Assembly (NCBI GenBank): GCA_022641835.1
Contig: CP048718.1
Coordinates: 992,001 to 1,056,000, forward strand
DNA from: Petasospora fabianii
Taxonomy: Eukaryota > Ascomycota > Saccharomycetes > Phaffomycetales > Wickerhamomycetaceae
DNA: 64,000 nt
Reading direction: 5' to 3'
Shown: positions 1 to 64,000 of the stretch, in pieces
Position numbering within the stretch: the first letter of the stretch is position 1
How the letters are laid out: every line of letters begins with the position of its first letter
Position numbers and translations under genes: made by a program
Notes under the pieces: model-generated
What the model was told of the DNA's origin: nothing
Database searches by the model: none
The model's input: only the letters and a program-made list of their open reading frames with translations

Positions 1-470
1 CTACACTGTTCTCTTTCATAAGATCCAACAGGATCAAATGAATAAACTGATCCTTTACCTTCTTCATCAAGACCAGCAATGATGGTATGAACGTAGTATG
101 GGAAAAATCTCTTCCCATAAAGCATATGTTGTATGAATCTTGCCGCAGAGGATAATGTCATCTTCTTTTGATGATTGAAATGATACCATTTCAATTGATT
201 CTTAAATCTTGTAACCAATGCCTCACCATCAGCACTGAATCCATTAGCAGATACCACAATGTTATCACCTGCATCAAAAACCTTGGGTTCATAACGTGAG
301 TTAATAGAATAACCCACAGTGTGTCTTGTATCACCCGCAAGGACGGCAAAGTCCTCTCCGGCGATTCCAAGGATGGTACCACCAGAATCGGAGTATGGGT
401 TGAATCTGTGCTCGATCGGCACACTTTGGGCCTCACTCTGATAGCCTGAATTCACAGTAGCAGCTGACAT
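1..470 (-). CDS. PRE7: Proteasome subunit beta type-6, 5' part (window-truncated)
   Basis: Reading from the ATG at 470 leftwards gives 156 codons before the window ends, so the C-terminal third is missing. The product is a beta subunit (beta6) of the 20S proteasome core, a structural, non-proteolytic member of the beta ring. The sequence shows the family block GGTILGIAGEDFAVLAGDTR, followed by SINSRYEPKVFD, the stretch around SANGF and GKRFFPYYVHT. These match S. cerevisiae Pre7 almost residue for residue, and no other beta subunit fits as well. The N-terminal 20 or so residues form the short prosegment typical of this subunit. About 80 bp upstream (548-556, minus strand) lies GGTGGCGTT, which shares only its first six bases with the Rpn4 PACE element GGTGGCAAA, so proteasome co-regulation is possible but not shown. 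Confidence 0.97.
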   Translation of the reverse strand, partial: MSAATVNSGYQSEAQSVPIEHRFNPYSDSGGTILGIAGEDFAVLAGDTRHTVGYSINSRYEPKVFDAGDNIVVSANGFSADGEALVTRFKNQLKWYHFNHQKKMTLSSAARFIQHMLYGKRFFPYYVHTIIAGLDEEGKGSVYSFDPVGSYEREQC

Positions 471-811
471 TGATGATCAGAAGTTAATTGATAACAGAGT
501 CAGTGGGATTGAAGGGACAAGGACTGATCTTGGTGTTTGATTAAGTCAACGCCACCAGTTTGGAGAATCAATTGTGAGTGTATGGATGCCGCGAATCGAA
601 CATGTTCGCGAAGGTGTTATTTATTACTATATATTATGGTATAGTATTATAGTAGCTGAAGTGTTATTTCAGTTCAATTGCATCAGTATTGTATTTGTGA
701 TCTGTGTTTAATCTATTATGATCTATACTATATCTAAACTCGTCTTATCTCGATAATAAGAGCTTTTGCCTATCAGTCTAACAAACAGCAATATCTAAGT
801 AACCAACAAAA
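471..811. other. Spacer between PRE7 and tRNA-Glu
   Basis: AT-rich promoter region of PRE7 (leftward) with no open frame of note. A partial PACE-like word lies at 548-556. The right half would include the 5' flank of the tRNA gene. Nothing else is recognised. Confidence 0.5.
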
Positions 812-883
812 TCCGGCATGGTGTAGTGGCTAGCACAGTTCGCTCTCACCGAGCAGACCGGGGTTCGATTCCCCGTACCGGAA
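812..883 (+). tRNA. tRNA-Glu (anticodon CTC)
   Basis: The sequence folds as a 72-nt cloverleaf without intron. The acceptor strands are 812-818 and 876-882 with discriminator A883. The anticodon stem GTTCG/CGAGC encloses a CTCTCAC loop, giving anticodon CTC, which reads GAG. The T-arm is CGGGG-TTCGATT-CCCCG, containing the B box GGTTCGATTCC at 862-872. The body closely resembles yeast tRNA-Glu. One oddity is that acceptor position 6 (C817) faces position 67 (A877), a C-A mismatch where S. cerevisiae has a paired base. A T-run follows immediately as the Pol III stop. Confidence 0.95.
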
Positions 884-886
884 TTC

Positions 887-907
887 TTTTTTATTTTTTT
901 TTTTTTT
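887..907 (+). terminator. RNA polymerase III T-run terminator of tRNA-Glu
   Basis: A run of six T, one A, then fourteen T begins four bases after the discriminator of the tRNA gene. This is the normal Pol III termination signal. It also separates the tRNA from the GWT1 promoter. Confidence 0.85.
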
Positions 908-1035
908 ATTCTCGGCTCGGCTCGGCTTGGGGTAAAAAGATCTGGTAAGTGCAACATCCCGAGATCTCAAGATGTTCTTTTGTAAAGAACACGACAACAA
1001 CAATACTTCAATAGAGTGTTTCTTATACTGTTTAG

Positions 1036-1053
1036 ATGAAGAAGTATGTCTGA
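1036..1053 (+). promoter_or_regulatory. Five-codon uORF overlapping the GWT1 start
   Basis: ATG at 1036 opens a frame MKKYV that stops at 1051-1053. It overlaps the GWT1 start codon (1046) in another frame. If the transcript begins upstream of 1036, ribosomes using this ATG would pass the GWT1 start, lowering output. The transcription start is unknown, so the role is an inference. Confidence 0.35.
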
Positions 1054-2539
1054 TTTGAAAGAACGTAAGGAGGCGTTTGTTTCCGGGTTGACTGGAGGTT
1101 CGATCTCCGAGATTAATCAAGTCACTTCGATAGCATTGATTGGGTATTTCTCATGGTGTTTTATCAATAAGTACACTAATCTCTTCCATGGATCAAATAA
1201 ATGGTCACCATTGAGTCTTACAATTGATTTCCTTCTCAATTGGGTGGGGCTTCTACTGGCCATAACACTCTATTCATCACAACCAAGTATGCTTGCCCTT
1301 GGGATCCTCTTACCAACACTTTCATTACCATTGTTCAATAGGGCAAGATCAACGTCATCACAAAAGAAGACTAAGAAGATTAATAAAGCCGAGATCACCG
1401 ATAAGACATACTTACCAAAGAAACCATTCGTTACTGAATACAGAGGAGGTATGCTCGTTATCACCGCACTGGCTATCCTTGCTGTTGATTTCAAAATCTT
1501 CCCACGTCGTTTCGCCAAGGTTGAAACTTGGGGAACATCATTAATGGATCTTGGTGTTGGATCTTTTGTGTTTTCAATGGGTATGGTATCCACACGAAGT
1601 GTTATGCTTGATGAATTTCATCAAAGAAGAGTTAGTTATTGGTCAAAATTGTACAAGAGTCTAAGAAGTACAATGACAAGTGTTGCATTGGGGGTCTTAA
1701 GACTGGTCTTTGTTAAGAACTTGGACTATCAAGAGCATGTCACAGAATATGGTGTTCATTGGAATTTCTTCATAACACTTGTCTTGGTGGGTCCATTGAC
1801 TATCTTCATTGAACCAATCTTCAAATTCATTCCTCGTTGTCTAGTATCATTAATCATTACATTGACTTATGAATGGTTTATTGTCAAGAAAGAAGAATTC
1901 TTACCATATCTTTTACTTGCACCAAGAGTTGATTTCTTAAGTGCTAATAGAGAAGGTATCTTTTCACTTTTGGGGTATTGGGCAATCTTCCTTGCTGGTC
2001 AAACATCAGGTTTCTATGTTCTACCATCTACCGCAATAAGGAACAACTTGTACAAACCTTCATCAAAACAAGTCATTATCAATCAAGATAAGACCAAATT
2101 TAGCTTATTTGATAAACTCACTACAGTGTCTCCCCTCAGAGGTCTCATCACATGGTGTATCATTTACACATCACTTTTCTACTTTGTTAGACAAGAACAC
2201 GCTTATAACGTCTCAAGAAGACTTGCTAATCTCCCATATGTTCTATGGGTTTGTTCATACAACACTGGATTCCTAGTGTTTTACACATTGATTGATAAAC
2301 TCTTTGCTAATGACAACGAGGCATATGAAGATCGCATCTCGGTAAGTTTGGACAGTATAAACTCCAACGGTATGATCCTATTCTTACTCTCTAATGTGTC
2401 AACGGGTATAGTTAACATGACTATAAACACACTTGATGCTTCTCCTGCAAAATCTATTGTGGTACTCTTGTCATATGCTCTTTGGATCGCTTCTGTCGGT
2501 GCAGTGCTCTATTATAAGAAAATCTTCATCAAGCTTTGA
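1046..2539 (+). CDS. GWT1: GPI-anchored wall transfer protein 1, inositol acyltransferase
   Basis: 497 residues, the usual length (S. cerevisiae about 490). Gwt1 is a multi-pass ER membrane enzyme that acylates the inositol of GlcN-PI during GPI-anchor synthesis. Family blocks are easy to see: LTGGSISEINQVTS near the N terminus, FPRRFAKVETWGTSLMDLG, then VKNLDYQEHVTEYGVHWNFF in the middle, SANREGIFSLLGY and RRLANLPYVLWV towards the C terminus, ending in KKIFIKL as in S. cerevisiae. Around a dozen hydrophobic spans alternate with short loops. The ATG at 1046 starts directly on the conserved N terminus, so no intron is needed. It is the first gene of a block (with SRS2, TOK1 and BCK1) conserved with S. 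cerevisiae YJL091-YJL095. A short overlapping uORF precedes it. Confidence 0.97.
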   Translation: MSDLKERKEAFVSGLTGGSISEINQVTSIALIGYFSWCFINKYTNLFHGSNKWSPLSLTIDFLLNWVGLLLAITLYSSQPSMLALGILLPTLSLPLFNRARSTSSQKKTKKINKAEITDKTYLPKKPFVTEYRGGMLVITALAILAVDFKIFPRRFAKVETWGTSLMDLGVGSFVFSMGMVSTRSVMLDEFHQRRVSYWSKLYKSLRSTMTSVALGVLRLVFVKNLDYQEHVTEYGVHWNFFITLVLVGPLTIFIEPIFKFIPRCLVSLIITLTYEWFIVKKEEFLPYLLLAPRVDFLSANREGIFSLLGYWAIFLAGQTSGFYVLPSTAIRNNLYKPSSKQVIINQDKTKFSLFDKLTTVSPLRGLITWCIIYTSLFYFVRQEHAYNVSRRLANLPYVLWVCSYNTGFLVFYTLIDKLFANDNEAYEDRISVSLDSINSNGMILFLLSNVSTGIVNMTINTLDASPAKSIVVLLSYALWIASVGAVLYYKKIFIKL

Positions 2540-3018
2540 GTGGGTCTGCTCGGGGACCACAAATTGAATACTGAAACATTAAAAGACACAATACTGCCAC
2601 TGCATCTCTAGAATTTGTATATATCAAGAGAAAAAAAGGTGTAGCCGGTTCTCCGACCGGGGTGTTTCTCCATGTCCCAAAGCAGAAACAATAGCCTCCA
2701 ATGTAAATCTGTCCTATCTGAGGAACGAGGGTGTAGATCATGTCCGATCTCGGAGTGGACTACTCTAGAAGTACATATTATAGGGCAATAACAAAGTATA
2801 AGTCATAGTATAACAAAGAAACCAATGTTAATTAGTCGGTATCAAAAGAACACCCGCGTCCATCTGACATGAAAAAAGTCCCCGAGCAGCCATTCAACAA
2901 CTTTGTATATAAAACCTCTGACAGACTCCGACTAAGAGTAAAGTATCGTTGAAACTTTGTGAAAAAGAACACCGATAGACGTCACCGTGGAATCCCCTTT
3001 TAGTCTTGGATCCATCAC
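2540..3018. other. Spacer GWT1 to TatD-type gene
   Basis: GWT1 3' region and TatD promoter. It holds a small GC hairpin at 2645-2660 (CCGGT, six-base loop, ACCGG) and a TATATAAAA box at 2906-2914. No believable gene is present; the 70-codon minus-strand frame here lacks family resemblance. Confidence 0.5.
2906..2914 (+). promoter_or_regulatory. TATA box of the TatD-type gene
   Basis: TATATAAAA lies 236 bp before the first ATG (3142) but only about 105 bp before the tandem ACG codons at 3019-3024. That spacing would place transcription starts upstream of the in-frame, ATG-less leader, so the leader is probably transcribed. Confidence 0.55.
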
Positions 3019-3141
3019 ACGACGCCTCCCTCGATACATTCAAAGTTGAAGTTGAAGAACTTACTCCCCGCTTCTCGTCTCCTCCTCCGTACTTCGGTAG
3101 CTAAAGCCACCGTTAAAGCCATTTCGAGACCTTTATCCACT
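3019..3141 (+). other. In-frame ATG-less N-terminal extension resembling a mitochondrial presequence
   Basis: The frame of the TatD gene is open upstream to a TAG at 3001-3003 and contains no ATG before 3142. From the tandem ACG-ACG at 3019-3024 it would add 41 residues with eight Lys/Arg, no Asp/Glu, and alternating hydrophobic residues (core LPASRLLLRTSVAKATVKA, then SRPLST before the Met). TTG codons at 3046 and 3052 are other possible starts. Known precedent: S. cerevisiae ALA1 starts its mitochondrial form at two consecutive ACG codons, and GRS1 at TTG. Translation here is inferred, not shown. Confidence 0.5.
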
Positions 3142-4236
3142 ATGTCCCGTCCCAAATACTTTGATATCGGTGTCAATTTCACCGATCCGATGTTTCATGG
3201 CTCGTACCATGGCCGTCAATGTCACCCGGGTGACATTGAAGACGTTGTGCTACGTGCAAAGACGTTCCATGTTCGCAAGATGTTACTCACGGGTTCTTCA
3301 CTCTCTGAGAGTAGAGAGACATTAGTCATAGCTAGTGCTATGCCTGATTATCTCTACACTACTGTCGGTGTACACCCATGCTCTGTAAATGAGATCAATG
3401 AGGAGAATCAGGAACAGTATCTTAGGGATCTGAGGGAACTTGCCCTTTCTGGTACCAGAGCCGGTTTCGTTAAGGCATTTGGAGAGATTGGCCTCGATTA
3501 TGATAGATTACACTATACACCAGCTGATGTGCAAAAGAAATACTTCAAGTTACAATTAGATATTGCAGTTGAAGTTGGATTACCATTGTTCTTACACATG
3601 AGAGCTGCTAATGATGATTTCTGTGAAATCATCGAACCATATCTACCAAGTTTACCCAAAGGTGGTGTTGTCCATTCTTTCACTGGTACAAAGGATGAAT
3701 TGGATAAACTTTTGTCCCTAGGTTTCTACATTGGTGTCAATGGTTGCTCTTTAAAGACTGAAGAGAACTTGGAAGTCGTTAAGCATATCCCATTGGATAG
3801 ACTATTGGTGGAGACTGATGCCCCATGGTGTGAAATTAGACCAACTCACGCAGGTTACAAGTATTTGACACCATACCCTAACGAAACATACCCTTCAGTT
3901 ATCACAAAGCAGTCTTCACTAATCAAAGTGTCAGACTACCGTAATGCACTTGCCAACGTTGATAAGGGAATCAAGATGGATCCACTACTTCCATTCCCAT
4001 TGCTTAAGAAGGACCAATACTCTAAGTATGATGCCTCGACAAGAACACTCACAGGATCTCTTGCATCTCCTTTGATTAAAGGAAGAAATGAACCTGTTCA
4101 CATTGGCCAAGTTGTCGAGATCATTGCTAATGTAAGAGGCGAATCTGTACAGACGGTGATGGAGGCTGCCTACAACAACTCTTTCAAGTTGTTTGACATT
4201 GAAGAGGATGACGAGGATGAGTTCTTCCAATACTGA
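3142..4236 (+). CDS. TatD-family metal-dependent deoxyribonuclease
   Basis: 364 residues from the first in-frame ATG. It belongs to the TatD amidohydrolase-fold nucleases, which use two metal ions to remove nucleotides from DNA 3' ends; the S. cerevisiae counterpart is YBL055C, implicated in DNA degradation during cell death. Visible motifs: FDIGVNFTDPMFHG at the N terminus (eukaryotic form of the first metal site), GEIGLDYDR (Glu115), LFLHMR (His152), VVHSFTG (His178) and VETDAPWCEI (Asp226). The C terminus is acidic (EEDDEDEFFQY). A long in-frame leader without ATG lies upstream and looks like a mitochondrial presequence, so a second, organellar isoform is plausible. It sits between GWT1 and SRS2, which are adjacent in S. 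cerevisiae, so it is an insertion relative to that order. Confidence 0.93.
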   Translation: MSRPKYFDIGVNFTDPMFHGSYHGRQCHPGDIEDVVLRAKTFHVRKMLLTGSSLSESRETLVIASAMPDYLYTTVGVHPCSVNEINEENQEQYLRDLRELALSGTRAGFVKAFGEIGLDYDRLHYTPADVQKKYFKLQLDIAVEVGLPLFLHMRAANDDFCEIIEPYLPSLPKGGVVHSFTGTKDELDKLLSLGFYIGVNGCSLKTEENLEVVKHIPLDRLLVETDAPWCEIRPTHAGYKYLTPYPNETYPSVITKQSSLIKVSDYRNALANVDKGIKMDPLLPFPLLKKDQYSKYDASTRTLTGSLASPLIKGRNEPVHIGQVVEIIANVRGESVQTVMEAAYNNSFKLFDIEEDDEDEFFQY

Positions 4237-4300
4237 ATAGTTATTTAAGTAGAAACTGATAAATATAAAGAGTTCTTTAGAAGAGTATCAAATAGAAGAG

Positions 4301-4320
4301 ACGCGAAAGATGAGACGCGT
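4301..4320 (+). promoter_or_regulatory. Candidate SBF/MBF sites upstream of SRS2
   Basis: ACGCGAAA (4301-4308) resembles a Swi4/6 cell-cycle box and ACGCGT (4315-4320) is a perfect MluI cell-cycle box. They lie 87-106 bp before the SRS2 ATG. SRS2 is known to be expressed periodically around G1/S in S. cerevisiae, so these are credible sites for late-G1 control. Confidence 0.55.
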
Positions 4321-4406
4321 CAATTGAAATGTAAACAAAGGTCTTCTCTCTCTCTCTCTTAAGAGTCTTCATATAACACTACATTCTCTGTTCTTTAAAG
4401 GTCACT

Positions 4407-7034
4407 ATGGACCATGATCTCATATACAGGATCCTAGATGGTCTTAATGAGGAACAACGGGCCGCAGTGACTGCCCCAGCGCGTGGTCAGTTACAGATTG
4501 TGGCTGGTCCCGGGACGGGAAAGACTAAGGTTCTTACGTCTCGAGTGGCATATCTCCTCATCCATGAGAAAATCCAGCCGTGGCAGATGGTGGTTACCAC
4601 CTTCACTCGTAAGGCTGCCAAGGAGATGAAGGACAGACTCGCTGTGCTTCTCGAAGGGTCCCATGTGCCGTTTGATAAGCTACATATTGGTACTTTCCAT
4701 TCCATATGCATCAAAGTTCTAAGGAAGTACGGTAAAGAAGTTGGTCTCGATCAGAAATTCATTGTGGCAAGTACAAAGGACATTTCTGACATACTAGATA
4801 CGTTCTTGGATGACTCAAAGAAAGAACTTGATGCCCTAAGACTTAAAGACGAAGAAACAGGAAGGGCCAAAGATCTCAGAAGTGAAAAGGACTCGATGGT
4901 TATCAGTAAGATCAGAAAGCACATTTCACTGTTAAAATGTCGAGGAAGCTGGCCAGAGGACTATTCCAAGGAAGAGACTCACTCACAGGAACTTTTTAAG
5001 ATCTACACTGAGCTTCACTCAAGAATGTCAACGATGACAATGTTGGACTTTGATGATATCCTCATCTATACTGTTCGTCTCCTCCAACACAACACTTGCA
5101 TGTCCTCTATCAAACATGTCCTTGTCGATGAGTTCCAAGATACAAACACCGTACAGATGGATCTCGTACGTCTCTTTGCCTCCCAGAATAAGTACACGAG
5201 AGATAACATCACCGTCGTTGGTGATGTTGATCAAAGCATATATGCCTTCCGTGGTGCAAACTCTGCAAATTTTAACATCTTCCAAGGGAGATATCCTCAT
5301 TGTAAAGTTATCAAACTCAAGTATAACTATAGATCCACTCAGGATGTTCTCGATGCTAGTGAATGTTTCATGAGGGAACAAAAAGATCGACCTTCAAAAG
5401 ACCTCGTTTCCCAATATAACAAGAGTTTCCCTCTTGTGTATCGTTGTTTGAAGAGTGATTATAAAGAAGCTGAGTTCATTGCATCTGAGATCAAATTCTT
5501 GAGGTCTCTAACGGGACTGTTTAAGCCCCAGGATTTTGCAATCTTGGTGAGGGCTAACTATATGACCAGAGTCATTGAAAAAGAGTTATCGACTAAAGGT
5601 CTCCCTTACTCTGTCGTCAAAGGTAGAGCCTTTTGGGAGAGAAAGGAAGTAATGGCCATCATTGATCTCTTGAAATCAGTTGGGAGACCACAAGACCGAT
5701 GTGCTTTCATTAGATCACTATTATTTGTCGGTGAAGGTGTTGGTTCTGTTACTATGAAAAGAATCTCTGGGTACCTGGAAACTGAGACAAAGAGTGGGAT
5801 GACAACGTTGTCCGCTATCAAGATGATTATTAATGGTCAGAGAACTATCAAGGGATTAAATGCAAAGGCGAAGACAAGTTGTGCCAATTTGGTTAAGTTG
5901 ATTGAAGGTTCTATGTCGATATACTCTAGTGATCAATGTGACAAGTCTGATGTCATTGCACTCTTTGAATACTTCTACCAATCGGATGCAATTCAAAAGA
6001 TGCTTGATACAGATGATGAAAAGGTTCAGAATGTCAAGGAAATCAAGACACAACTCGAGCTATTTGTTCCTGAAGATTTGAAGATCGAGGAAGATGATAA
6101 TGACACCGTTGAGACCGACAATGAAACTCCAGAGCTGACGTTCCTCGAGTCTTTCCTCAGCTCGATTGACATATACACACCGGAGGAGGTAACTGAAGAA
6201 TCCGAGAGATCTATTGATCTTGAAAGTAAGATCTCCATCTCTACGATCCATGGGGCAAAGGGTCTTGAATGGCCCATTGTGTTTGTTGTTGGTGTCAATG
6301 AAGGACAATTCCCCAGTGGTCGTACAGACGACATCATCACTGATAGACAAGCCAGTGTCAATGAAGATCGACGTGTCTTTTATGTCTCCACTACTAGAGC
6401 TAAGCATCTTCTCTATGTGACATCAAACACTGCCACTTCGGAATTTGTGATGCCAATGAATACAGCGGGCAAGTTGGAGAAACACCAGAGAGCTTTCAAA
6501 GATCAAGAACAGATCAAAGCACTCTACAAACTCGTGGGTGCACCGGTACCTAGTGCTAAGGAACTTGAAAAGTATCATTTGCTTGCTGATTCGATCCGTC
6601 GTGAAAGAGATGAACAAGATGGTTCTGATCTACAGGGCAAGAATGAATATAGATACATGGCCAAGTCCAAGTCACCAACTGATACAGAACAGTACGATGC
6701 ACATCCAAAGACAAAAGCTCCACGGTTTGCCCCGAGTTACACTCCACAGACACGAATCACCAAGATGGAACCCAAGCCGGGACCAGTGCCTCCATTTAGA
6801 GTACCATTGTCAACGAAGAACTCTGTATCTATCCACAATCCACCATACAGACCACCTCGTATCGACAAGTTATCAATACCGGCCAAAACGGGAGATAATC
6901 CATCTCTCAAACAGGAACACGTTGTAACTGGGGATCACGTCTCTCATGCAACGTCGAGTGTAAACAACACTGCAAGCATTGACACGACACGTCCGAGAAA
7001 GAAGACGCTAGGAATGAAGAGACGTCGCTTTTGA
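4407..7034 (+). CDS. SRS2: Srs2-type UvrD-family DNA helicase/antirecombinase
   Basis: 875 residues. A superfamily 1 3'-5' helicase that strips Rad51 from single-stranded DNA and channels lesions to post-replication repair. Motifs: Walker A AGPGTGKTK (Lys39), TTFTRKAAKEM (motif Ia), IGTFHSICIKVL, LDFDDILIYTVRLL, VDEFQDTN (Walker B, Asp241-Glu242), GDVDQSIYAFRGA, NYRSTQ, STIHGAKGLEWPIVF and the motif VI region DRRVFYVSTTRAK. These fit Srs2 better than mitochondrial Hmi1. After about residue 740 the sequence becomes basic and disordered (blocks RYMAKSKS, RFAPSYTP) and ends KKTLGMKRRRF. S. cerevisiae Srs2 is about 1,174 residues with a terminal SUMO-binding motif (EIIVID) next to a PCNA contact; nothing like it is visible here. 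Two cell-cycle boxes precede the gene. Confidence 0.95.
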   Translation: MDHDLIYRILDGLNEEQRAAVTAPARGQLQIVAGPGTGKTKVLTSRVAYLLIHEKIQPWQMVVTTFTRKAAKEMKDRLAVLLEGSHVPFDKLHIGTFHSICIKVLRKYGKEVGLDQKFIVASTKDISDILDTFLDDSKKELDALRLKDEETGRAKDLRSEKDSMVISKIRKHISLLKCRGSWPEDYSKEETHSQELFKIYTELHSRMSTMTMLDFDDILIYTVRLLQHNTCMSSIKHVLVDEFQDTNTVQMDLVRLFASQNKYTRDNITVVGDVDQSIYAFRGANSANFNIFQGRYPHCKVIKLKYNYRSTQDVLDASECFMREQKDRPSKDLVSQYNKSFPLVYRCLKSDYKEAEFIASEIKFLRSLTGLFKPQDFAILVRANYMTRVIEKELSTKGLPYSVVKGRAFWERKEVMAIIDLLKSVGRPQDRCAFIRSLLFVGEGVGSVTMKRISGYLETETKSGMTTLSAIKMIINGQRTIKGLNAKAKTSCANLVKLIEGSMSIYSSDQCDKSDVIALFEYFYQSDAIQKMLDTDDEKVQNVKEIKTQLELFVPEDLKIEEDDNDTVETDNETPELTFLESFLSSIDIYTPEEVTEESERSIDLESKISISTIHGAKGLEWPIVFVVGVNEGQFPSGRTDDIITDRQASVNEDRRVFYVSTTRAKHLLYVTSNTATSEFVMPMNTAGKLEKHQRAFKDQEQIKALYKLVGAPVPSAKELEKYHLLADSIRRERDEQDGSDLQGKNEYRYMAKSKSPTDTEQYDAHPKTKAPRFAPSYTPQTRITKMEPKPGPVPPFRVPLSTKNSVSIHNPPYRPPRIDKLSIPAKTGDNPSLKQEHVVTGDHVSHATSSVNNTASIDTTRPRKKTLGMKRRRF

Positions 7035-7097
7035 AGCACATTATACATCTAAGAGATTAAAGATAATGTCCAAGTATAGCAGTGTAGTAGAGTAAGG

Positions 7098-7115
7098 GCC
7101 CGCGCGAAAGCGGGC
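7098..7115. other. GC-rich hairpin between SRS2 and TOK1
   Basis: GCCCGC and GCGGGC pair perfectly around a GCGAAA loop. It lies 64 bp after the SRS2 stop and 116 bp before TOK1. It is one of several short GC hairpins in AT-rich spacers of this window. A role in 3' end formation is possible but unproven. Confidence 0.6.
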
Positions 7116-7231
7116 ACGCACATTATGTCTCGGTTGCATATCCGAACAACAACATTTATCCATTCCTTTATTCTGTTCCTGTTTGCTTTATCCGTCTCAG
7201 GAGAGATCCAACCGATACGGCTGTAGCCCCA

Positions 7232-9124
7232 ATGGCTCGTTCACGTAGCCTCTCGTCCAAGTCCTCGAGGTCTCAATGCACACAGCTGCCATCGCCTCCG
7301 GCAGCACTGCTTCGGAGGGCACGGGCCTTGTCTCATCACAATAAGCCCAGGCCACTGGCTCATCGTCCAACAGAGATCTCCTATGTGCCACAGTTGGCCC
7401 TTCAGCTCGAGCAAACAAAGGTTAATGATATTAATGTCGAGGTAGGGTCTGTATCGTTTGCCCTTTGGTTTGTGATTTCGAGTTACTTGCCCATCTTCAC
7501 CGCTTGCGTTGCCCCACTGACAACAATGATGAGCATCGCTGCCCTCGTCACCAAATGGCGTATGGATGACACTCATCAATACGTTCACGATAGCCATAGC
7601 ATCGTGGCACTCAACTCTGTCTCGTTGGCACTTGGTGCGTTGGCAAATCTCAGTCTGATTATGAATTGGGGTAGAAGGCTTCCCTACGTTGTGTCACAGA
7701 TCATATCCATATCACTCTTCTTTGCTGCCAGTATGATCTTACTTTCAGGTATCCTCATCGCCAATCACATCTACTTCAATCAGTCAATCTCATACTCGAG
7801 AACAGAGGGGTTTTGGTTCGCTGTTCTCACTGCCATTTTACACTTCCTCTGCTCCATCACTTGTCTCATCAACTTCAGTGGGTTTCTACTTGGCAAGTAT
7901 CCACCAGACTTTAATCTAGAAAAATCTGAGCGTGGTTTGATCGCATATACGTTCCTTCTATCGATATGGTTCCTGTGGGGTGCTGGCACGTTCTCAGCTC
8001 TGATGGGTCTCTCATTTGGTGACGCAATGTACTACTGTTGTGTCTCTCTACTCACAATTGGTCTCGGTGACTTACTCCCACATACCGTTGCTTCCAAGAT
8101 CATATGCCTCGTCTTCTCTCTCACAGGGATCATCATCCTCGGTCTCATTATTGCCATGGTACGATCCATGTCCAAGTCAACCTCAACTCCCGTTCTCTTC
8201 TGGAACCAAGTTGAAAGGGCAAGGAAGAAAGTGTTTGCTAAAGTGAAGAGGGATGACATCACACTAACACCAGAGGAATCATTTGACCTTATGAGATCCA
8301 TTAGAAAAGAGTCAAAGATTCAAAGATATCGAACCAGTATCATTCTCGTCATTGCACTCTTCATTGTCTTCTGGCTCATAGGTGCACTCGTTTTCCATTT
8401 CACTGAGGATTGGGACTATTTCGATTGTGTCTATTTCTGCTTCTTGTGTTTAATCACCATCGGTTACGGTGATTTTGCACCTTCATCCGCTGCAGGTAGA
8501 CCTTTCTTCATCCTTTGGTCCCTCTCTGCTGTCCCTCTCATGACATGTTTAATCTCTTCAGCTGGTGATACCGTTTATAACCTTGCCGTTGGTGGGTTTG
8601 CTGGGAAACTTCTTGAAAAGGTCCTTCCATCTTCCTCTGGGTCCCGAGTTGACGATAAGGAAGCATCACCACAGCAAAACACATTCTTGAATACAAGGAC
8701 TTCAGAGGACTTTGATGACGACGAACAGAGATCGATCAACGAAATCTTGGACCAAGCAAAGAGAAATGATCCAAGGTCCCAGAGAATTATCAAGTCCAAA
8801 AACCTCATTAAGGACTTGAGAAAACTGATAGTTGAGGCAAAGCAACTACCAAAGAAAAGATACGCTTTTGAAGAATGGGAAACAGTGATGCAACTCTTAG
8901 AATTCGAAGGAATGGATGAAACTGACAAGTACATAACCGATCGTGGTTGGTTCTGGATAAGTGACACTTCTCCACTTAGATATCCAATCAATGAACCCGA
9001 TTATCTCTTGTACTTGCTTTTCAGCAAATTGGAACAGATGATATTGGAAAGGGCTCAGCTAATAGCTGATGAGCTCAATGAGAGTATGGGTTCTGCAGGA
9101 GCAGATAACTTCCATAAAGGGTAA
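7232..9124 (+). CDS. TOK1: Outwardly rectifying two-pore-domain potassium channel
   Basis: 630 residues (S. cerevisiae Tok1 691). A plasma-membrane K+ efflux channel of the fungal 8-TM/2-pore class. Both selectivity filters are present: TIGLGD at about residues 275-280 and TIGYGD at about 409-414. Four hydrophobic spans precede an additional TM (FLLSIWFLWGAGTFSALMG) and pore 1, then two TMs surround pore 2 (IILVIALFIVFWLIGALVF before it, FFILWSLSAVPLMTCLIS after it). The basic stretch at the N terminus and the acidic/basic C-terminal tail are cytosolic. The start at 7232 gives an Arg/Ser-rich N terminus that could be shortened. The gene follows SRS2 and faces BCK1, as in S. cerevisiae apart from the absent KHA1; only 73 bp separate its 3' end from BCK1. 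Confidence 0.95.
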   Translation: MARSRSLSSKSSRSQCTQLPSPPAALLRRARALSHHNKPRPLAHRPTEISYVPQLALQLEQTKVNDINVEVGSVSFALWFVISSYLPIFTACVAPLTTMMSIAALVTKWRMDDTHQYVHDSHSIVALNSVSLALGALANLSLIMNWGRRLPYVVSQIISISLFFAASMILLSGILIANHIYFNQSISYSRTEGFWFAVLTAILHFLCSITCLINFSGFLLGKYPPDFNLEKSERGLIAYTFLLSIWFLWGAGTFSALMGLSFGDAMYYCCVSLLTIGLGDLLPHTVASKIICLVFSLTGIIILGLIIAMVRSMSKSTSTPVLFWNQVERARKKVFAKVKRDDITLTPEESFDLMRSIRKESKIQRYRTSIILVIALFIVFWLIGALVFHFTEDWDYFDCVYFCFLCLITIGYGDFAPSSAAGRPFFILWSLSAVPLMTCLISSAGDTVYNLAVGGFAGKLLEKVLPSSSGSRVDDKEASPQQNTFLNTRTSEDFDDDEQRSINEILDQAKRNDPRSQRIIKSKNLIKDLRKLIVEAKQLPKKRYAFEEWETVMQLLEFEGMDETDKYITDRGWFWISDTSPLRYPINEPDYLLYLLFSKLEQMILERAQLIADELNESMGSAGADNFHKG

Positions 9125-9197
9125 TGAATAGTAATAAACGCTTTTTTAATGTCTACAAGAATGTTAAGCTCCTATCATAAGTCGGGTATCTCATTAA

Positions 9198-12100
9198 TCA
9201 AGAGGCAACTGTGAACCTCTTCTCGTTGGACTTAATCATCTGGGCAAGCTTCGTATTAGCGAAGCGGAAGCTCGTGTCAACTTTGCAGAACTCATCAAGA
9301 CAGAGCTGTTGAGCTGTTGGTCTCTTGGTAGCATCTGTGACAAAGCATGAATCCAAGAATTGTCTCCCTACTGTGGAAACCAACGGCAGTGTGTCCTCCG
9401 GAATTGGTGGGGCAGCCTTAGCTTTACCAATCTTCAACATAGCTGGGATAGCTTCCAGATTTGACCATGGACGACGACCAGCAAACATCTCTAGAACAAC
9501 ACATCCCAAAGACCAAATATCAACCTTGGCACTGTATCCTGCTCCATCACTATTCACAACTTCAGGAGCCATCCAGAAAATGGTTCCCTGCATCGACATA
9601 CCTCTATCATTAGCATAAATGTCATTTGACTTCTTCGAAATACCAAAGTCCGAGATCTTACAAACACCATCGAGATCCAACAACAAGTTATCAGCTTTCA
9701 AGTCACGATGCAAGATTCCTCTAGAATGGAGATATGCCAAACCTGAGATGATCTGAGTGGTCAAGAATCTAATCAATGGTTCTCCAAACTTACCATGTAG
9801 TCTCAGACAGGACGCAACAGACCCTCCGGCAACGTAATCGAGGAACAAGTTATACTCTTTCTCTGTTTTCTCAAACCCAAGATACTGAACAATATTCAAA
9901 TGATCAAGGTCCTTCAGAGTGTCAACCTCTGATTGTAATGCATCAATCACATCTCTAATTCTCGGAGACATCTCAGCGTTAGCAGGAACACGAACCTGTT
10001 TCACTGCAATCATTTCACCAGTTGTCACATTCAACGCCAAGTAGACATTTCCAAACGTACCCTTACCAATCAGTTCACCTTTGATCCAGGAGAATTCCTT
10101 GATATCGCCATTCTTGTCCTCTCTCAACTTACTGATCGACTGTTTCTGGTTGGGCTTCACCTCGACAACCTTACGACCCCACATCTTTGTACTCTGTCTT
10201 CTAAGCAAACCATTTGACACTTTATCTGTTGTAGAAGCTGCTCTTTTTCTTGCCTCACCTGCCTCTCTGGCAACAGCACGGATTGTCTTCATTCTTTGAG
10301 GTCTGTTCAACTTCTCCATCTTCTCATCCGTAGTTGAACTACTCACGACTCTCTTCATTTGAGTCTTCTTAGGCTGTTGTGGTTGTACCTGTTGAGCTTG
10401 TTGGATCTGTTGAGCTTGCTTGTCATTAAGGGGTGAAGCTGGAGGCGAACTGACATCAATAACCGGTTGATCCAAATCAGCATTCGGGAAGAACTTCTCC
10501 AAGTTATCATAAAGTACCTCTGGAGCAGGTCTGACAATCATCTCACTGATGGATACATCACTTGCACTCTTGACATCAGGGGCCTTTGCCCAGAACCCAT
10601 CATCAGAGTCATCACTCTCCTCTTCAAGTCCTGGGGCATCATCAAACGAGATGACATTCTCCTTAAACTTGTCGATGGTACGTGCCGAGTACGAGCGAGA
10701 AACAGCTCCAGAGAAGGATCTCTGAATGGCCATGTTGCGACTCTCCTGGATAGTTGAAGCCTGTGATGCTGCCATTGGGTCGTTCTCAAATGCCTTACGT
10801 GATCCTGGAGAGACAGAACCACTTCCCTTGTATGGCTCCGGGACCAATGTGTTGCTCGATCCTGGTGTGTATGAATTGATAAAGGTTCCTTCATTACTGA
10901 TCGACTCTTGCAAGGTCTCTAGTGTCGGCATCATAGATGTTCTCGAGTCGGCACTGCGGTTGAGTGATGGACGTGTCATGTTATGGTCTGCCTTGTTCTT
11001 TGGAGGTGGTGGTGCAGTACGTCTGGCAATAAGACTTGGTTTATTGACAAAGGGTGATTCTCTTCTCTTATCGAAGTTGATCTCACCCTTTTCAGTTGGT
11101 CTGACTATCCTGAATGTGTTTGGCACTGCTGGTCTGCTTATCTGTTTTGGTGGTGCACGTTGAGGTTTGGCACCACCTCCACCTCCAGATGAGAGTGTAG
11201 AGGTTGTATGAAGATCTGGAGTGCTTTTGGATACGAATTTGGCAGTCTCCGATGCAGTTTCCTCAACAATCTCTTGTGGTTGATGATCCTTAAAGTTAAG
11301 ATAGTCAATACCAGGCGATCTTGTGATGGTACTTTCATAGAACTGCTTTGGAGTATTTGGATAAGCCCTATCATCTCTGCTCTCAAAGGAATGGAGGTCT
11401 GAAGTGCTTGTCATCGATGAGCTCGTGACAGTGGACAAAGTATCATTGGAAGTAATCAAGAACTTACCACTGCAATGATTAAATCCATGCTTGACAATTT
11501 TATCAAGGATCTCTTCATCAAGTGCCTCACCAATGGAACATCCAAACTCTGTCAAATGGATTGTAATTTCACTTGATTTCGGGTTAAGCTCATCCACAAT
11601 CAGTTTCCTCAGCTCTTCTTTATCTTTACACTGACCAATGTTAATAGGTGTAAAGTTCTTGTTGTCCATCGTCACCAAGATATATTTATCAGAGTTGTTG
11701 TTCTCCGGTACTGGTTGAAATTTGCGATCAATGATAAAAGGTGGTATAACTTCTTCGAATCTGGATCCACTTGAACCCTTAGTGGCCTCTGTACGTCTCT
11801 TGAGATCGAAACTCTTTCGACTATCAAAGCTGGACCTGCTATCCATACTGCGAGAGCTTTCAGTCTGACGACCAGAGCTTGATGGGATTGGACTGATGGG
11901 GGATTCTCCAAGACTGGACTCTCTAGTCCTACAACGGTTGTTGCGAAGACCAAACTTACTAAGTAAGCCACCTTTGTGTTCGTGTTGATCCCTGTTACTA
12001 CTATTGCTGCTGCTCTGTCTCTTCTCCTCTTGTGATTGTGGGAGATGGGAGGAACTTGATGTGAAGAGTGAGGTGAAGAGTGATGAGTCGGATGAGTTGG

Positions 12101-13430
12101 ACTTGTTGTGTCTTCTAAAGAAACTTTGTTGAGTTGCTGGTGAGTTCGGTGAGCTTGGCCAGGCATTTTCAGAGGTTTCAACACTGGACATTGGTCTCTT
12201 TGTCACATTTGATCTTCTAAATGCTGGTGGATTTGCGGTTGATGGTCGGTTCAAGTCCACTGGAGAATGGTCAAAATTTGGTGCAGATAATGTAGGCATA
12301 AGTCTCTCTGCCGTAGCTGGACCCGTCTCTGATGTTGACCTTCCATGAAACTTGATGTTTTCTGAAGAAGGACTCGACTCAACGCTATCTACACTGGATA
12401 TGCTTGCGGTATCCGGTGGAGATGTGACCGTTGCCGTTGTCGTTGTAGAAGAAGGTCTGTCAAGGGTCTTTCGCAGCAGATGGATAAATCTCGACTGTGT
12501 CGAGTCATTCTGAGTCTCAAGCTCGTTCTTATATGTCTTTAAGTTCTGGTAACTTGTTAAAGCCAGGAATCTTCTCCCAGTTAGATTGTGTCTCTTGATG
12601 CATGCCGACCACGACTCGTTAAATTGGTTAAGCTCGAGCCAATACAACACTCTTTCCAGCGTCCATTCTTCCGGTACCTGAACATCCCATGAGATTGATG
12701 ACTGTCTGCTGTGCTGTACTATGTGATTATTTGGTGTGGACTTGCCTATAATTGATGAGTTCAAGGGACTCTCGGGCCCATGTAGAGCACTAGTGTTGTT
12801 GAAGAAACTGAACTCTCTAGAGTTATCACTGTAGCTTACATTTGCCGACTTGGAAGGAGTAGATGTCTTGATTCCAGGCTCTGGAGTCATTACATCAGTC
12901 TCAATCTTAAGTGGGATCCTTGGTGACTTCTTAATGGTTGGGGTAGCCATCCCTGTTGGAGTCATGTCGGAGATGAGGCTCGAGTTGAAGCTGCTGTTCC
13001 CTGAACGAGCAGTGTGGAACGAAACGTTATTGCTACCTGAAGTGGTATCTGCAGCGGAGCTTCTATCTGGATGTGTCTCTAATGATGGTCTTTGATGTGG
13101 TCTTTCAGGTAGAGCTGGTGGCACACCTTGTGGCCGTGCTGGACTGTTTAATGCTGTGAGTGGCTCGAAGGAGAACTTTGAAGCATCACCTTCGCTAACT
13201 GTTGAACGATCAGCATGGCCAGGTGGGGAATGAACGGGCTCTTCAGACTTGATGCTTGAGTTAGAGAACTTTCGAATCTTGTCTGCTGGGAGATAAGGGT
13301 TGATTGGGTCCATACTGATCTTCTTCATGCTCTGCATGTTATGATCGATGTAGGGCACCGAATCGATCAGAAAGTCTGGGATATTATCACTGCCCCGCTT
13401 AGTAGCATCGGCATACTTCTTAGACGACAT
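9198..13430 (-). CDS. BCK1: MAPKKK of the cell-wall integrity pathway
   Basis: 1,410 residues (S. cerevisiae 1,478). Bck1 is activated by Pkc1 and phosphorylates Mkk1/2 upstream of Slt2. A Ser/Pro-rich N terminus leads to a SAM-like fold at about 256-321 (WTLERVLYWLELNQF), a long Ser-rich linker, a ubiquitin/RA-like region near 577-650 (KYILVTMDNKNFTP), a second disordered linker with Gln-Pro repeats, and a C-terminal kinase domain from about 1113. The kinase shows GELIGKGTFGNVY, the VAIK-type lysine in MIAVKQVRV, LHRDLKADNLLLD, KISDFGISKKS, GTIFWMAPEVV and VDIWSLGCVVLEMF, as in S. cerevisiae Bck1. The gene is convergent with TOK1 and divergent from RMT2 with a 250 bp shared promoter. Confidence 0.97.
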   Translation of the reverse strand: MSSKKYADATKRGSDNIPDFLIDSVPYIDHNMQSMKKISMDPINPYLPADKIRKFSNSSIKSEEPVHSPPGHADRSTVSEGDASKFSFEPLTALNSPARPQGVPPALPERPHQRPSLETHPDRSSAADTTSGSNNVSFHTARSGNSSFNSSLISDMTPTGMATPTIKKSPRIPLKIETDVMTPEPGIKTSTPSKSANVSYSDNSREFSFFNNTSALHGPESPLNSSIIGKSTPNNHIVQHSRQSSISWDVQVPEEWTLERVLYWLELNQFNESWSACIKRHNLTGRRFLALTSYQNLKTYKNELETQNDSTQSRFIHLLRKTLDRPSSTTTTATVTSPPDTASISSVDSVESSPSSENIKFHGRSTSETGPATAERLMPTLSAPNFDHSPVDLNRPSTANPPAFRRSNVTKRPMSSVETSENAWPSSPNSPATQQSFFRRHNKSNSSDSSLFTSLFTSSSSHLPQSQEEKRQSSSNSSNRDQHEHKGGLLSKFGLRNNRCRTRESSLGESPISPIPSSSGRQTESSRSMDSRSSFDSRKSFDLKRRTEATKGSSGSRFEEVIPPFIIDRKFQPVPENNNSDKYILVTMDNKNFTPINIGQCKDKEELRKLIVDELNPKSSEITIHLTEFGCSIGEALDEEILDKIVKHGFNHCSGKFLITSNDTLSTVTSSSMTSTSDLHSFESRDDRAYPNTPKQFYESTITRSPGIDYLNFKDHQPQEIVEETASETAKFVSKSTPDLHTTSTLSSGGGGGAKPQRAPPKQISRPAVPNTFRIVRPTEKGEINFDKRRESPFVNKPSLIARRTAPPPPKNKADHNMTRPSLNRSADSRTSMMPTLETLQESISNEGTFINSYTPGSSNTLVPEPYKGSGSVSPGSRKAFENDPMAASQASTIQESRNMAIQRSFSGAVSRSYSARTIDKFKENVISFDDAPGLEEESDDSDDGFWAKAPDVKSASDVSISEMIVRPAPEVLYDNLEKFFPNADLDQPVIDVSSPPASPLNDKQAQQIQQAQQVQPQQPKKTQMKRVVSSSTTDEKMEKLNRPQRMKTIRAVAREAGEARKRAASTTDKVSNGLLRRQSTKMWGRKVVEVKPNQKQSISKLREDKNGDIKEFSWIKGELIGKGTFGNVYLALNVTTGEMIAVKQVRVPANAEMSPRIRDVIDALQSEVDTLKDLDHLNIVQYLGFEKTEKEYNLFLDYVAGGSVASCLRLHGKFGEPLIRFLTTQIISGLAYLHSRGILHRDLKADNLLLDLDGVCKISDFGISKKSNDIYANDRGMSMQGTIFWMAPEVVNSDGAGYSAKVDIWSLGCVVLEMFAGRRPWSNLEAIPAMLKIGKAKAAPPIPEDTLPLVSTVGRQFLDSCFVTDATKRPTAQQLCLDEFCKVDTSFRFANTKLAQMIKSNEKRFTVAS

Positions 13431-13680
13431 CTGGTCTCTCCTTGGTCACTATACTGATGATGTCGTGTGTTGTTATGTCCCGTTGTATATATTTAGCTCG
13501 CGTTCGTTCGATCCATCATCTCCACATGTCTTGTTGGTTATGAGCCCAGCATCGCACAGGTTTTTTTTCGTCTCATCACTCTTATTCCTTCATTCAATCA
13601 TCCAGTCAATCATTTATCTATCTCTCACTCTCTCACTCTCAATCTGAAAGGTGTTCAGTAGAAGGTATACATCAAGGGAT

Positions 13681-14970
13681 ATGTCCGATCTCCATGACCT
13701 TTGTCGTCTTACGACTCGTCCCATCACTCAGAAACACTACATAACAGATCTCAAGTATTACCTCTCTAATGGAATTCCAGCGACTTATACACTTGAAGAA
13801 GCTGCTAATTTCGAAGCAGGAATCGAAGATGATGTACTATCGTCGACCACTACCCCTTTGCATTTGATCTGTCGTTCGATCCCCCTGGATGCTAATGATG
13901 CTGAGAAAGATGTTATTCTAGAGATGATGGCTGAGTTATTTAGTTGGGGTGCTGGTTGGAATCTTGTTGATGATGAGGGAAATACACCTGGTGATGTATT
14001 GTTTAAGAGAGGTTTTAGAGGTTCAGAATACTATGATGCTCTGGTGGATGCTGGTGTTCGTGCTGAGCTTTTGTTGAGAAAAGTCAATGATAACATTGAA
14101 TTCATTGATGATGATGAATTAGAAATGATGCAACAAGGTGATGTTCCAATGCTTGTTGAAGAGACTGAGGAAGAAAAGAGTAAAAGAGAAGCTGAGGAGA
14201 AGAAGATTGCCGAAGAAGCTGAAAGGAGAAGACAAGAGGAGATTAATGATCCTGCTGCTACTCAAGAGACGTATCTCAAGACAAAATTAGAATATCGTGA
14301 TGGTGCTTTAATCACAAAGGATAATAAAGATGGAGTTATGATGGATTGGGAACATGATTTGATGCAAGCTGGTTGTGATACCATTTTCAAATCTGTTGAT
14401 GAATTGGCAAAAGATGATGATGATTTGAAAGAGGTTTGTATTCTTAATATTGGATTTGGAATGGGTATCATTGACACTATGATCCAGGCAAAGAATCCAA
14501 CGAGGCATTTCATCTCAGAGGCTCATCCAGATGTATTGGCTAAGCTTAAAGAGGATGGATGGTATGAGAAGTCAAACGTGACAATCTTGGAGGGAAGATG
14601 GCAAGATACATTACCTGAATTATTGAACCAAGGTATTTTCTTCAATGGTATCTATTATGATACTTTTTCAGAAGAATACTCGGATATGTTAGATCTATAT
14701 GATTTGATTGTTGGATTGTTGAAACCATCTGGTATTTTCTCCTTCTTTAACGGTCTTGGTGCTGATAGACAGATCATTTATGACGTTTACAAGAAGATTG
14801 TTGAGATTGATCTTAACAATTATGGTATGGATGTTAAATATACTGAGTTGGAGACACCACAAACTACTACACATGAACATGATGGTAAAGACGATTCTGA
14901 GTGGAAGGATATCAATAGGGCTTATTGGAGATGTAAGACATATTTCCATCCTGAGATTCGTTTTATGTGA
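13681..14970 (+). CDS. RMT2: Protein arginine N5-methyltransferase 2
   Basis: 429 residues from the ATG at 13681; the upstream frame has only a few more codons and no ATG. Rmt2 methylates the delta nitrogen of an arginine in ribosomal protein Rpl12. The N-terminal half carries the ankyrin-like region (GIPATYTLEEAANFE, TPLHLICRSIP, AELFSWGAGWNLVDDEGNTP). A Glu/Lys-rich segment follows. The Rossmann methyltransferase half has the SAM-binding loop VCILNIGFGMGIIDT at about 253-266, then FISEAHPDVL, TILEGRWQD and the acidic NGIYYDTF motif. The gene lies near a PKH3-type kinase and STP1, which are its neighbours in S. cerevisiae (YDR463-YDR466), with SOD2 placed between. Confidence 0.95.
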   Translation: MSDLHDLCRLTTRPITQKHYITDLKYYLSNGIPATYTLEEAANFEAGIEDDVLSSTTTPLHLICRSIPLDANDAEKDVILEMMAELFSWGAGWNLVDDEGNTPGDVLFKRGFRGSEYYDALVDAGVRAELLLRKVNDNIEFIDDDELEMMQQGDVPMLVEETEEEKSKREAEEKKIAEEAERRRQEEINDPAATQETYLKTKLEYRDGALITKDNKDGVMMDWEHDLMQAGCDTIFKSVDELAKDDDDLKEVCILNIGFGMGIIDTMIQAKNPTRHFISEAHPDVLAKLKEDGWYEKSNVTILEGRWQDTLPELLNQGIFFNGIYYDTFSEEYSDMLDLYDLIVGLLKPSGIFSFFNGLGADRQIIYDVYKKIVEIDLNNYGMDVKYTELETPQTTTHEHDGKDDSEWKDINRAYWRCKTYFHPEIRFM

Positions 14971-15476
14971 GTGTTAGGTTAAACTATAGTAATCAAGTTG
15001 AATATAGACCTTATAAAACTAATAGAGAACTAAGAGACAAACAAAAGATAGTATAACTAGAGAACACCGATATCGGCTTTAAAAGCCGGTACCGGCGACC
15101 CGCTTAAACCCACGGATCTTCATAGATGACCATTTATTTTACGATCAACTGTCTGAAAGATATAATTAACGAGATTAAACAGAGTACTATGATACAATTG
15201 TATAGTTACAAACCATTTTGAATCGCAAACATAACCATAATTGGTTAAAGCCACAGTATATAAGTTATAAACTCCGCGCCCGGCTCCGAGCAAATCAGCA
15301 TCAAGGGATTAACAATTTTGTAATACAGTTGCTATTTGAGGGGTTTGATACCCTTTCTACATATTCAATTGCGTTAATTGCGTGTGTTGATATAGACTGT
15401 GATGATATACTGAAAAAGGATTAATCGTATTGTGTTTATAGAATGAATGTGAAATAAGGAGACAAGAGATAAGCAA
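14971..15476. other. Convergent 3' spacer RMT2/SOD2 with GC hairpin
   Basis: About 500 bp between two 3' ends. Its clearest structure is a hairpin at 15067-15095: arms CCGATATCGGC and GCCGGTACCGG pair over 11 bp with one mismatch and one G-T pair around loop TTTAAAA. Each arm is itself nearly palindromic. No gene was recognised; the small plus-strand frame near 15218-15424 has no family resemblance. Confidence 0.55.
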
Positions 15477-16127
15477 TTAAGCAGTGAATCTTCTCTCAGC
15501 TTCCTTCCAGTTAACAACGTTCCAGATGGCTTTGAAATAGTCAGCCTTGACGTTTTGGTACTGAAGGTAGTAAGCGTGCTCCCAGGCGTCAATTGCCACC
15601 AATGGAGTGTATCTTGAATCAACAGTGTCTTGGTTATAAGTCTGAAGAACCTCGATAGCACCATTCTCATTGTTCTTAACAATCCATGCCCAACCTGAAC
15701 CTTGAATTCCAGCAAGTTTAGCATTAGTAATGGCAATGAGGTTATCAACGTTACCATACTCATTGGCAATTGCTTCACCAAGGGCACCAGTTGGGAGTTC
15801 ACCACCACCTTGTGATGTTGGAGCAAGGTTCTTCCAAAAGAGACAATGGTTTCTGTAACCACCACCATGGAAGTTGATAGCCTTTTGAAGCTCAATGGAC
15901 TTAAGAACATCACCAGCGGCAGTAGCCTCGGCATGTTGTTCAATTGCAGTGTTGTAACCATTGACATAAGTCTGATGATGTTTCTTATGGTGAAGCTCAT
16001 TAATCTGTCCAGAGATGAATGGCTCAAGGGCACCATAGTCATAGTCAAGGTCTGGAAGAGTAACCTTGGTTCTGAAGAGCATTGGAGCTCTAGCGGCCTG
16101 TGTACGAAGAGTTCTTGCGACAAACAT
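15477..16127 (-). CDS. SOD2: Mitochondrial manganese superoxide dismutase
   Basis: 216 residues. Matrix enzyme that converts superoxide to oxygen and hydrogen peroxide. Residues 1-20 (basic, no acids) form a mitochondrial presequence. Metal ligands are visible: His46 in LHHKKHHQTYV, His94 in GGGYRNHCLFW, Asp180 and His184 in DAWEHAYYLQY. Gln142 in IQGSGWAW is the residue position typical of manganese rather than iron enzymes. The usual GGGHxNH motif reads GGGYRNH here, a mild variant. Upstream (to the right) are two CCAAT boxes and a duplicated 23-bp element, fitting respiratory and oxidative regulation. The gene is convergent with RMT2 and divergent from the kinase gene. Confidence 0.98.
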   Translation of the reverse strand: MFVARTLRTQAARAPMLFRTKVTLPDLDYDYGALEPFISGQINELHHKKHHQTYVNGYNTAIEQHAEATAAGDVLKSIELQKAINFHGGGYRNHCLFWKNLAPTSQGGGELPTGALGEAIANEYGNVDNLIAITNAKLAGIQGSGWAWIVKNNENGAIEVLQTYNQDTVDSRYTPLVAIDAWEHAYYLQYQNVKADYFKAIWNVVNWKEAERRFTA

Positions 16128-16219
16128 TATAGTTGTTAAGTCTTTAAGTCTTTCAATTGAGTTGGTAGGAGAACAAAGGAGAAGAAACAGAGATATAAGG
16201 ATTTAATTTTATTTATTTA

Positions 16220-16307
16220 TTCGCGTAACCCGGACACCATTTTATTTTAAGTTATTTACTTATTTATTTATTTATTTATTTATTTTCGCGTAACCCGAAC
16301 ACCATTT
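16220..16307. repeat. Duplicated 23-bp element in TTTA tracts upstream of SOD2
   Basis: Copies at 16220-16242 and 16285-16307 begin TTCGCGTAACCCG and end ACACCATTT, differing at a single base (G or A) between those parts. Each copy is preceded by a run of TTTA units, so the whole looks like a 65-bp-period duplication. On the SOD2 strand the copies lie about 93-180 bp upstream of the ATG. The GTAACCCG core is close to a Reb1 site, and the TGTCCGGGTT on the other strand is close to a Rap1 site. Confidence 0.75.
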
Positions 16308-16423
16308 GATTAAATAAATTAAATAATCTCTTTATATTATACATATATGTATATATATATATATATCATTAAGACTCTCTGCCAACTCTGGCATGCTATT
16401 CCAGTGGACACTTCTCTTCTGCT

Positions 16424-16450
16424 ATTGGCTCTTTTGGACTTTTCTATTGG
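16424..16450 (-). promoter_or_regulatory. Paired CCAAT boxes upstream of SOD2
   Basis: ATTGG on the plus strand at 16424-16428 and 16446-16450 gives two CCAAT boxes in SOD2 orientation, about 300-320 bp before its ATG. The first reads GAGCCAATA, the same nine bases as in the HEM1 promoter. Hap2/3/4/5 binds CCAAT and is known to activate yeast SOD2. Confidence 0.5.
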
Positions 16451-16493
16451 TATGACTTTACTTAACAAGTAATTAAGTATATAACATAACTAA

Positions 16494-16796
16494 CTATACC
16501 CCCCAGCCTTTCATTGATGATGGTAGTACCGTCCATCGATGTTTCCCACCACAGGCATTAGCCATAAAGATCCCTCTTGTGCTTTTAATGGTGGCATTTG
16601 TATCATTAGGGACATATCTTGGATATCTATTTGTCATTGAAGGTAATAAATCCATGATAATGGAGAAGCCCATGGGTTCTTCTAGTACTAGAGTACGAAC
16701 ACATTCTATACCACAACCCAACCATTCGCTTGCCAAAGACGCTTCAAATTGATATATATAATGATATACACCTTCTGATGACAATACACTAATATA
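16494..16796 (-). other. Coding-like fragment without a usable start
   Basis: A 100-codon open stretch on the minus strand, open from a TAA near 16797-16799 to a TAG at 16494-16496. Its first ATG comes late and would give only about 58 residues. Composition and codon choice look protein-like (for example EEPMGFSIIMDLLPSM and GGKHRWTVLPSSMK), but I recognise no family. It could be a relic, an exon with a missed upstream part, or chance. Confidence 0.25.
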
Positions 16797-17288
16797 TTAC
16801 ATATAGAAACTATTCTAATATCCCAATATAGCACCATTAACACCAACCATCACCAACCTTTAAGCTCATACTAAACCCGCGAAATTAACAGACGAAAAGG
16901 TTGAGACTTTACTTCTAAGAGGTGTTTTATACTTATACTTATGTTTATATAACAACAAGAGTCTAGAGAATTCAGACGTTTTCAATTCATCTATTAAGAT
17001 TTATCTATCTTCTGGTTCCATCTCAGTTTTTCTCCCGTCATCAAACGATATCTGGCGTCCCATATACTGGACACATACTACTACTCTCATACTGTCCATT
17101 CATTACAATCAAACTGATCTATTCTACTGATTCACTTCTATTCTATTCTATTCATTCCCATCATACACTTGCCTCTTACCTTCCTCACTAGACATCAACA
17201 TCAACATCAACATCAACATCAACAGCACATCCAGACATCCAAGACATAACACATCAACACAACACAAGACAACATCAAGACATAAACA

Positions 17289-19910
17289 ATGTCCGGAAGG
17301 AAAACACCACAGGATTTCCAATTTGGTAGTCGACTAGGTGAAGGATCATATTCACAAGTGTTCAAAGGTGTTGATATCTCTACTCGTAAAGTGTTTGCCA
17401 TCAAAGTTCTCTCCAAGAAACATATCGTCAAAGAGAAGAAGATCAAATACGTTAACATTGAAAAGATAACATTGAACAGATTAGGTCGTCATCCAGGTAT
17501 AGTTACCCTTTACTATACTTTCCAAGATGATAACTCTCTGTATTTCGTTATTGATCTTGCTGAACATGGTGAATTGTTAACATTGATAAGAAAACTTGGC
17601 TCGCTAAGTGAACATTGTTCAAGATACTATATGATTCAATTGATTGATGCAGTGGATTTTATGCATAAGAAAGGTGTTATACATCGTGATCTTAAACCGG
17701 AAAACATCCTTTTGAATTCAGATATGAAACTTATGATTACAGATTTTGGTGCTGCAAAGATCTTAGAACTTGATGAATCTGGTAACTTAACTGATCATGA
17801 TGAAGCTTTTGCTAAAGGTTCATTTGTTGGTACTGCAGAATATGTTAGTCCTGAACTGTTGAAACATAATAAGTGTGGATTTGAATCAGATATTTGGGCA
17901 ATTGGTTGTATCCTTTATCAATTCATTGTTGGTGTACCACCTTTTAAAGGCAAGACAGAGTATGCCACGTTTGAGAAGATTGTTCATTTACAATATCAAT
18001 GGCCAGATTTCTTTATACCAGAACTTATCAAAGACATCGTTTCAAAACTCTTGTTACTAAATCCCCAGGAGAGATTGTCTATTCAACAATTACAACAACA
18101 TCCATGGTTCTCAAGACTTAATTGGGATGATAAAACAAAGATTTGGTCAATACCACCACCAAAGATTGATCATTATAGACCAATTGTGGAACAACAATTA
18201 CACAATACTACTCAAGGTATCAATCGAATCATGATTCAAAAGAAACTACCAGCTGCTACTGTTAAGAAACAACTACTTAACAATACAATCAATCAAATTA
18301 GAAATGATACCGGTGCAAATTATCTCTATAATGGTGCTTCTGATGGTAGGAAACCAGTATCATCACCACAACTCACACCACCAATCAAGAAACCTAATGG
18401 TTCACCAACTTCAAACCCGTCCATTTCCCCAATTAGACCAAGACTTCCACAAGTGCAACCACATCAAAGATCACCAATCCCACAACAACAACAACAACAT
18501 CAATTTAACCCAAGGGTCAATCAACAACACAGTCCATTATCACAACAGAAACCATCAATCCCAGGACCTCAAAGACCAATTGGTCCAATTGGTCAATCTT
18601 CAGTAACAAGAAACGTCAAAGTTGCAACAAACATACCTCCACAACAAGTTCAACAATCTCCTACAAGACTAAGAGAAGCTGTTGTTATGTCCCAGTCTCA
18701 GCAAGCACCATCTGCTCCTATTAAGAAGACTACAACTGTGACAACTGATGCACCTGTGGTTCCACCAAAGACTTTTGTTACCACACGTTCGACATCAACA
18801 CCATCAGTGAAAACCAAGGCTACTCCAGTTGTACCAGTGAAGAAGGCTACTACTGCACCTGCACCTACAAAGACCATTACACCACAGACTACATCAAAGA
18901 ACAATTCTAAACCACCACAAATCTCTTTACCAAAGCCAAAATCTCAACCACCACAATCTCAACCATCTCAACCACCATCTCAACCACCATCTCAACCACC
19001 AAGACTACAACCAACCGTGACAAAGACAAACATGACACCAATGGTATCACCTAAGACATATTCTTCAAATTTCAAGACACTTGATTCTAATGGAGTCATC
19101 ACTGGTCCAACTCAAGTCTTGAATCGATTAGCTAAGGATGAGGGCATTGTAAAGCTTGACTTCATAAATCTTTCCTCCTTAGATCTATCGTCTTTAAGAA
19201 CTTTTGATCCAACTTCTCGTCTTTCACAATTGGGTAAAAGTGGTGGATTAGATGATGTACTTATCCATGAGATCATCTCTAAGAATGAGAAGTCATTAGA
19301 ACAAGATATGAAAAGAGTTGTATTAGTCATAACAGATTTGGGTAATCTGTTATTGTTTGATTGTGTTAAGATCCAGGAGTTAAGATTCAATATGGCAATT
19401 GATCTCACTGATAAATTGTTTGCCATGTATGATTATGAATTTAGTGAATTTGATCAGAGTGGGTATTTGATATTGGAAGTTTTAAAGATGGAAAAACTTG
19501 TTTTCCTTTCACCATTAGAAAGAAGTGTTAAAAGAGAATTGATGAATGTTGCTACAATTCAACAAGGAGTTGATATGAGTTGGATTGATGCATTAATGAA
19601 GACAAAGGAGCTATTGAAATCAAGGAAGAGCTCAAAGAGTTCACCACAATCTTCATCATCATCACCACCAACTGGAAGCATTTCAGATGGGAGTACAAGA
19701 CAAACAACACCAACAATGTCAACAAGTACACGTACATTCAAAAGGGCTTCTAATTCATCAGTCACTACAAAGAGTAATGGTAATAAATTGATTGTAAAGA
19801 GAAACACTTCAACTAATGGTATTAAACCAAAGACAGTTGAACAAAGACAACAACAGAATAAGAAGTTTGCAGGTGGTGCTGCTGCTGCTGCATTCAAGAG
19901 TGTTAGGTGA
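17289..19910 (+). CDS. PKH3: PDK1-type AGC protein kinase (PKH3 by synteny)
   Basis: 873 residues. The kinase domain starts near residue 10 with LGEGSYSQVFKG, AIKV (Lys39), HRDLKPEN (Asp134), DFGAAK (152-154) and the activation-loop block FVGTAEYVSPELL, diagnostic for PDK1 kinases that phosphorylate the activation loops of Ypk, Pkc1 and Sch9-type kinases. A long Gln/Pro/Thr-rich linker follows (SQPPSQPPSQPP repeats). Near the C terminus a beta-rich PH-like region (VVLVITDLGNLLLFD to LVFLSPLERSVKRELM) ends in an amphipathic helix, then a Ser/Thr/basic tail. S. cerevisiae has PKH1, PKH2 and PKH3; proximity to RMT2 and STP1 points to PKH3 (YDR466W), though sequence alone does not settle which. 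Confidence 0.85.
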   Translation: MSGRKTPQDFQFGSRLGEGSYSQVFKGVDISTRKVFAIKVLSKKHIVKEKKIKYVNIEKITLNRLGRHPGIVTLYYTFQDDNSLYFVIDLAEHGELLTLIRKLGSLSEHCSRYYMIQLIDAVDFMHKKGVIHRDLKPENILLNSDMKLMITDFGAAKILELDESGNLTDHDEAFAKGSFVGTAEYVSPELLKHNKCGFESDIWAIGCILYQFIVGVPPFKGKTEYATFEKIVHLQYQWPDFFIPELIKDIVSKLLLLNPQERLSIQQLQQHPWFSRLNWDDKTKIWSIPPPKIDHYRPIVEQQLHNTTQGINRIMIQKKLPAATVKKQLLNNTINQIRNDTGANYLYNGASDGRKPVSSPQLTPPIKKPNGSPTSNPSISPIRPRLPQVQPHQRSPIPQQQQQHQFNPRVNQQHSPLSQQKPSIPGPQRPIGPIGQSSVTRNVKVATNIPPQQVQQSPTRLREAVVMSQSQQAPSAPIKKTTTVTTDAPVVPPKTFVTTRSTSTPSVKTKATPVVPVKKATTAPAPTKTITPQTTSKNNSKPPQISLPKPKSQPPQSQPSQPPSQPPSQPPRLQPTVTKTNMTPMVSPKTYSSNFKTLDSNGVITGPTQVLNRLAKDEGIVKLDFINLSSLDLSSLRTFDPTSRLSQLGKSGGLDDVLIHEIISKNEKSLEQDMKRVVLVITDLGNLLLFDCVKIQELRFNMAIDLTDKLFAMYDYEFSEFDQSGYLILEVLKMEKLVFLSPLERSVKRELMNVATIQQGVDMSWIDALMKTKELLKSRKSSKSSPQSSSSSPPTGSISDGSTRQTTPTMSTSTRTFKRASNSSVTTKSNGNKLIVKRNTSTNGIKPKTVEQRQQQNKKFAGGAAAAAFKSVR

Positions 19911-20820
19911 TATATATATATACTCTTATATACTCTGAAAGATGTATACATCCTCTTTTAAGAGATATAGAACTACTTTATAGAAGACATGAGTGGTGTG
20001 GTGTCCAGGTTAAAGACCCTTTTTTTATTTTTAATTATCATATTAGGAAATTACGCTATTAGGAAATTCCCTTTTGTGGGAGTTTTTGAATTATTACCCG
20101 AGGTTACAACCAGAGTGACTTGATTGATTGACTCTGTATGTCTTACATTTATAGACGAAATCTGCATGTGAGTGATAGTGGATAAGTTTTTTTTCAAAAG
20201 GTTACCTAATTAGGAAGTATAATTCAAAGAGTTTAACCGATTGTTATTGCGAGTGCCAAAGGGAGGTCTCGGGGAGTCATTTGAGTCACCTGTCAAACTT
20301 CTCTATTCTATTCATTCTATTCATATATCTATTCATTATCTATATCTATCTTCATTATCTTCATTATCTATCTACTATCTTCATTATAATCAATAAGTTA
20401 ACTCTAAACAGGGATATCTCAATTCTCATCCAGGAAAGAGCAACCCAAGCGCATTTCAGTTCAAGAAACTTTACGCCCGTTGATGTAAGGAAGGAAAATA
20501 ACACCACAGACATGTCTCCTTATTTAGTGCCATAATGGGAAACTAAGACATTCCTCAAAAAGCAACGTGACACTACTCCGTCACATCCAATGTACATTCT
20601 TCTCTTTTCTATGTAGAAACCTGTTTGTTCAATAGGATGATCTTTCACTCTTTCTCCGGACGCGTGCGTGCGTACTATAATGAAAGACTCATAGCGCAAA
20701 CAATAACCCACCCATAAGTTTAACACCTTAACACAGACACTAGAACAGTGGGTCATACCATAAATAGAACATCTATGCTTGGCTAATAGCCTAGCCCAAT
20801 AGCTAGATTAAGCGAAGTCG

Positions 20821-20836
20821 GGGGAGAATACTCCCC
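20821..20836. promoter_or_regulatory. Inverted repeat GGGGAG-AATA-CTCCCC
   Basis: A perfect six-base inverted repeat about 173 bp upstream of the small GPI-protein ATG. ATACTCCCCAA recurs at about 42,310-42,320 in the permease/hydantoinase promoter, which suggests a binding site for a zinc-finger factor of the Mig1/Msn type. This is an inference from sequence only. Confidence 0.35.
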
Positions 20837-20928
20837 AACCGCAAATAGCAACCATTAAACTTTTGCGCAACAGGAGACGCACGTCAATAGGTCTAGAACC
20901 ATGACATCGCCTCGTGGTAGGAAATCAG

Positions 20929-20936
20929 TATATAAG
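20929..20936 (+). promoter_or_regulatory. TATA box of small GPI-protein gene
   Basis: TATATAAG lies 73 bp upstream of the ATG at 21009, a spacing usual for strongly expressed yeast genes. It supports the small frame being a real gene. Confidence 0.6.
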
Positions 20937-21008
20937 GCAAGTGGTTCCACTTAACATAATCACTTTAGTGTTATGTGTTAAACCTGTAACTAACCAACCG
21001 CATTCGCT

Positions 21009-21215
21009 ATGAAGTTCTCTTTCGCTGTTCTTGCTACTGTTTCCTCTGTTGCTCTTGCTGCCAACTCTACAGGTGGTGCTGCTGCCGGTAACAGTTCTGG
21101 TGGTGCTGGTGGTGACTCTTCTTCTTCTGTCTCTACTGGTGCTGCTGTTGGTAACTTGCTTAGTACTGGTGTTCTTGCTGGTGCTGCTGCTGGTGTCGCT
21201 GCCATGTTGCTTTAA
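21009..21215 (+). CDS. Small GPI-anchor-type secreted cell-surface protein
   Basis: 68 residues. Residues 1-18 are a clear signal peptide (MKFSFAVLATVSSVALA with small residues before the likely cleavage). The middle, about 30 residues, is almost only Gly, Ser, Ala, Thr and Asn, with two N-glycosylation sequons (NST, NSS). The last 15 residues (GVLAGAAAGVAAMLL) are a hydrophobic tail without charge, like a GPI attachment signal. After both cleavages the mature chain would be tiny. I recognise no named family. A TATA box at proper distance and codon use dominated by GCT, GGT and TCT suggest strong expression. The frame is otherwise of very low complexity, so the call rests on the signal/GPI architecture. 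Confidence 0.75.
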   Translation: MKFSFAVLATVSSVALAANSTGGAAAGNSSGGAGGDSSSSVSTGAAVGNLLSTGVLAGAAAGVAAMLL

Positions 21216-21762
21216 ACTGGTATGCTATAACCTCCCCAAGAGACTTGATACACTTAAAATCTAATTAATTTCCCATAAGCTAAAGCTTTCTGGGTCTACA
21301 ATATCCTTTGGTTTATTTCTTTGTGCTCTATGAGTTTCTCTATGAGTTGTCCATGTGCTTGCTTTTCTGTCTTGACTGACTTCAAGCCTTGTCCAGTGCA
21401 TACCCATGGGTTACTATGTTTTCTTCAAAGTCCTTTTTTGTCATAATAGCTTAATACTTGATTACATTAACAAGTTTTGTAGTAATATAAAGTATACACT
21501 ACAATATACTGTAGTTAACTATCTACATAAAACATACATGTAAGTGTACATTAACTACCCGATTAAAAACCCTTGCTAACAAGAAAGTAAACCAAAATAT
21601 ACCACATTGGGAATAGAAACCAAAAACAACATCAATAATGAACATAAAACAGCATCAACAATAAACAAATAACCCATCATAATCCCATACCATTACCAAG
21701 TAAACAAACAAGCAAACTAACAAACAAACAAACAAACAAACAAACAACAAACAAACCCCAAA
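21216..21762. other. Convergent spacer with AAAC tract
   Basis: 3' region shared by the small GPI-protein gene and STP1. A long CAAA/AAAC microsatellite (about 21,702-21,756) ends just at the STP1 stop. Nothing else is recognised. Confidence 0.55.
21702..21756. repeat. AAAC microsatellite
   Basis: Imperfect tetranucleotide tract of CAAA units, slightly interrupted, in the STP1 3' region. Probably replication slippage. Confidence 0.85.
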
Positions 21763-23334
21763 TCAATAACTATATCCACTCTGAATTGGCATTGGAGTAA
21801 AAGAAACACATTGTTCAACATCTAACGAATATTCATCATTGTTATCATAATCGTTGAAGTTGTTAAATTGAACAACATTATTATTAAATTTGAATGGATT
21901 CATCTCAATATGATCTGTTGTTGTAGTGTTGTTTGTATTGTTGTTCATCACTGTTGAACCACCTTCAGCGGATCCAGGTCTTGAATGAATAGGTGTACCA
22001 ATGGATCCTGGTGTCATATTTGCAACACCAATATGAATGTTCCCGGAGATGGAATCTTGCATTGGTAAATGATGATGAGACATTGAACCACCACCATTTT
22101 GAGGCATAACAAGTGTATGTGGTGAAGATTTACTTGTCATTGGACTGTCATTTCCTGAATTTGAACTTATTGGACTAATTTGTTGTGGATTTGGATATTC
22201 ATAATTCTTACGTCTTGAATTCTTAACACGACCAGTGTAACCTTTCGGAAGTGCTTCACATTCACCACCTTCAATGTGTCTTTCAACCCAATCTTCATTA
22301 CTTTCATATGGTTTATTACAAAGACCACATTTACCAGCGGTTATAGCACGATCTTGTGATCTTGTTCCTGGTGGATATTTGAAATGACGAGCTTTTAAAT
22401 GTGTCTTATAAGTATCACGACGAGAAAAACCACCATTTGGATGACACTTATTTTCAGAATGTTCATCGAAAAATGGACATTCATAAGCCTTATTCAAGGC
22501 ATGTTTCTTAATATGACGAGTCAAATAACCTCTGATACGGAATTCTGCACCACAAAATTCACAAGTATAACTTTTTTTCTTCTTTTTACCAGTTTTTTGA
22601 TCAATACTAGCATCAGATTCTTCACCAGATACATCTTCACCTTCTCCATCAACTTCACCTTCATCATCACCAATATCAAAGAATTCTGGATTTGGTAAAT
22701 CTGGTATCTTCATCATATGATCATCAATAGAGTTGGCACTATCAACATCTGATCCCTTATTATGATTATGCTTCTGTTGTTGTTCCATAGCAAGTGGTGA
22801 TGGGGAATCCTTTTGAGTTTGAAACATATTCATATTGATCATTGGAGAGAATCCACCAGAGACTGTAGAACCGGTACTTGTTAAGAATGGAGATGTCATA
22901 TTAGACATTGAAGTCATGTTACCAACAGTAGCACCAGTTTCGTTATGATCAAAACTCCAGGCAACAGACCCATCAAGATGTTCAACTTTAACAAGTTTAC
23001 TTGGTTTGTTAGTTGAACAAGCAACTGCAGATGACCCTTTGAATGCCTCTTTATCAATGATGATCTTCTTTGGGAAGAGACTGTGGTCGTCATCATCATC
23101 ATGATCGTCATGATCGTCATGGTCGTCATGATCAGCATCATCATTATCATTATCATCTTGTTGTTTATGAGTTTTCATATCTGTCGTACTCGTGATAGAC
23201 TTAGATGGCATTTGACTAGTGTTTTGCTTCTTTGGAAGAACTGGTTCAAGGAATTTGAATCCTCCCTTGATATAATTCAATACACCTGTGAAGAGCCCCA
23301 TAATGGATGAGCTCTCTTTCTCGGTGTTGGCCAT
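21763..23334 (-). CDS. STP1: SPS-sensor zinc-finger transcription factor Stp1/Stp2
   Basis: 523 residues from the ATG at 23334 (the frame runs three codons further but from GTG). Stp1/Stp2 are latent cytosolic factors cleaved by Ssy5 when external amino acids activate the SPS sensor, then induce amino-acid permease genes. The N terminus carries a conserved helical regulatory region (SIMGLFTGVLNYIKGGF). A His/Asp-rich acidic repeat follows (DDHDDHDDHDD), then another acidic stretch. Three C2H2-type fingers begin near residue 256: CEFCGAEFRIRGYLTRHIKKH, a second with CHPNGGFSRRDTYKTHLKARH, and a third CGLCNKPYESNEDWVERHIE. The GGFSRRDTYKTHLKARH block is hallmark Stp1/2. The C terminus is Asn/Ser-rich. 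Synteny with RMT2 favours the STP1 name. Confidence 0.92.
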   Translation of the reverse strand: MANTEKESSSIMGLFTGVLNYIKGGFKFLEPVLPKKQNTSQMPSKSITSTTDMKTHKQQDDNDNDDADHDDHDDHDDHDDDDDHSLFPKKIIIDKEAFKGSSAVACSTNKPSKLVKVEHLDGSVAWSFDHNETGATVGNMTSMSNMTSPFLTSTGSTVSGGFSPMINMNMFQTQKDSPSPLAMEQQQKHNHNKGSDVDSANSIDDHMMKIPDLPNPEFFDIGDDEGEVDGEGEDVSGEESDASIDQKTGKKKKKSYTCEFCGAEFRIRGYLTRHIKKHALNKAYECPFFDEHSENKCHPNGGFSRRDTYKTHLKARHFKYPPGTRSQDRAITAGKCGLCNKPYESNEDWVERHIEGGECEALPKGYTGRVKNSRRKNYEYPNPQQISPISSNSGNDSPMTSKSSPHTLVMPQNGGGSMSHHHLPMQDSISGNIHIGVANMTPGSIGTPIHSRPGSAEGGSTVMNNNTNNTTTTDHIEMNPFKFNNNVVQFNNFNDYDNNDEYSLDVEQCVSFTPMPIQSGYSY

Positions 23335-24463
23335 GATGGACACCTAAGGCTGTGGTGTATAAGACAAGTGTGTGTAAGTGTGAGTGTAAGTGTCTGAGTG
23401 TGAGTGTATGTATCAGTTTGTTCAGTGTATCACTCTCTAGTGCACACGAGCAACGAGGGAGCGGGGCGAAAAGGTGGACGAGACCTGAGGTGGGCGGCAA
23501 GCAGATACAGCGGGCGGCTAAATGTGGAAAGAACTTGAGTGGAGACTGTGCTTATGTGTGGAGGTGTTGAATCTCTCCTTATTGCAAACAGACTCTACTC
23601 TTATGAGTTATAGCTTGTTGATAGCTTTTCTGGTTGGCTTTCAAGTGCTTAGTTAACCGGTGGTCCGGTTTACAAATGGGAGGTTTTTTAAGAAAAGGGC
23701 GGGATTCCTCTTCAGAAGGTTACCCGGCACTTTTTATTTTTCTAAGAACAAAAAAATGTCCCATTTTGTCCCCTCAAATGTCCTAAATTATACCTTGTTC
23801 TCGCGAATTTTTGTATACTTTATTTGTATGCTTTCTCAATGACGTGAACAGACATGTCCGCGGGAACATTTCAATTTAGGGACAAAAAAAGAAATACCAA
23901 ACAGAAAAGCCGTCGGTCGAACCGGCGGAAAAGAAAAAAAAATAAATAAAAATTAAAAAAAAAAAAAAACACCTGAACACCAGATATTATAGAAGGAGTT
24001 CACTCCGATGTTATTCTTATTCTTATTCTTTAAGTTTTATTATTCATTTCCATAGTATATAGATCTTACCTCCCTATTACTATATTCATCCAACCAACTA
24101 AAATCATAATGTCCTGATTCTCCATGGTTACGGCGATCGATAGGCCCGCATAAAAATACCCCACATTTAAACGATCTTCAATCCTTTTAAGTGGGGTTTC
24201 ACTTATCCCATATTGGAAATAATAAGAGAGATGGAAAGTGTTAGTACAACTAATATGTTAGTTATAACCGATAACCATAATGATCACGTCTTACGTACGG
24301 ACCATAAACTTATTAGCCCACTGATGTTCATACCAAGAGGTTCACGCCACTGGAGAGGAGATTAGACATCTACTATACTAACATTCAAATCAGACGATTA
24401 TGCATCTACATCACTTTATAGGTTCTATGTATCATCTATATCACTTTATATAGTTCTATGAAC
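23335..24463. promoter_or_regulatory. Spacer STP1 to YMD8
   Basis: 1.13 kb. The STP1 leader has a GTGTAA/GTGTGA-like tract (about 23,366-23,410). TTACCCGG at 23720-23727 matches the Reb1 consensus. A GC hairpin (23910-23928) has eight paired bases around CGA and is followed by A-rich tracts. No gene was seen; the open frames here lack support. Confidence 0.5.
23910..23928. other. GC hairpin, 8-bp stem
   Basis: CCGTCGGT and ACCGGCGG pair over eight bases (one G-T) with a three-base loop, then A-tracts. On the minus strand the loop region contains GGTTCGA, which looks like a tRNA T-loop, but no cloverleaf can be drawn. Confidence 0.6.
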
Positions 24464-25768
24464 TTAAACATCCTCTAATTCAAAAGTTGGACTCCTTTTA
24501 CGCATTTCAATTATCTCTTGTTGTTCTTTAATCTTCTCCGAATATCTGTAATAGTTATACCAAGCAATATCAATCAACGTGATAACCAATCCAACACCAT
24601 TCATCATCGTTAATGTATCATGAAATATAAAAGTTGAAGCAAGGATTGTTAATAACTCCTTGAAGATACCAGCAATACTCAGTGTAATAACATGTGCTCT
24701 TTGTAAGATACCAAATTCAAAAAGTGTCATAAAGAAGACGAGAAATCCAGGAAATAACAATAGAATAAATGTCTTGATGATACCACGTTCTGTCCAAATC
24801 TCTGCATTAATAAAACTCCCCAATCCTTCAATGAAACAACCAATTATGAAAAGAGTAACAAACATTGGTGGTGAAAGTTGATAAATGGTATAAATTGGGT
24901 TCTTCTTCTTTGTTATTGACTTACCATCTTCTTCTTCATCTTCTTCATTAAGCACAACTGCAGCTTGCTTATCAGCATCATGATTCTTCACAAGTAATAA
25001 TTGAGTAAATACCCATCTTAATCCACTCATACATGCACTTAATAACACTAATGTGAATCCCAATAGGAAAGTACCACTGTTATCACCTTTATCATCCTGA
25101 GATCCTTTACCCGTATCAACCATCAACATTACACCAACACTCATCAATAATACAATACCCAAGAGATTATATGTAAACTTCTCAAGTTTAGCCAAGACAC
25201 CAAATAGAAGAACAAATGCAATGGATGAAGATTTTACCATAGTGTAAGTTGTTAATGTAATGTATCTGAAACTTACATTACCAAACCCGATATCACCAGC
25301 CGATGCAAGGGAACATGGAATGATATGTGTGAGATAAAATTTGATAGATTGGGTATTTCTATTAGACTGTTGTTGAGGCCTTAGTGATGGCTTGAGTGTT
25401 ATGGCAATGAAACTTAGACAAGATAATAAGAGTTGATGAAATGATGTGATAAGGATTGGGAATGGTAAGTTAAGTTGTGACTTGTCAAACATCCATTTGT
25501 TATAAAGAGAGATACTGAGTGAAAAGGCATACCAACCAGCAATACATATAATGATCTGGATAGAAGTCTCTGTTATGAAAGGTGTTGATACTTTGTTATC
25601 AGAATCAAACACATCGTTGCCATCATCATTTGCATTGTCTCTTGATATGAGTGGGTTAGTGGCAGAGTCTGATGTTAAGATGGGTGGATCAACAGGAGAC
25701 ATGATGGAAGGTCGACGATGAATATCTGTTTGTGAAGAATTGAGCTTCAACATTCTAGAGTCTGTCAT
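24464..25768 (-). CDS. YMD8: Triose-phosphate/nucleotide-sugar transporter family protein Ymd8
   Basis: 434 residues from the ATG at 25768; nine further codons upstream lack an ATG. Ymd8 is a Golgi/COPI-associated member of the drug/metabolite transporter superfamily, placed with putative nucleotide-sugar transporters; its substrate is not established. The sequence shows GWYAFSLSISLYNKWMFD, FPILITSFHQLLLSCLS, SAGDIGFGNVSFRYI, TMVKSSSIAFVLLFGVL and LSACMSGLRWVFTQLLL, all matching S. cerevisiae Ymd8, and about ten hydrophobic spans. A charged loop (EEDEEEDGKS) divides the two halves. The N-terminal 70 or so residues are disordered and Ser/Asp-rich. Its promoter contains ACGCGT (25825-25830) and two GATAAG words. 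Confidence 0.93.
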   Translation of the reverse strand: MTDSRMLKLNSSQTDIHRRPSIMSPVDPPILTSDSATNPLISRDNANDDGNDVFDSDNKVSTPFITETSIQIIICIAGWYAFSLSISLYNKWMFDKSQLNLPFPILITSFHQLLLSCLSFIAITLKPSLRPQQQSNRNTQSIKFYLTHIIPCSLASAGDIGFGNVSFRYITLTTYTMVKSSSIAFVLLFGVLAKLEKFTYNLLGIVLLMSVGVMLMVDTGKGSQDDKGDNSGTFLLGFTLVLLSACMSGLRWVFTQLLLVKNHDADKQAAVVLNEEDEEEDGKSITKKKNPIYTIYQLSPPMFVTLFIIGCFIEGLGSFINAEIWTERGIIKTFILLLFPGFLVFFMTLFEFGILQRAHVITLSIAGIFKELLTILASTFIFHDTLTMMNGVGLVITLIDIAWYNYYRYSEKIKEQQEIIEMRKRSPTFELEDV

Positions 25769-26370
25769 ATCAGTAGGGAGGATTTCTGTGTGCAATGCTG
25801 GGATAAGATGTCAAAGATAAGATGACGCGTCCTTTAAACCTTTATAGTTAAAAGGTGGGACGTTACAACTTGTTGGTAGTAACGCTGTGGGATGGGACTG
25901 ATATCTCAATTATCAAAGTAATAAAGTATAACGAAGATATTTGGATATATATGTCACAGATGATTTGCCTTAGCACATGAATCAATTGAAATGATGGTCT
26001 TGCAAGTTTGTCTATCTGTCTGGCCCGCTCAGCCTATTTTTGGTGTCCGGATGATTTCCTTGGCCTAATTCGCGAACTCGTTTGATGAGCTGTTCACCAC
26101 TCGCTTATGTAAGCTTTTGCTTACCTAAGCAGAGTTTTTTTTAATCCCCGTCTCTGTACTGTGTGTGTATTTCTTTCTTTTGACCGGGGTTTGACTAAAT
26201 GTGTATTCAGTATTTCCAGTCTAGTACTAACACTGTACACCTATAGCTCTGTCAACTGTACAGTTGTATTGTGGATCTATATACCTTATATGGTAGAATA
26301 GAGCATTTCTACTATAGTACATATGAACACTTAAACCAACTCATCTACAATCATAAATCAAATGGGAAGA

Positions 26371-26404
26371 ACTGACTGACTGACTGACTGACTGACTGAC
26401 CGAC
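26371..26404. repeat. ACTG microsatellite
   Basis: About eight tandem ACTG units, the last with one change. Located in the HEM1 upstream region. Confidence 0.9.
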
Positions 26405-26497
26405 TTGAGGTATAACATAAACGTGACCATACACTTATGCCCTCTCATTTTTGCAGTTTATGTACAAGAGATGCGTATGTTGACGCATAGAGATGAG

Positions 26498-26525
26498 CCA
26501 ATAAGAGGTCGCGATTTGTCATTGG
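26498..26525. promoter_or_regulatory. Inverted CCAAT pair upstream of HEM1
   Basis: CCAAT at 26498-26502 and ATTGG at 26521-26525, about 320-345 bp before the ATG. The left copy reads GAGCCAATA, identical to one SOD2-promoter copy. The Hap complex is known to control S. cerevisiae HEM1. Confidence 0.5.
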
Positions 26526-26843
26526 CCGTATGAAGTAGGGGAATATATACTTATTTAATGGTTATAAATGTGATTTAAATGAGTCTGATGTGATATATAT
26601 GAATCAGTATATGATATAAAGCATAATAATCCAACTCTTTAATCAATAAACTAAGATATGCCCATGTTATTACCCAAATATCCTATAATATCCGAGGGCC
26701 AAGGGCCAAGCGAGAAAAAAAAAAAAAAAAAAATTCGAGAGCTCTTTCTCTCAGCCTCGGGGGAGACGGTAATCTTTCAGATCTGACTCTTTTTCATTCT
26801 TACCTTCAAACTGATAATCTATTTTACAACAAAGGTAACCATC

Positions 26844-28526
26844 ATGGAGTCTCTCGCACGTCAGTCCGCGAAGCTCTGTCCCTTCGTGAAGAATCATCTC
26901 TCTTCCAATGCCGTCAAGTCATTACAAGGTACAAACTCTTTAGCTTCTCAAGCTATTGGATGTCCAGTTATGGGTCCAGCCCTAGCTGAAAAGAAACGTA
27001 CCTATGTTACTTGTTCTAAACCTGCAAAGGCTCAACTTGCCAGTGCTGAAGTTGAAGACCATGATCAATTTATCGTGGATCATTCTTCCACTAACGAGGT
27101 GTCATATGACTATGATGGGTTATTTGAGAATGAGTTACATAAGAAACGTGCTGATAAGTCATACCGTTTCTTTAATAACATTAACAGACTCGCTGCTGAA
27201 TTCCCAAAGGCTCATAGAGCTATGGAAGATGATAAAGTCACTGTTTGGTGTTCTAATGATTATCTTGCAATGTCAAAGAATCAACGTGTTATTGATTCTA
27301 TGACAAAGACATTGAAGAAATATGGTGCTGGTGCAGGCGGTACTCGTAACATTGCAGGTCATAACAAACATGCAATGGATTTGGAAGCTGAATTAGCTGC
27401 CTTGCATAAGAAAGAAGGTGCCCTTGTCTTTTCTTCTTGCTTTGTCGCTAATGATGCTGTCTTATCACTCTTGGGTCAAAAGATGAAAGATTTGGTTATC
27501 TTTTCTGATGAATTGAATCATGCTTCTATGATTGTTGGTATTAAGCATTCAAATGCTCGTAAGGAGATTTGGAAACATAACGATCTTGCTGATCTTGAGG
27601 CACGTTTAGCAAAGTATCCAAAGTCTACTCCAAAGCTTATTGCTTTTGAATCAGTTTATTCAATGTCTGGTTCCGTTGCTGATATCCCCAAAATTTGTGA
27701 TTTAGCTGATAAATATGGTTGTCTTACATTCCTTGATGAAGTCCATGCTGTTGGTCTTTATGGTCCACATGGTGCCGGTGTTGCTGAACATTTTGATTTT
27801 GAAGCTCATCGTATTGCTGGTATTCGTTCCCCAGATTTCAAGACTACAATGGATCGTGTTGATATGATTACTGGAACTCTTGGTAAATCATTTGGTACAG
27901 TTGGTGGTTATGTTGCCGCATCATCTCGTCTTATTGATTGGGTTAGATCCTATGCACCAGGTTTCATCTTTACCACATCTTTACCACCTGCTGTTATGGC
28001 TGGTGCCGCTGAAGCTATTAGATATCAACGTTCTTATTTGAAAGACAGACAGTTACAACAAGAACATACTCAATATGTTAAGGATTCTCTTGCTTCTATT
28101 GGTGTTCCAGTTATGCCAAATCCATCACATATTGTTCCAATTATCATTGGTGATGCTGCAAAGGCCAAGCAGGCTTCTGATTTACTTATGGATAAACATA
28201 GAATCTATGTTCAGGCTATTAACTTCCCAACTGTTGCACGTGGTGAAGAGAGATTACGTATCACTCCAACACCAGGTCATTTCAATGATTTATCTGATAT
28301 ATTGATTGATGCTATTGAAGATGTTTATCAAACTTTGAAACTTCCAAGAACTAAGGATATTGAAGCTATGGGTGGATTATGTAACGTTGGTGTTCCAGGA
28401 TATGTTCCAGAACCACGTCTTTGGACTGAAGAACAGTTGCAATTGACTCAAGAGGATTTGAACCAGAATGTCTTTGATCCTGTTATTGAACAATTGGAAG
28501 TTTCCTCTGGTATCAAGTATGAGTAA
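26844..28526 (+). CDS. HEM1: Mitochondrial 5-aminolevulinate synthase
   Basis: 560 residues (S. cerevisiae 548). PLP enzyme of the matrix that condenses glycine with succinyl-CoA, the first step of heme synthesis. The catalytic core is near-identical to yeast Hem1: [75 protein letters not shown] and the PLP lysine Lys348 in [13 protein letters not shown]. The presequence carries two Cys-Pro heme regulatory motifs, KLCPF (Cys12) and GCPVM (Cys40). These resemble those of filamentous-fungal and animal enzymes and are absent from S. cerevisiae Hem1. The ATG at 26844 fits the fungal N terminus. RTN1 follows on the same strand; in S. cerevisiae the two genes are also adjacent. Confidence 0.98.
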
Positions 28527-29312
28527 TGCTTTGATCCGTATGCTTGTCACAGACGATCGATGTTAAGAGAGAGACGTCAGTCTCTCTCTCTTACCCTATT
28601 TTTATCACTTTATCTGTTTATATCTTAATGTCTGTGGTGGTGTTTATACTTATAACATCACGTTATATCTTACTGGAGTGTGTAGAGTATCATAAGAGTT
28701 AGAGCTAGAGCTATGACAACAATAAGTTATTATGATGTCACAAGATCAGTTAACATGTCACAAGACAGATTAAACGCAACGTGGCCCAAACATCAACCCA
28801 CCGCAACCTTTGCTCTTTGATTGCCTCTGTGGCTCGCGCAGGTCAGCAGGCTAGTTAGGGAAGCAATAAACGCAGAGTATAAGATTATATAAGGTAGCAC
28901 TCAGACTATATAAGACTATCATATATATAATCACTTAACATCTTTAACTAATCATTAACACTTTATCATTAACACTTTATCACCTCTAACTAACCATTAA
29001 CTAACCAACCAAAGGGTAAGGAGTACTGCCCACTGAAACGTCCATCGCGCTTCGCCCTGAAATTTTTGCAATCGATAACAAAATCATCGTTTGGCAACAA
29101 CTTTTTGCCACTGAACAGTTCAATTGCCATTATCAGCAATTCCACTTGATTTGATTGATTTGATTATATTAATCAAGTATAAGGAAGTTTATCAATTGAT
29201 AAAGTTAATTGAGTCTTTCCATTGACCTTTGTGTTATTTGTGTGTCTATTCAAATCAACTCCAGATCGATCCGAATCATCCACCCCTTAAACTCTTGACC
29301 TACTAGTCAACA
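28527..29312. other. Spacer HEM1 to RTN1
   Basis: 785 bp. An inverted repeat AGAGAGAGAC-GTCA-GTCTCTCTCT (about 28,566-28,589) lies 40 bp after the HEM1 stop. A tandem 14-mer TCATTAACACTTTA occurs twice at 28952-28979. AT-rich RTN1 promoter sequence follows. No gene is recognised. Confidence 0.5.
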
Positions 29313-30317
29313 ATGTCTCACGAACCAGCTCAGTACCCATTAGAGGTTCCTTCTCAGGTTCCATCTCAGACTACTAGTACCGGTACTACTACCGGTACTA
29401 CCGGTACTACTACCACCTCTGGTAAGATCTTCCCATCTATTCTCACTTGGAAGGATCCAGTCAAGACTGGTAAAGTGTTTGGTGGTGTTATCTTTGCACT
29501 TATTATCTTGAAATCTGTTAATTTGCTTTCTCTTTTCTTCCGTATCACTTCATTGACTCTTATCACCTCGGGTATTGCCGAATATGCTGGTAAAGTGATC
29601 ACTGGTACAGGATTTGTTACCCGTTTTAGACCAGCTTATACTAATGCTGGTCAAGCTGTTGTTGTTAAAATCTTGGAATCTCTTGCTAATTCTGTTCCAG
29701 CTTTGGAACAAAGTGCTCAGAAGTTATTGTATTCTGCAAACATTGAAAACACTTTAAAGACTGGTGCTTTGTCTTATGTCTTGTATAAGATTACATCATG
29801 GTTATCCTTATATTCTCTTATCTTTACCGCTACAATCTTGGGTTTCACATTGCCATTTGTCTATGAAACTTATCAAACTGAGATTAATACTGCAGTTGCT
29901 GAATACTCTAAAGTTGCCACTGCTAAGGCTTCTGAATACTCTAAAGTTGCTCAAGAGAAGGCTGCTCCATACATTAAGCAAGCTGATGAAAAACTTGGTC
30001 CAGTTTCTAAGTTCATTAAGCAAAAGATTCCAGTTAGAACTGCTTCAACTACGGTTGGTCCAACTAAGTCTCAGTCTTTTGAACCTTCTTCTGCTAAGAC
30101 TTCTGGTGCTCAAGTTTCTGCAGCTGCTGATTCTATTCCAGTTAAGAGTTCTTCATCTACTCCAAATGTTAGTGGTAATGAATTCCCATCTGTTCCTTCG
30201 ACAACTCCACTCTCTGATCAAATCAATTCTAAAATTGATGAAACTTCTTCCAATGTTGACGTTGATGATTTGAAGAGTGACATCTTGAAGAACAAGGCTG
30301 CTGCTGCTAACTTCTGA
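29313..30317 (+). CDS. RTN1: Reticulon-like ER membrane-shaping protein
   Basis: 334 residues (S. cerevisiae Rtn1 295). Shapes ER tubules and assists nuclear pore assembly. The N terminus has a Thr/Gly repeat (TGTTTGTTGTTTT type). The reticulon homology domain runs from about residue 43 to 200: LTWKDPVKTGKVFGG, FALIILKSVNLLSLF (first hairpin), a loop to TGFVTRF, then YKITSWLSLYSLIFTATIL and TLPFVYETYQTEI (second hairpin). This pattern of two long hydrophobic hairpins and the W-x-(D/N)-P-V-x-(T/S)-G-K motif are family marks. After the domain, repeats around EYSKVATAKA and KAAPYIKQADEKLGP form an amphipathic segment as in Rtn1, then a disordered Ser/Thr tail. Confidence 0.95.
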   Translation: MSHEPAQYPLEVPSQVPSQTTSTGTTTGTTGTTTTSGKIFPSILTWKDPVKTGKVFGGVIFALIILKSVNLLSLFFRITSLTLITSGIAEYAGKVITGTGFVTRFRPAYTNAGQAVVVKILESLANSVPALEQSAQKLLYSANIENTLKTGALSYVLYKITSWLSLYSLIFTATILGFTLPFVYETYQTEINTAVAEYSKVATAKASEYSKVAQEKAAPYIKQADEKLGPVSKFIKQKIPVRTASTTVGPTKSQSFEPSSAKTSGAQVSAAADSIPVKSSSSTPNVSGNEFPSVPSTTPLSDQINSKIDETSSNVDVDDLKSDILKNKAAAANF

Positions 30318-30457
30318 TACATCTTACATTCTCTTATACTCTATTTTGTAAATGAGTCTTATATTGATCTAATGTAGATTTATATACCTACGAATCGAAC
30401 CTACAACCAAAAGCGGACGGAGTTTCCCTTTTTGGAAGTTAAGCGACAGTTAGGGGT

Positions 30458-30632
30458 AGTCCATATATATATATAGTCTTAAGTCCATATCTATATATAT
30501 ATATAGTCTTGAGGTCTGAGGTTCAGAGACTAAAGTTTCCTATATACCTATAGACCTATAGCTAGCCTATAGATATAGTCTATAGGGTATAGTCTATAGG
30601 TATATAGCTATAGGTATACCTATAGGTATAGA
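30458..30632. repeat. Duplicated AT blocks and CTATAG tract
   Basis: Two adjacent copies (30458-30481, 30482-30511) begin AGTCCATAT, run through alternating TA and end ATAGTCTT. A tract rich in CTATAG, TATAGG and GGTATA palindromic words follows to 30632. It looks like local slippage and duplication. Confidence 0.7.
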
Positions 30633-31112
30633 CATACAAGTAACATATCGGTAATACATACTTATATCGGTAATAAGTTTACAAAGAGTTAAGGTTAAAG
30701 AGGTTAAGGCTCGGCATCGAGCAAATAAATGTCAAAAATGAGCCTAGAGAAATTTTATTTAACCGGACGCATAGAATAGCATTGAACGGCAAGGGTCCAT
30801 TCTTATTTCTTGTTAAAGGGTGTATATGACATATTACAAATAGATTTAATCATTTCCCGATATCAACCAATGTGTAGACCTGGGTGATAAGGTGACAGGA
30901 CAAGGTGAAAGATGACGGGTGTTTAAGATGATGGTAAACTACCGAACGGGTGAAAGCGGATTTTAATGGGGCTATGCTGAATGCTTGGACTGCGGAATTG
31001 TGGAGATGTCGGGTCTGGGTGTGTTGAGGTTGTCTATGTTAGTGGGCCTAGTAGAGGTGGAGAACAATGTAGACAAACACAGTAAACATAATAGATCTAT
31101 CCATTCGATAAG

Positions 31113-31180
31113 TAGGTATAGGTATATAGGTATACGGTATATAGGTATAAGGTATATAGGTAGAGGTATATAGGTATATA
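31113..31180. repeat. GGTATA minisatellite
   Basis: About ten imperfect units of TAGGTATA/GGTATA type in 68 bp. The same word family occurs in the CTATAG tract 500 bp to the left. Confidence 0.8.
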
Positions 31181-31407
31181 AACTGTAACGGGCGATAGCG
31201 GCCTCGACACGCACGGAGGAACAAGAGAAATTCCGATATATCCCATTTCGCCTCACCATCGCATGTAATTATAATATCAAAATAACTAAAAGCCTTTCCT
31301 GGTTATTTCATTTATTAAACACCTGATCACATGGATGACAAACTGTATTATAATCTGCTGCTTTAAGCATAGCCTTCCGGCGGGATTGTGCCAAGCTACT
31401 GTTTAAT

Positions 31408-31445
31408 ATGAGTTGCGAGCTAGGCGAGCTAGGCTCGCAACTCAT
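31408..31445. repeat. Perfect 13-bp inverted repeat
   Basis: ATGAGTTGCGAGC and GCTCGCAACTCAT flank a 12-base spacer, itself able to extend the stem with one bulge. GCGAGCTAG is directly repeated inside. It is the strongest hairpin in the window. Confidence 0.85.
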
Positions 31446-31616
31446 GAACTCATATGACAAGGACTCTTTAATTATAAAGCTCAAGCTCAAGCTCTAACGT
31501 CATAGTAAACTGTGTATGATATATATTCTCTTTAACTTCATCTTTAATCATCTATAAGCTTAAGTATAACCACAAACTAGTAGTTTACTCCCCATACCCA
31601 AGGCCAAGGCCAAGGC

Positions 31617-31624
31617 TAAAGTTT
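31617..31624 (+). promoter_or_regulatory. Candidate WOPR-factor site
   Basis: TAAAGTTT, eight bases of the published Wor1-type motif TTAAAGTTT, 276 bp before the WOPR ATG; another copy lies at 30531-30538. Autoregulation is known for Candida Wor1. With only eight bases, chance is possible. Confidence 0.35.
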
Positions 31625-31899
31625 ATATAACCGGCGCACGTCACTGCGTACTCAAATCATTCAAAGCCTCAATCTAAGACCCTTTCCACTAAGCTCGCAT
31701 CTCCGCATGGCCTAGTTGAATAATCTGGTAGCCAAGATTTAGACTTATACAAAACTGGAACTTATCGGTAAAGCAATGTTTCCTTCCAAAAGTGGAGACG
31801 CATGCTGTTTACATCCATGTTACATATAAAGAAGCAACTTGCCACTTACGGTACCAGTCAACTAAGTACTTCAGTAAAGTAAACAACCTAATACACCAA

Positions 31900-32772
31900 A
31901 TGGAGTCATATACTGGAGCTGTACAGACACCTAAAGATGCTATTATACTACTTGAAGCCTCTCGTATAGGTCTTATCCCGCGTATAAAGAGACGTCTTAA
32001 AGATACAGAAAGGGCAAGTATTAAAGCTGGTGATGTATTCATTTGGAATGAAAAAGAAGCCAAAATGCGTCGTTGGACAGATGGTAGATCATGGTCAGCT
32101 TCAAGAGTCACTGGTGCTTTCTTAACATATAGAGAAATGGAATCAGTTGGTAGTAAGAAGAAAGATAGTCATGAAGACCAAGACCAACAACAACATGATC
32201 AACAACTCTTTGGGAACAACTTTAGTTATAAGGCAAATGGTCTTATTAAACAGAGTTTTTCCATAACTACAATGACTGGTGAAAAGTTACATCTTATTTC
32301 ATATACAACTACAAAGAATTTTGCAACTTCAAAACTACTTGATAAGACACCATCAAAAGATCGAGCTTTTGCAAACATTAGAATCTCTCAAGAAGTTTAT
32401 CCACAACTTGCTACATTGATGCAAACTGCATCTCGTTCTTCATCTACAGTTTCATCTCCATCTTCATCTTCATCATCTTCATCTCCTCCGGCTGTTGTGT
32501 CCTCACCAACATCAGTACCATCACCAACTTCAACATCACCTCTCCAATCACCACAACAATGGGTAGCTCCATCATTAACCCATCAATCCATCTCAATACC
32601 ACGTTATATACCATCACAGCCATCTTTACCTTCTGTCTCTTTCATTAAACTCCCACCAATCCATCTCTCTTTAACTTCAACTCCACATCATACACTTCCA
32701 AGTCTTAGAACAAGATTAGTACATACAGATGCTATGGCTTTAAGAAACTTGGATTCAATGTCTTTCAAGTGA
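31900..32772 (+). CDS. WOPR (Gti1/Pac2) family transcription factor
   Basis: 290 residues from the ATG at 31900; the longer frame starts with GTG and adds unrelated residues. WOPR proteins are fungal DNA-binding regulators of morphology, mating and virulence (Wor1, Mit1, Gti1, Pac2). Box A: MESYTGAVQTPKDAIILLEASRIG at residues 1-24, IPRIKRRLKDTERASI, then GDVFIWNEKEAKMRRWTDG and WSASRVTGAFLTYREME. After a Gln-rich linker, box B reads ANGLIKQSFSITTMTGEKLH with LISYTTTK. The C terminus is Ser/Pro-rich low complexity. At 290 residues it is nearer Pac2 and YHR177W than the long Mit1. A long repeat-rich promoter precedes it, and it converges with a sugar-transporter-like gene. Confidence 0.93.
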   Translation: MESYTGAVQTPKDAIILLEASRIGLIPRIKRRLKDTERASIKAGDVFIWNEKEAKMRRWTDGRSWSASRVTGAFLTYREMESVGSKKKDSHEDQDQQQHDQQLFGNNFSYKANGLIKQSFSITTMTGEKLHLISYTTTKNFATSKLLDKTPSKDRAFANIRISQEVYPQLATLMQTASRSSSTVSSPSSSSSSSSPPAVVSSPTSVPSPTSTSPLQSPQQWVAPSLTHQSISIPRYIPSQPSLPSVSFIKLPPIHLSLTSTPHHTLPSLRTRLVHTDAMALRNLDSMSFK

Positions 32773-32872
32773 TTACCTTGTTTTGTCGGTTTATGTCCTT
32801 ATGAATCTATTATGAATGAATGATTACGATTACTAAGCCTCTAGTTAACCTGTACATTACATGTCTTAGTCC

Positions 32873-34468
32873 TCAGCGATACATCTCTTCAACATCTTCA
32901 ATGGTCTTCCCCTTAGTCTCTGGAACCCAAGTTATAACAAAGATAATAGATGCAAAGAGACAACCAGCAAAGACAAATCCAAAATTGAATCCAATCTTTG
33001 ATGTAATCATTGGTGTAAACAAAGAGATCAAGAAATTAGCAATCCAATTGAAAGAAGTAGCAATACCAATGGAAACTGCCTTCGTCTTAGTACTGTACAA
33101 CTCCGATACTGTGACAAAGGCAACAGGACCCCAAGTACATGCAAATCCAACAATATAAATACATGTGAAGACAATCATTGTAACACCACCAACACCAGAT
33201 GTAAATCCAACAGATCCAATACTAGCATAAATTGTCATACATATAAGCATAACAACGGATCCAACAATGAAACAACTCTTTCTACCAAATCTTTCAACAA
33301 GGTAAAGAGATGGGAAAGTTGCTGCAAAATTAACAATACCAAGAATGATTGCAGTCTTATAAGAATCTTCAATTCCAACAGATGCAAAGAGTGAAGTACC
33401 ATAGTAGAAGAAATAGTTACAACCGGTAAATTGTTGAAACAACATGATAAAGACACCAATCAACAATCTCTTAAAGTTCTTTGGGGAACCGGTAAATACA
33501 TCTCTCCAATTAGAATCTTCAAGTTCAGCAACGAGTGTAGCATGAGAAGTGACAATTCTATCAAGTTCACCATTGACAAGGGCATCTGATCTTGAGTTCA
33601 ATCTGGCAATACTCTTACGAGCATCATCAACTTTGTCAATTGAAACAAAGTAAACTGCAGATTCTGGCATGAATGCAACACCAATCATACAAATCAAGGC
33701 AAACCCATGATTGAGATATAATGGGAAAAGCCATTGAGTATTGCCAATCAGTTTAGATTTGGAAACAAAGTTGATACATCCACCAAGCAAGATACCCAGT
33801 GTAATACACAATTGATACAATGCAACCATAGATCCTCTAATCTTTAAAGGTGCAGATTCAGAGATAAACATTGGTGCAACGACAGCAGTAGTACCAATTG
33901 CCAAGCCCATAACAATTCTTCCAATCATAAAATGTATCCATGATCCAGACCATTGTGAACTCCATTGAATAATAGTACCAATGTGATACAAGATAAGGGC
34001 AAATTCAAGACACAATTTACGACCCCAAGAATCAGCCACTTTAGCAAGTGTAAGTCCACCAATGGCACAAGCAATGGAAAAGATTGAAACGATGAGTCCA
34101 ATAATAATTGATGGAAGTGAATATTCACCGGTATTAGTGTCAATTGAACCGAAATTAGTCTTAAATGAAGTCATATTGGTCATTCCTCCAATGGTACCGA
34201 CATCCCAACCAAAGATGAATCCAGTAAATGCAGTGAGGAAACAGAGTAAAGCAGCAACTTTAAGCTCCCAAATTGATGCAAGGAGTCCAGCTTGTTCTGT
34301 GGTCTTTGAAGTGGAGGAATTGGTTGAACAAGTTGTGGATGTCTTGGATACTAATCTTGCAATGGCATTCAAGTCATCGGTAGATGTCTTCTTGATAGGC
34401 TCAACATCCAAGTTGGTCGCAGTGACTGGCGACTGGATGGCAGAGTACAATGATTGGTTAGAGCTCAT
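32873..34468 (-). CDS. Hexose-transporter-family MFS protein, divergent
   Basis: 531 residues with 12 predicted membrane spans. Sugar-porter family features: FGWDVGTIGGMTNMTSF after TM1, VADSWGRK in loop 2-3, RIVMGLAIGTTAVVAPMFISE in TM4-5, QQFTGCNYFFYYGTSLF in TM7, VERFGRK in loop 8-9, and the terminal PETKGKTIEDVEEMY. The central signature PESPRYL is replaced by PESAVYF (268-274), and the usual SE-x-SP motif reads SESAP. These losses hint at a changed substrate or a sensor role, though it could simply be an unusual transporter. No long C-terminal signalling tail as in Rgt2/Snf3 is present. The N terminus is Ser/Thr-rich. It is divergent from MGR1 and convergent with the WOPR gene. Confidence 0.88.
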   Translation of the reverse strand: MSSNQSLYSAIQSPVTATNLDVEPIKKTSTDDLNAIARLVSKTSTTCSTNSSTSKTTEQAGLLASIWELKVAALLCFLTAFTGFIFGWDVGTIGGMTNMTSFKTNFGSIDTNTGEYSLPSIIIGLIVSIFSIACAIGGLTLAKVADSWGRKLCLEFALILYHIGTIIQWSSQWSGSWIHFMIGRIVMGLAIGTTAVVAPMFISESAPLKIRGSMVALYQLCITLGILLGGCINFVSKSKLIGNTQWLFPLYLNHGFALICMIGVAFMPESAVYFVSIDKVDDARKSIARLNSRSDALVNGELDRIVTSHATLVAELEDSNWRDVFTGSPKNFKRLLIGVFIMLFQQFTGCNYFFYYGTSLFASVGIEDSYKTAIILGIVNFAATFPSLYLVERFGRKSCFIVGSVVMLICMTIYASIGSVGFTSGVGGVTMIVFTCIYIVGFACTWGPVAFVTVSELYSTKTKAVSIGIATSFNWIANFLISLFTPMITSKIGFNFGFVFAGCLFASIIFVITWVPETKGKTIEDVEEMYR

Positions 34469-35131
34469 GGTAGTAGTTTTTCTTTCGTTATTGTTGTTGT
34501 TGTTGTTGTGTTTGGGAGAGGAGGATTAGGATGAAGATGAAAAGGAAGAACTTGTCACTTTATAGTTTTCCAGTACCATGATTCCAAGAGGTCCAATGAG
34601 AAGAGTGCGGGGTTAGACATCACTCATTTGAGAGGATATATCCTAATGTTCTTCATACAAATGTATCTGAATAACAACTATATCTTCTCATATGCACCCT
34701 CATGGGGGGATATCACTTCTCTTCCCCATCGATTCCCCACTGTTATACCCCGCAATCTTCTGCATGAGATATAATCAAGGATTGAGTGGAAACAAACATA
34801 ATGATAATAGAGCTAATACTTGTTTTTGATAGAGCTGATACTTTGTTTGATTAAGGTAAATAATCGTGAGATGTTATATAAACTGGGGTATAATACAATG
34901 TTAAGGCCACACTGTCCCAGGGCTACATAACCTTGCTTACATAATTGTTTATATAAGCAAAAACACACACACACCCGGACATCTCATTCATTCGAGACGT
35001 AATCTTCTCTTGTTTGTGCGCCACTTTCCCCATGGATAATGAACGTTTTGATGGTTTGTTGTGTTAAGCAAGGCTATTCATTGATTTGAAATCTTTGAAC
35101 AGATAGTTACACTACCAACAGATATCACACA
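34469..35131. promoter_or_regulatory. Divergent spacer hexose transporter/MGR1
   Basis: 660 bp. A GTT microsatellite (about 34,487-34,508) lies in the transporter leader. A CA tract leading into ACACCCGGACATC (about 34,970-34,983) resembles the Rap1 site ACACCCRYACAYM with one mismatch, about 150 bp before MGR1. Nothing else is recognised. Confidence 0.45.
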
Positions 35132-35962
35132 ATGGGTCTTTACATCCCTCCAACAGGTGGATCATCTGGGAATTCATCCAATAGTTCTGGAGGCAAGAGT
35201 GATGGCCAAGGAGGTATCTTCCCCACAGGATCTACAACGAAGATCATCTTTTATTCTCGTCCGAGCGTTGGACTCAAGATATGGGGGCCCTTAGTTCCCG
35301 CTAGTGATAATCTTATTGCCCTATATGGGCTAACAGCTTTCCAAGGATTATTTGGTCTTATGATGCTTCGGACAGTACGGAGAAAATGGCCAGATACAAC
35401 ATTTAAGGGAAGAGTTACCAAATTTGTCAATGCAGTTGCTGGTTCTTATGTTATTTTCAACACTGGATTGGAGATTTCAAGATTGAGTTTACCTTATGAT
35501 CCATGGTATGAAGAAGCCCGTGTTGCTAGAGACGCTGCCAAGGCACATGGTAAGAAAGTCAATTGGTGGTTTGGACCATGGGATTTCAGACCAATGTCGT
35601 TCCAAGAATGGAATAAGAAGATTGATCTTTGGATCTTGGAACAAGAGGGGAATGCCACTCGTCAAGGTGTTGCCCTTGTGGGGAGTCCCGAGATTGGTAA
35701 GGCATATGAAAAGATGAGAGAAATTAATACCAATAGACAATCACAGATCTTATCACAACTTCGAGACGGCTCTTTCAAAGAGACTCTACCACATTATCAG
35801 ACTAGTGGAGGATCATCACAGCATCCTGATAGACAAGGTGTGGTTTTCCCACCGGGGAACGAACTGAAAGATGATGTTGACCTTGATGAGATTTGGGCTA
35901 TCAACGATCCATGGGAATTACTTGGAAGAGACACCGATATGCTCGTGCGCTTCATTCCATGA
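35132..35962 (+). CDS. MGR1: i-AAA protease adaptor subunit Mgr1
   Basis: 276 residues (S. cerevisiae Mgr1 417). Mgr1 binds the inner-membrane i-AAA protease Yme1 and helps recruit substrates. Matches: the start GLYIPPTGGSSG, SRPSVGLKIWGPLVPASDNL with TM1 (LIALYGLTAFQGLFGLMML), a second TM (FVNAVAGSYVIFNTGLEISRL), YDPWYEEARVARD, WFGPWDFRPMSFQEWNKKI and the end DLDEIWAINDPW. The loop between the two TMs is much shorter than in S. cerevisiae, accounting for much of the length difference. EMC1 follows on the same strand 224 bp on; in S. cerevisiae MGR1 and EMC1 (YCL044C-YCL045C) are the same adjacent, co-oriented pair. Confidence 0.93.
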   Translation: MGLYIPPTGGSSGNSSNSSGGKSDGQGGIFPTGSTTKIIFYSRPSVGLKIWGPLVPASDNLIALYGLTAFQGLFGLMMLRTVRRKWPDTTFKGRVTKFVNAVAGSYVIFNTGLEISRLSLPYDPWYEEARVARDAAKAHGKKVNWWFGPWDFRPMSFQEWNKKIDLWILEQEGNATRQGVALVGSPEIGKAYEKMREINTNRQSQILSQLRDGSFKETLPHYQTSGGSSQHPDRQGVVFPPGNELKDDVDLDEIWAINDPWELLGRDTDMLVRFIP

Positions 35963-36186
35963 AGCTCCAGTAAATCTTGTCTAACTGGACTCAAAAGTAC
36001 ATAACCAATTGCATAAACGTCATTGACAGAATACCAAGTCATCGTAGACAGTATGCTTTCAAGCTAATACCCCATCGGCCCCCTACACTGTTAAGACGAT
36101 CGCGCTAATAAATATGAACGGCCAAGATCAACACTTCACCAAGCTTTCACCTCTCTAACTAAGTCCATCAAAAGACACACTACGCA

Positions 36187-38826
36187 ATGTTGCATCTACT
36201 GCGATTGACCCTGCTTGGTCTCTTCGCTGTGCTGCTCTCGCCGGTGCTTGCCGTTTGGGACGACGAAGCTTTTGTCGTGGATTGGCACATCCCTCAGCTT
36301 GGTCCTCTCGACACGGTGTTGATTCATTTCGACCAGGAGTCTTCCACTGAATTTGTCACTGTGTTGTCAAAGACAAATGTCCTTGCCTCAGTGGTGGATG
36401 GAGAGTTCGTTTGGCGTGTGCAACTGGACGGTCATAGTGCCCTCGTCAAGGTGTCGGCCCATAGGGCCGCCACCGTCACTAACTACAAAGATGGAAGAGG
36501 TGAACTTAACATCTGGGACATGCGTACTGGCTTCCTCCTGTCTGAGGCTTCCTTTGATAAGCAAATTGTGGACATTGAACCAAATTCAGGGGCCTCAGAG
36601 GTTGCAATTATCCTCGCTGATGGATCTTTAGTCAAGGTGAATAAGGCACTTGACAAGAACTTCATTGGCAAACTCCCACCATTTGACGAGGTCAAAGTAC
36701 ACTTCCTTGGTAATGACAATGTTGTCATTCTTTACAAAGAAGAAGGTACCAATGCTGCAAGCTACGCCTTCTTTGATGGCACAGAACTCAAGACACATCG
36801 TCTATCTATAGGTTACGACGCCATCGTCGAGTTTGTTGGTTCCAAGATCATCACCCACACAAACAAGTACCAAGCCATCTCCATCGACAAGAAGACAGGT
36901 GTTGCTTCCTCCCCTGTGACACTCATCAATGGTGATAAGCATCTTCCAGTTACAACTGAGGATCTCGTTGCCTTCGAGTACAAGCGTAACATCGAAGTGT
37001 TTGATCTCCATGGTAAGAAACAGTTCACTATTCCAAACGTGTTCAAGTATGACATTCAATTCGTCAATGGGACTTTTGTCATGTATACAGAGTATCATGT
37101 CAACATCATTGATCCTGAAGATGGTACCGAGATTGTCAGCTATTTCCTTGGTGATGAAAAAATGCCATATGACAATATTGATAGAATCATACCATCTACC
37201 AACGGTATCGATACCATATCCTCCATCATTGAGTTCAGCGATGACACGTATGCCCTGTTGCACAATACCGTATACAAATGGAAGAGAGATTACTCACTCA
37301 CTGATATTGTCGCTCAGACCGTTGTGCATTTGGAAGAGGATGTTACTGTCGTTGAAGAAGGTATTCGTCATGAAGAGGAATTGGACTTGTTGCAGGCCTA
37401 CTTGTTCAGATTGACTCGTCATTTCGAGCAGCTCAAGTCGTTATATGCCTCCCTGGTTGAATCATGGCCACTCTTGTTGAAAGGACAGTCTCCATTCGTA
37501 TCGACCCCAAGGGATGAATACTTCGGATTTGTCAAGTATCTGGTGCTCGCCACAAGAAACGGTCAAATCGTGGCTCTAAACACTTTGACTGGTCAGAGAG
37601 CTTGGACTTTTAATACGGGTGGAAACTGTATCATTGCATTGGAAAATGTTGATGGTTTGATCTATGCCTTTACTGAATCTGGACCTCGATTCTTCCTTGA
37701 TCCAAAGACTGGTATCGAAGTTGAAAAGCAATTGCTTCAACCATCTAACCGAATCATCAATTTGCACAAGAACATGGACAGTTTCTTGATGGAGACTGAG
37801 AACTTGGACTTGATTTTGTCTAAGGAGACTGAAGATGCGTACTTTGTCAAAACTGATGAGAAATTCATCGCAGGTTATAGAGTTCATGAAAAAGACCCAA
37901 AGAAGACATGGTCGTTTGACGTTGCCGAAGATGAAGTGATTCTTGGGTACTCTGCAAGAGATCTTGAGGAGAAGACTGCTAACGTTGGTGTTGTTCTTGG
38001 AGATAGAAGTGTTCTCTACAAGTACTTGTATCCAAATGTTGCTGCTTTTGGTGTTCTAAACAAAAAGACTGGTATATTAACAGTCAATGTCATTGACACC
38101 TTCACTGGATCTATCCTAACGACTCAAAGCCATAAGAATGTCTTTGAGGCTGATTTCAAATCTGTTGTTGGTGAACACTGGATTGTGTACACATACTACT
38201 CCACGACACCAACACCCGAGCAAAAGATTGTTGTTATTGATCTCTTTGAATCTCTCGTTCCAAACACCAGATACTCTCCATCTAACTCATCCTCTTATAC
38301 TCATGACTTGCCATCCATCAGCACACAGTCTTTCATCCTCCCATACAGAGTTAAATCCATGGCTCTTACAAGGACTCGTTTCGGAGTCACCACCAAGGCT
38401 ATTCTTGTCGCATTTGAGAACAATCAAATTGCATACATTCCAAAACCGGTTCTTAACTCCAGAAGGGTTGTTGGTCGTGATTTGACCGCTGATGAGAAGG
38501 CTGAATTCTTAATGATGCCATACGAACCACTCATCAAACTTGATGACTCTCTCGTATTGTCACATGCCAGATCGGTAATGGGCGCTGACCATATCGTTTC
38601 ATTCCCTACAAATCTCGAGAGTACAACTATCGTGTGTACATATGGTCTTGATGTGTTCTGCACACGTCTCTCACCTTCGAGTCAGTTTGATAAGCTTACT
38701 TCTGGCTTTGATAAGTTGAAGATGTCGGCATCTCTCGTGTTGTTGATAGTGATTGTTGCCGTATTAAAGCCAATAAGGGCCTCGAAAGAGCTGGAGAAGC
38801 TGTGGGTGATGCAACCATCAAGATGA
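36187..38826 (+). CDS. EMC1: ER membrane protein complex subunit 1
   Basis: 879 residues. Large lumenal scaffold of the EMC, an insertase for tail-anchored and multi-pass proteins. A signal peptide (MLHLLRLTLLGLFAVLLSPVLA) precedes AVWDDEAFVVDWHIPQLG. The lumenal part shows repeated beta-propeller-like stretches ending in aspartate turns, for example NGQIVALNTLTGQRAW and KKTGILTVNVIDTFTGSIL. The C-terminal DUF1620 region includes SPSNSSSYTHDLPSIST, LPYRVKSMALTRTRFGVT, the block FLMMPYEPLIKL, and SARSVMGADHIVSF-like sequence (HARSVMG). One TM (ASLVLLIVIVAVL) lies near the end with a short basic cytosolic tail. It follows MGR1 as in S. cerevisiae. Confidence 0.96.
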   Translation: MLHLLRLTLLGLFAVLLSPVLAVWDDEAFVVDWHIPQLGPLDTVLIHFDQESSTEFVTVLSKTNVLASVVDGEFVWRVQLDGHSALVKVSAHRAATVTNYKDGRGELNIWDMRTGFLLSEASFDKQIVDIEPNSGASEVAIILADGSLVKVNKALDKNFIGKLPPFDEVKVHFLGNDNVVILYKEEGTNAASYAFFDGTELKTHRLSIGYDAIVEFVGSKIITHTNKYQAISIDKKTGVASSPVTLINGDKHLPVTTEDLVAFEYKRNIEVFDLHGKKQFTIPNVFKYDIQFVNGTFVMYTEYHVNIIDPEDGTEIVSYFLGDEKMPYDNIDRIIPSTNGIDTISSIIEFSDDTYALLHNTVYKWKRDYSLTDIVAQTVVHLEEDVTVVEEGIRHEEELDLLQAYLFRLTRHFEQLKSLYASLVESWPLLLKGQSPFVSTPRDEYFGFVKYLVLATRNGQIVALNTLTGQRAWTFNTGGNCIIALENVDGLIYAFTESGPRFFLDPKTGIEVEKQLLQPSNRIINLHKNMDSFLMETENLDLILSKETEDAYFVKTDEKFIAGYRVHEKDPKKTWSFDVAEDEVILGYSARDLEEKTANVGVVLGDRSVLYKYLYPNVAAFGVLNKKTGILTVNVIDTFTGSILTTQSHKNVFEADFKSVVGEHWIVYTYYSTTPTPEQKIVVIDLFESLVPNTRYSPSNSSSYTHDLPSISTQSFILPYRVKSMALTRTRFGVTTKAILVAFENNQIAYIPKPVLNSRRVVGRDLTADEKAEFLMMPYEPLIKLDDSLVLSHARSVMGADHIVSFPTNLESTTIVCTYGLDVFCTRLSPSSQFDKLTSGFDKLKMSASLVLLIVIVAVLKPIRASKELEKLWVMQPSR

Positions 38827-39023
38827 AGTGAAGAAGGTGGTTCTGTTTACTAGAAATTACATACGATACTTGAGAAACGTCGCTATTAATGTAAATCAAA
38901 GGTATAGTGTAGTTAGTCCCAAAGTATCCACCGCGAAAGTTCACCCTTTGAAGAATTAACACCTTCATCAACAACTCTTAGACTCAATTGCTTTATCATT
39001 GATTCCATCAATTCTTTACAGAG

Positions 39024-39506
39024 ATGCAGTTGTTCTCCTTGCTTGCTTCCACAGCCTCTTTCCTTGCCCTTACCAACGCTGCTGGTCAGCTTCAGATCGG
39101 TATGTGCTGCGTTGTTGCGCCCCTCTTCCCTCGACCATAAGTACTAACACACATGGCACTAGGTGTCCTCCATAAGATTGACCCAGAGGAGTGTACACGT
39201 ACAGCTTCTGCCCGTGACGAAGTTCAAGTACACTACACAGGATCTCTCAAGTCTGATGGTACCGTTTTTGATTCCTCTCTTAAGCGTGGCCAGCCAATCT
39301 CTTTCACTCTTGGTGCCGGTCAAGTGATCAAGGGATGGGATCAAGGTATTCAAGGTATGTGTATTGGTGAAAAGAGAAAATTGACTATTCCTTCAGAGTT
39401 GGGATACGGTGCTAGAGGTGCTGGTGGTGTTATTCCACCTAATGCCGATTTGGTGTTCACTGTCGAGTTGGTGGGCATTAAAGGTTATGAGAAGGATGAG
39501 CTTTGA
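39024..39506 (+). CDS. FPR2: ER FKBP-type peptidyl-prolyl isomerase, spliced, KDEL-ended
   Basis: 139 residues after splicing 39024-39099 to 39163-39506. Exon 1 encodes a signal peptide (MQLFSLLASTASFLALTNA) and the splice restores QLQIGVLHKIDPEEC, matching LEIGIIKRIPVEDC of S. cerevisiae Fpr2. The FKBP core shows VQVHYTGSLKSDGTVFDSS, ISFTLGAGQVIKGWDQG, IGEKRKLTIPSELGYG and VIPPNADLVFTVELVGI. The protein ends YEKDEL, a canonical ER retrieval tail that S. cerevisiae Fpr2 lacks. A longer frame through the intron would start at an ATG inside the intron (39153) and lose the signal peptide, so the spliced model is preferred. EMC1, another ER gene, lies upstream. Confidence 0.95.
39100..39162 (+). 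other. Spliceosomal intron of FPR2
   Basis: 63 bases: donor GTATGT at 39100, branch point TACTAAC at 39142-39148, acceptor TAG ending at 39162. Phase 1. Splicing joins the signal peptide to the FKBP domain in frame. Confidence 0.95.
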
Positions 39507-39578
39507 TCGTGATTATTACCTGTATCTACAAAAATCCATGATGTTATTAACAAGAACTCTTTTCATTATAACAGTAAA

Positions 39579-41138
39579 TTAAACTAGGAATCTGAAATCT
39601 GGAGACACCTTAGATCCATCATTACCCTTACCAAGCTCTTTCTCCCATTTCATAGTACCATTTTCAATTCTCTTATTCAAGAGTCCAAGTCTGACTCTAA
39701 GGAAAATTGCAATGGAGATGGCCAAGCAAAGGAATACAATGTTACAAATAAATGCGATAAGGTATCTTGGTGCATCAGATGCTGGGTAGAGGTAAGCGTT
39801 CCAAATCGAAGTTGTGTTAGAGAGACAGTTCATTGTGGAGATAGCAATAGCTCTCTTGAGAGGTGGTCTTGGAACACAATTGGACATCCATGATAAGATT
39901 GTAGTGAATGAGCAATAAAGAGATGGAATCATTAAACACATGGCAAAGTATCTTGCACCAGTGTTTGTTGTAGCGACAGCAATGATGAATGAAAGCATAG
40001 AAAGGAACAATGGAGCAACAACGTGCCAAAATCTTTCACCAGTCTTATCGGCATGACGAGCCCAAAGGAATGTAGCAATGACAGCAATGAAGTATGGTGG
40101 AGCTGTTAGACCAAGAGTAGTGACTCTGTTAAAGTTCAAAGTCTCAACGACAGATGGGAAGAAGTTTGTGACACCACAAGCAGCAACAAGGAAGGACAAG
40201 ATACCAGTAACGGACCAAACTTTGACATCCTTCATTGCCAAAAGGAAAGTAGAACTGTATGATTCCTTGTTTAGTTTATCCGAATCATCTTGACCAACTT
40301 CCTTTCTCAATTTCCAAAGCACCATAGCTCTTTCCTCTTCAGTCAAGAACTTGGAGTTATGTGGCATATCTGGCAAGATAAAGTAAGCCAGGGGAACAGT
40401 AGCACAAGTGATAGAACCTTCGATAATAAATAACCATCTCCAAGATCTCATACCACGGACACCATCCATATTGTCAATGATACCTGCAGCGATCAATCCA
40501 GACAATGCACCAGAAAGAAGAGAACCAGAGTAGAGAATGGCATTTCTAAGTGAGAGTTCCTTTCTAGTGTACCAACAGGAGAGGTAGTACAATGCAGAAC
40601 CGAAGAATCCTGCCTCGACAAGTCCAAGGATGATTCTAACACCGAGAAGTCCACCAAAGCCTTGAACTGCACCGGTACATGTTGACACGATAGCCCAAGA
40701 GGTCATAATAAGTGTAATGAAACGTGATGGTCTACCCCATCTGTTCAAAAGCATATTTGCAGGGATCTGCATAAGAATGTAACCAACGAATAAGACGGAG
40801 ATACAAATTTGGTATTGATTACCATGAAGTCCAACATCTTCTTCAAGTCCACCGAGACGTGAGGCAGCAATGTTATTTCTATCGAGATAGTTGAGGACGT
40901 AAATCCATACAAGGATTGGTAAGACTCTTGTATCGATTTTTCTTGTGACTCTTTTATCTAGGGCCTCGAGTTCTTCATCAGAGTAAACTTGAAGGATCTC
41001 TGGTACATCAAGATCTCTTTGAAGCTCTTCGTTAACTTCGAGTCCCTCGAGTTCATCCTTGTCGAATTCTGTGTCTTGGACCATCTCTGGTGCCTCGATG
41101 TGAAGAGTATCGTTCTTCTTGGCGTCGTCTTGGCTCAT
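39579..41138 (-). CDS. Allantoate-permease-family (DAL5-type) MFS anion transporter
   Basis: 519 residues from the ATG at 41138; 13 upstream codons begin with TTG only. Twelve membrane spans in the anion:cation symporter (ACS/DAL5) family, which imports carboxylates such as allantoate, ureidosuccinate, nicotinate and small peptides. Family marks: VLNYLDRNNIAASRLGGL after TM1, VGYILMQIPANMLLNRWGRPS, GLVEAGFFGSALYYLSCWYT, RSWRWLFIIEG and the KFLTEEERAMVLWKL loop. The N-terminal 80 residues are acidic and Glu/Leu-rich. The exact substrate is not readable. The gene is divergent from a hydantoinase/DUF917 enzyme across a 1.5 kb promoter, which suggests it imports that enzyme's substrate. An inverted repeat containing two TGACTC cores lies just upstream. 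Confidence 0.9.
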   Translation of the reverse strand: MSQDDAKKNDTLHIEAPEMVQDTEFDKDELEGLEVNEELQRDLDVPEILQVYSDEELEALDKRVTRKIDTRVLPILVWIYVLNYLDRNNIAASRLGGLEEDVGLHGNQYQICISVLFVGYILMQIPANMLLNRWGRPSRFITLIMTSWAIVSTCTGAVQGFGGLLGVRIILGLVEAGFFGSALYYLSCWYTRKELSLRNAILYSGSLLSGALSGLIAAGIIDNMDGVRGMRSWRWLFIIEGSITCATVPLAYFILPDMPHNSKFLTEEERAMVLWKLRKEVGQDDSDKLNKESYSSTFLLAMKDVKVWSVTGILSFLVAACGVTNFFPSVVETLNFNRVTTLGLTAPPYFIAVIATFLWARHADKTGERFWHVVAPLFLSMLSFIIAVATTNTGARYFAMCLMIPSLYCSFTTILSWMSNCVPRPPLKRAIAISTMNCLSNTTSIWNAYLYPASDAPRYLIAFICNIVFLCLAISIAIFLRVRLGLLNKRIENGTMKWEKELGKGNDGSKVSPDFRFLV

Positions 41139-41256
41139 TGTTGTTCGGTTGGAAGAAAATAATATAGAGGATACCAAGAAATGACCAGAGATGAACAGGA
41201 TCTCAGAGCCAGTTTATATATGGCTGCCGAAATGTAAAAAAAAAGTGGAGGATAAT

Positions 41257-41305
41257 GTTTGACTCCTTCCTTGCCCCGGCGAATGGTCAGGGAAAGGAGT
41301 CAAAC
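41257..41305. repeat. Inverted repeat with two TGACTC cores
   Basis: GTTTGACTCCTT (41257-41268) and AAGGAGTCAAAC (41294-41305) are perfect 12-base complements around a GC-rich spacer. Each contains TGACTC, six of seven bases of the Gcn4/AP-1 core. It lies about 120-165 bp upstream of the permease ATG. Confidence 0.75.
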
Positions 41306-41391
41306 TCTACTGCAAGAAGGTGGGGACACACGCGCATCTAAGACCCTTTCCGAGTACGGAAGTGGGCTTAAGAGTCTAAGCATTAGCCAAC

Positions 41392-41449
41392 AACGCAGGA
41401 GACGCAGAAGACGTAAAGACGCAAAGACGCATTGACGCAGTGACGCGGG
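41392..41449. repeat. GACGCA-nn tandem array
   Basis: Seven units of eight or nine bases (AACGCAGGA, GACGCAGAA, GACGTAAA, GACGCAAA, GACGCATT, GACGCAGT, GACGCGGG). The ACGC core is fixed in all but one and the last two bases vary, which looks like a cluster of binding sites rather than slippage. Confidence 0.7.
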
Positions 41450-41709
41450 GGCGGGAGAGGTCGAATGGTGCCTCACGGGTGCCTGACGCGCGGGGGTGGG
41501 AAATCGGTCTGGACAAGCCGAGGGTGTAGTGCTTTTGGTATAGAATAGGTTGTCAATGTAGCCCTATAGCATAGTAACCACAGAGAGATAAAGCCCTTCT
41601 AGTGCACCATAGCCTTACTACATACTATAAATTACCCTAAAAGGACCCCTTGGGCCCTGAATAACTTCTCCGGAACAACTTTCGGAGCAACTTCATTAGC
41701 CGCCGGTCT

Positions 41710-41725
41710 TCGGTTCCTGCCGAGA
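41710..41725. promoter_or_regulatory. CGG-N6-CCG candidate zinc-cluster operator
   Basis: TTCGG-TTCCTG-CCGAG matches TTCGG-N6-CCGAA, the site of Ppr1, in all but the last base. Fungal Zn2Cys6 factors with N6 spacing recognise such palindromes. Which factor acts here is unknown. Confidence 0.4.
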
Positions 41726-42444
41726 CGGAAATTTCTCCGGGGTGCAGCATAAAGATACGTTAAATTAAGCAACCAACCAACCAACAGGCATGGGATCTTT
41801 GATCATTCACCGGCTTGAGGCTCTTAGCTAGCCGCTTACGGAGCACACCCTTGCGAGTCTTGCTTTGCTGCTGCGTTGATGTGCTACAGTGCTGATGTGC
41901 TTGCATATTGTTGGTCTGATAGGCTATTTACGTACCGTCAGTAAGTCGTCGGTCAGCCCCACTCTTGACCTTGTTTGAGTCATAATTCATGTGAAATTCA
42001 CTGTTTTGTTCATATCTATTCATCTATTCATATATTCATCTGTTCATCTGTGGTTAAGGTCTATTTGAGGTCTATTCAAGGCCTGTTCAAGGTGTCCGTT
42101 CAAGTGCTTCTCAGCATGATTTCTTCATGCCAAGTCTAAATGCACATATTGTCTATGGCACCCAACTAGTTCTATTCTCCGCTTGTATCAAATGGCAATA
42201 AAAGGTAATAAAAGGCAATAAGAGGTAGTAAGAAGCAACAAGAGGCAACAAGAGAAGAAACCAAAGGTGAGGGGTGTTTTAAAATTCTTAGTTGCCATGA
42301 CAACTGTATACTCCCCAAAAACAACCCGGTAGGAGCCACACTTTAGACAGTGACGACATTAAATGGCAGATATACATCTTGCCCTCATTGCCTTATATAC
42401 CTCTCCAAGTTCAGATGGTACTATTGATTGATCTCTTAACTATC

Positions 42445-42581
42445 GATAAGCTACACGGTTGGTGGCGGCGTTTGAGAGAATGTGCGGTGGCGGTGTTTCG
42501 GAATTCGGCCATCTTTGGTCAATTCCCCGGAAGTTCGATACGATAGGATGATTATCACCGATCATATCATAAAGGCTTATC
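42445..42581. promoter_or_regulatory. Pair of GATAAG sites upstream of the hydantoinase gene
   Basis: GATAAG at 42445-42450 and its reverse at 42576-42581, 90-226 bp before the ATG. Paired GATA sites are the known target of Gln3/Gat1 in nitrogen-catabolite-repressed genes. Confidence 0.45.
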
Positions 42582-42670
42582 AATATTGTGCTTTTTGAAT
42601 CCTTTTAAGGTCCCACCTGGGATATCATTACTCCACTAGAAACTCTATTTCCCTCACAAGACCAACCACT

Positions 42671-45553
42671 ATGGCAATTCTTATCGGTGTTGACGTTGGT
42701 GGTACTAACACCGACTCGGTCCTCGTAGACCCTCATAAGGTCTCTGAGGCCAACAAGGGTATTCTTGCATGGAACAAGCTTGTCACTACCAAGGACGTCT
42801 CAGAAGGTATCGAGAGTGGTATCACAAGACTCCTTAAAGACTCCAATGTCAAGAAAGAACATATCACCTCTGTCACAATTGGAACTACACATTTCATTAA
42901 CGCAGTCATTGAACAAGATGCAGCTAGACTCGCAAAAGTCGCAGTTCTTAGATTATGTGGTCCATACACCGAGATCATCCCACCATTCATTGATTTCCCA
43001 CCGGGACTCAAGAGTATCATGAATGGACACGTTGCTTATCTTCAAGGTGGGTTCCACGTTGACGGTAACGAGATCCGTTCAATTGATCAAGATCAACTCT
43101 TGAAGAATATCGAAATCATCAAGTCTAAAAACATCAAAACTGTCGCTATCACTGGTATCTTTTCCTCTTTAAAACCAGACCAAGAGCTTTTTGTCAAGGA
43201 TTTCATCCTAAAGCACATCCCGGATGCCCGTGTCGTAATGTCCCATCAAGTGTCTGGTGTCGGATACATTGAACGTGAAAATGCTACAATCCTTAACGCT
43301 TCCATCATGCCATTCGCTGAGAAGATCATCATGTCCTTTATAAACGCCGTTGAGAACAAGCTTGGGCTCAAATGTCCCGTCTTCCTTACACAGAATGACG
43401 GTACAGTACTCTCTGCCTATGAGTCCCTAAAGCTCCCAATCAGAACTTTCTCATCTGGTACTACAAACTCCATGAGAGGAGCTTCATTCTTGGGTAATGT
43501 CATTGGTAAGACCGCTATTGTCATAGATGTTGGTGGTACAACTGCTGATGTTGGATTGTTACTCCCATCTGGATTCCCTCGTCAATCCTCATCATATTGT
43601 GTCGTTGGTGGTGTAAGAATGAACTTCTCAATGCCTCATGTCGAGAGTATAGGTCTTGGTGGTGGATCACTAGTGCGTGAAGGAAATGATGGAGAGATTC
43701 TTGTTGGACCAGAATCTGTTGGTGCTGAAATCTTGGAAAGATCTTTGATCTTTGGTGGAAATGAATGTACTGCATCTGATGTTGCAGTAGCTGCAGATTC
43801 ATCTTTGCAAATGGGGACTCGTGTTGATATGCCTGAGCAATTCATCAAAAAGTTTCAAGCTCGTGTTAAAGTCATGCTTGAAAACGTTGTTGATAGAATG
43901 AAGACTAACCCTGAAGAAATCCCAGTGTTGGCCGTTGGTGGTGGTTCTTTTATCGTTCCTCCAAATTTACAAGGTGCTTCCCAAGTGATTAGACCAGAGT
44001 TCTACAGTGTCGCTAATGCCATTGGTGCTGCCCTGGGTAAGATCTCCTCTGAAGTCAATTGTATTAAGAAGACCACTGATAAGGATGCTGTTCTTGAAGA
44101 ACTTAAGAAGGAGGCTATTCAAAAGGCTCTTGAAAAAGGCGCCATTGAATCCACCATTGAAATTGTCTTCTTCTCCTGTGAGCCTGTACCATACGTTGAT
44201 GGAACTTATATTTTCTTTGTTAAGACCATTGCTGATGTTGACTATGATAGCATCAAATTCGATGCTGAGGATCATCCACCAATCACCATCCTAGAAAATC
44301 CAGTAACTAAGGATTCCAAGGTCCAGGATTACGTCAAGCTTGATGATATCGACTATGAAAACTACAAACCATTCATCAACGAGAAGAGACAATGGATCAT
44401 TTCGGAAGTTGATCTCGAGTTGTTAAGAATTGGTACATACATCCTTGGTTGTGGAGGTGGTGGAAATCCATACCCTTACTTCCTTTGTGCTAGAAATTTG
44501 TTGAATCAAGGTGATGAGCTGGTGGTTATTGATGTTAAAGACGTTCCAAAGTATTCCACTGACTCTATTGGATCCTATTGTTCTGCTGGTTCCCCAACAG
44601 TCTCCAATGAACAGCTTAAAGGTCCAGGTCTACTTGAGGCATCAGCCATGATGACAAAATTCACTGGTCGTAAACCGGAATTGGTTTTCCCAATTGAAAT
44701 TGGTGGTGGTAATGGTATCGGTATCTTCAGAGTCTCTGCCACTTCCAAGTTGAACTTACCAGTTGTTGACTGTGATTTGATGGGGAGAGCATACCCGGCA
44801 CATTTCCAAACCATCCCAGTGGCATACACAAAACCTAACGAGTCATACTACGCACCTACTGTTATGAGTAATGGTAATGGTAACACTTTGATCTTGTCCC
44901 AAAGTAAAGATGACTTCTTAATTGAAAAAGTCTTGAGAGCTTCTCTTGCTGAGATTGGATGTACTGTTGATGTTATGAATCCCTTAATGACAGCGGAAGA
45001 GGTTGCCACAAGAACTATCCATGGTTCACTTTCCTTGTCTTGGAGAATTGGACGTGCTGTTAGAATTGCTAGACAAAAATCTCAAGTGTACAAGATGCCA
45101 GAGATCATTCTTGAGTCGGTCAATAACACCGGAAAGCTCTTATTCAAAGGTAAGATCATTGGTGTTGAGAGAAAATTATTCAAGGGCCATTCCTGGGGTG
45201 AAGTGACCATTGAAAGTAGTGATAAGAAGCATATGAAGATCCCATTCAAAAATGAAAACATCTATGCTAGCATTGATGGAGATGTTGTCTGCAGTGTTCC
45301 AGATCTTATCAGTGTTGTTGATGCTGATCTTGGTGAGGCTGTTGGTACTCAGGACTACAGATACGGCTTGATGGTATTTGTCTTGGCAATTGCACCATCG
45401 AGTAAGTGGACAGAAACGGAACGTGCTTTGTCCATTGGTGGTCCAAAGGGTTTTGGCCTTGAAGACTTGGTATATAAGCCAATCTCTGAGTATTCGGCTC
45501 CCGTGTCTGTTATCGATCAATACGGACCAGAGTTTGTTCCCACGGGGGTTTAA
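42671..45553 (+). CDS. Hydantoinase A/oxoprolinase-like and DUF917 fusion enzyme
   Basis: 960 residues. The N-terminal part (about 1-480) is the hydantoinase/oxoprolinase A ATPase-like fold: GVDVGGTNTDSVLVD at residue 6, TIGTTHFINAVIE, SGTTNSMRGASFLG, VIDVGGTTADVGLL, GLGGGSLVREG and VLAVGGGSFIVP. The C-terminal part (about 575-955) is DUF917 with YILGCGGGGNPYPYF, SAGSPTVSNEQL, EIGGGNGIGIF and CDLMGRAYPAHFQT. Related proteins open five-membered cyclic amides or related thiohydantoins with ATP. Fungal single-chain fusions of this kind are known (for example in fission yeast); S. cerevisiae Oxp1 is a different, longer enzyme. The substrate is unknown. The divergent permease and GATAAG sites suggest use of a cyclic amide as nitrogen source. 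Confidence 0.9.
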   Translation: MAILIGVDVGGTNTDSVLVDPHKVSEANKGILAWNKLVTTKDVSEGIESGITRLLKDSNVKKEHITSVTIGTTHFINAVIEQDAARLAKVAVLRLCGPYTEIIPPFIDFPPGLKSIMNGHVAYLQGGFHVDGNEIRSIDQDQLLKNIEIIKSKNIKTVAITGIFSSLKPDQELFVKDFILKHIPDARVVMSHQVSGVGYIERENATILNASIMPFAEKIIMSFINAVENKLGLKCPVFLTQNDGTVLSAYESLKLPIRTFSSGTTNSMRGASFLGNVIGKTAIVIDVGGTTADVGLLLPSGFPRQSSSYCVVGGVRMNFSMPHVESIGLGGGSLVREGNDGEILVGPESVGAEILERSLIFGGNECTASDVAVAADSSLQMGTRVDMPEQFIKKFQARVKVMLENVVDRMKTNPEEIPVLAVGGGSFIVPPNLQGASQVIRPEFYSVANAIGAALGKISSEVNCIKKTTDKDAVLEELKKEAIQKALEKGAIESTIEIVFFSCEPVPYVDGTYIFFVKTIADVDYDSIKFDAEDHPPITILENPVTKDSKVQDYVKLDDIDYENYKPFINEKRQWIISEVDLELLRIGTYILGCGGGGNPYPYFLCARNLLNQGDELVVIDVKDVPKYSTDSIGSYCSAGSPTVSNEQLKGPGLLEASAMMTKFTGRKPELVFPIEIGGGNGIGIFRVSATSKLNLPVVDCDLMGRAYPAHFQTIPVAYTKPNESYYAPTVMSNGNGNTLILSQSKDDFLIEKVLRASLAEIGCTVDVMNPLMTAEEVATRTIHGSLSLSWRIGRAVRIARQKSQVYKMPEIILESVNNTGKLLFKGKIIGVERKLFKGHSWGEVTIESSDKKHMKIPFKNENIYASIDGDVVCSVPDLISVVDADLGEAVGTQDYRYGLMVFVLAIAPSSKWTETERALSIGGPKGFGLEDLVYKPISEYSAPVSVIDQYGPEFVPTGV

Positions 45554-45997
45554 TGACTGTTTGCAACTATTATAGATAGTTAACTGATTGATATTATAGC
45601 ATATAAGCAATAAAAAATTAATTTTCCAAAATATATAAAAGTTTTGTAGCAAGTCTGATTGGTAAACTACTATATTTCTGTCTTCAATTCAGCATAAAAC
45701 CCCAAAAAAATTATGATGTACCCCTAAAAAGCACTAAAATAACTATATATGGAGCTAAAAACTACCATTATATACTAACCACTTACTTCAATATCATTTC
45801 ACCTCCACATCTTCAAATAATAAGTGTTTAAGTCAGGTGTATCACCTCTTCTTATCCGCCGCGAGATGAAAAAGTGCGATAAAGACTTGACAGAAAAATG
45901 GGTCATTAAACTGAAAGCTGGGGGTCTTCATTAACTCTTCGCTCCTAGTATAAAGGTACACCAGTCAGATACAGTCTAGTCTGATATCCACTCCTGC
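45554..45997. other. Spacer hydantoinase to F-box-like gene 1
   Basis: AT-rich promoter region. A TACTAAC word (about 45,773) has no convincing donor site. No gene seen. Confidence 0.4.
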
Positions 45998-47548
45998 ATG
46001 CTACAGCTCTTTCCACCAGAAACTTGCTATAATATGGTAGGTTCGATGTCGCACAAAGCCATTAGTCCTGACACAGGTACTTCCTCGAACCGATCTCTCC
46101 TTGTTGATTGCCCCAATGAGATCTTCTTTCGAATATGTCAAAACATTCACTACATGGATGACTTTGCCAACCTTGCACTAGTCCCAATACTCAAGACACG
46201 TCTCAAGCACTTTGTTCGACTTGTAACGGAATGGCGGCGACTATGTTTCATCCCATCTGCGTTAAGGGACTTCCCACGGTTCTCATTTGATACACCAGCT
46301 CCAAATTATAGCATTAACTTGTGTGAGACAAACCAATTTAGCGTTGTTGATCAACTCAATGATATGTTTAGGAACGTTAAGAGTCGATCCCATGTGCATA
46401 ACATTATCTATGTCTTTGATATCAACACTCTGAGATGTCATCAAATTGCACCAACTTATAAGCCAAAATTTGATGAATTGAACGATATATTTGATGATCC
46501 ATCTTGCTTTATTGTGTCAGGGAGATCAGCAGTAACGATTAATGCGTTTGAAGTGAAGCCAGAGCAATTCCAGGCAGCTTTCCTCCAGGAGTTAGTTTAT
46601 GATGGAAAGGGTGGTGTATTTCCCTGGCTTAAACCTCGTAAGGTAAAGATCTATGGTGATGTTCCATGGGATAGTGGTTATGTAAACTTTGATTGTGTTG
46701 AGGATCTGATTGCCCACTATGAGATGCGTCATGGATCACACACTGGTCATGAATTGGGTCAGAGGATGAAAGTATCAGGTGTCACTGCATCTTGTTTAAA
46801 GACAATTGAGCTTAATGAGGTGACCGTTATCAGAGGACTTGATCTTCCAGTTGTTGAAACTTTTGATCTTACTTTAACTTCTGCATCAGATGCAAGGAGA
46901 AACAATACAGCTGAGTTGTTTCGACCACATGTTTCAAATATCAATGCTCCACTTTGTAAACAGTTTTGGGTGACGGTTGATACCGAGACTTGGCTTGATT
47001 CTGATCTTGAGACCCCAATACATATTCATCCTGAGGTTTTGCAACTGTCTTTCCCGAGTCTCACAGAGTTTTCGCTCAATTACAGGGCGAAAGTTGTTCA
47101 TGATGATATCAAGAATCTAAGGATTCTCCATGACTCAGGTGTGGTATTACATGGAAATCCATCACAAGAATTGATTGGATGGCCATCTGCTGAGAAGATT
47201 CAGATTCATGGACCACCTATCTGGCCAACATTCCTCATTGGCTGCTCAAAAGTGAAAGAACTCATACTGATCATGAAGCTAGGTCCAACCCATAGATGCA
47301 AGACGTTGGGTACTATGGAGAACTTGGAACGGCTTGAGCTCCATGAAACATCAGAAGACGTACGATCTCCATATGAGAAGAGTAACTCTTTTGGTACAGT
47401 TTCAAATTTTTCAGACTTTATCAAGGCTCCAAATCTCATCACACTAAAATGGACCCAAGATGTCAAACACAACCTCATCACATTGACTCAACAAGATCTC
47501 TTAAAGATGCCCCATTTGAAGCACTTGGAAACCAATCAGCCTACTTAA
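45998..47548 (+). CDS. F-box-like protein with LRR-like C terminus, tandem copy 1
   Basis: 516 residues from the ATG at 45998; Met13 and Met17 are alternative starts. Residues 37-75 resemble an F-box (LLVDCPNEIFFRICQNIHYMD, then ANLALVPILKTRLKHF), the segment that docks substrate receptors to Skp1 in SCF ubiquitin ligases. The rest is a loose alternation of beta-like and helical segments with leucine-rich spacing (TMENLERLELHETSED, APNLITLKW). It is clearly paralogous to the next gene: PNEIFFRIC against PNELFFRAC, PNYSINLCE against PEFSINLIE, IAHYEMR against TIHYELR, GWPSAEKI against GWPCANEI. No S. cerevisiae counterpart is recognised. Function is unknown. Confidence 0.75.
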   Translation: MLQLFPPETCYNMVGSMSHKAISPDTGTSSNRSLLVDCPNEIFFRICQNIHYMDDFANLALVPILKTRLKHFVRLVTEWRRLCFIPSALRDFPRFSFDTPAPNYSINLCETNQFSVVDQLNDMFRNVKSRSHVHNIIYVFDINTLRCHQIAPTYKPKFDELNDIFDDPSCFIVSGRSAVTINAFEVKPEQFQAAFLQELVYDGKGGVFPWLKPRKVKIYGDVPWDSGYVNFDCVEDLIAHYEMRHGSHTGHELGQRMKVSGVTASCLKTIELNEVTVIRGLDLPVVETFDLTLTSASDARRNNTAELFRPHVSNINAPLCKQFWVTVDTETWLDSDLETPIHIHPEVLQLSFPSLTEFSLNYRAKVVHDDIKNLRILHDSGVVLHGNPSQELIGWPSAEKIQIHGPPIWPTFLIGCSKVKELILIMKLGPTHRCKTLGTMENLERLELHETSEDVRSPYEKSNSFGTVSNFSDFIKAPNLITLKWTQDVKHNLITLTQQDLLKMPHLKHLETNQPT

Positions 47549-47830
47549 GTACATATAAGTTGTGTATGATCCTGTATAACTCTATATAAACACTAATACT
47601 AACACTAATACTAATACTAATAGTAGTACACCCGAATGGACTCAAGTTAGAGTTGAGGGTGGCTTAGAGGAATAAGAAAATTTATGTTGCGCGCACGACC
47701 TCGCGGAGAAGCCATTTTGACCCATAACATTGAACTAGTTTGAGATGTTATTTCACCCTTTGGTTGGTTATTCTTTGCGCATAAACTGTCTCTGTTTCCT
47801 TCTTTATCTTCATCTTTTGTCTCTCTTTTC

Positions 47831-49957
47831 ATGCCACAGTCTATGCGGCACCACAGTCTGCTGCTTGATCTACCAAACGAGCTCTTCTTCAGGGCTTGTT
47901 GGTACATATATGACGTTAAGGACCTGGCATCACTTGCAGCTATTCCTGCAGTGGCTGAACGATTACAGCAATTCATAAGGGTAATATCAGGAAATGAGAG
48001 ACTTAGTTCTCTTCCAAGTATCTTTGAAAAGTTCCAAAGGTTCGAATTCCGAACCATGGCACCAGAATTCTCTATCAACCTCATTGAAATCGATTCTACA
48101 AACAAGATATCAAGAGCTCTGTTTCAGAAACTATATGTCACACAGACAAATATAAGGAACTTCCTGTTGATAGTTGGGATGGTGGGTCTAAGGAGACCCG
48201 ACCCATATTCCCTAGAATGGATATGGCCAGAAGTGACAGTGTTGGAAAGGGAATCATTAAGGAAAGAGTTCAACTATCGATGTATAGTCGTTTGTACAAC
48301 TAAGAAATTTGTACTTGATGGTTGTAAAGTTGATTCATCTGTTGGTATACTGGATGCTGGTGCATGTGAAGAGTTTACACTGAGGAGAACGTTATTTGTG
48401 GGAGATAATCGTTGGTGTTGTGTTAAGCAAGTACACCCAAAGATACTCAACATCGATGACTGTTCAAGTAATTGGTGGGCAGTTCTTGATCAAAACCGTT
48501 TAAAAGAAATTACAATCCATTATGAACTTCGAGACCCTCAGGACACTTCTCCAAGATACCCATATGATATCAACATCACATCATTGGCTATCAACTTACA
48601 CGACATGTCATTCCGTTGTCTCAAATATCTTGATCTTGATAACGTCAACTGTCTCAATGATATCCAATTCCCTGCTCTCTTGACACTGTGTCTCAAGATC
48701 ACAGCCAAGACTAAAAACTATAAAGAATTGGTGATACCACTTATCAGAAACGTCTCAGCACCATGTCTTAAAATTTTACAAGTTGAAGTTGTTAATATCT
48801 TCCCAGAGGTTATTAACTTTCAAGTCCCCATTTGCAAATCCTTTTCGATGAAAGTTACTGATTATATCGAAAACTTTTATGAATTGAAAGATACACATGT
48901 TGATAAGACCAATTTCTTTGATATTAAGTATGAAGATTTATACAATAAGGTCCCACCAGAAGGTACAATTCATGAAAGAGAAATCCCATCTGCTCTCTAT
49001 GGCTGGCCATGCGCAAATGAGATCATCTTATACGATTGCTCCAATATGTTCCAAAGTCTTGATCATTTCACATATGGTACCACAGTGACAATTGTTTATC
49101 AACACTCAAGACAAGATAGCATGAGATACTGTCCTCAATCACGACCAGACATTCCAAACATCATAAGACTTAACTTTATTGACAAGATTAGTGTTATTGA
49201 GCATAAGAATTTTAACTATTTTAAGCCACTTTTCACAGCAAATGGTATAACATTGGAATACTTATATGTTAGCAGATCAATTACATCAAGACTTTATCTT
49301 GACTTCAATGACCTCAACGATTGTCTTCCAGCACTTAAAACTGTTCACATTGAAAGAAACAATAAGAAAGATATCATCGTCACAGATCGTCCAATTCTTA
49401 GACATCTTGATGATCTTATCTTAGAACACTATGAGATTCCAGATGCTCTCAGATTGTTAACTAGTCTAAGACACTCACCATTAAAGACTATAATTCTCGG
49501 TCAATCATCCTTAAGTTGGGAAGACCCCGGTGATGTGCCATGGGAAGACCAATTGGCAACTACTCTAAAGATCTTCTCCAAGACAATGAAAACAGCAATC
49601 ATTTGTTTCGAAGATAGACTTGCCAGAGTCGCCCCAGTGAGATGTATTTCACTTAAAGGTCTAACAGAACTTGTTGACTTGAGTGTTGCCGGTTGTGAAA
49701 CACTCATATTGAGAGATTGTCCATCATTAAGTGTGGTTCAAGTGAGAGTTGGTGAGATGTGGCACACTGTACCCCCTGAATGGTTCGAAACACTAGATGA
49801 TTGTATCAAATTAGATGTTGCAGCCTTTGGAGAATCATTTGTTCCTGTTGGTGAAACACATTGGATGGCTACAGGCAAGAGAAAAGCTTCAGCAGTACTA
49901 TGTAAAGATGACGATACAAGACGCCGATGCTTAGGTATGTACCATTCTAAGAAGTAA
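47831..49957 (+). CDS. F-box-like protein with LRR-like C terminus, tandem copy 2
   Basis: 708 residues, nearly 200 longer than copy 1, mostly by extra C-terminal repeats. F-box-like region at about 9-50: LLLDLPNELFFRACWYIYDV, LASLAAIPAVAERLQQF. Repeated stretches such as FRCLKYLDLDNVNCLNDI, APCLKILQVEVVNIF, LPALKTVHIERNN, LRHLDDLILEHY (as HLDDLILEHY) and CETLILRDCPSL give an LRR-like solenoid. It ends in a short basic tail (KRKAS, RRRCLGMYHSKK). The gene follows copy 1 on the same strand by 282 bp, so a tandem duplication with divergence is likely. Role unknown; a substrate receptor of SCF is the simplest reading. Confidence 0.78.
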   Translation: MPQSMRHHSLLLDLPNELFFRACWYIYDVKDLASLAAIPAVAERLQQFIRVISGNERLSSLPSIFEKFQRFEFRTMAPEFSINLIEIDSTNKISRALFQKLYVTQTNIRNFLLIVGMVGLRRPDPYSLEWIWPEVTVLERESLRKEFNYRCIVVCTTKKFVLDGCKVDSSVGILDAGACEEFTLRRTLFVGDNRWCCVKQVHPKILNIDDCSSNWWAVLDQNRLKEITIHYELRDPQDTSPRYPYDINITSLAINLHDMSFRCLKYLDLDNVNCLNDIQFPALLTLCLKITAKTKNYKELVIPLIRNVSAPCLKILQVEVVNIFPEVINFQVPICKSFSMKVTDYIENFYELKDTHVDKTNFFDIKYEDLYNKVPPEGTIHEREIPSALYGWPCANEIILYDCSNMFQSLDHFTYGTTVTIVYQHSRQDSMRYCPQSRPDIPNIIRLNFIDKISVIEHKNFNYFKPLFTANGITLEYLYVSRSITSRLYLDFNDLNDCLPALKTVHIERNNKKDIIVTDRPILRHLDDLILEHYEIPDALRLLTSLRHSPLKTIILGQSSLSWEDPGDVPWEDQLATTLKIFSKTMKTAIICFEDRLARVAPVRCISLKGLTELVDLSVAGCETLILRDCPSLSVVQVRVGEMWHTVPPEWFETLDDCIKLDVAAFGESFVPVGETHWMATGKRKASAVLCKDDDTRRRCLGMYHSKK

Positions 49958-50175
49958 ATACATATCGATCTAAACCTCTCTGGTATCAGCTAATAGAGTA
50001 AGTAGACAACTATAGAGTAAAATAGACACTAAGACATCATCATTATAACTTATTATAAGAAGTGTGCCCCAACTCATTCGCGAATTTAACTTGATCAACT
50101 TCTAAGACGAAAAGACGACGAACTCAACTACGACGGTTTAACATCAAATCATAGACGATTTACAGAGATTAAACT

Positions 50176-51753
50176 ATGGCTCAGGCAAATAGTTTGCTAC
50201 AGGTTTATGGAGGTGGTGAGTATATCTTCTGCTCGCTTGGCCGTGGTGCTGCCCGTTGGTTGGTTGCCCGCTTGCGAGGTTCTTATAACGCGTCCCGTAA
50301 TCAATGAACTCAAGTGTACTAACAATTCATATCAATAGACGAAGTTGCTGCCTTGGTCCTTGACCCTGGTTCACAGACAACTAGAGCAGGATTTGCAGGA
50401 GAGGACTCACCACGTGTGATTCTTCCATCATATGTCGGTGTGAATCCAGACCAGATGGATATTGACGATGATGAAGATGATGATGATGAGACCACGCCAA
50501 AGAAGCCTGTTAAGAAGAGACAGAACACATATTACGCCGAGAGTTCAATTGATTACCCTAAGGCAAATGCAAATGTTAATCCAATTGTGAAAGATGGTAT
50601 CATTCAGGACTGGGATTCCGCTGTTGAGCAGTGGCAATACATCTTTGACAATCTTCACGCTGATTATACCGAACAACCTCTACTCCTAACAGAACCTGTA
50701 TGGAACACGGAAGAAAACAGAAAAAAATCACTTGAAGTGTCACTTGAACAATTCCAATTCCCAGGATTCTACCTCGCATCGTCACCAACATGCGTGGCTT
50801 TTGCTCAAGGTCGTCCATCAGCACTTGTAGTTGATATTGGTCATGACGTTGTCAGCGTAACACCCGTCGTTGATGGTATGTGCCTCGCAAGAACAACACT
50901 CAAGACACACTATGCTGGAAACTACCTGTCTACACAACTTCAAAAGAAGCTCGAAGCTACCAAAACGGAAGTCGTACCCCTTTACAAGGTCAAGTCTAAA
51001 GTGTTCACCTCACCAACAGAAACACCAAACTGGGTCCCAAAGACACTTACGGGACCAATCACACAGTCCTTTGATGATTATCAAATCGAAAAGACGTTAC
51101 ATGGAATCAAAGAGTCACTTCTAAGAGTACCACGTGAACCACTCACAGACACAAAGCTTACGGATGAAGAGGAAGCCGAGACACATCCAAAACGTTCGTA
51201 TGAGTTACCAAACGGTCATGCAATTGAGTTTGGTCGTGATAGATTTGAGATTGCTGACTCTATCTTTGATCCAAAGAACTATGCTATTCCTGAGTTTGTC
51301 CCAGAGAGTGGTGAACCAGAGATTAATTCCAAGAATGATTACGTTCCTTTAAAGAGACCATTAAAGAAGACTGCTGATGAAGAAGATGAAAAATCAGGTA
51401 AGAAGACCAAGAAAGATATCCCAGATTATCGTGGTCTCTCCGAATTAACGTCGTATGCGTTGAGTCTGGTTGATGTCGATATCAGAGCCCAACTCGCTCA
51501 TAACATCATTGTCACTGGTGGCTCCTCTTTGATTACGGGTTTAAACGAGAGATTGTATTTGGAACTCACCAGAGATCATCCAGGTTTGAAAATTCGTGTT
51601 CACTCTAGTGGATCCACTGCTGAGAGAAAGTTCCAATCATGGATTGGTGGTTCAGTGTTATCCTCCTTGGGTACTTTCCATCAGTTGTGGGTGAGTAAGA
51701 AGGAGTATGAGGAGGTTGGTGTTGATAGATTATTGGCCCAGAGATTTAGATAA
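50176..51753 (+). CDS. ARP4: Actin-related protein 4, chromatin remodeller subunit (spliced)
   Basis: 484 residues after joining 50176-50215 to 50339-51753. Nuclear actin-related protein shared by NuA4, SWR1 and INO80. The short exon 1 plus splice gives SLLQVYGGDEVAALVLDPGS, matching LQVYGGDEVSAVVIDPGS of S. cerevisiae. Actin-fold motifs: TTRAGFAGEDSPRVILPS, LLLTEPVWNTEENRKKSLE, VVDIGHDVVSVTPVVDGM, IIVTGGSSLITGLNERL, and the terminal SWIGGSVLSSLGTFHQLW with SKKEYEEVGVDRLL. Arp4-specific acidic and Lys-rich insertions occur after residue 50 and near 330-360. An unspliced reading from 50353 would have no ATG and lose the first strand, so the intron is preferred. It lies between the F-box pair and HEL1. 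Confidence 0.96.
50216..50338 (+). other. Spliceosomal intron of ARP4
   Basis: 123 bases: donor GTGAGT at 50216, branch point TACTAAC at 50317-50323, acceptor TAG ending at 50338. Phase 1. S. cerevisiae ARP4 has no intron. Confidence 0.92.
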
Positions 51754-51835
51754 TAAGCAAGGCAATCAAAAATGTTATGTACACTATAACTCATAGCAAT
51801 GTTATGAATATAATCTTTCATTATTAATCCCCTCT

Positions 51836-53338
51836 TTAGTTGGTGATATCCAAAGTCCCAGCCTTAATACAATCCATAGCAGTCAGCACCATGGCCCTTT
51901 GACTATCACCAGCCTGGTGAGCTTTGTTTAAAAACTCCAACTTACTGTTGACAATCTCCTGAGGTTCTTCAATCTCAAAAAGCTTTGACAATGCCTCCAC
52001 AGAGTTTGCAAGTCTAGCCTGAGCATTCTCTAGCAACACCAACATATTACCCTGGTCACAAAAATAAGCAAATGCATATGTCCATTTCAAAGTACGTCTA
52101 GCTTTTAAAAGAGCTCCTGCTGCTTCCGAGAGGAATTGTGCTTCGATCCATGAAATACCCATGTTCTCTTGAAGAACACGGACCGAGTCTTCAACATCGG
52201 TACAACGCCTCGTATCCTGCCTGGAAGATATGTCATGTGTCTGAAAGAGCCCATAGTAGTGAAGATATCTTTGCAATGATTGCTTTGTTGCCTCCTTATC
52301 GAGTTTGTCCTCCTTCTTTGTCTCAGCTTTATATCGATTACACTGATAGTATGACGTTCCATGCAGACCCCAATCGCCTCCACAGATCCAACAAAATTCA
52401 TGATGACACTTCTTACATGTCATGTGGTTACAACCACCATTCTTCTCAATGGCTGTGGAACACTTACCACAAGTCTTGGTGTTCGTCGAGATCCATTTGA
52501 CCGTCTCAGAGTCATCTTTACACTTTTTGACCCAAGCAGCCGTAGCATCACACGGAGATGGAGAGTGGTTTTCCAGACCACATGATAAACAAAACTCGTG
52601 ACCCCTTTTACATTCTGCGATGGGTACACACTTCTCTTTCAACTTGGCAGCAACAACGGACGGTTGTACAATCTCAACGAGCATGGTACAATCAGGAGCA
52701 GGGCACCATTTGAATGTAGAATGTCTCTCAACAAAGGACTTTATGGAGCTTTCAAGAAGTTTATTGCTTACACCTGTTCCACAAACTGCGTCAATATCGG
52801 AAGGGTCCAATGACAAATCACAACCGGGGCATCTGATAACATCACCCTTTTGGACCCTCTCGTTGATATATCTCTTATAGCATTTGAGACAGTATTCGTG
52901 ACCACAGCTGACTTGAAAGGAGTCGTGTTCTTGCTCACAGCAGATAGGACACATAAAGTCGTCAGAATTGTTATAGTGGCGCTTCCCTGTGGCCAGGAGA
53001 TCTGTGCCATTAGCGGTATCTCCTAAGATTCCCGCCTCGTCTCGTACTTTGTCTGGGTTTTCCATGTATGAGTCCATGAGCTTCTCCCGGTTCCACTTGA
53101 AGTGGTGAAGCAGTGTTATTGTGTCGTTCTGTGAGAGACCCAACACCTCAGAGAGCTCCTTAGCATGACCTGCCATTCGTTCTGTTAAATCAGCGGTTGT
53201 GTGGGCAACGTACTCCGAGTGCCTTGGCCTCGTGGTGTTAGCGATGTACTCATCGTCCTCGGCATTTGACTCATCCTCTGTGTACTCGTCGAAGGACTCC
53301 ATAGCCTCGTCGGAGTCGTAGTACTCCTGATCGCTCAT
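51836..53338 (-). CDS. HEL1: RBR-type E3 ubiquitin ligase, Ariadne family (Hel1)
   Basis: 500 residues. Ariadne-class RING-IBR-RING ligase; the S. cerevisiae gene (YKR017C) helps degrade excess histones. After an acidic N terminus and a UBA-like segment (LSEVLGLSQNDTITLLHHFKW), RING1 begins near 129 (CPICCEQEHDSFQVSCGHEYC), the IBR near 205-265 (KWCPAPDC to SCGLENHSPSPC), and RING2 near 290 (CGKCSTAIEKNGGCNHMTC), whose GGC cysteine before NHMTC is the thioester-forming residue position. The Ariadne domain fills the C-terminal half. It heads the block HEL1-IML2-IRS4, identical in order and orientation to S. cerevisiae YKR017C-YKR019C. Confidence 0.95.
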   Translation of the reverse strand: MSDQEYYDSDEAMESFDEYTEDESNAEDDEYIANTTRPRHSEYVAHTTADLTERMAGHAKELSEVLGLSQNDTITLLHHFKWNREKLMDSYMENPDKVRDEAGILGDTANGTDLLATGKRHYNNSDDFMCPICCEQEHDSFQVSCGHEYCLKCYKRYINERVQKGDVIRCPGCDLSLDPSDIDAVCGTGVSNKLLESSIKSFVERHSTFKWCPAPDCTMLVEIVQPSVVAAKLKEKCVPIAECKRGHEFCLSCGLENHSPSPCDATAAWVKKCKDDSETVKWISTNTKTCGKCSTAIEKNGGCNHMTCKKCHHEFCWICGGDWGLHGTSYYQCNRYKAETKKEDKLDKEATKQSLQRYLHYYGLFQTHDISSRQDTRRCTDVEDSVRVLQENMGISWIEAQFLSEAAGALLKARRTLKWTYAFAYFCDQGNMLVLLENAQARLANSVEALSKLFEIEEPQEIVNSKLEFLNKAHQAGDSQRAMVLTAMDCIKAGTLDITN

Positions 53339-53711
53339 ATTGTGGGAGTGGCGGCGTTTGTGAAAGGATACGTGCTGACGTTGATAATGGTGAAGTTGAA
53401 GGTGGCGCAGATGTAGCGCTAATTTGTATAGGAAGTAACTGTACCCTTCCCTATCTCTACCAGTTTCAGTTTATGCGATGGACACAGGAGAGAGGCAACC
53501 TAGAACAGTGTGAGCTTGAGTGGTGGACGCGTAGTGTTCTCTTTTCTGACTGTCCCTAGAGGCGAAATGATTAGTCTCATTGCTTTGTTAAATCTCCACA
53601 GTCCGCGCAGATGCTCCCGGCTCGGGCCGACTCGCGTGGGAGCCTATCAAACACCAGGGGAGAACAGGTTCTACAGAAGTAACATTTACAAAATGTTGTT
53701 ATTGCTAACAC
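53339..53711. other. HEL1 promoter / IML2 3' spacer
   Basis: 370 bp. ACGCGT at 53527-53532 is the only recognisable word. No gene seen. Confidence 0.4.
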
Positions 53712-55991
53712 TCACAGGGCATCTAAACGATCGCTGGCTGCCTTGATCTTCATCGCCACTCTAGTACTTAGCTCGTAGTCATCAGCGTACTCCTGGCCAT
53801 ATTTGAGCCATTGTCTAGCCTTCGTGAGTCCATCAACGCCATTGACCTTCCACTCAAACAACGCCCTCTCATAGAACACAGTCGGGTAGAGCCATGGATC
53901 TTCCGTAAGGTGCTTGTACTTGTACGGCTCTTTCTTGTTTCCCGGTTGGAAAGTGATGATTTTAGGAATGAGTTCTTCATCAAGGATCTTGATCCCCTCT
54001 TCTGCCCGGCCAAGACGGCGCAACGTAAGAGCTGTTAGGAACTGCTTCACCATTGTCTGGTTAGCTGTTTCTGTACTGACAGCTTTTTCAGAGATAGAGT
54101 AACTCAACAATTTTTGAGAAGTAACAAGGTTGTCCTCGTACATCCGGTTATAACCGTTCCAGAAGTACATCAGCTCATGTGTAGGAGAAACACCAATAGC
54201 ATCAATTAGCGAACACTTGTTCTTCTTGGCATTGGCGTCAAATTGAGCAGTCTTTCTCAAAACAAACTTGTCAAATGGCATCAGCTTCGTCTTTTGTTTG
54301 GCGTAAATTGGAGCCTTTATGATCAACTCCTCAGCCTTCTTCTTGAATTCTTCTTCACGCTTCAACTGCTCTGGGTCGGTGATAAGACCTAATCTGCACA
54401 TTCTGTAGAGCTCCAAGTAGCAAGAACCAGCAGCATAACCGTATAATGCAGGAGACCATGCGTTAATCTCAATCAACTTCAAAAATTCAGCTGCGGCCCT
54501 CTCATAGTTATGCATAAACGTTAAGATCATAACTCTGTCAAATCTTAACAATGCCTCAACCTGTCTCATTCTAATCGGTCTCTTAAGTGAATCTAGGAGT
54601 CCCAAAGATTCCTCGAGACGACCCCTTGAGGCGAGCATTCTAGCCTCCTGAAGTAACCACAGCGCAGAGTTTGGGAATAACGCACGGGCGTAGAGTAAGG
54701 CATCTTCAAGTTTCTTTCCAGGGTGCAATAGAGTTGGGGCACCGGTGCCTTGATAAGCTTGTGATTCAGCATCCATAATCTTTTTACTTCTCACTTTCTT
54801 CAAAGCCAACTCTGTATCGTCGTTATCTTCATCAAAAGTTGCCTCCCTTGAGAATGTAGTTGAGAGAGGATCTGGAATATCGAAATCTGCATCTGTGAAC
54901 TGAAATGGACCATCATAAAAAACCAACAATGCAAGAAGACCTATAGATCCATGAACGTTACGTCCTTGAACACTCTTCCAAATCATACGAAGTGCATCCT
55001 CCTTGTTGGCAGACATTCCAAAGACACTGAGAACCTTACCCACTGCAGGTGGGATGAGAGAGATGACAAGTTGAAGAATTCCAAAGCACAAGTTAGTACC
55101 ACTGACAATGAACTCCTCAATAGTACCTTGTGATGACTCGAGCGATGGGGTGGTGGATGGTTCCGGTGTTTTCTCCTTGGCCATTGCTTCAGTACTACTT
55201 TGTTGATACCCCACTGTGCTTCTTAATCTTTCCGTAGCAGGGGTATTTCCAATATGTGATCCCTCGAGACGAGACATACGCATGCACTGAACCTTATCAG
55301 CCAGATCTGTAACGCTTCGATCCGAGAGGATTTCCTGAGACATGGTGAATGGAATATCACTGCTGTGTGTTGGACCAGCACTTGAGCTTGCATCCATGGC
55401 GCTAACAAAAGACGAGCCGGATGATGCACCAGACTCATAGGCCCTTGGAGAGCCAGATCTTGCGGCATCGAGTTTCCTTTTCTTCTCATTGGCCTTGATT
55501 TGGGTTCTGACCTCATCTAGGATCTGATAGGCTTTCCTCAATTTCAACAATGCCTTGGCTGACTCGATCATGCTCTCGCTCATCAACATAATGAGCGCAT
55601 GCAAAAGCGTTGCCTCTGCATATGTGACGGCATAAACTGTCCCCGGTGGGAAGTTTGCACTTGTCTTTAACTTGATCTTCTGGTGCTTGGCTCGATCACG
55701 GGTACTGAGTTGTTCAGCCTTGGAGAGAATCTCACCAGCTTTTCTCATCACCTCCGGCTCGAATCCGAGTGTTGCTTCGAGGAAGTGGATCACGCCACTG
55801 GCGAGTGTCTTAATAGTGGAGTCTGGATCGTCGTTGATCAAGTGAAGGCCCTCCTCAGTACGATCATCTAGCAGAAAGTCCATGGCTTGGAGGGAAACTT
55901 CAAAGTCGTGCGCTAGTTGGAGCACCATTGGGGCTGCAGCCGCTTCGGAGAGAGACGGTTCTGACCGCTTGAGGCCGAGCGCACGAAGCAT
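53712..55991 (-). CDS. IML2: Mitochondrial outer-membrane inclusion-clearance protein Iml2
   Basis: 759 residues. Iml2/TTC39 family of TPR-like helical-repeat proteins found on the mitochondrial outer membrane and in the cytosol; implicated in clearing protein inclusions near lipid droplets. Family blocks: LAHDFEVSLQAMDFLLDDRTEEG, IHFLEATLGFEPEVM, PGTVYAVTYAEATLLHAL, SRLEGSHIGNTPATERLR, RNVHGSIGLLALLVFYDGPFQF (near residue 347), TLLHPGKKLEDALLYARALF and ELMYFWNGYNRMYED. Helical repeats extend to the C terminus (ALFEWKVNGVDGLTKARQWL). A Ser/Pro-rich loop lies at about 190-230. Middle member of the HEL1-IML2-IRS4 block. Confidence 0.96.
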   Translation of the reverse strand: MLRALGLKRSEPSLSEAAAAPMVLQLAHDFEVSLQAMDFLLDDRTEEGLHLINDDPDSTIKTLASGVIHFLEATLGFEPEVMRKAGEILSKAEQLSTRDRAKHQKIKLKTSANFPPGTVYAVTYAEATLLHALIMLMSESMIESAKALLKLRKAYQILDEVRTQIKANEKKRKLDAARSGSPRAYESGASSGSSFVSAMDASSSAGPTHSSDIPFTMSQEILSDRSVTDLADKVQCMRMSRLEGSHIGNTPATERLRSTVGYQQSSTEAMAKEKTPEPSTTPSLESSQGTIEEFIVSGTNLCFGILQLVISLIPPAVGKVLSVFGMSANKEDALRMIWKSVQGRNVHGSIGLLALLVFYDGPFQFTDADFDIPDPLSTTFSREATFDEDNDDTELALKKVRSKKIMDAESQAYQGTGAPTLLHPGKKLEDALLYARALFPNSALWLLQEARMLASRGRLEESLGLLDSLKRPIRMRQVEALLRFDRVMILTFMHNYERAAAEFLKLIEINAWSPALYGYAAGSCYLELYRMCRLGLITDPEQLKREEEFKKKAEELIIKAPIYAKQKTKLMPFDKFVLRKTAQFDANAKKNKCSLIDAIGVSPTHELMYFWNGYNRMYEDNLVTSQKLLSYSISEKAVSTETANQTMVKQFLTALTLRRLGRAEEGIKILDEELIPKIITFQPGNKKEPYKYKHLTEDPWLYPTVFYERALFEWKVNGVDGLTKARQWLKYGQEYADDYELSTRVAMKIKAASDRLDAL

Positions 55992-56497
55992 TATGAGTGA
56001 TCTGGAGAGTGGTAGAGCGTCTGCTAATGGAGATGTGTCTCCTTATTAGTGGAGTCTTCTGTCTTATGGGGTAGTTGTGAGTACGTGGCGGTGGCAATGT
56101 GAGCTGTTCGGTTGTGTTCAAGACGAGGATCAATCAATGGAGCAATGACGTTGAGGAAATGGGATGAGGCGGAGCTAATGAATACAGTCAAAACTAATCC
56201 TTGGGATTCCGGTACGATCCTCTGGGTGGTATGTTCTCTGTGAGCTCCTTAACGTTTCCTATGGGAGGATGGCGAATGAGCCGGTCTGAGTGAGAAGAAA
56301 GGAATGGATTTAATGTAGAAATTCCACGCAAGCTCGGTTAGTATCTCTCCCCTATCTGCCTGAGCCGGCATCAACGGGTTGCCGGAGAAAACGAAACCGC
56401 ACAAGAGAGACAGCGTAACAGCTCTCGCGCAGACTGGCACTGAGTACTTAGCCTTCCTACAGTTGTTATAATTATTATACTTCGTGCAATCATTACT
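55992..56497. other. IML2 promoter / IRS4 3' spacer
   Basis: About 500 bp. CCGGCA (56365-56370) and TGCCGG (56380-56385) form a small GC hairpin. No gene seen; minus-strand open stretches here lack support. Confidence 0.4.
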
Positions 56498-58423
56498 TCA
56501 CTTCTTCTTGAGTCCTTTGAGCACAACATTGAGCCCATTGTGGGCCACGCTGTTCCACACCGCGTCTGACACTTCTCTCGGCAACTTTCTCCCGTACAAG
56601 CACTGATCCACCAGCCACATTCCGACAATGAAGCTAGTGCGGTCGAGTGTACCGTCGTGTCTTGTGTCTACGAGATCCCATACCTTTTGGAGTGTCTCGT
56701 GCGGTAACCTAGACCTTTCCCACACTTCTCGGACAACAACGTTCACCATGAGATTGGACTCCATCGCGCCCATATCGGACTTCATCGACATCATTGAGGC
56801 CTTGAGTGCAGTGGTGAGCTGTCCGGGCACTTCAGTGTCATGGATCAATCCATCTGGGTCGACTCGGTCCATGTAGAGACCCTTGTTAGTGACCCAAATG
56901 CCCTCGTATCTTTTCCTCTCGGACTCAGAGACGAACGCAACGTCCGTGTGGTGCTTCCATGGCTTGTCCTCATTAAACACAGCCTTTTTCTTTTTCTTCT
57001 TATCGTCCCTCATCGTGGTCTTCAAATGCACCGGTTTCTGACCACCAGCGTTGGTAGTGCTCGCCAAGGACACTTCAGAGTCGTTGAGGAAGTTGGTTGG
57101 TGCGTAGCTTGCGCCTTTTAAACCCTTCTTCCAAATCTTTTTGGCTCCCTTACGGATCGAGCGATGATGTTTCTTGATTTCATCAGGTCCCAGGGGATAC
57201 TGCGGAAGAATCTCCTCTTCTGAGTCCATCACACTCTCATTTTGTGTTGGATCATCAGTAGTGGAGTCGTAGAGTGCGTCTGGTGGAGGTTTACGACGCG
57301 GTGAAAGTGCCCTTGGTGGAACATTTGGAGGTACTGCAAGATTAACATCTCCTTGAGCCTCGATCTGTGGTGATTTCGGTGGCGGTTTCCTCGTTGGAAT
57401 TGGCTTTCTAACAGCTCTAGGCGCTGATGCACTCGTGGGTTGTTCATACTGATCAGTGTAAGTCATTTCACTGTCGATAAGTTCATCAGTTGAAGTGGTA
57501 GATGCCTGTCTTTCCCTCTCTCGGGCCTCTGATATGATAGCTGCGGGCTCCAGTACATCTTCACTGTCCTCATCGATTACCTGTGAGGAGAGATTACCCT
57601 TGGACTGTGGCTTCAAGCACTCTGGAACCTGTCTTCCCTGTCGACACACAGACGATGTTATTGAGGACTTGGAGCGATTAAGCCATTCATAGTCGTCAGC
57701 TTCCTGTTGCGGATCAAAGTCTGAGAGCCCTGATTCCGATCTGTTGAGGTTAGCAAAAAACTCGTCGCCCTTGGACATGGAACCTAGACCAGACACTTTA
57801 GCATGGAAAGGTGGTGAGTCAAACGAGTGGATGGACGAGGCGATAGATGAAGGGCTCGAACCGCTGTTGTAGTTTCCTCTGTAGCTTGTCGTCGGAGGGG
57901 CAAGGAAGTCAGTCGAGTGTGCCGCAGCAGACTGAGCAGCCAGCGATGCCAGGTTCGAGGATGTCAACCTCTTCTCCTCGTCAGTGGAGTCCTGGAGGTT
58001 TAAATTCTCCATACTGTGTTCAAAGCCATTGGAGATAGAGGGCTGAGCGTTCGATGCCGTAGTCCTCGTGTTCACGGGCGATGACGATATAGAGACATAA
58101 GAGTTCCGCTTTGGAGCATTGCTGGCCAGGGACCGTGACGAATTGCTGTGGACAATGTTCCTTGACATACGGCGTGGAGCTAAGGGCCTCTGTGTTGATG
58201 GTGCTGATGCTGGTGAAGGGGTCGTCGTGCTTCTCGGGAGTGCCTGCTGTGCCTGTTGCTCATGGTGAGTGTGAGCGAGCGAGGCAGCCGCCTGTGCTGC
58301 CATCATCGAAGCATTGGACAGCGACATTTCGGGCTCTGTGTGGTTTGATGCTGAGGGACGGCGTGTGGAGGAATTCCTGGTGCCAATGACGGGCGCATGC
58401 TGCTTCCTTCTCAGGAGACCCAT
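56498..58423 (-). CDS. IRS4: EH-domain protein Irs4/Tax4
   Basis: 641 residues. Irs4/Tax4 bind and activate the 5-phosphatase Inp51, regulating PI(4,5)P2, cell-wall integrity and autophagy. The first 400 residues are Ser/Pro/Gln-rich and disordered, with an EEILPQYPLGPDEIKKHH block. A conserved segment reads KIWKKGLKG then YAPTNFLND; the EH-domain region from about 500 shows SERKRYEGIWVTNKGLYM, REVWERSRLPHETLQKVWDL, VDTRHDGTLDRTSFIVGMWL (EF-hand-like) and CLYGRKLPREVSDAVWNSV. The C terminus ends KGLKKK. S. cerevisiae has the pair IRS4 and TAX4; the position next to IML2 fixes the name IRS4 (YKR019C). Confidence 0.93.
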   Translation of the reverse strand: MGLLRRKQHAPVIGTRNSSTRRPSASNHTEPEMSLSNASMMAAQAAASLAHTHHEQQAQQALPRSTTTPSPASAPSTQRPLAPRRMSRNIVHSNSSRSLASNAPKRNSYVSISSSPVNTRTTASNAQPSISNGFEHSMENLNLQDSTDEEKRLTSSNLASLAAQSAAAHSTDFLAPPTTSYRGNYNSGSSPSSIASSIHSFDSPPFHAKVSGLGSMSKGDEFFANLNRSESGLSDFDPQQEADDYEWLNRSKSSITSSVCRQGRQVPECLKPQSKGNLSSQVIDEDSEDVLEPAAIISEARERERQASTTSTDELIDSEMTYTDQYEQPTSASAPRAVRKPIPTRKPPPKSPQIEAQGDVNLAVPPNVPPRALSPRRKPPPDALYDSTTDDPTQNESVMDSEEEILPQYPLGPDEIKKHHRSIRKGAKKIWKKGLKGASYAPTNFLNDSEVSLASTTNAGGQKPVHLKTTMRDDKKKKKKAVFNEDKPWKHHTDVAFVSESERKRYEGIWVTNKGLYMDRVDPDGLIHDTEVPGQLTTALKASMMSMKSDMGAMESNLMVNVVVREVWERSRLPHETLQKVWDLVDTRHDGTLDRTSFIVGMWLVDQCLYGRKLPREVSDAVWNSVAHNGLNVVLKGLKKK

Positions 58424-58789
58424 TGATGAAGGCTGTGCGTGGGGCAGTTGGCAGTTGCTCAGACAGAGAGTAGGAGGATAAGGAAAAGAGCCAGTGCGCG
58501 TGCGGGCTTAAAGAAAGATCTGGAATCCGTGAGGTGTGTCTGTGAGGGGGAAATAAGGCTAGAGCCGTGTCGGATCAATTGAGATAGGGGGTATTTTAGG
58601 CACAAAATGTGCAAAGTTGAAGGTTCATCGTCGGGTCCAAAGCCGAACAGAAACAAAGCGATGGTGCGCGAAACCAAAACAAAGGGGAGACTCAAAAGGT
58701 GACCTACAGATAGTAATCTTAGACTTTTATCGTATGCTTCGTCATATGTACAGGTTATTGACCCTTTTAAAAATAAAATATAGCCATGA
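58424..58789. other. IRS4 promoter / GUF1 3' spacer
   Basis: About 365 bp with no motif or gene that I recognise. Confidence 0.4.
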
Positions 58790-60724
58790 TTAACGTCTCA
58801 GGAACGCCTGGTACGCCTCTTGGTTGATGGAAACGTTACCGATCGATCTTAGCTTTTTCTTACCTTCCTTCTGCTTCACCAATAGCTTCTTTCTTCTCGA
58901 GATATCAGACGCGTGCAGACGTGCAAGCACATCCTTACGCTTTGCCTTGACTGTAGAACGGGCAACAATCTTGTTGTTGGCCTGTGCCTGGATGGCAACC
59001 TCGAACAATTGGTTCTTGACGTGTTCTTTGAATTTCTCAACCCATTCCCTTCCAACACTCTGCACAAGAGATTGATGCATAACTTGAGCAAGGGCATCCA
59101 CTCCCCTACCGTTGACAAGTAGCTCAAGCTTGCAAATCTTAGAGTCTCTGTATCCAGCATCCTCGTAGTCAAGCGAAGCGTAACCTCTCGTGGCAGACTT
59201 CAACTTACCGAAAAAGTCATCCACTAAGTGTGCCAATGGGATCTCATATTTCAGCAAAACTTGACCAGTCGTGAGGTAATTTATCTCCTTCTGGATACCT
59301 CTATTGTTATCACACAGCTGGATCACCGTACCCAAATACTCTTGTGGGAAAGTCATCATGGCCTCAACAAATGGTTCCTGGAACTTGGACACATTCATTC
59401 TTTTACTCACAAAGTCTGGGAAATCGTCTGGGTTTGTAATAAGCTTCTCTGATCCATCAATATTTATAATTTTATAAGGAACTGTAGGATTCGTCAAAAT
59501 CAATGAGGCTCCATATTCCTTCTCCAATCTTTCCTTAAACACCGAAGCATGTAAGGATCCCAAAAATCCTAATCTCCAGCCTTGACCTAAAGCATTGGAT
59601 GTCTCCCTTTGAAGGGTGACGGAACGGTCATTCAAAACAAGTTGTTGCATGTGCTCATCAAGGTCACTGAACTCAGTATCATCTGCAGGGAATGCACCAA
59701 CAAACACCATTGGCTTCGGTTCTTCAAAACCTGGCAATGGATCAACTGGCTGCGAAATGTTCATAAACGTGTCACCAATCATGGCCTCATTTGTGTCTTT
59801 CATACCACATACAATATAACCCACTTGACCAGCCTTGAGCTTATCAGTTGGTACACGTTCTGGGTACATGATTCCGACCTCCTTGACATCATACTTCTTC
59901 TCTGTGTGTGGAGAAAAGATTCGGGAACCCTTCTTGACAACACCATCAACGACGTGGACAAGCATGACAACACCTAGGTAAGGATCATACCATGAGTCAA
60001 CAAGTAATGCTCTCAACGGTTTCGAAAGTGTACCAGTGGGAGATGGGATCCTTTCAATGATTGCCGGGAGAAGCTCTTCAACATTCAGCCCTGTCTTAGC
60101 TGATACCTTGATGATATCCTCCGCAGGAAGCTCAAAAGTCGTCTCAATCTGCTCAATTGATCTAGGGATATCAGCTTGATCCAAATCAATCTTATTGATC
60201 ACCGGAATAAGCTTGAGTCCCATGCTATATGCTAAGTAGAAGTTTGCGACGGTCTGAGCCTGAACACCTTGAGAAGCATCCACAAGCAGCAATGCACCAC
60301 CACAAGAGGCATAAGACCGTGAGACTTCAGCTCTAAAGTCCACATGTCCCGGTGTATCCACGAGGTGCAACAGATAGTCCTGCCCCTTGTAATTATAGAA
60401 CATGGAGCACGTTTGTGCCTTGACGGTGATGCCTCGTTCCCTCTCGACATCCAGCTTGTCGAGAACCTGCTTCTGTCCTGGTTTCACAACGTTGGTAAGC
60501 TCAAGAAGACGATCCGAGAGCGTCGATTTGCCATGGTCAACATGGGCAACAATACTGAAATTTCGATACCGTTCTATGGGGATTTGTGCGAGCCGTTCTT
60601 CTATTGATCGGGATAATTCCTTTTGTTGGTGTGAGTTGTTCGAGAAGGCGCGCCGTGAAATGGGGCCCACGGGGCAAACAAGACGTGATATACCCAAGAG
60701 AGGTCTGAATCGCAGTGTGATCAT
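58790..60724 (-). CDS. GUF1: Mitochondrial translation factor GUF1 (EF4/LepA)
   Basis: 644 residues. Matrix-side GTPase that back-translocates or remobilises stalled mitochondrial ribosomes. Residues 1-45 are basic ([18 protein letters not shown]) and serve as a presequence. GTPase motifs: AHVDHGKST (G1), [12 protein letters not shown] (G2), [10 protein letters not shown] (G3), [12 protein letters not shown] (G4) and [12 protein letters not shown] (G5). LepA-specific blocks follow: [43 protein letters not shown] and [20 protein letters not shown], with the C-terminal domain ending [11 protein letters not shown]. The full-length LepA layout is intact. The gene is divergent from the tRNA dehydratase gene with about 200 bp between starts. 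Confidence 0.97.
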
Positions 60725-60931
60725 TCGGTGTACGAGGTATCAATGCTGATTAGCCTAGAGAAAAGGGTCACCAAGTTATTTTATTGTACAATAACTTGTG
60801 TCTCGGGAACTCGCGGCGAACTTTTTCGGTACGGGGCAACATCCACCTCTGATTTTTCTGTACTTCTCAGCTCATCGCTTCCTTGTTTTCTATCGTTTCG
60901 AACTCTCTCGGTACTGCTTCAAGTCATCATC
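60725..60931. promoter_or_regulatory. Short bidirectional promoter GUF1/TCD1
   Basis: 207 bp between two starts, both encoding mitochondrial products. No TATA box is evident. An in-frame ATG at 60743 lies 189 bp upstream of the chosen TCD1 start; using it would add 63 unlikely residues. Confidence 0.5.
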
Positions 60932-62230
60932 ATGTCCACTGGAAAGTTTGTTGCTGTGGCTGTGGCATCTGCCGCTGTCACTGCGGCTCTTGTTGAGGCT
61001 TACCACTTCTATGTTAAAGCCCAGCCTCAAACTGTTAAGCCAAAGAAGAAACTACTGTCTGCTGCAGAGCACGACGAAACGCTCATCCGTGAGCAACTTG
61101 CCAGAAACTACGCCTTCCTTGGGGAAGACGGTATGAAAAAAGTTAGAGACCAGTTTGTTGTTGTTGTCGGTGCCGGTGGTGTTGGATCCTGGGTTTGCAC
61201 TATGCTCATCCGTGCCGGTATCTCCAAGCTCAGAATTATCGACTTTGACCAGGTCTCCTTATCGTCGCTGAACAGACATGCCGTTGCTACTCTTGAAGAC
61301 GTTGGTACATCAAAGGTCGAATGCTTGAAGGAACACTTGCTAAAGATTGCTCCATGGGCTGAGATCGAGGCTGTTAACCAGCTCTGGCATCTTCCAAGTG
61401 CCGATGAGCTTTTGGCAGGTAACCCAACTTACGTGGTGGACTGTATCGATAACATCAACACTAAGGTTGACCTCCTCACATATGCTCACAATAATGGTAT
61501 GAACATCATCTCTTCCATGGGTGCTGCATGCAAGAGTGACCCAACAAGAATCAACATTGGCGACATTTCCAAGTCGGAAGAGGATCCGCTGGCCAAGTCT
61601 GTCAGACGTCTCTTGAAGAAGAGGGGTATTGTCTCCGGTATCCCTGTCGTTTTCTCCGCAGAGAAGCCAGACTCTAGAAAGGCGCAACTGCTTCCACTCC
61701 CAGAAGATGAGTTCCAGAAGGGAAAAGTGGATGAGCTCACTGCTCTCAAGGACTTCCGTGTCAGAATCCTGCCAGTTCTTGGAACAATGCCAGCTGTCTT
61801 TGGTTTGACTATCGTTTCGTACATCCTGACATCCGTTGCAGGCTACCCAATCGAACCGATCGAAGGAAAGAACAGAATTAAGATCTACGACGGTATCTTC
61901 CAGTCTCTTGCCGGTCAGCAGACGCGTATTGGTGAGGAAGACCAACGTGTTCCGTTGGCTCTCCGGGAGGTGCCATACATCTGCGAGGAGATTTTCAGGG
62001 GCAAATCGCCGATATCAGGATACTCCACCAAGCTGACGCTGTCAAGATGGGATGGGACCAAGCCAGTGTCGTTGACCAACGTGGTTATCATGACCAAGGA
62101 GGAGCAAAGGGCCCATGAGGAGAAGGTGCTGATAGGCGGCCAGAAGCTGGAGGACGTGTACGATCAGAGTGTGATCGACCTAGTGAACAAGAGATTCGCT
62201 GAGGAGGAATATTACGAGCAGTTCAGATGA
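60932..62230 (+). CDS. TCD1: tRNA N6-threonylcarbamoyladenosine (t6A) dehydratase
   Basis: 432 residues from the ATG at 60932 (S. cerevisiae Tcd1 429, Tcd2 447). E1-like enzyme that cyclises t6A to ct6A in tRNAs, at the mitochondrial outer membrane. A membrane span lies at the N terminus (FVAVAVASAAVTAALVEAYH). The E1-fold nucleotide loop is VVVVGAGGVGSWV, followed by IIDFDQVSLSSLNRHAVA, the adenylation-linked DVGTSKVECLKEH, VVDCIDNINTKVDLL and SSMGAACKSDPTRINIGDIS. The helix after RRLLKKRGI and the terminal EEEYYEQFR agree with the yeast Tcd proteins. Which of TCD1 or TCD2 it matches is not distinguishable here. It is divergent from GUF1 and upstream of PAP1. Confidence 0.93.
   Translation: MSTGKFVAVAVASAAVTAALVEAYHFYVKAQPQTVKPKKKLLSAAEHDETLIREQLARNYAFLGEDGMKKVRDQFVVVVGAGGVGSWVCTMLIRAGISKLRIIDFDQVSLSSLNRHAVATLEDVGTSKVECLKEHLLKIAPWAEIEAVNQLWHLPSADELLAGNPTYVVDCIDNINTKVDLLTYAHNNGMNIISSMGAACKSDPTRINIGDISKSEEDPLAKSVRRLLKKRGIVSGIPVVFSAEKPDSRKAQLLPLPEDEFQKGKVDELTALKDFRVRILPVLGTMPAVFGLTIVSYILTSVAGYPIEPIEGKNRIKIYDGIFQSLAGQQTRIGEEDQRVPLALREVPYICEEIFRGKSPISGYSTKLTLSRWDGTKPVSLTNVVIMTKEEQRAHEEKVLIGGQKLEDVYDQSVIDLVNKRFAEEEYYEQFR

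Positions 62231-64000
<1,770 letters not shown>

Follow-up and report, generated by a model that had tools for sequence, protein, structure and literature searches.

Does one TatD nuclease gene of the yeast Petasospora fabianii supply both the cytosol and the mitochondria, the mitochondrial form starting at a codon other than ATG? The question is raised by a stretch of 64,000 nucleotides (the window; contig CP048718.1, positions 992,001 to 1,056,000), in which the original prediction described a 46-codon frame, open between a TAG at 3001–3003 and the first ATG at 3142 and in frame with a TatD nuclease. The frame is there as described. It lacks ATG, has eight Lys or Arg residues and no acidic ones, ends in RPLST, and contains both the tandem ACG (3019–3024) and the TTG codons (3046 and 3052) to which attention had been drawn. 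The further claim, that one gene makes a cytosolic and a mitochondrial TatD by means of a non-ATG start, has the best support among the readings, helped by the leaders of homologous proteins and by an ATG-less extension upstream of GRS1 in the same genome.

The frame from ATG 3142 to the stop at 4236 encodes a full-length TatD nuclease of the TATDN1 type (364 aa). The protein scores 183.3 bits against PF01026 (TatD_DNase; Pfam cut-off 27) and matches human TATDN1 chains and 3e2v, and residues E161, H198, H224 and D272 (numbering of the 410-aa frame), which we take to be the metal ligands, are invariant across 18 aligned sequences. No second gene that could supply a mitochondrial TatD turned up in the P. 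fabianii genome (12.3 Mb, 16 contigs), where there is one full-length TatD match and the sole other match has 38% identity, over residues 176–273 of 410 only. The gene lies in a row (window 1046–9124 and 9198–13430) made up of GWT1, TatD, a UvrD-type helicase, an ion-channel gene and a protein kinase; by our reading, the helicase is Srs2-like, the channel TOK1-like and the kinase BCK1-like. In S. cerevisiae, we believe, GWT1, SRS2, TOK1 and BCK1 are near neighbours and the TatD gene is located elsewhere, so that the position of TatD beside these genes may interest those working on synteny.

The ATG-less frame and its rarity

The extension (3004–3141) translates as SWIHHTTPPSIHSKLKLKNLLPASRLLLRTSVAKATVKAISRPLST and runs directly into the ATG of TatD, while the other two frames of the same segment contain three and two stops. 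Between 2907, at the TATA box, and 3141, no frame contains an ATG. As a putative matrix targeting signal, the extension fits in its charge and acid-free composition; its hydrophobic moment is moderate (0.31–0.38), a weak discriminator by which it is not distinguishable from other upstream frames. The RPLST end, noticed post hoc, has the R-x-L then S-T arrangement that we take to be a presequence cleavage motif. A database search with residues 1–52 returned 13 candidates, none with E ≤ 1, and thus no relative of the extension.

How often would such an extension arise by chance? The 138 nt were put through 100,000 dinucleotide shuffles; the frame was open in 16,245, of which 13,608 also lacked ATG, and 189 of these were in addition acid-free with at least eight Lys/Arg, or about 1.4% of the open, ATG-free shuffles (189/13,608); all features together, including the post hoc R-x-L-S-T end, appeared in 8 of the 100,000. 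The comparison with real genes drew on 125 ORFs, none overlapping another and each 150 aa or longer, from 256 kb of the same chromosome (C4:800001-1056000). In 14 of these 125 the frame stays open upstream for 46 codons or more, and among those extensions TatD's is the sole acid-free one; acid-free extensions that reach 25 codons number six. An acid-free extension of any length with at least eight Lys/Arg is found at one ORF only, that of TatD. When genes are ranked by the net charge of 40 residues, read from a near-cognate codon 15 or more codons upstream, TatD ties with one other of the 46 scored genes.

At this rate of about 1 in 125, several thousand genes (our estimate for the genome) would yield tens of such extensions by chance. 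The extension's own sequence is suggestive, not conclusive, so that independent evidence has to carry the case; it is raised by the basic leaders of homologues, the AAR-TTG contexts and the ATG-less extension of the glycyl-tRNA synthetase gene, all described below. The codon usage of the extension is not coding-like. Its score lies within the upstream background, being equalled or exceeded by 43 of 125 upstream stretches and by 75 of 250 off-frame ones. Among real N-termini it ranks low, as 14 of 125 first-46-codon stretches are as low or lower; the TatD frame of the extension (-0.173) scores below its own third frame (-0.129), and that in turn below one reverse frame (-0.001).

Other genes have upstream frames of a related kind. 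One other acid-free, ATG-less upstream frame, of 25 codons (L023:9672-9746), has six Lys/Arg, RLQQHNGLKTGGAYRTKPLAKRPWQ; it belongs to an ORF of 299 codons situated immediately ahead of the window. An arginase-family gene (L020:1156-2439; PF00491) is preceded by a 64-codon ATG-less frame (L020:964-1155) with nine Lys/Arg and two acids, a possible non-ATG start and a weaker candidate than TatD.

Candidate start codons and the leader RNA

The near-cognate codons in frame in the extension are ATC 3010, ACG 3019, ACG 3022, ATA 3034, TTG 3046, TTG 3052 and ATT 3121 (Table 1 gives the features of the locus). The best context reported for non-AUG starts in yeast is AAR-UUG (PMC2909995). Both TTG codons follow AAG and so have A at -3, as does the second ACG; the tandem ACG is nonetheless the weaker candidate, since position -3 of its first ACG is C. 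On context, we favour UUG 3046 and 3052 as the probable initiation sites, and that they serve as the main start is about an even bet. An in-frame, open AAR-TTG within 138 nt occurs at only two of the 125 genes, and at TatD it occurs twice. Near-cognate codons preceded by AAR and opening an extension of at least 15 codons are found at 11 of the 125; three of these extensions are acid-free, and of those only TatD's has any Lys or Arg. Translation from TTG 3046 would yield MKLKNLLPASRLLLRTSVAKATVKAISRPLST and then the cytosolic Met, a compact presequence-like leader.

Table 1. Features at the TatD locus (positions in the window)
Feature	Position	Strand	Remarks
Putative TATA box, TATATAAA	2906..2913	+	140 nt before TTG 3046; 236 nt before ATG 3142
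In-frame TAG, 5' boundary of the extension	3001..3003	+	Sequence
ATG-less in-frame extension, 46 codons, 8 K/R, no D/E, presequence-like	3004..3141	+	Translation, composition
Tandem ACG-ACG, codons -41 and -40, weaker start candidates	3019..3024	+	-3 is C (first), A (second)
TTG, codon -32, preceded by AAG, favoured start of the mitochondrial form	3046..3048	+	AAR-UUG context
TTG, codon -30, preceded by AAG, second favoured start	3052..3054	+	AAR-UUG context
RPLST, possible cleavage motif of the putative presequence (R-x-L, S-T), adjoining the cytosolic Met	3127..3141	+	Sequence; post hoc
TatD (TATDN1-type) nuclease, presumed cytosolic form	3142..4236	+	PF01026; human TATDN1 chains and 3e2v

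Would these codons be transcribed? A TATA box had been proposed at 2906, and the sequence there is the only exact TATAWAWR match on the + strand between 2560 and 3142. In S. cerevisiae, transcription starts 40–120 nt after the TATA box. The ACG pair is 113 nt from the box and, if the same rule holds here, may sit at or before some of the mRNA 5' ends. The leader RNA has a folding energy like that of its shuffles (z -0.17), with no unusual structure, and an RNA structure that aids initiation was rejected on this ground; Rfam has no match in 2400–4400.

Leaders of homologues and of other genes in the genome

The homologues were gathered from two protein searches (the best 120 matches out of 5405 in one and out of 3445 in the other), giving 216 distinct proteins, fungal wherever the organism is named. 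A core start was recognised in 212 (P0014, P0125, P0187 and P0198 were dropped), and discarding sequences with 80% or more identity in the core left 132. Among these listed, non-redundant matches, 92 carry another Met ahead of the core, and in 60 the stretch before that inner Met is 8 aa or longer. The leaders of those 60 contain 224 Lys/Arg and 38 Asp/Glu in 1229 residues (18.2% and 3.1%), as against 10.4% and 14.4% in the core of the listed homologues; acids are absent from 39 of the 60 leaders, 35 of which have at least two Lys/Arg. An ATG-encoded basic leader followed by an inner Met is thus a common plan among the listed TatD gene models, whose starts are predicted and which are related to one another. 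The S. cerevisiae protein (P0121, YBL055C) follows it, with the ATG-encoded basic leader MWGILLKSSNKSCSRLWKPILTQYYS and an inner Met that opens MTST, and so does a closer relative, P0013, with MKNTLIKLTRQFK followed by MSELK; longer ATG-encoded basic leaders occur in P0006 and P0011. The spread of basic, acid-poor leaders over the listed models (P0001–P0216), from S. cerevisiae to Penicillium, suggests that dual targeting of TatD is widespread.

The nearest named matches listed belong to Wickerhamomyces-like yeasts (W. ciferrii 70%, W. pijperi 67%, W. mucosus 63%). A record with 99% identity, P0001, begins at Met 3142, and in P0002, P0004 and P0008, the most identical after it among the matches listed, the predicted start is likewise the core Met, with no extension. 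Over P0002–P0014, the 13 next-closest matches listed, three have a leader, nine have none and P0014 is incomplete. A core-Met start in the nearest gene models fits either the lack of a mitochondrial form or a non-ATG start missed by gene callers. On the conservation of the extension, which had been put forward as a check, the outcome is divided: listed homologues do have ATG-encoded basic leaders, but the extension itself has no match, and the models of P0002, P0004 and P0008 lack a leader.

Is non-ATG initiation used elsewhere in this genome? The clearest candidate is the glycyl-tRNA synthetase gene, GRS1, the only GlyRS gene above the family cut-off (L025, ATG at 1477; G000 C1, about 2984883). 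Mitochondrial translation requires GlyRS. Upstream of the ATG lies an ATG-less, presequence-like extension of 52 codons, IHGISPVKTAIVLFKTSLRSFLANKQANILRARFFSTCKAPQDRRKQPKRPK, with a codon-usage score of -0.113 and an ACG after AAA at codon -37; an out-of-frame ATG is found 170 nt upstream. Judged from this arrangement, non-ATG initiation is probably used in P. fabianii for at least one mitochondrial protein, and GRS1 makes a second candidate for a non-ATG mitochondrial start, stronger than TatD. In all the yeasts studied in PMC3306390, GRS1 is reported to be dual-functional, its upstream start candidates being AUG or non-AUG, the latter with A at -3.

The ALA1 gene of P. fabianii (L003:1233-1503) differs in this respect. 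Its presequence-like leader, MLLAPLRRLLLSNASVKNYST, opens with an ATG that has T at -3 and is followed by the cytosolic ATG, and the gene reads as intron-containing (GTACGT...TACTAAC...CAG, following codon 12 as counted from the cytosolic ATG). The type of start codon in dual-targeted genes hence differs between yeasts, since ALA1 has tandem ACG in S. cerevisiae and ATG here, and ALA1, as it reads in this genome, is not the right analogue for TatD. The putative presequence ends of TatD (RPLST), GRS1 (RFFST), two citrate synthases (RRFST and RFYSS) and ALA1 (KNYST) are alike and fit the cleavage motif, though they are few and compared post hoc. The comparison also took in one of the two SODs, whose leader has no evident S-T end; ATP1, ATP2 and the other SOD, from which no usable presequence was obtained, were left out. 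The pattern R-x-[FYLWI]-[SA]-[TSA] occurs in the first 50 aa of five of the 125 ORFs and in 21 of 977 later windows, numbers too few to rely on.

Two proposed products, the alternatives and known systems

How would one gene make two forms of TatD? We propose, with a probability of roughly 0.6, that leaky scanning past near-cognate starts gives two products, a (presumably minor) mitochondrial nuclease and a cytosolic one. On a single mRNA, some ribosomes would initiate at UUG 3046 and/or 3052, in their AAG context, and the tandem ACG may contribute. The product would carry a presequence of about 32 residues, which would direct import into the mitochondria and be cut near RPL/ST. Because this site lies directly before the cytosolic Met, the mature mitochondrial protein would be almost identical to the cytosolic form. 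The remaining ribosomes, with no AUG in the leader back to the TATA box, would scan to AUG 3142 and make the cytosolic form. The imported nuclease might have a part in mitochondrial DNA turnover. More tentatively, fungal TatD may have been dual-targeted from ancient times, its mitochondrial start switching between AUG and near-cognate codons by lineage, with the UUG pair, in the best context, having replaced AUG in the branch to which P. fabianii belongs and so setting a low mitochondrial dose of the nuclease; this history is a possibility to which we would not commit ourselves.

On the other hand, the extension may be an ordinary 5' leader that is open, basic and acid-free by chance, the gene making only the cytosolic enzyme. 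Such a leader would agree with the number of extensions expected genome-wide at the shuffle frequency, with codon usage that is not coding-like, with the predicted proteins of the nearest relatives and with the failure of the extension search to find a homologue. It leaves as coincidence the ATG-encoded basic leaders that commonly precede an inner Met in the listed homologues, two AAR-TTG codons in the correct frame and the R-x-L-S-T end, post hoc as that is, and we consider it unlikely, if still to be taken seriously. A different view of the start codon itself underlay the emphasis of the original prediction, which took its lead from the tandem ACG of S. cerevisiae ALA1. On this rival reading the mitochondrial form would start mainly at ACG 3019–3024, with the TTG codons remedial, as in that gene. 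The tandem ACG is real, and the S. cerevisiae gene has the same layout of ACG and then UUG nine codons on (PMC2909995). However, the C at -3 of the first ACG, the better context of the TTG codons, the distance of the pair from the TATA box, which may leave it at or before the mRNA 5' end, and the ATG start of the P. fabianii ALA1 gene make ACG improbable as the main start.

The mitochondrial form might also begin at an upstream ATG that is spliced onto the extension through a 5' intron with its acceptor at TTTTAG (2998–3003), for example ATG 2869 with the donor GTATAT at 2905. Introns do occur in P. fabianii, as in ALA1, ATG 2869 and the TatD frame share a phase, and the extension follows a pyrimidine-rich TAG. 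But in 2560–3142 no site that keeps the branch A comes within one mismatch of TACTAAC, four sites (2569, 2786, 2930 and 3058) having two mismatches each, and there is no perfect GTATGT, GTAAGT or GTACGT donor; the GTATAT donor shares positions with the TATA box, which itself lies downstream of ATG 2869. A spliced leader was accordingly rejected as the main reading and survives as a minor and very improbable rival.

If the TatD gene does make two products by leaky scanning, a mitochondrial nuclease is missing from the gene catalogues of P. fabianii and perhaps of related yeasts, and the set of dual-targeted proteins with non-AUG starts, of which the best-studied yeast cases are aminoacyl-tRNA synthetases, gains a nuclease. 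A targeting signal that is AUG-started in some yeasts and near-cognate in another would, moreover, make the evolution of start-codon strength testable.

The mechanism itself would not be new, since non-AUG starts of this kind are already known in yeasts. Mitochondrial isoforms made from near-cognate codons upstream of the annotated ATG, with an N-terminal targeting signal, are described in PMC11653698 and PMC12707816, and the non-AUG 'cryptic pool' (Monteuuis et al. 2019, as cited there) resembles the proposed TatD isoform in both respects; in Cryptococcus, mitochondrial LeuRS and ArgRS are made from ACG and AUU (PMC7049704). The papers listed for YBL055C and for TatD with mitochondria or non-AUG starts, mostly outside subscription papers, yielded neither a non-AUG TatD isoform nor a role for a mitochondrial TatD. 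Against a mitochondrial form, a YBL055C-GFP fusion is reported to be cytoplasmic in S. cerevisiae (PMC12505432), but GFP microscopy is poor at revealing the small mitochondrial pool of a dual-localised protein (PMC7358010).

The S. cerevisiae ALA1 gene, whose tandem-ACG start the original prediction invoked, has redundant functional ACGs, with ACG at -25, and a cryptic UUG at -16 whose context is good (PMC2909995). TatD shares with it the tandem ACG and the UUG/TTG in good context nine codons downstream (in TatD, from -41 to -32), but its first ACG has C at -3, and the ALA1 leader of P. fabianii is itself ATG-encoded. YBL055C and the other listed homologues are homologous nucleases with a basic leader directly before a core-starting Met, as here; their leaders start with ATG, whereas here ATG is absent. 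With GRS1, in its UUG form in S. cerevisiae and in the homologue in this genome, TatD shares one gene with a downstream cytosolic ATG, an upstream ATG-less stretch as the putative presequence and a near-cognate start candidate with A at -3. The enzyme is a different one, and the GRS1 of P. fabianii has ACG after AAA where TatD has UUG after AAG.
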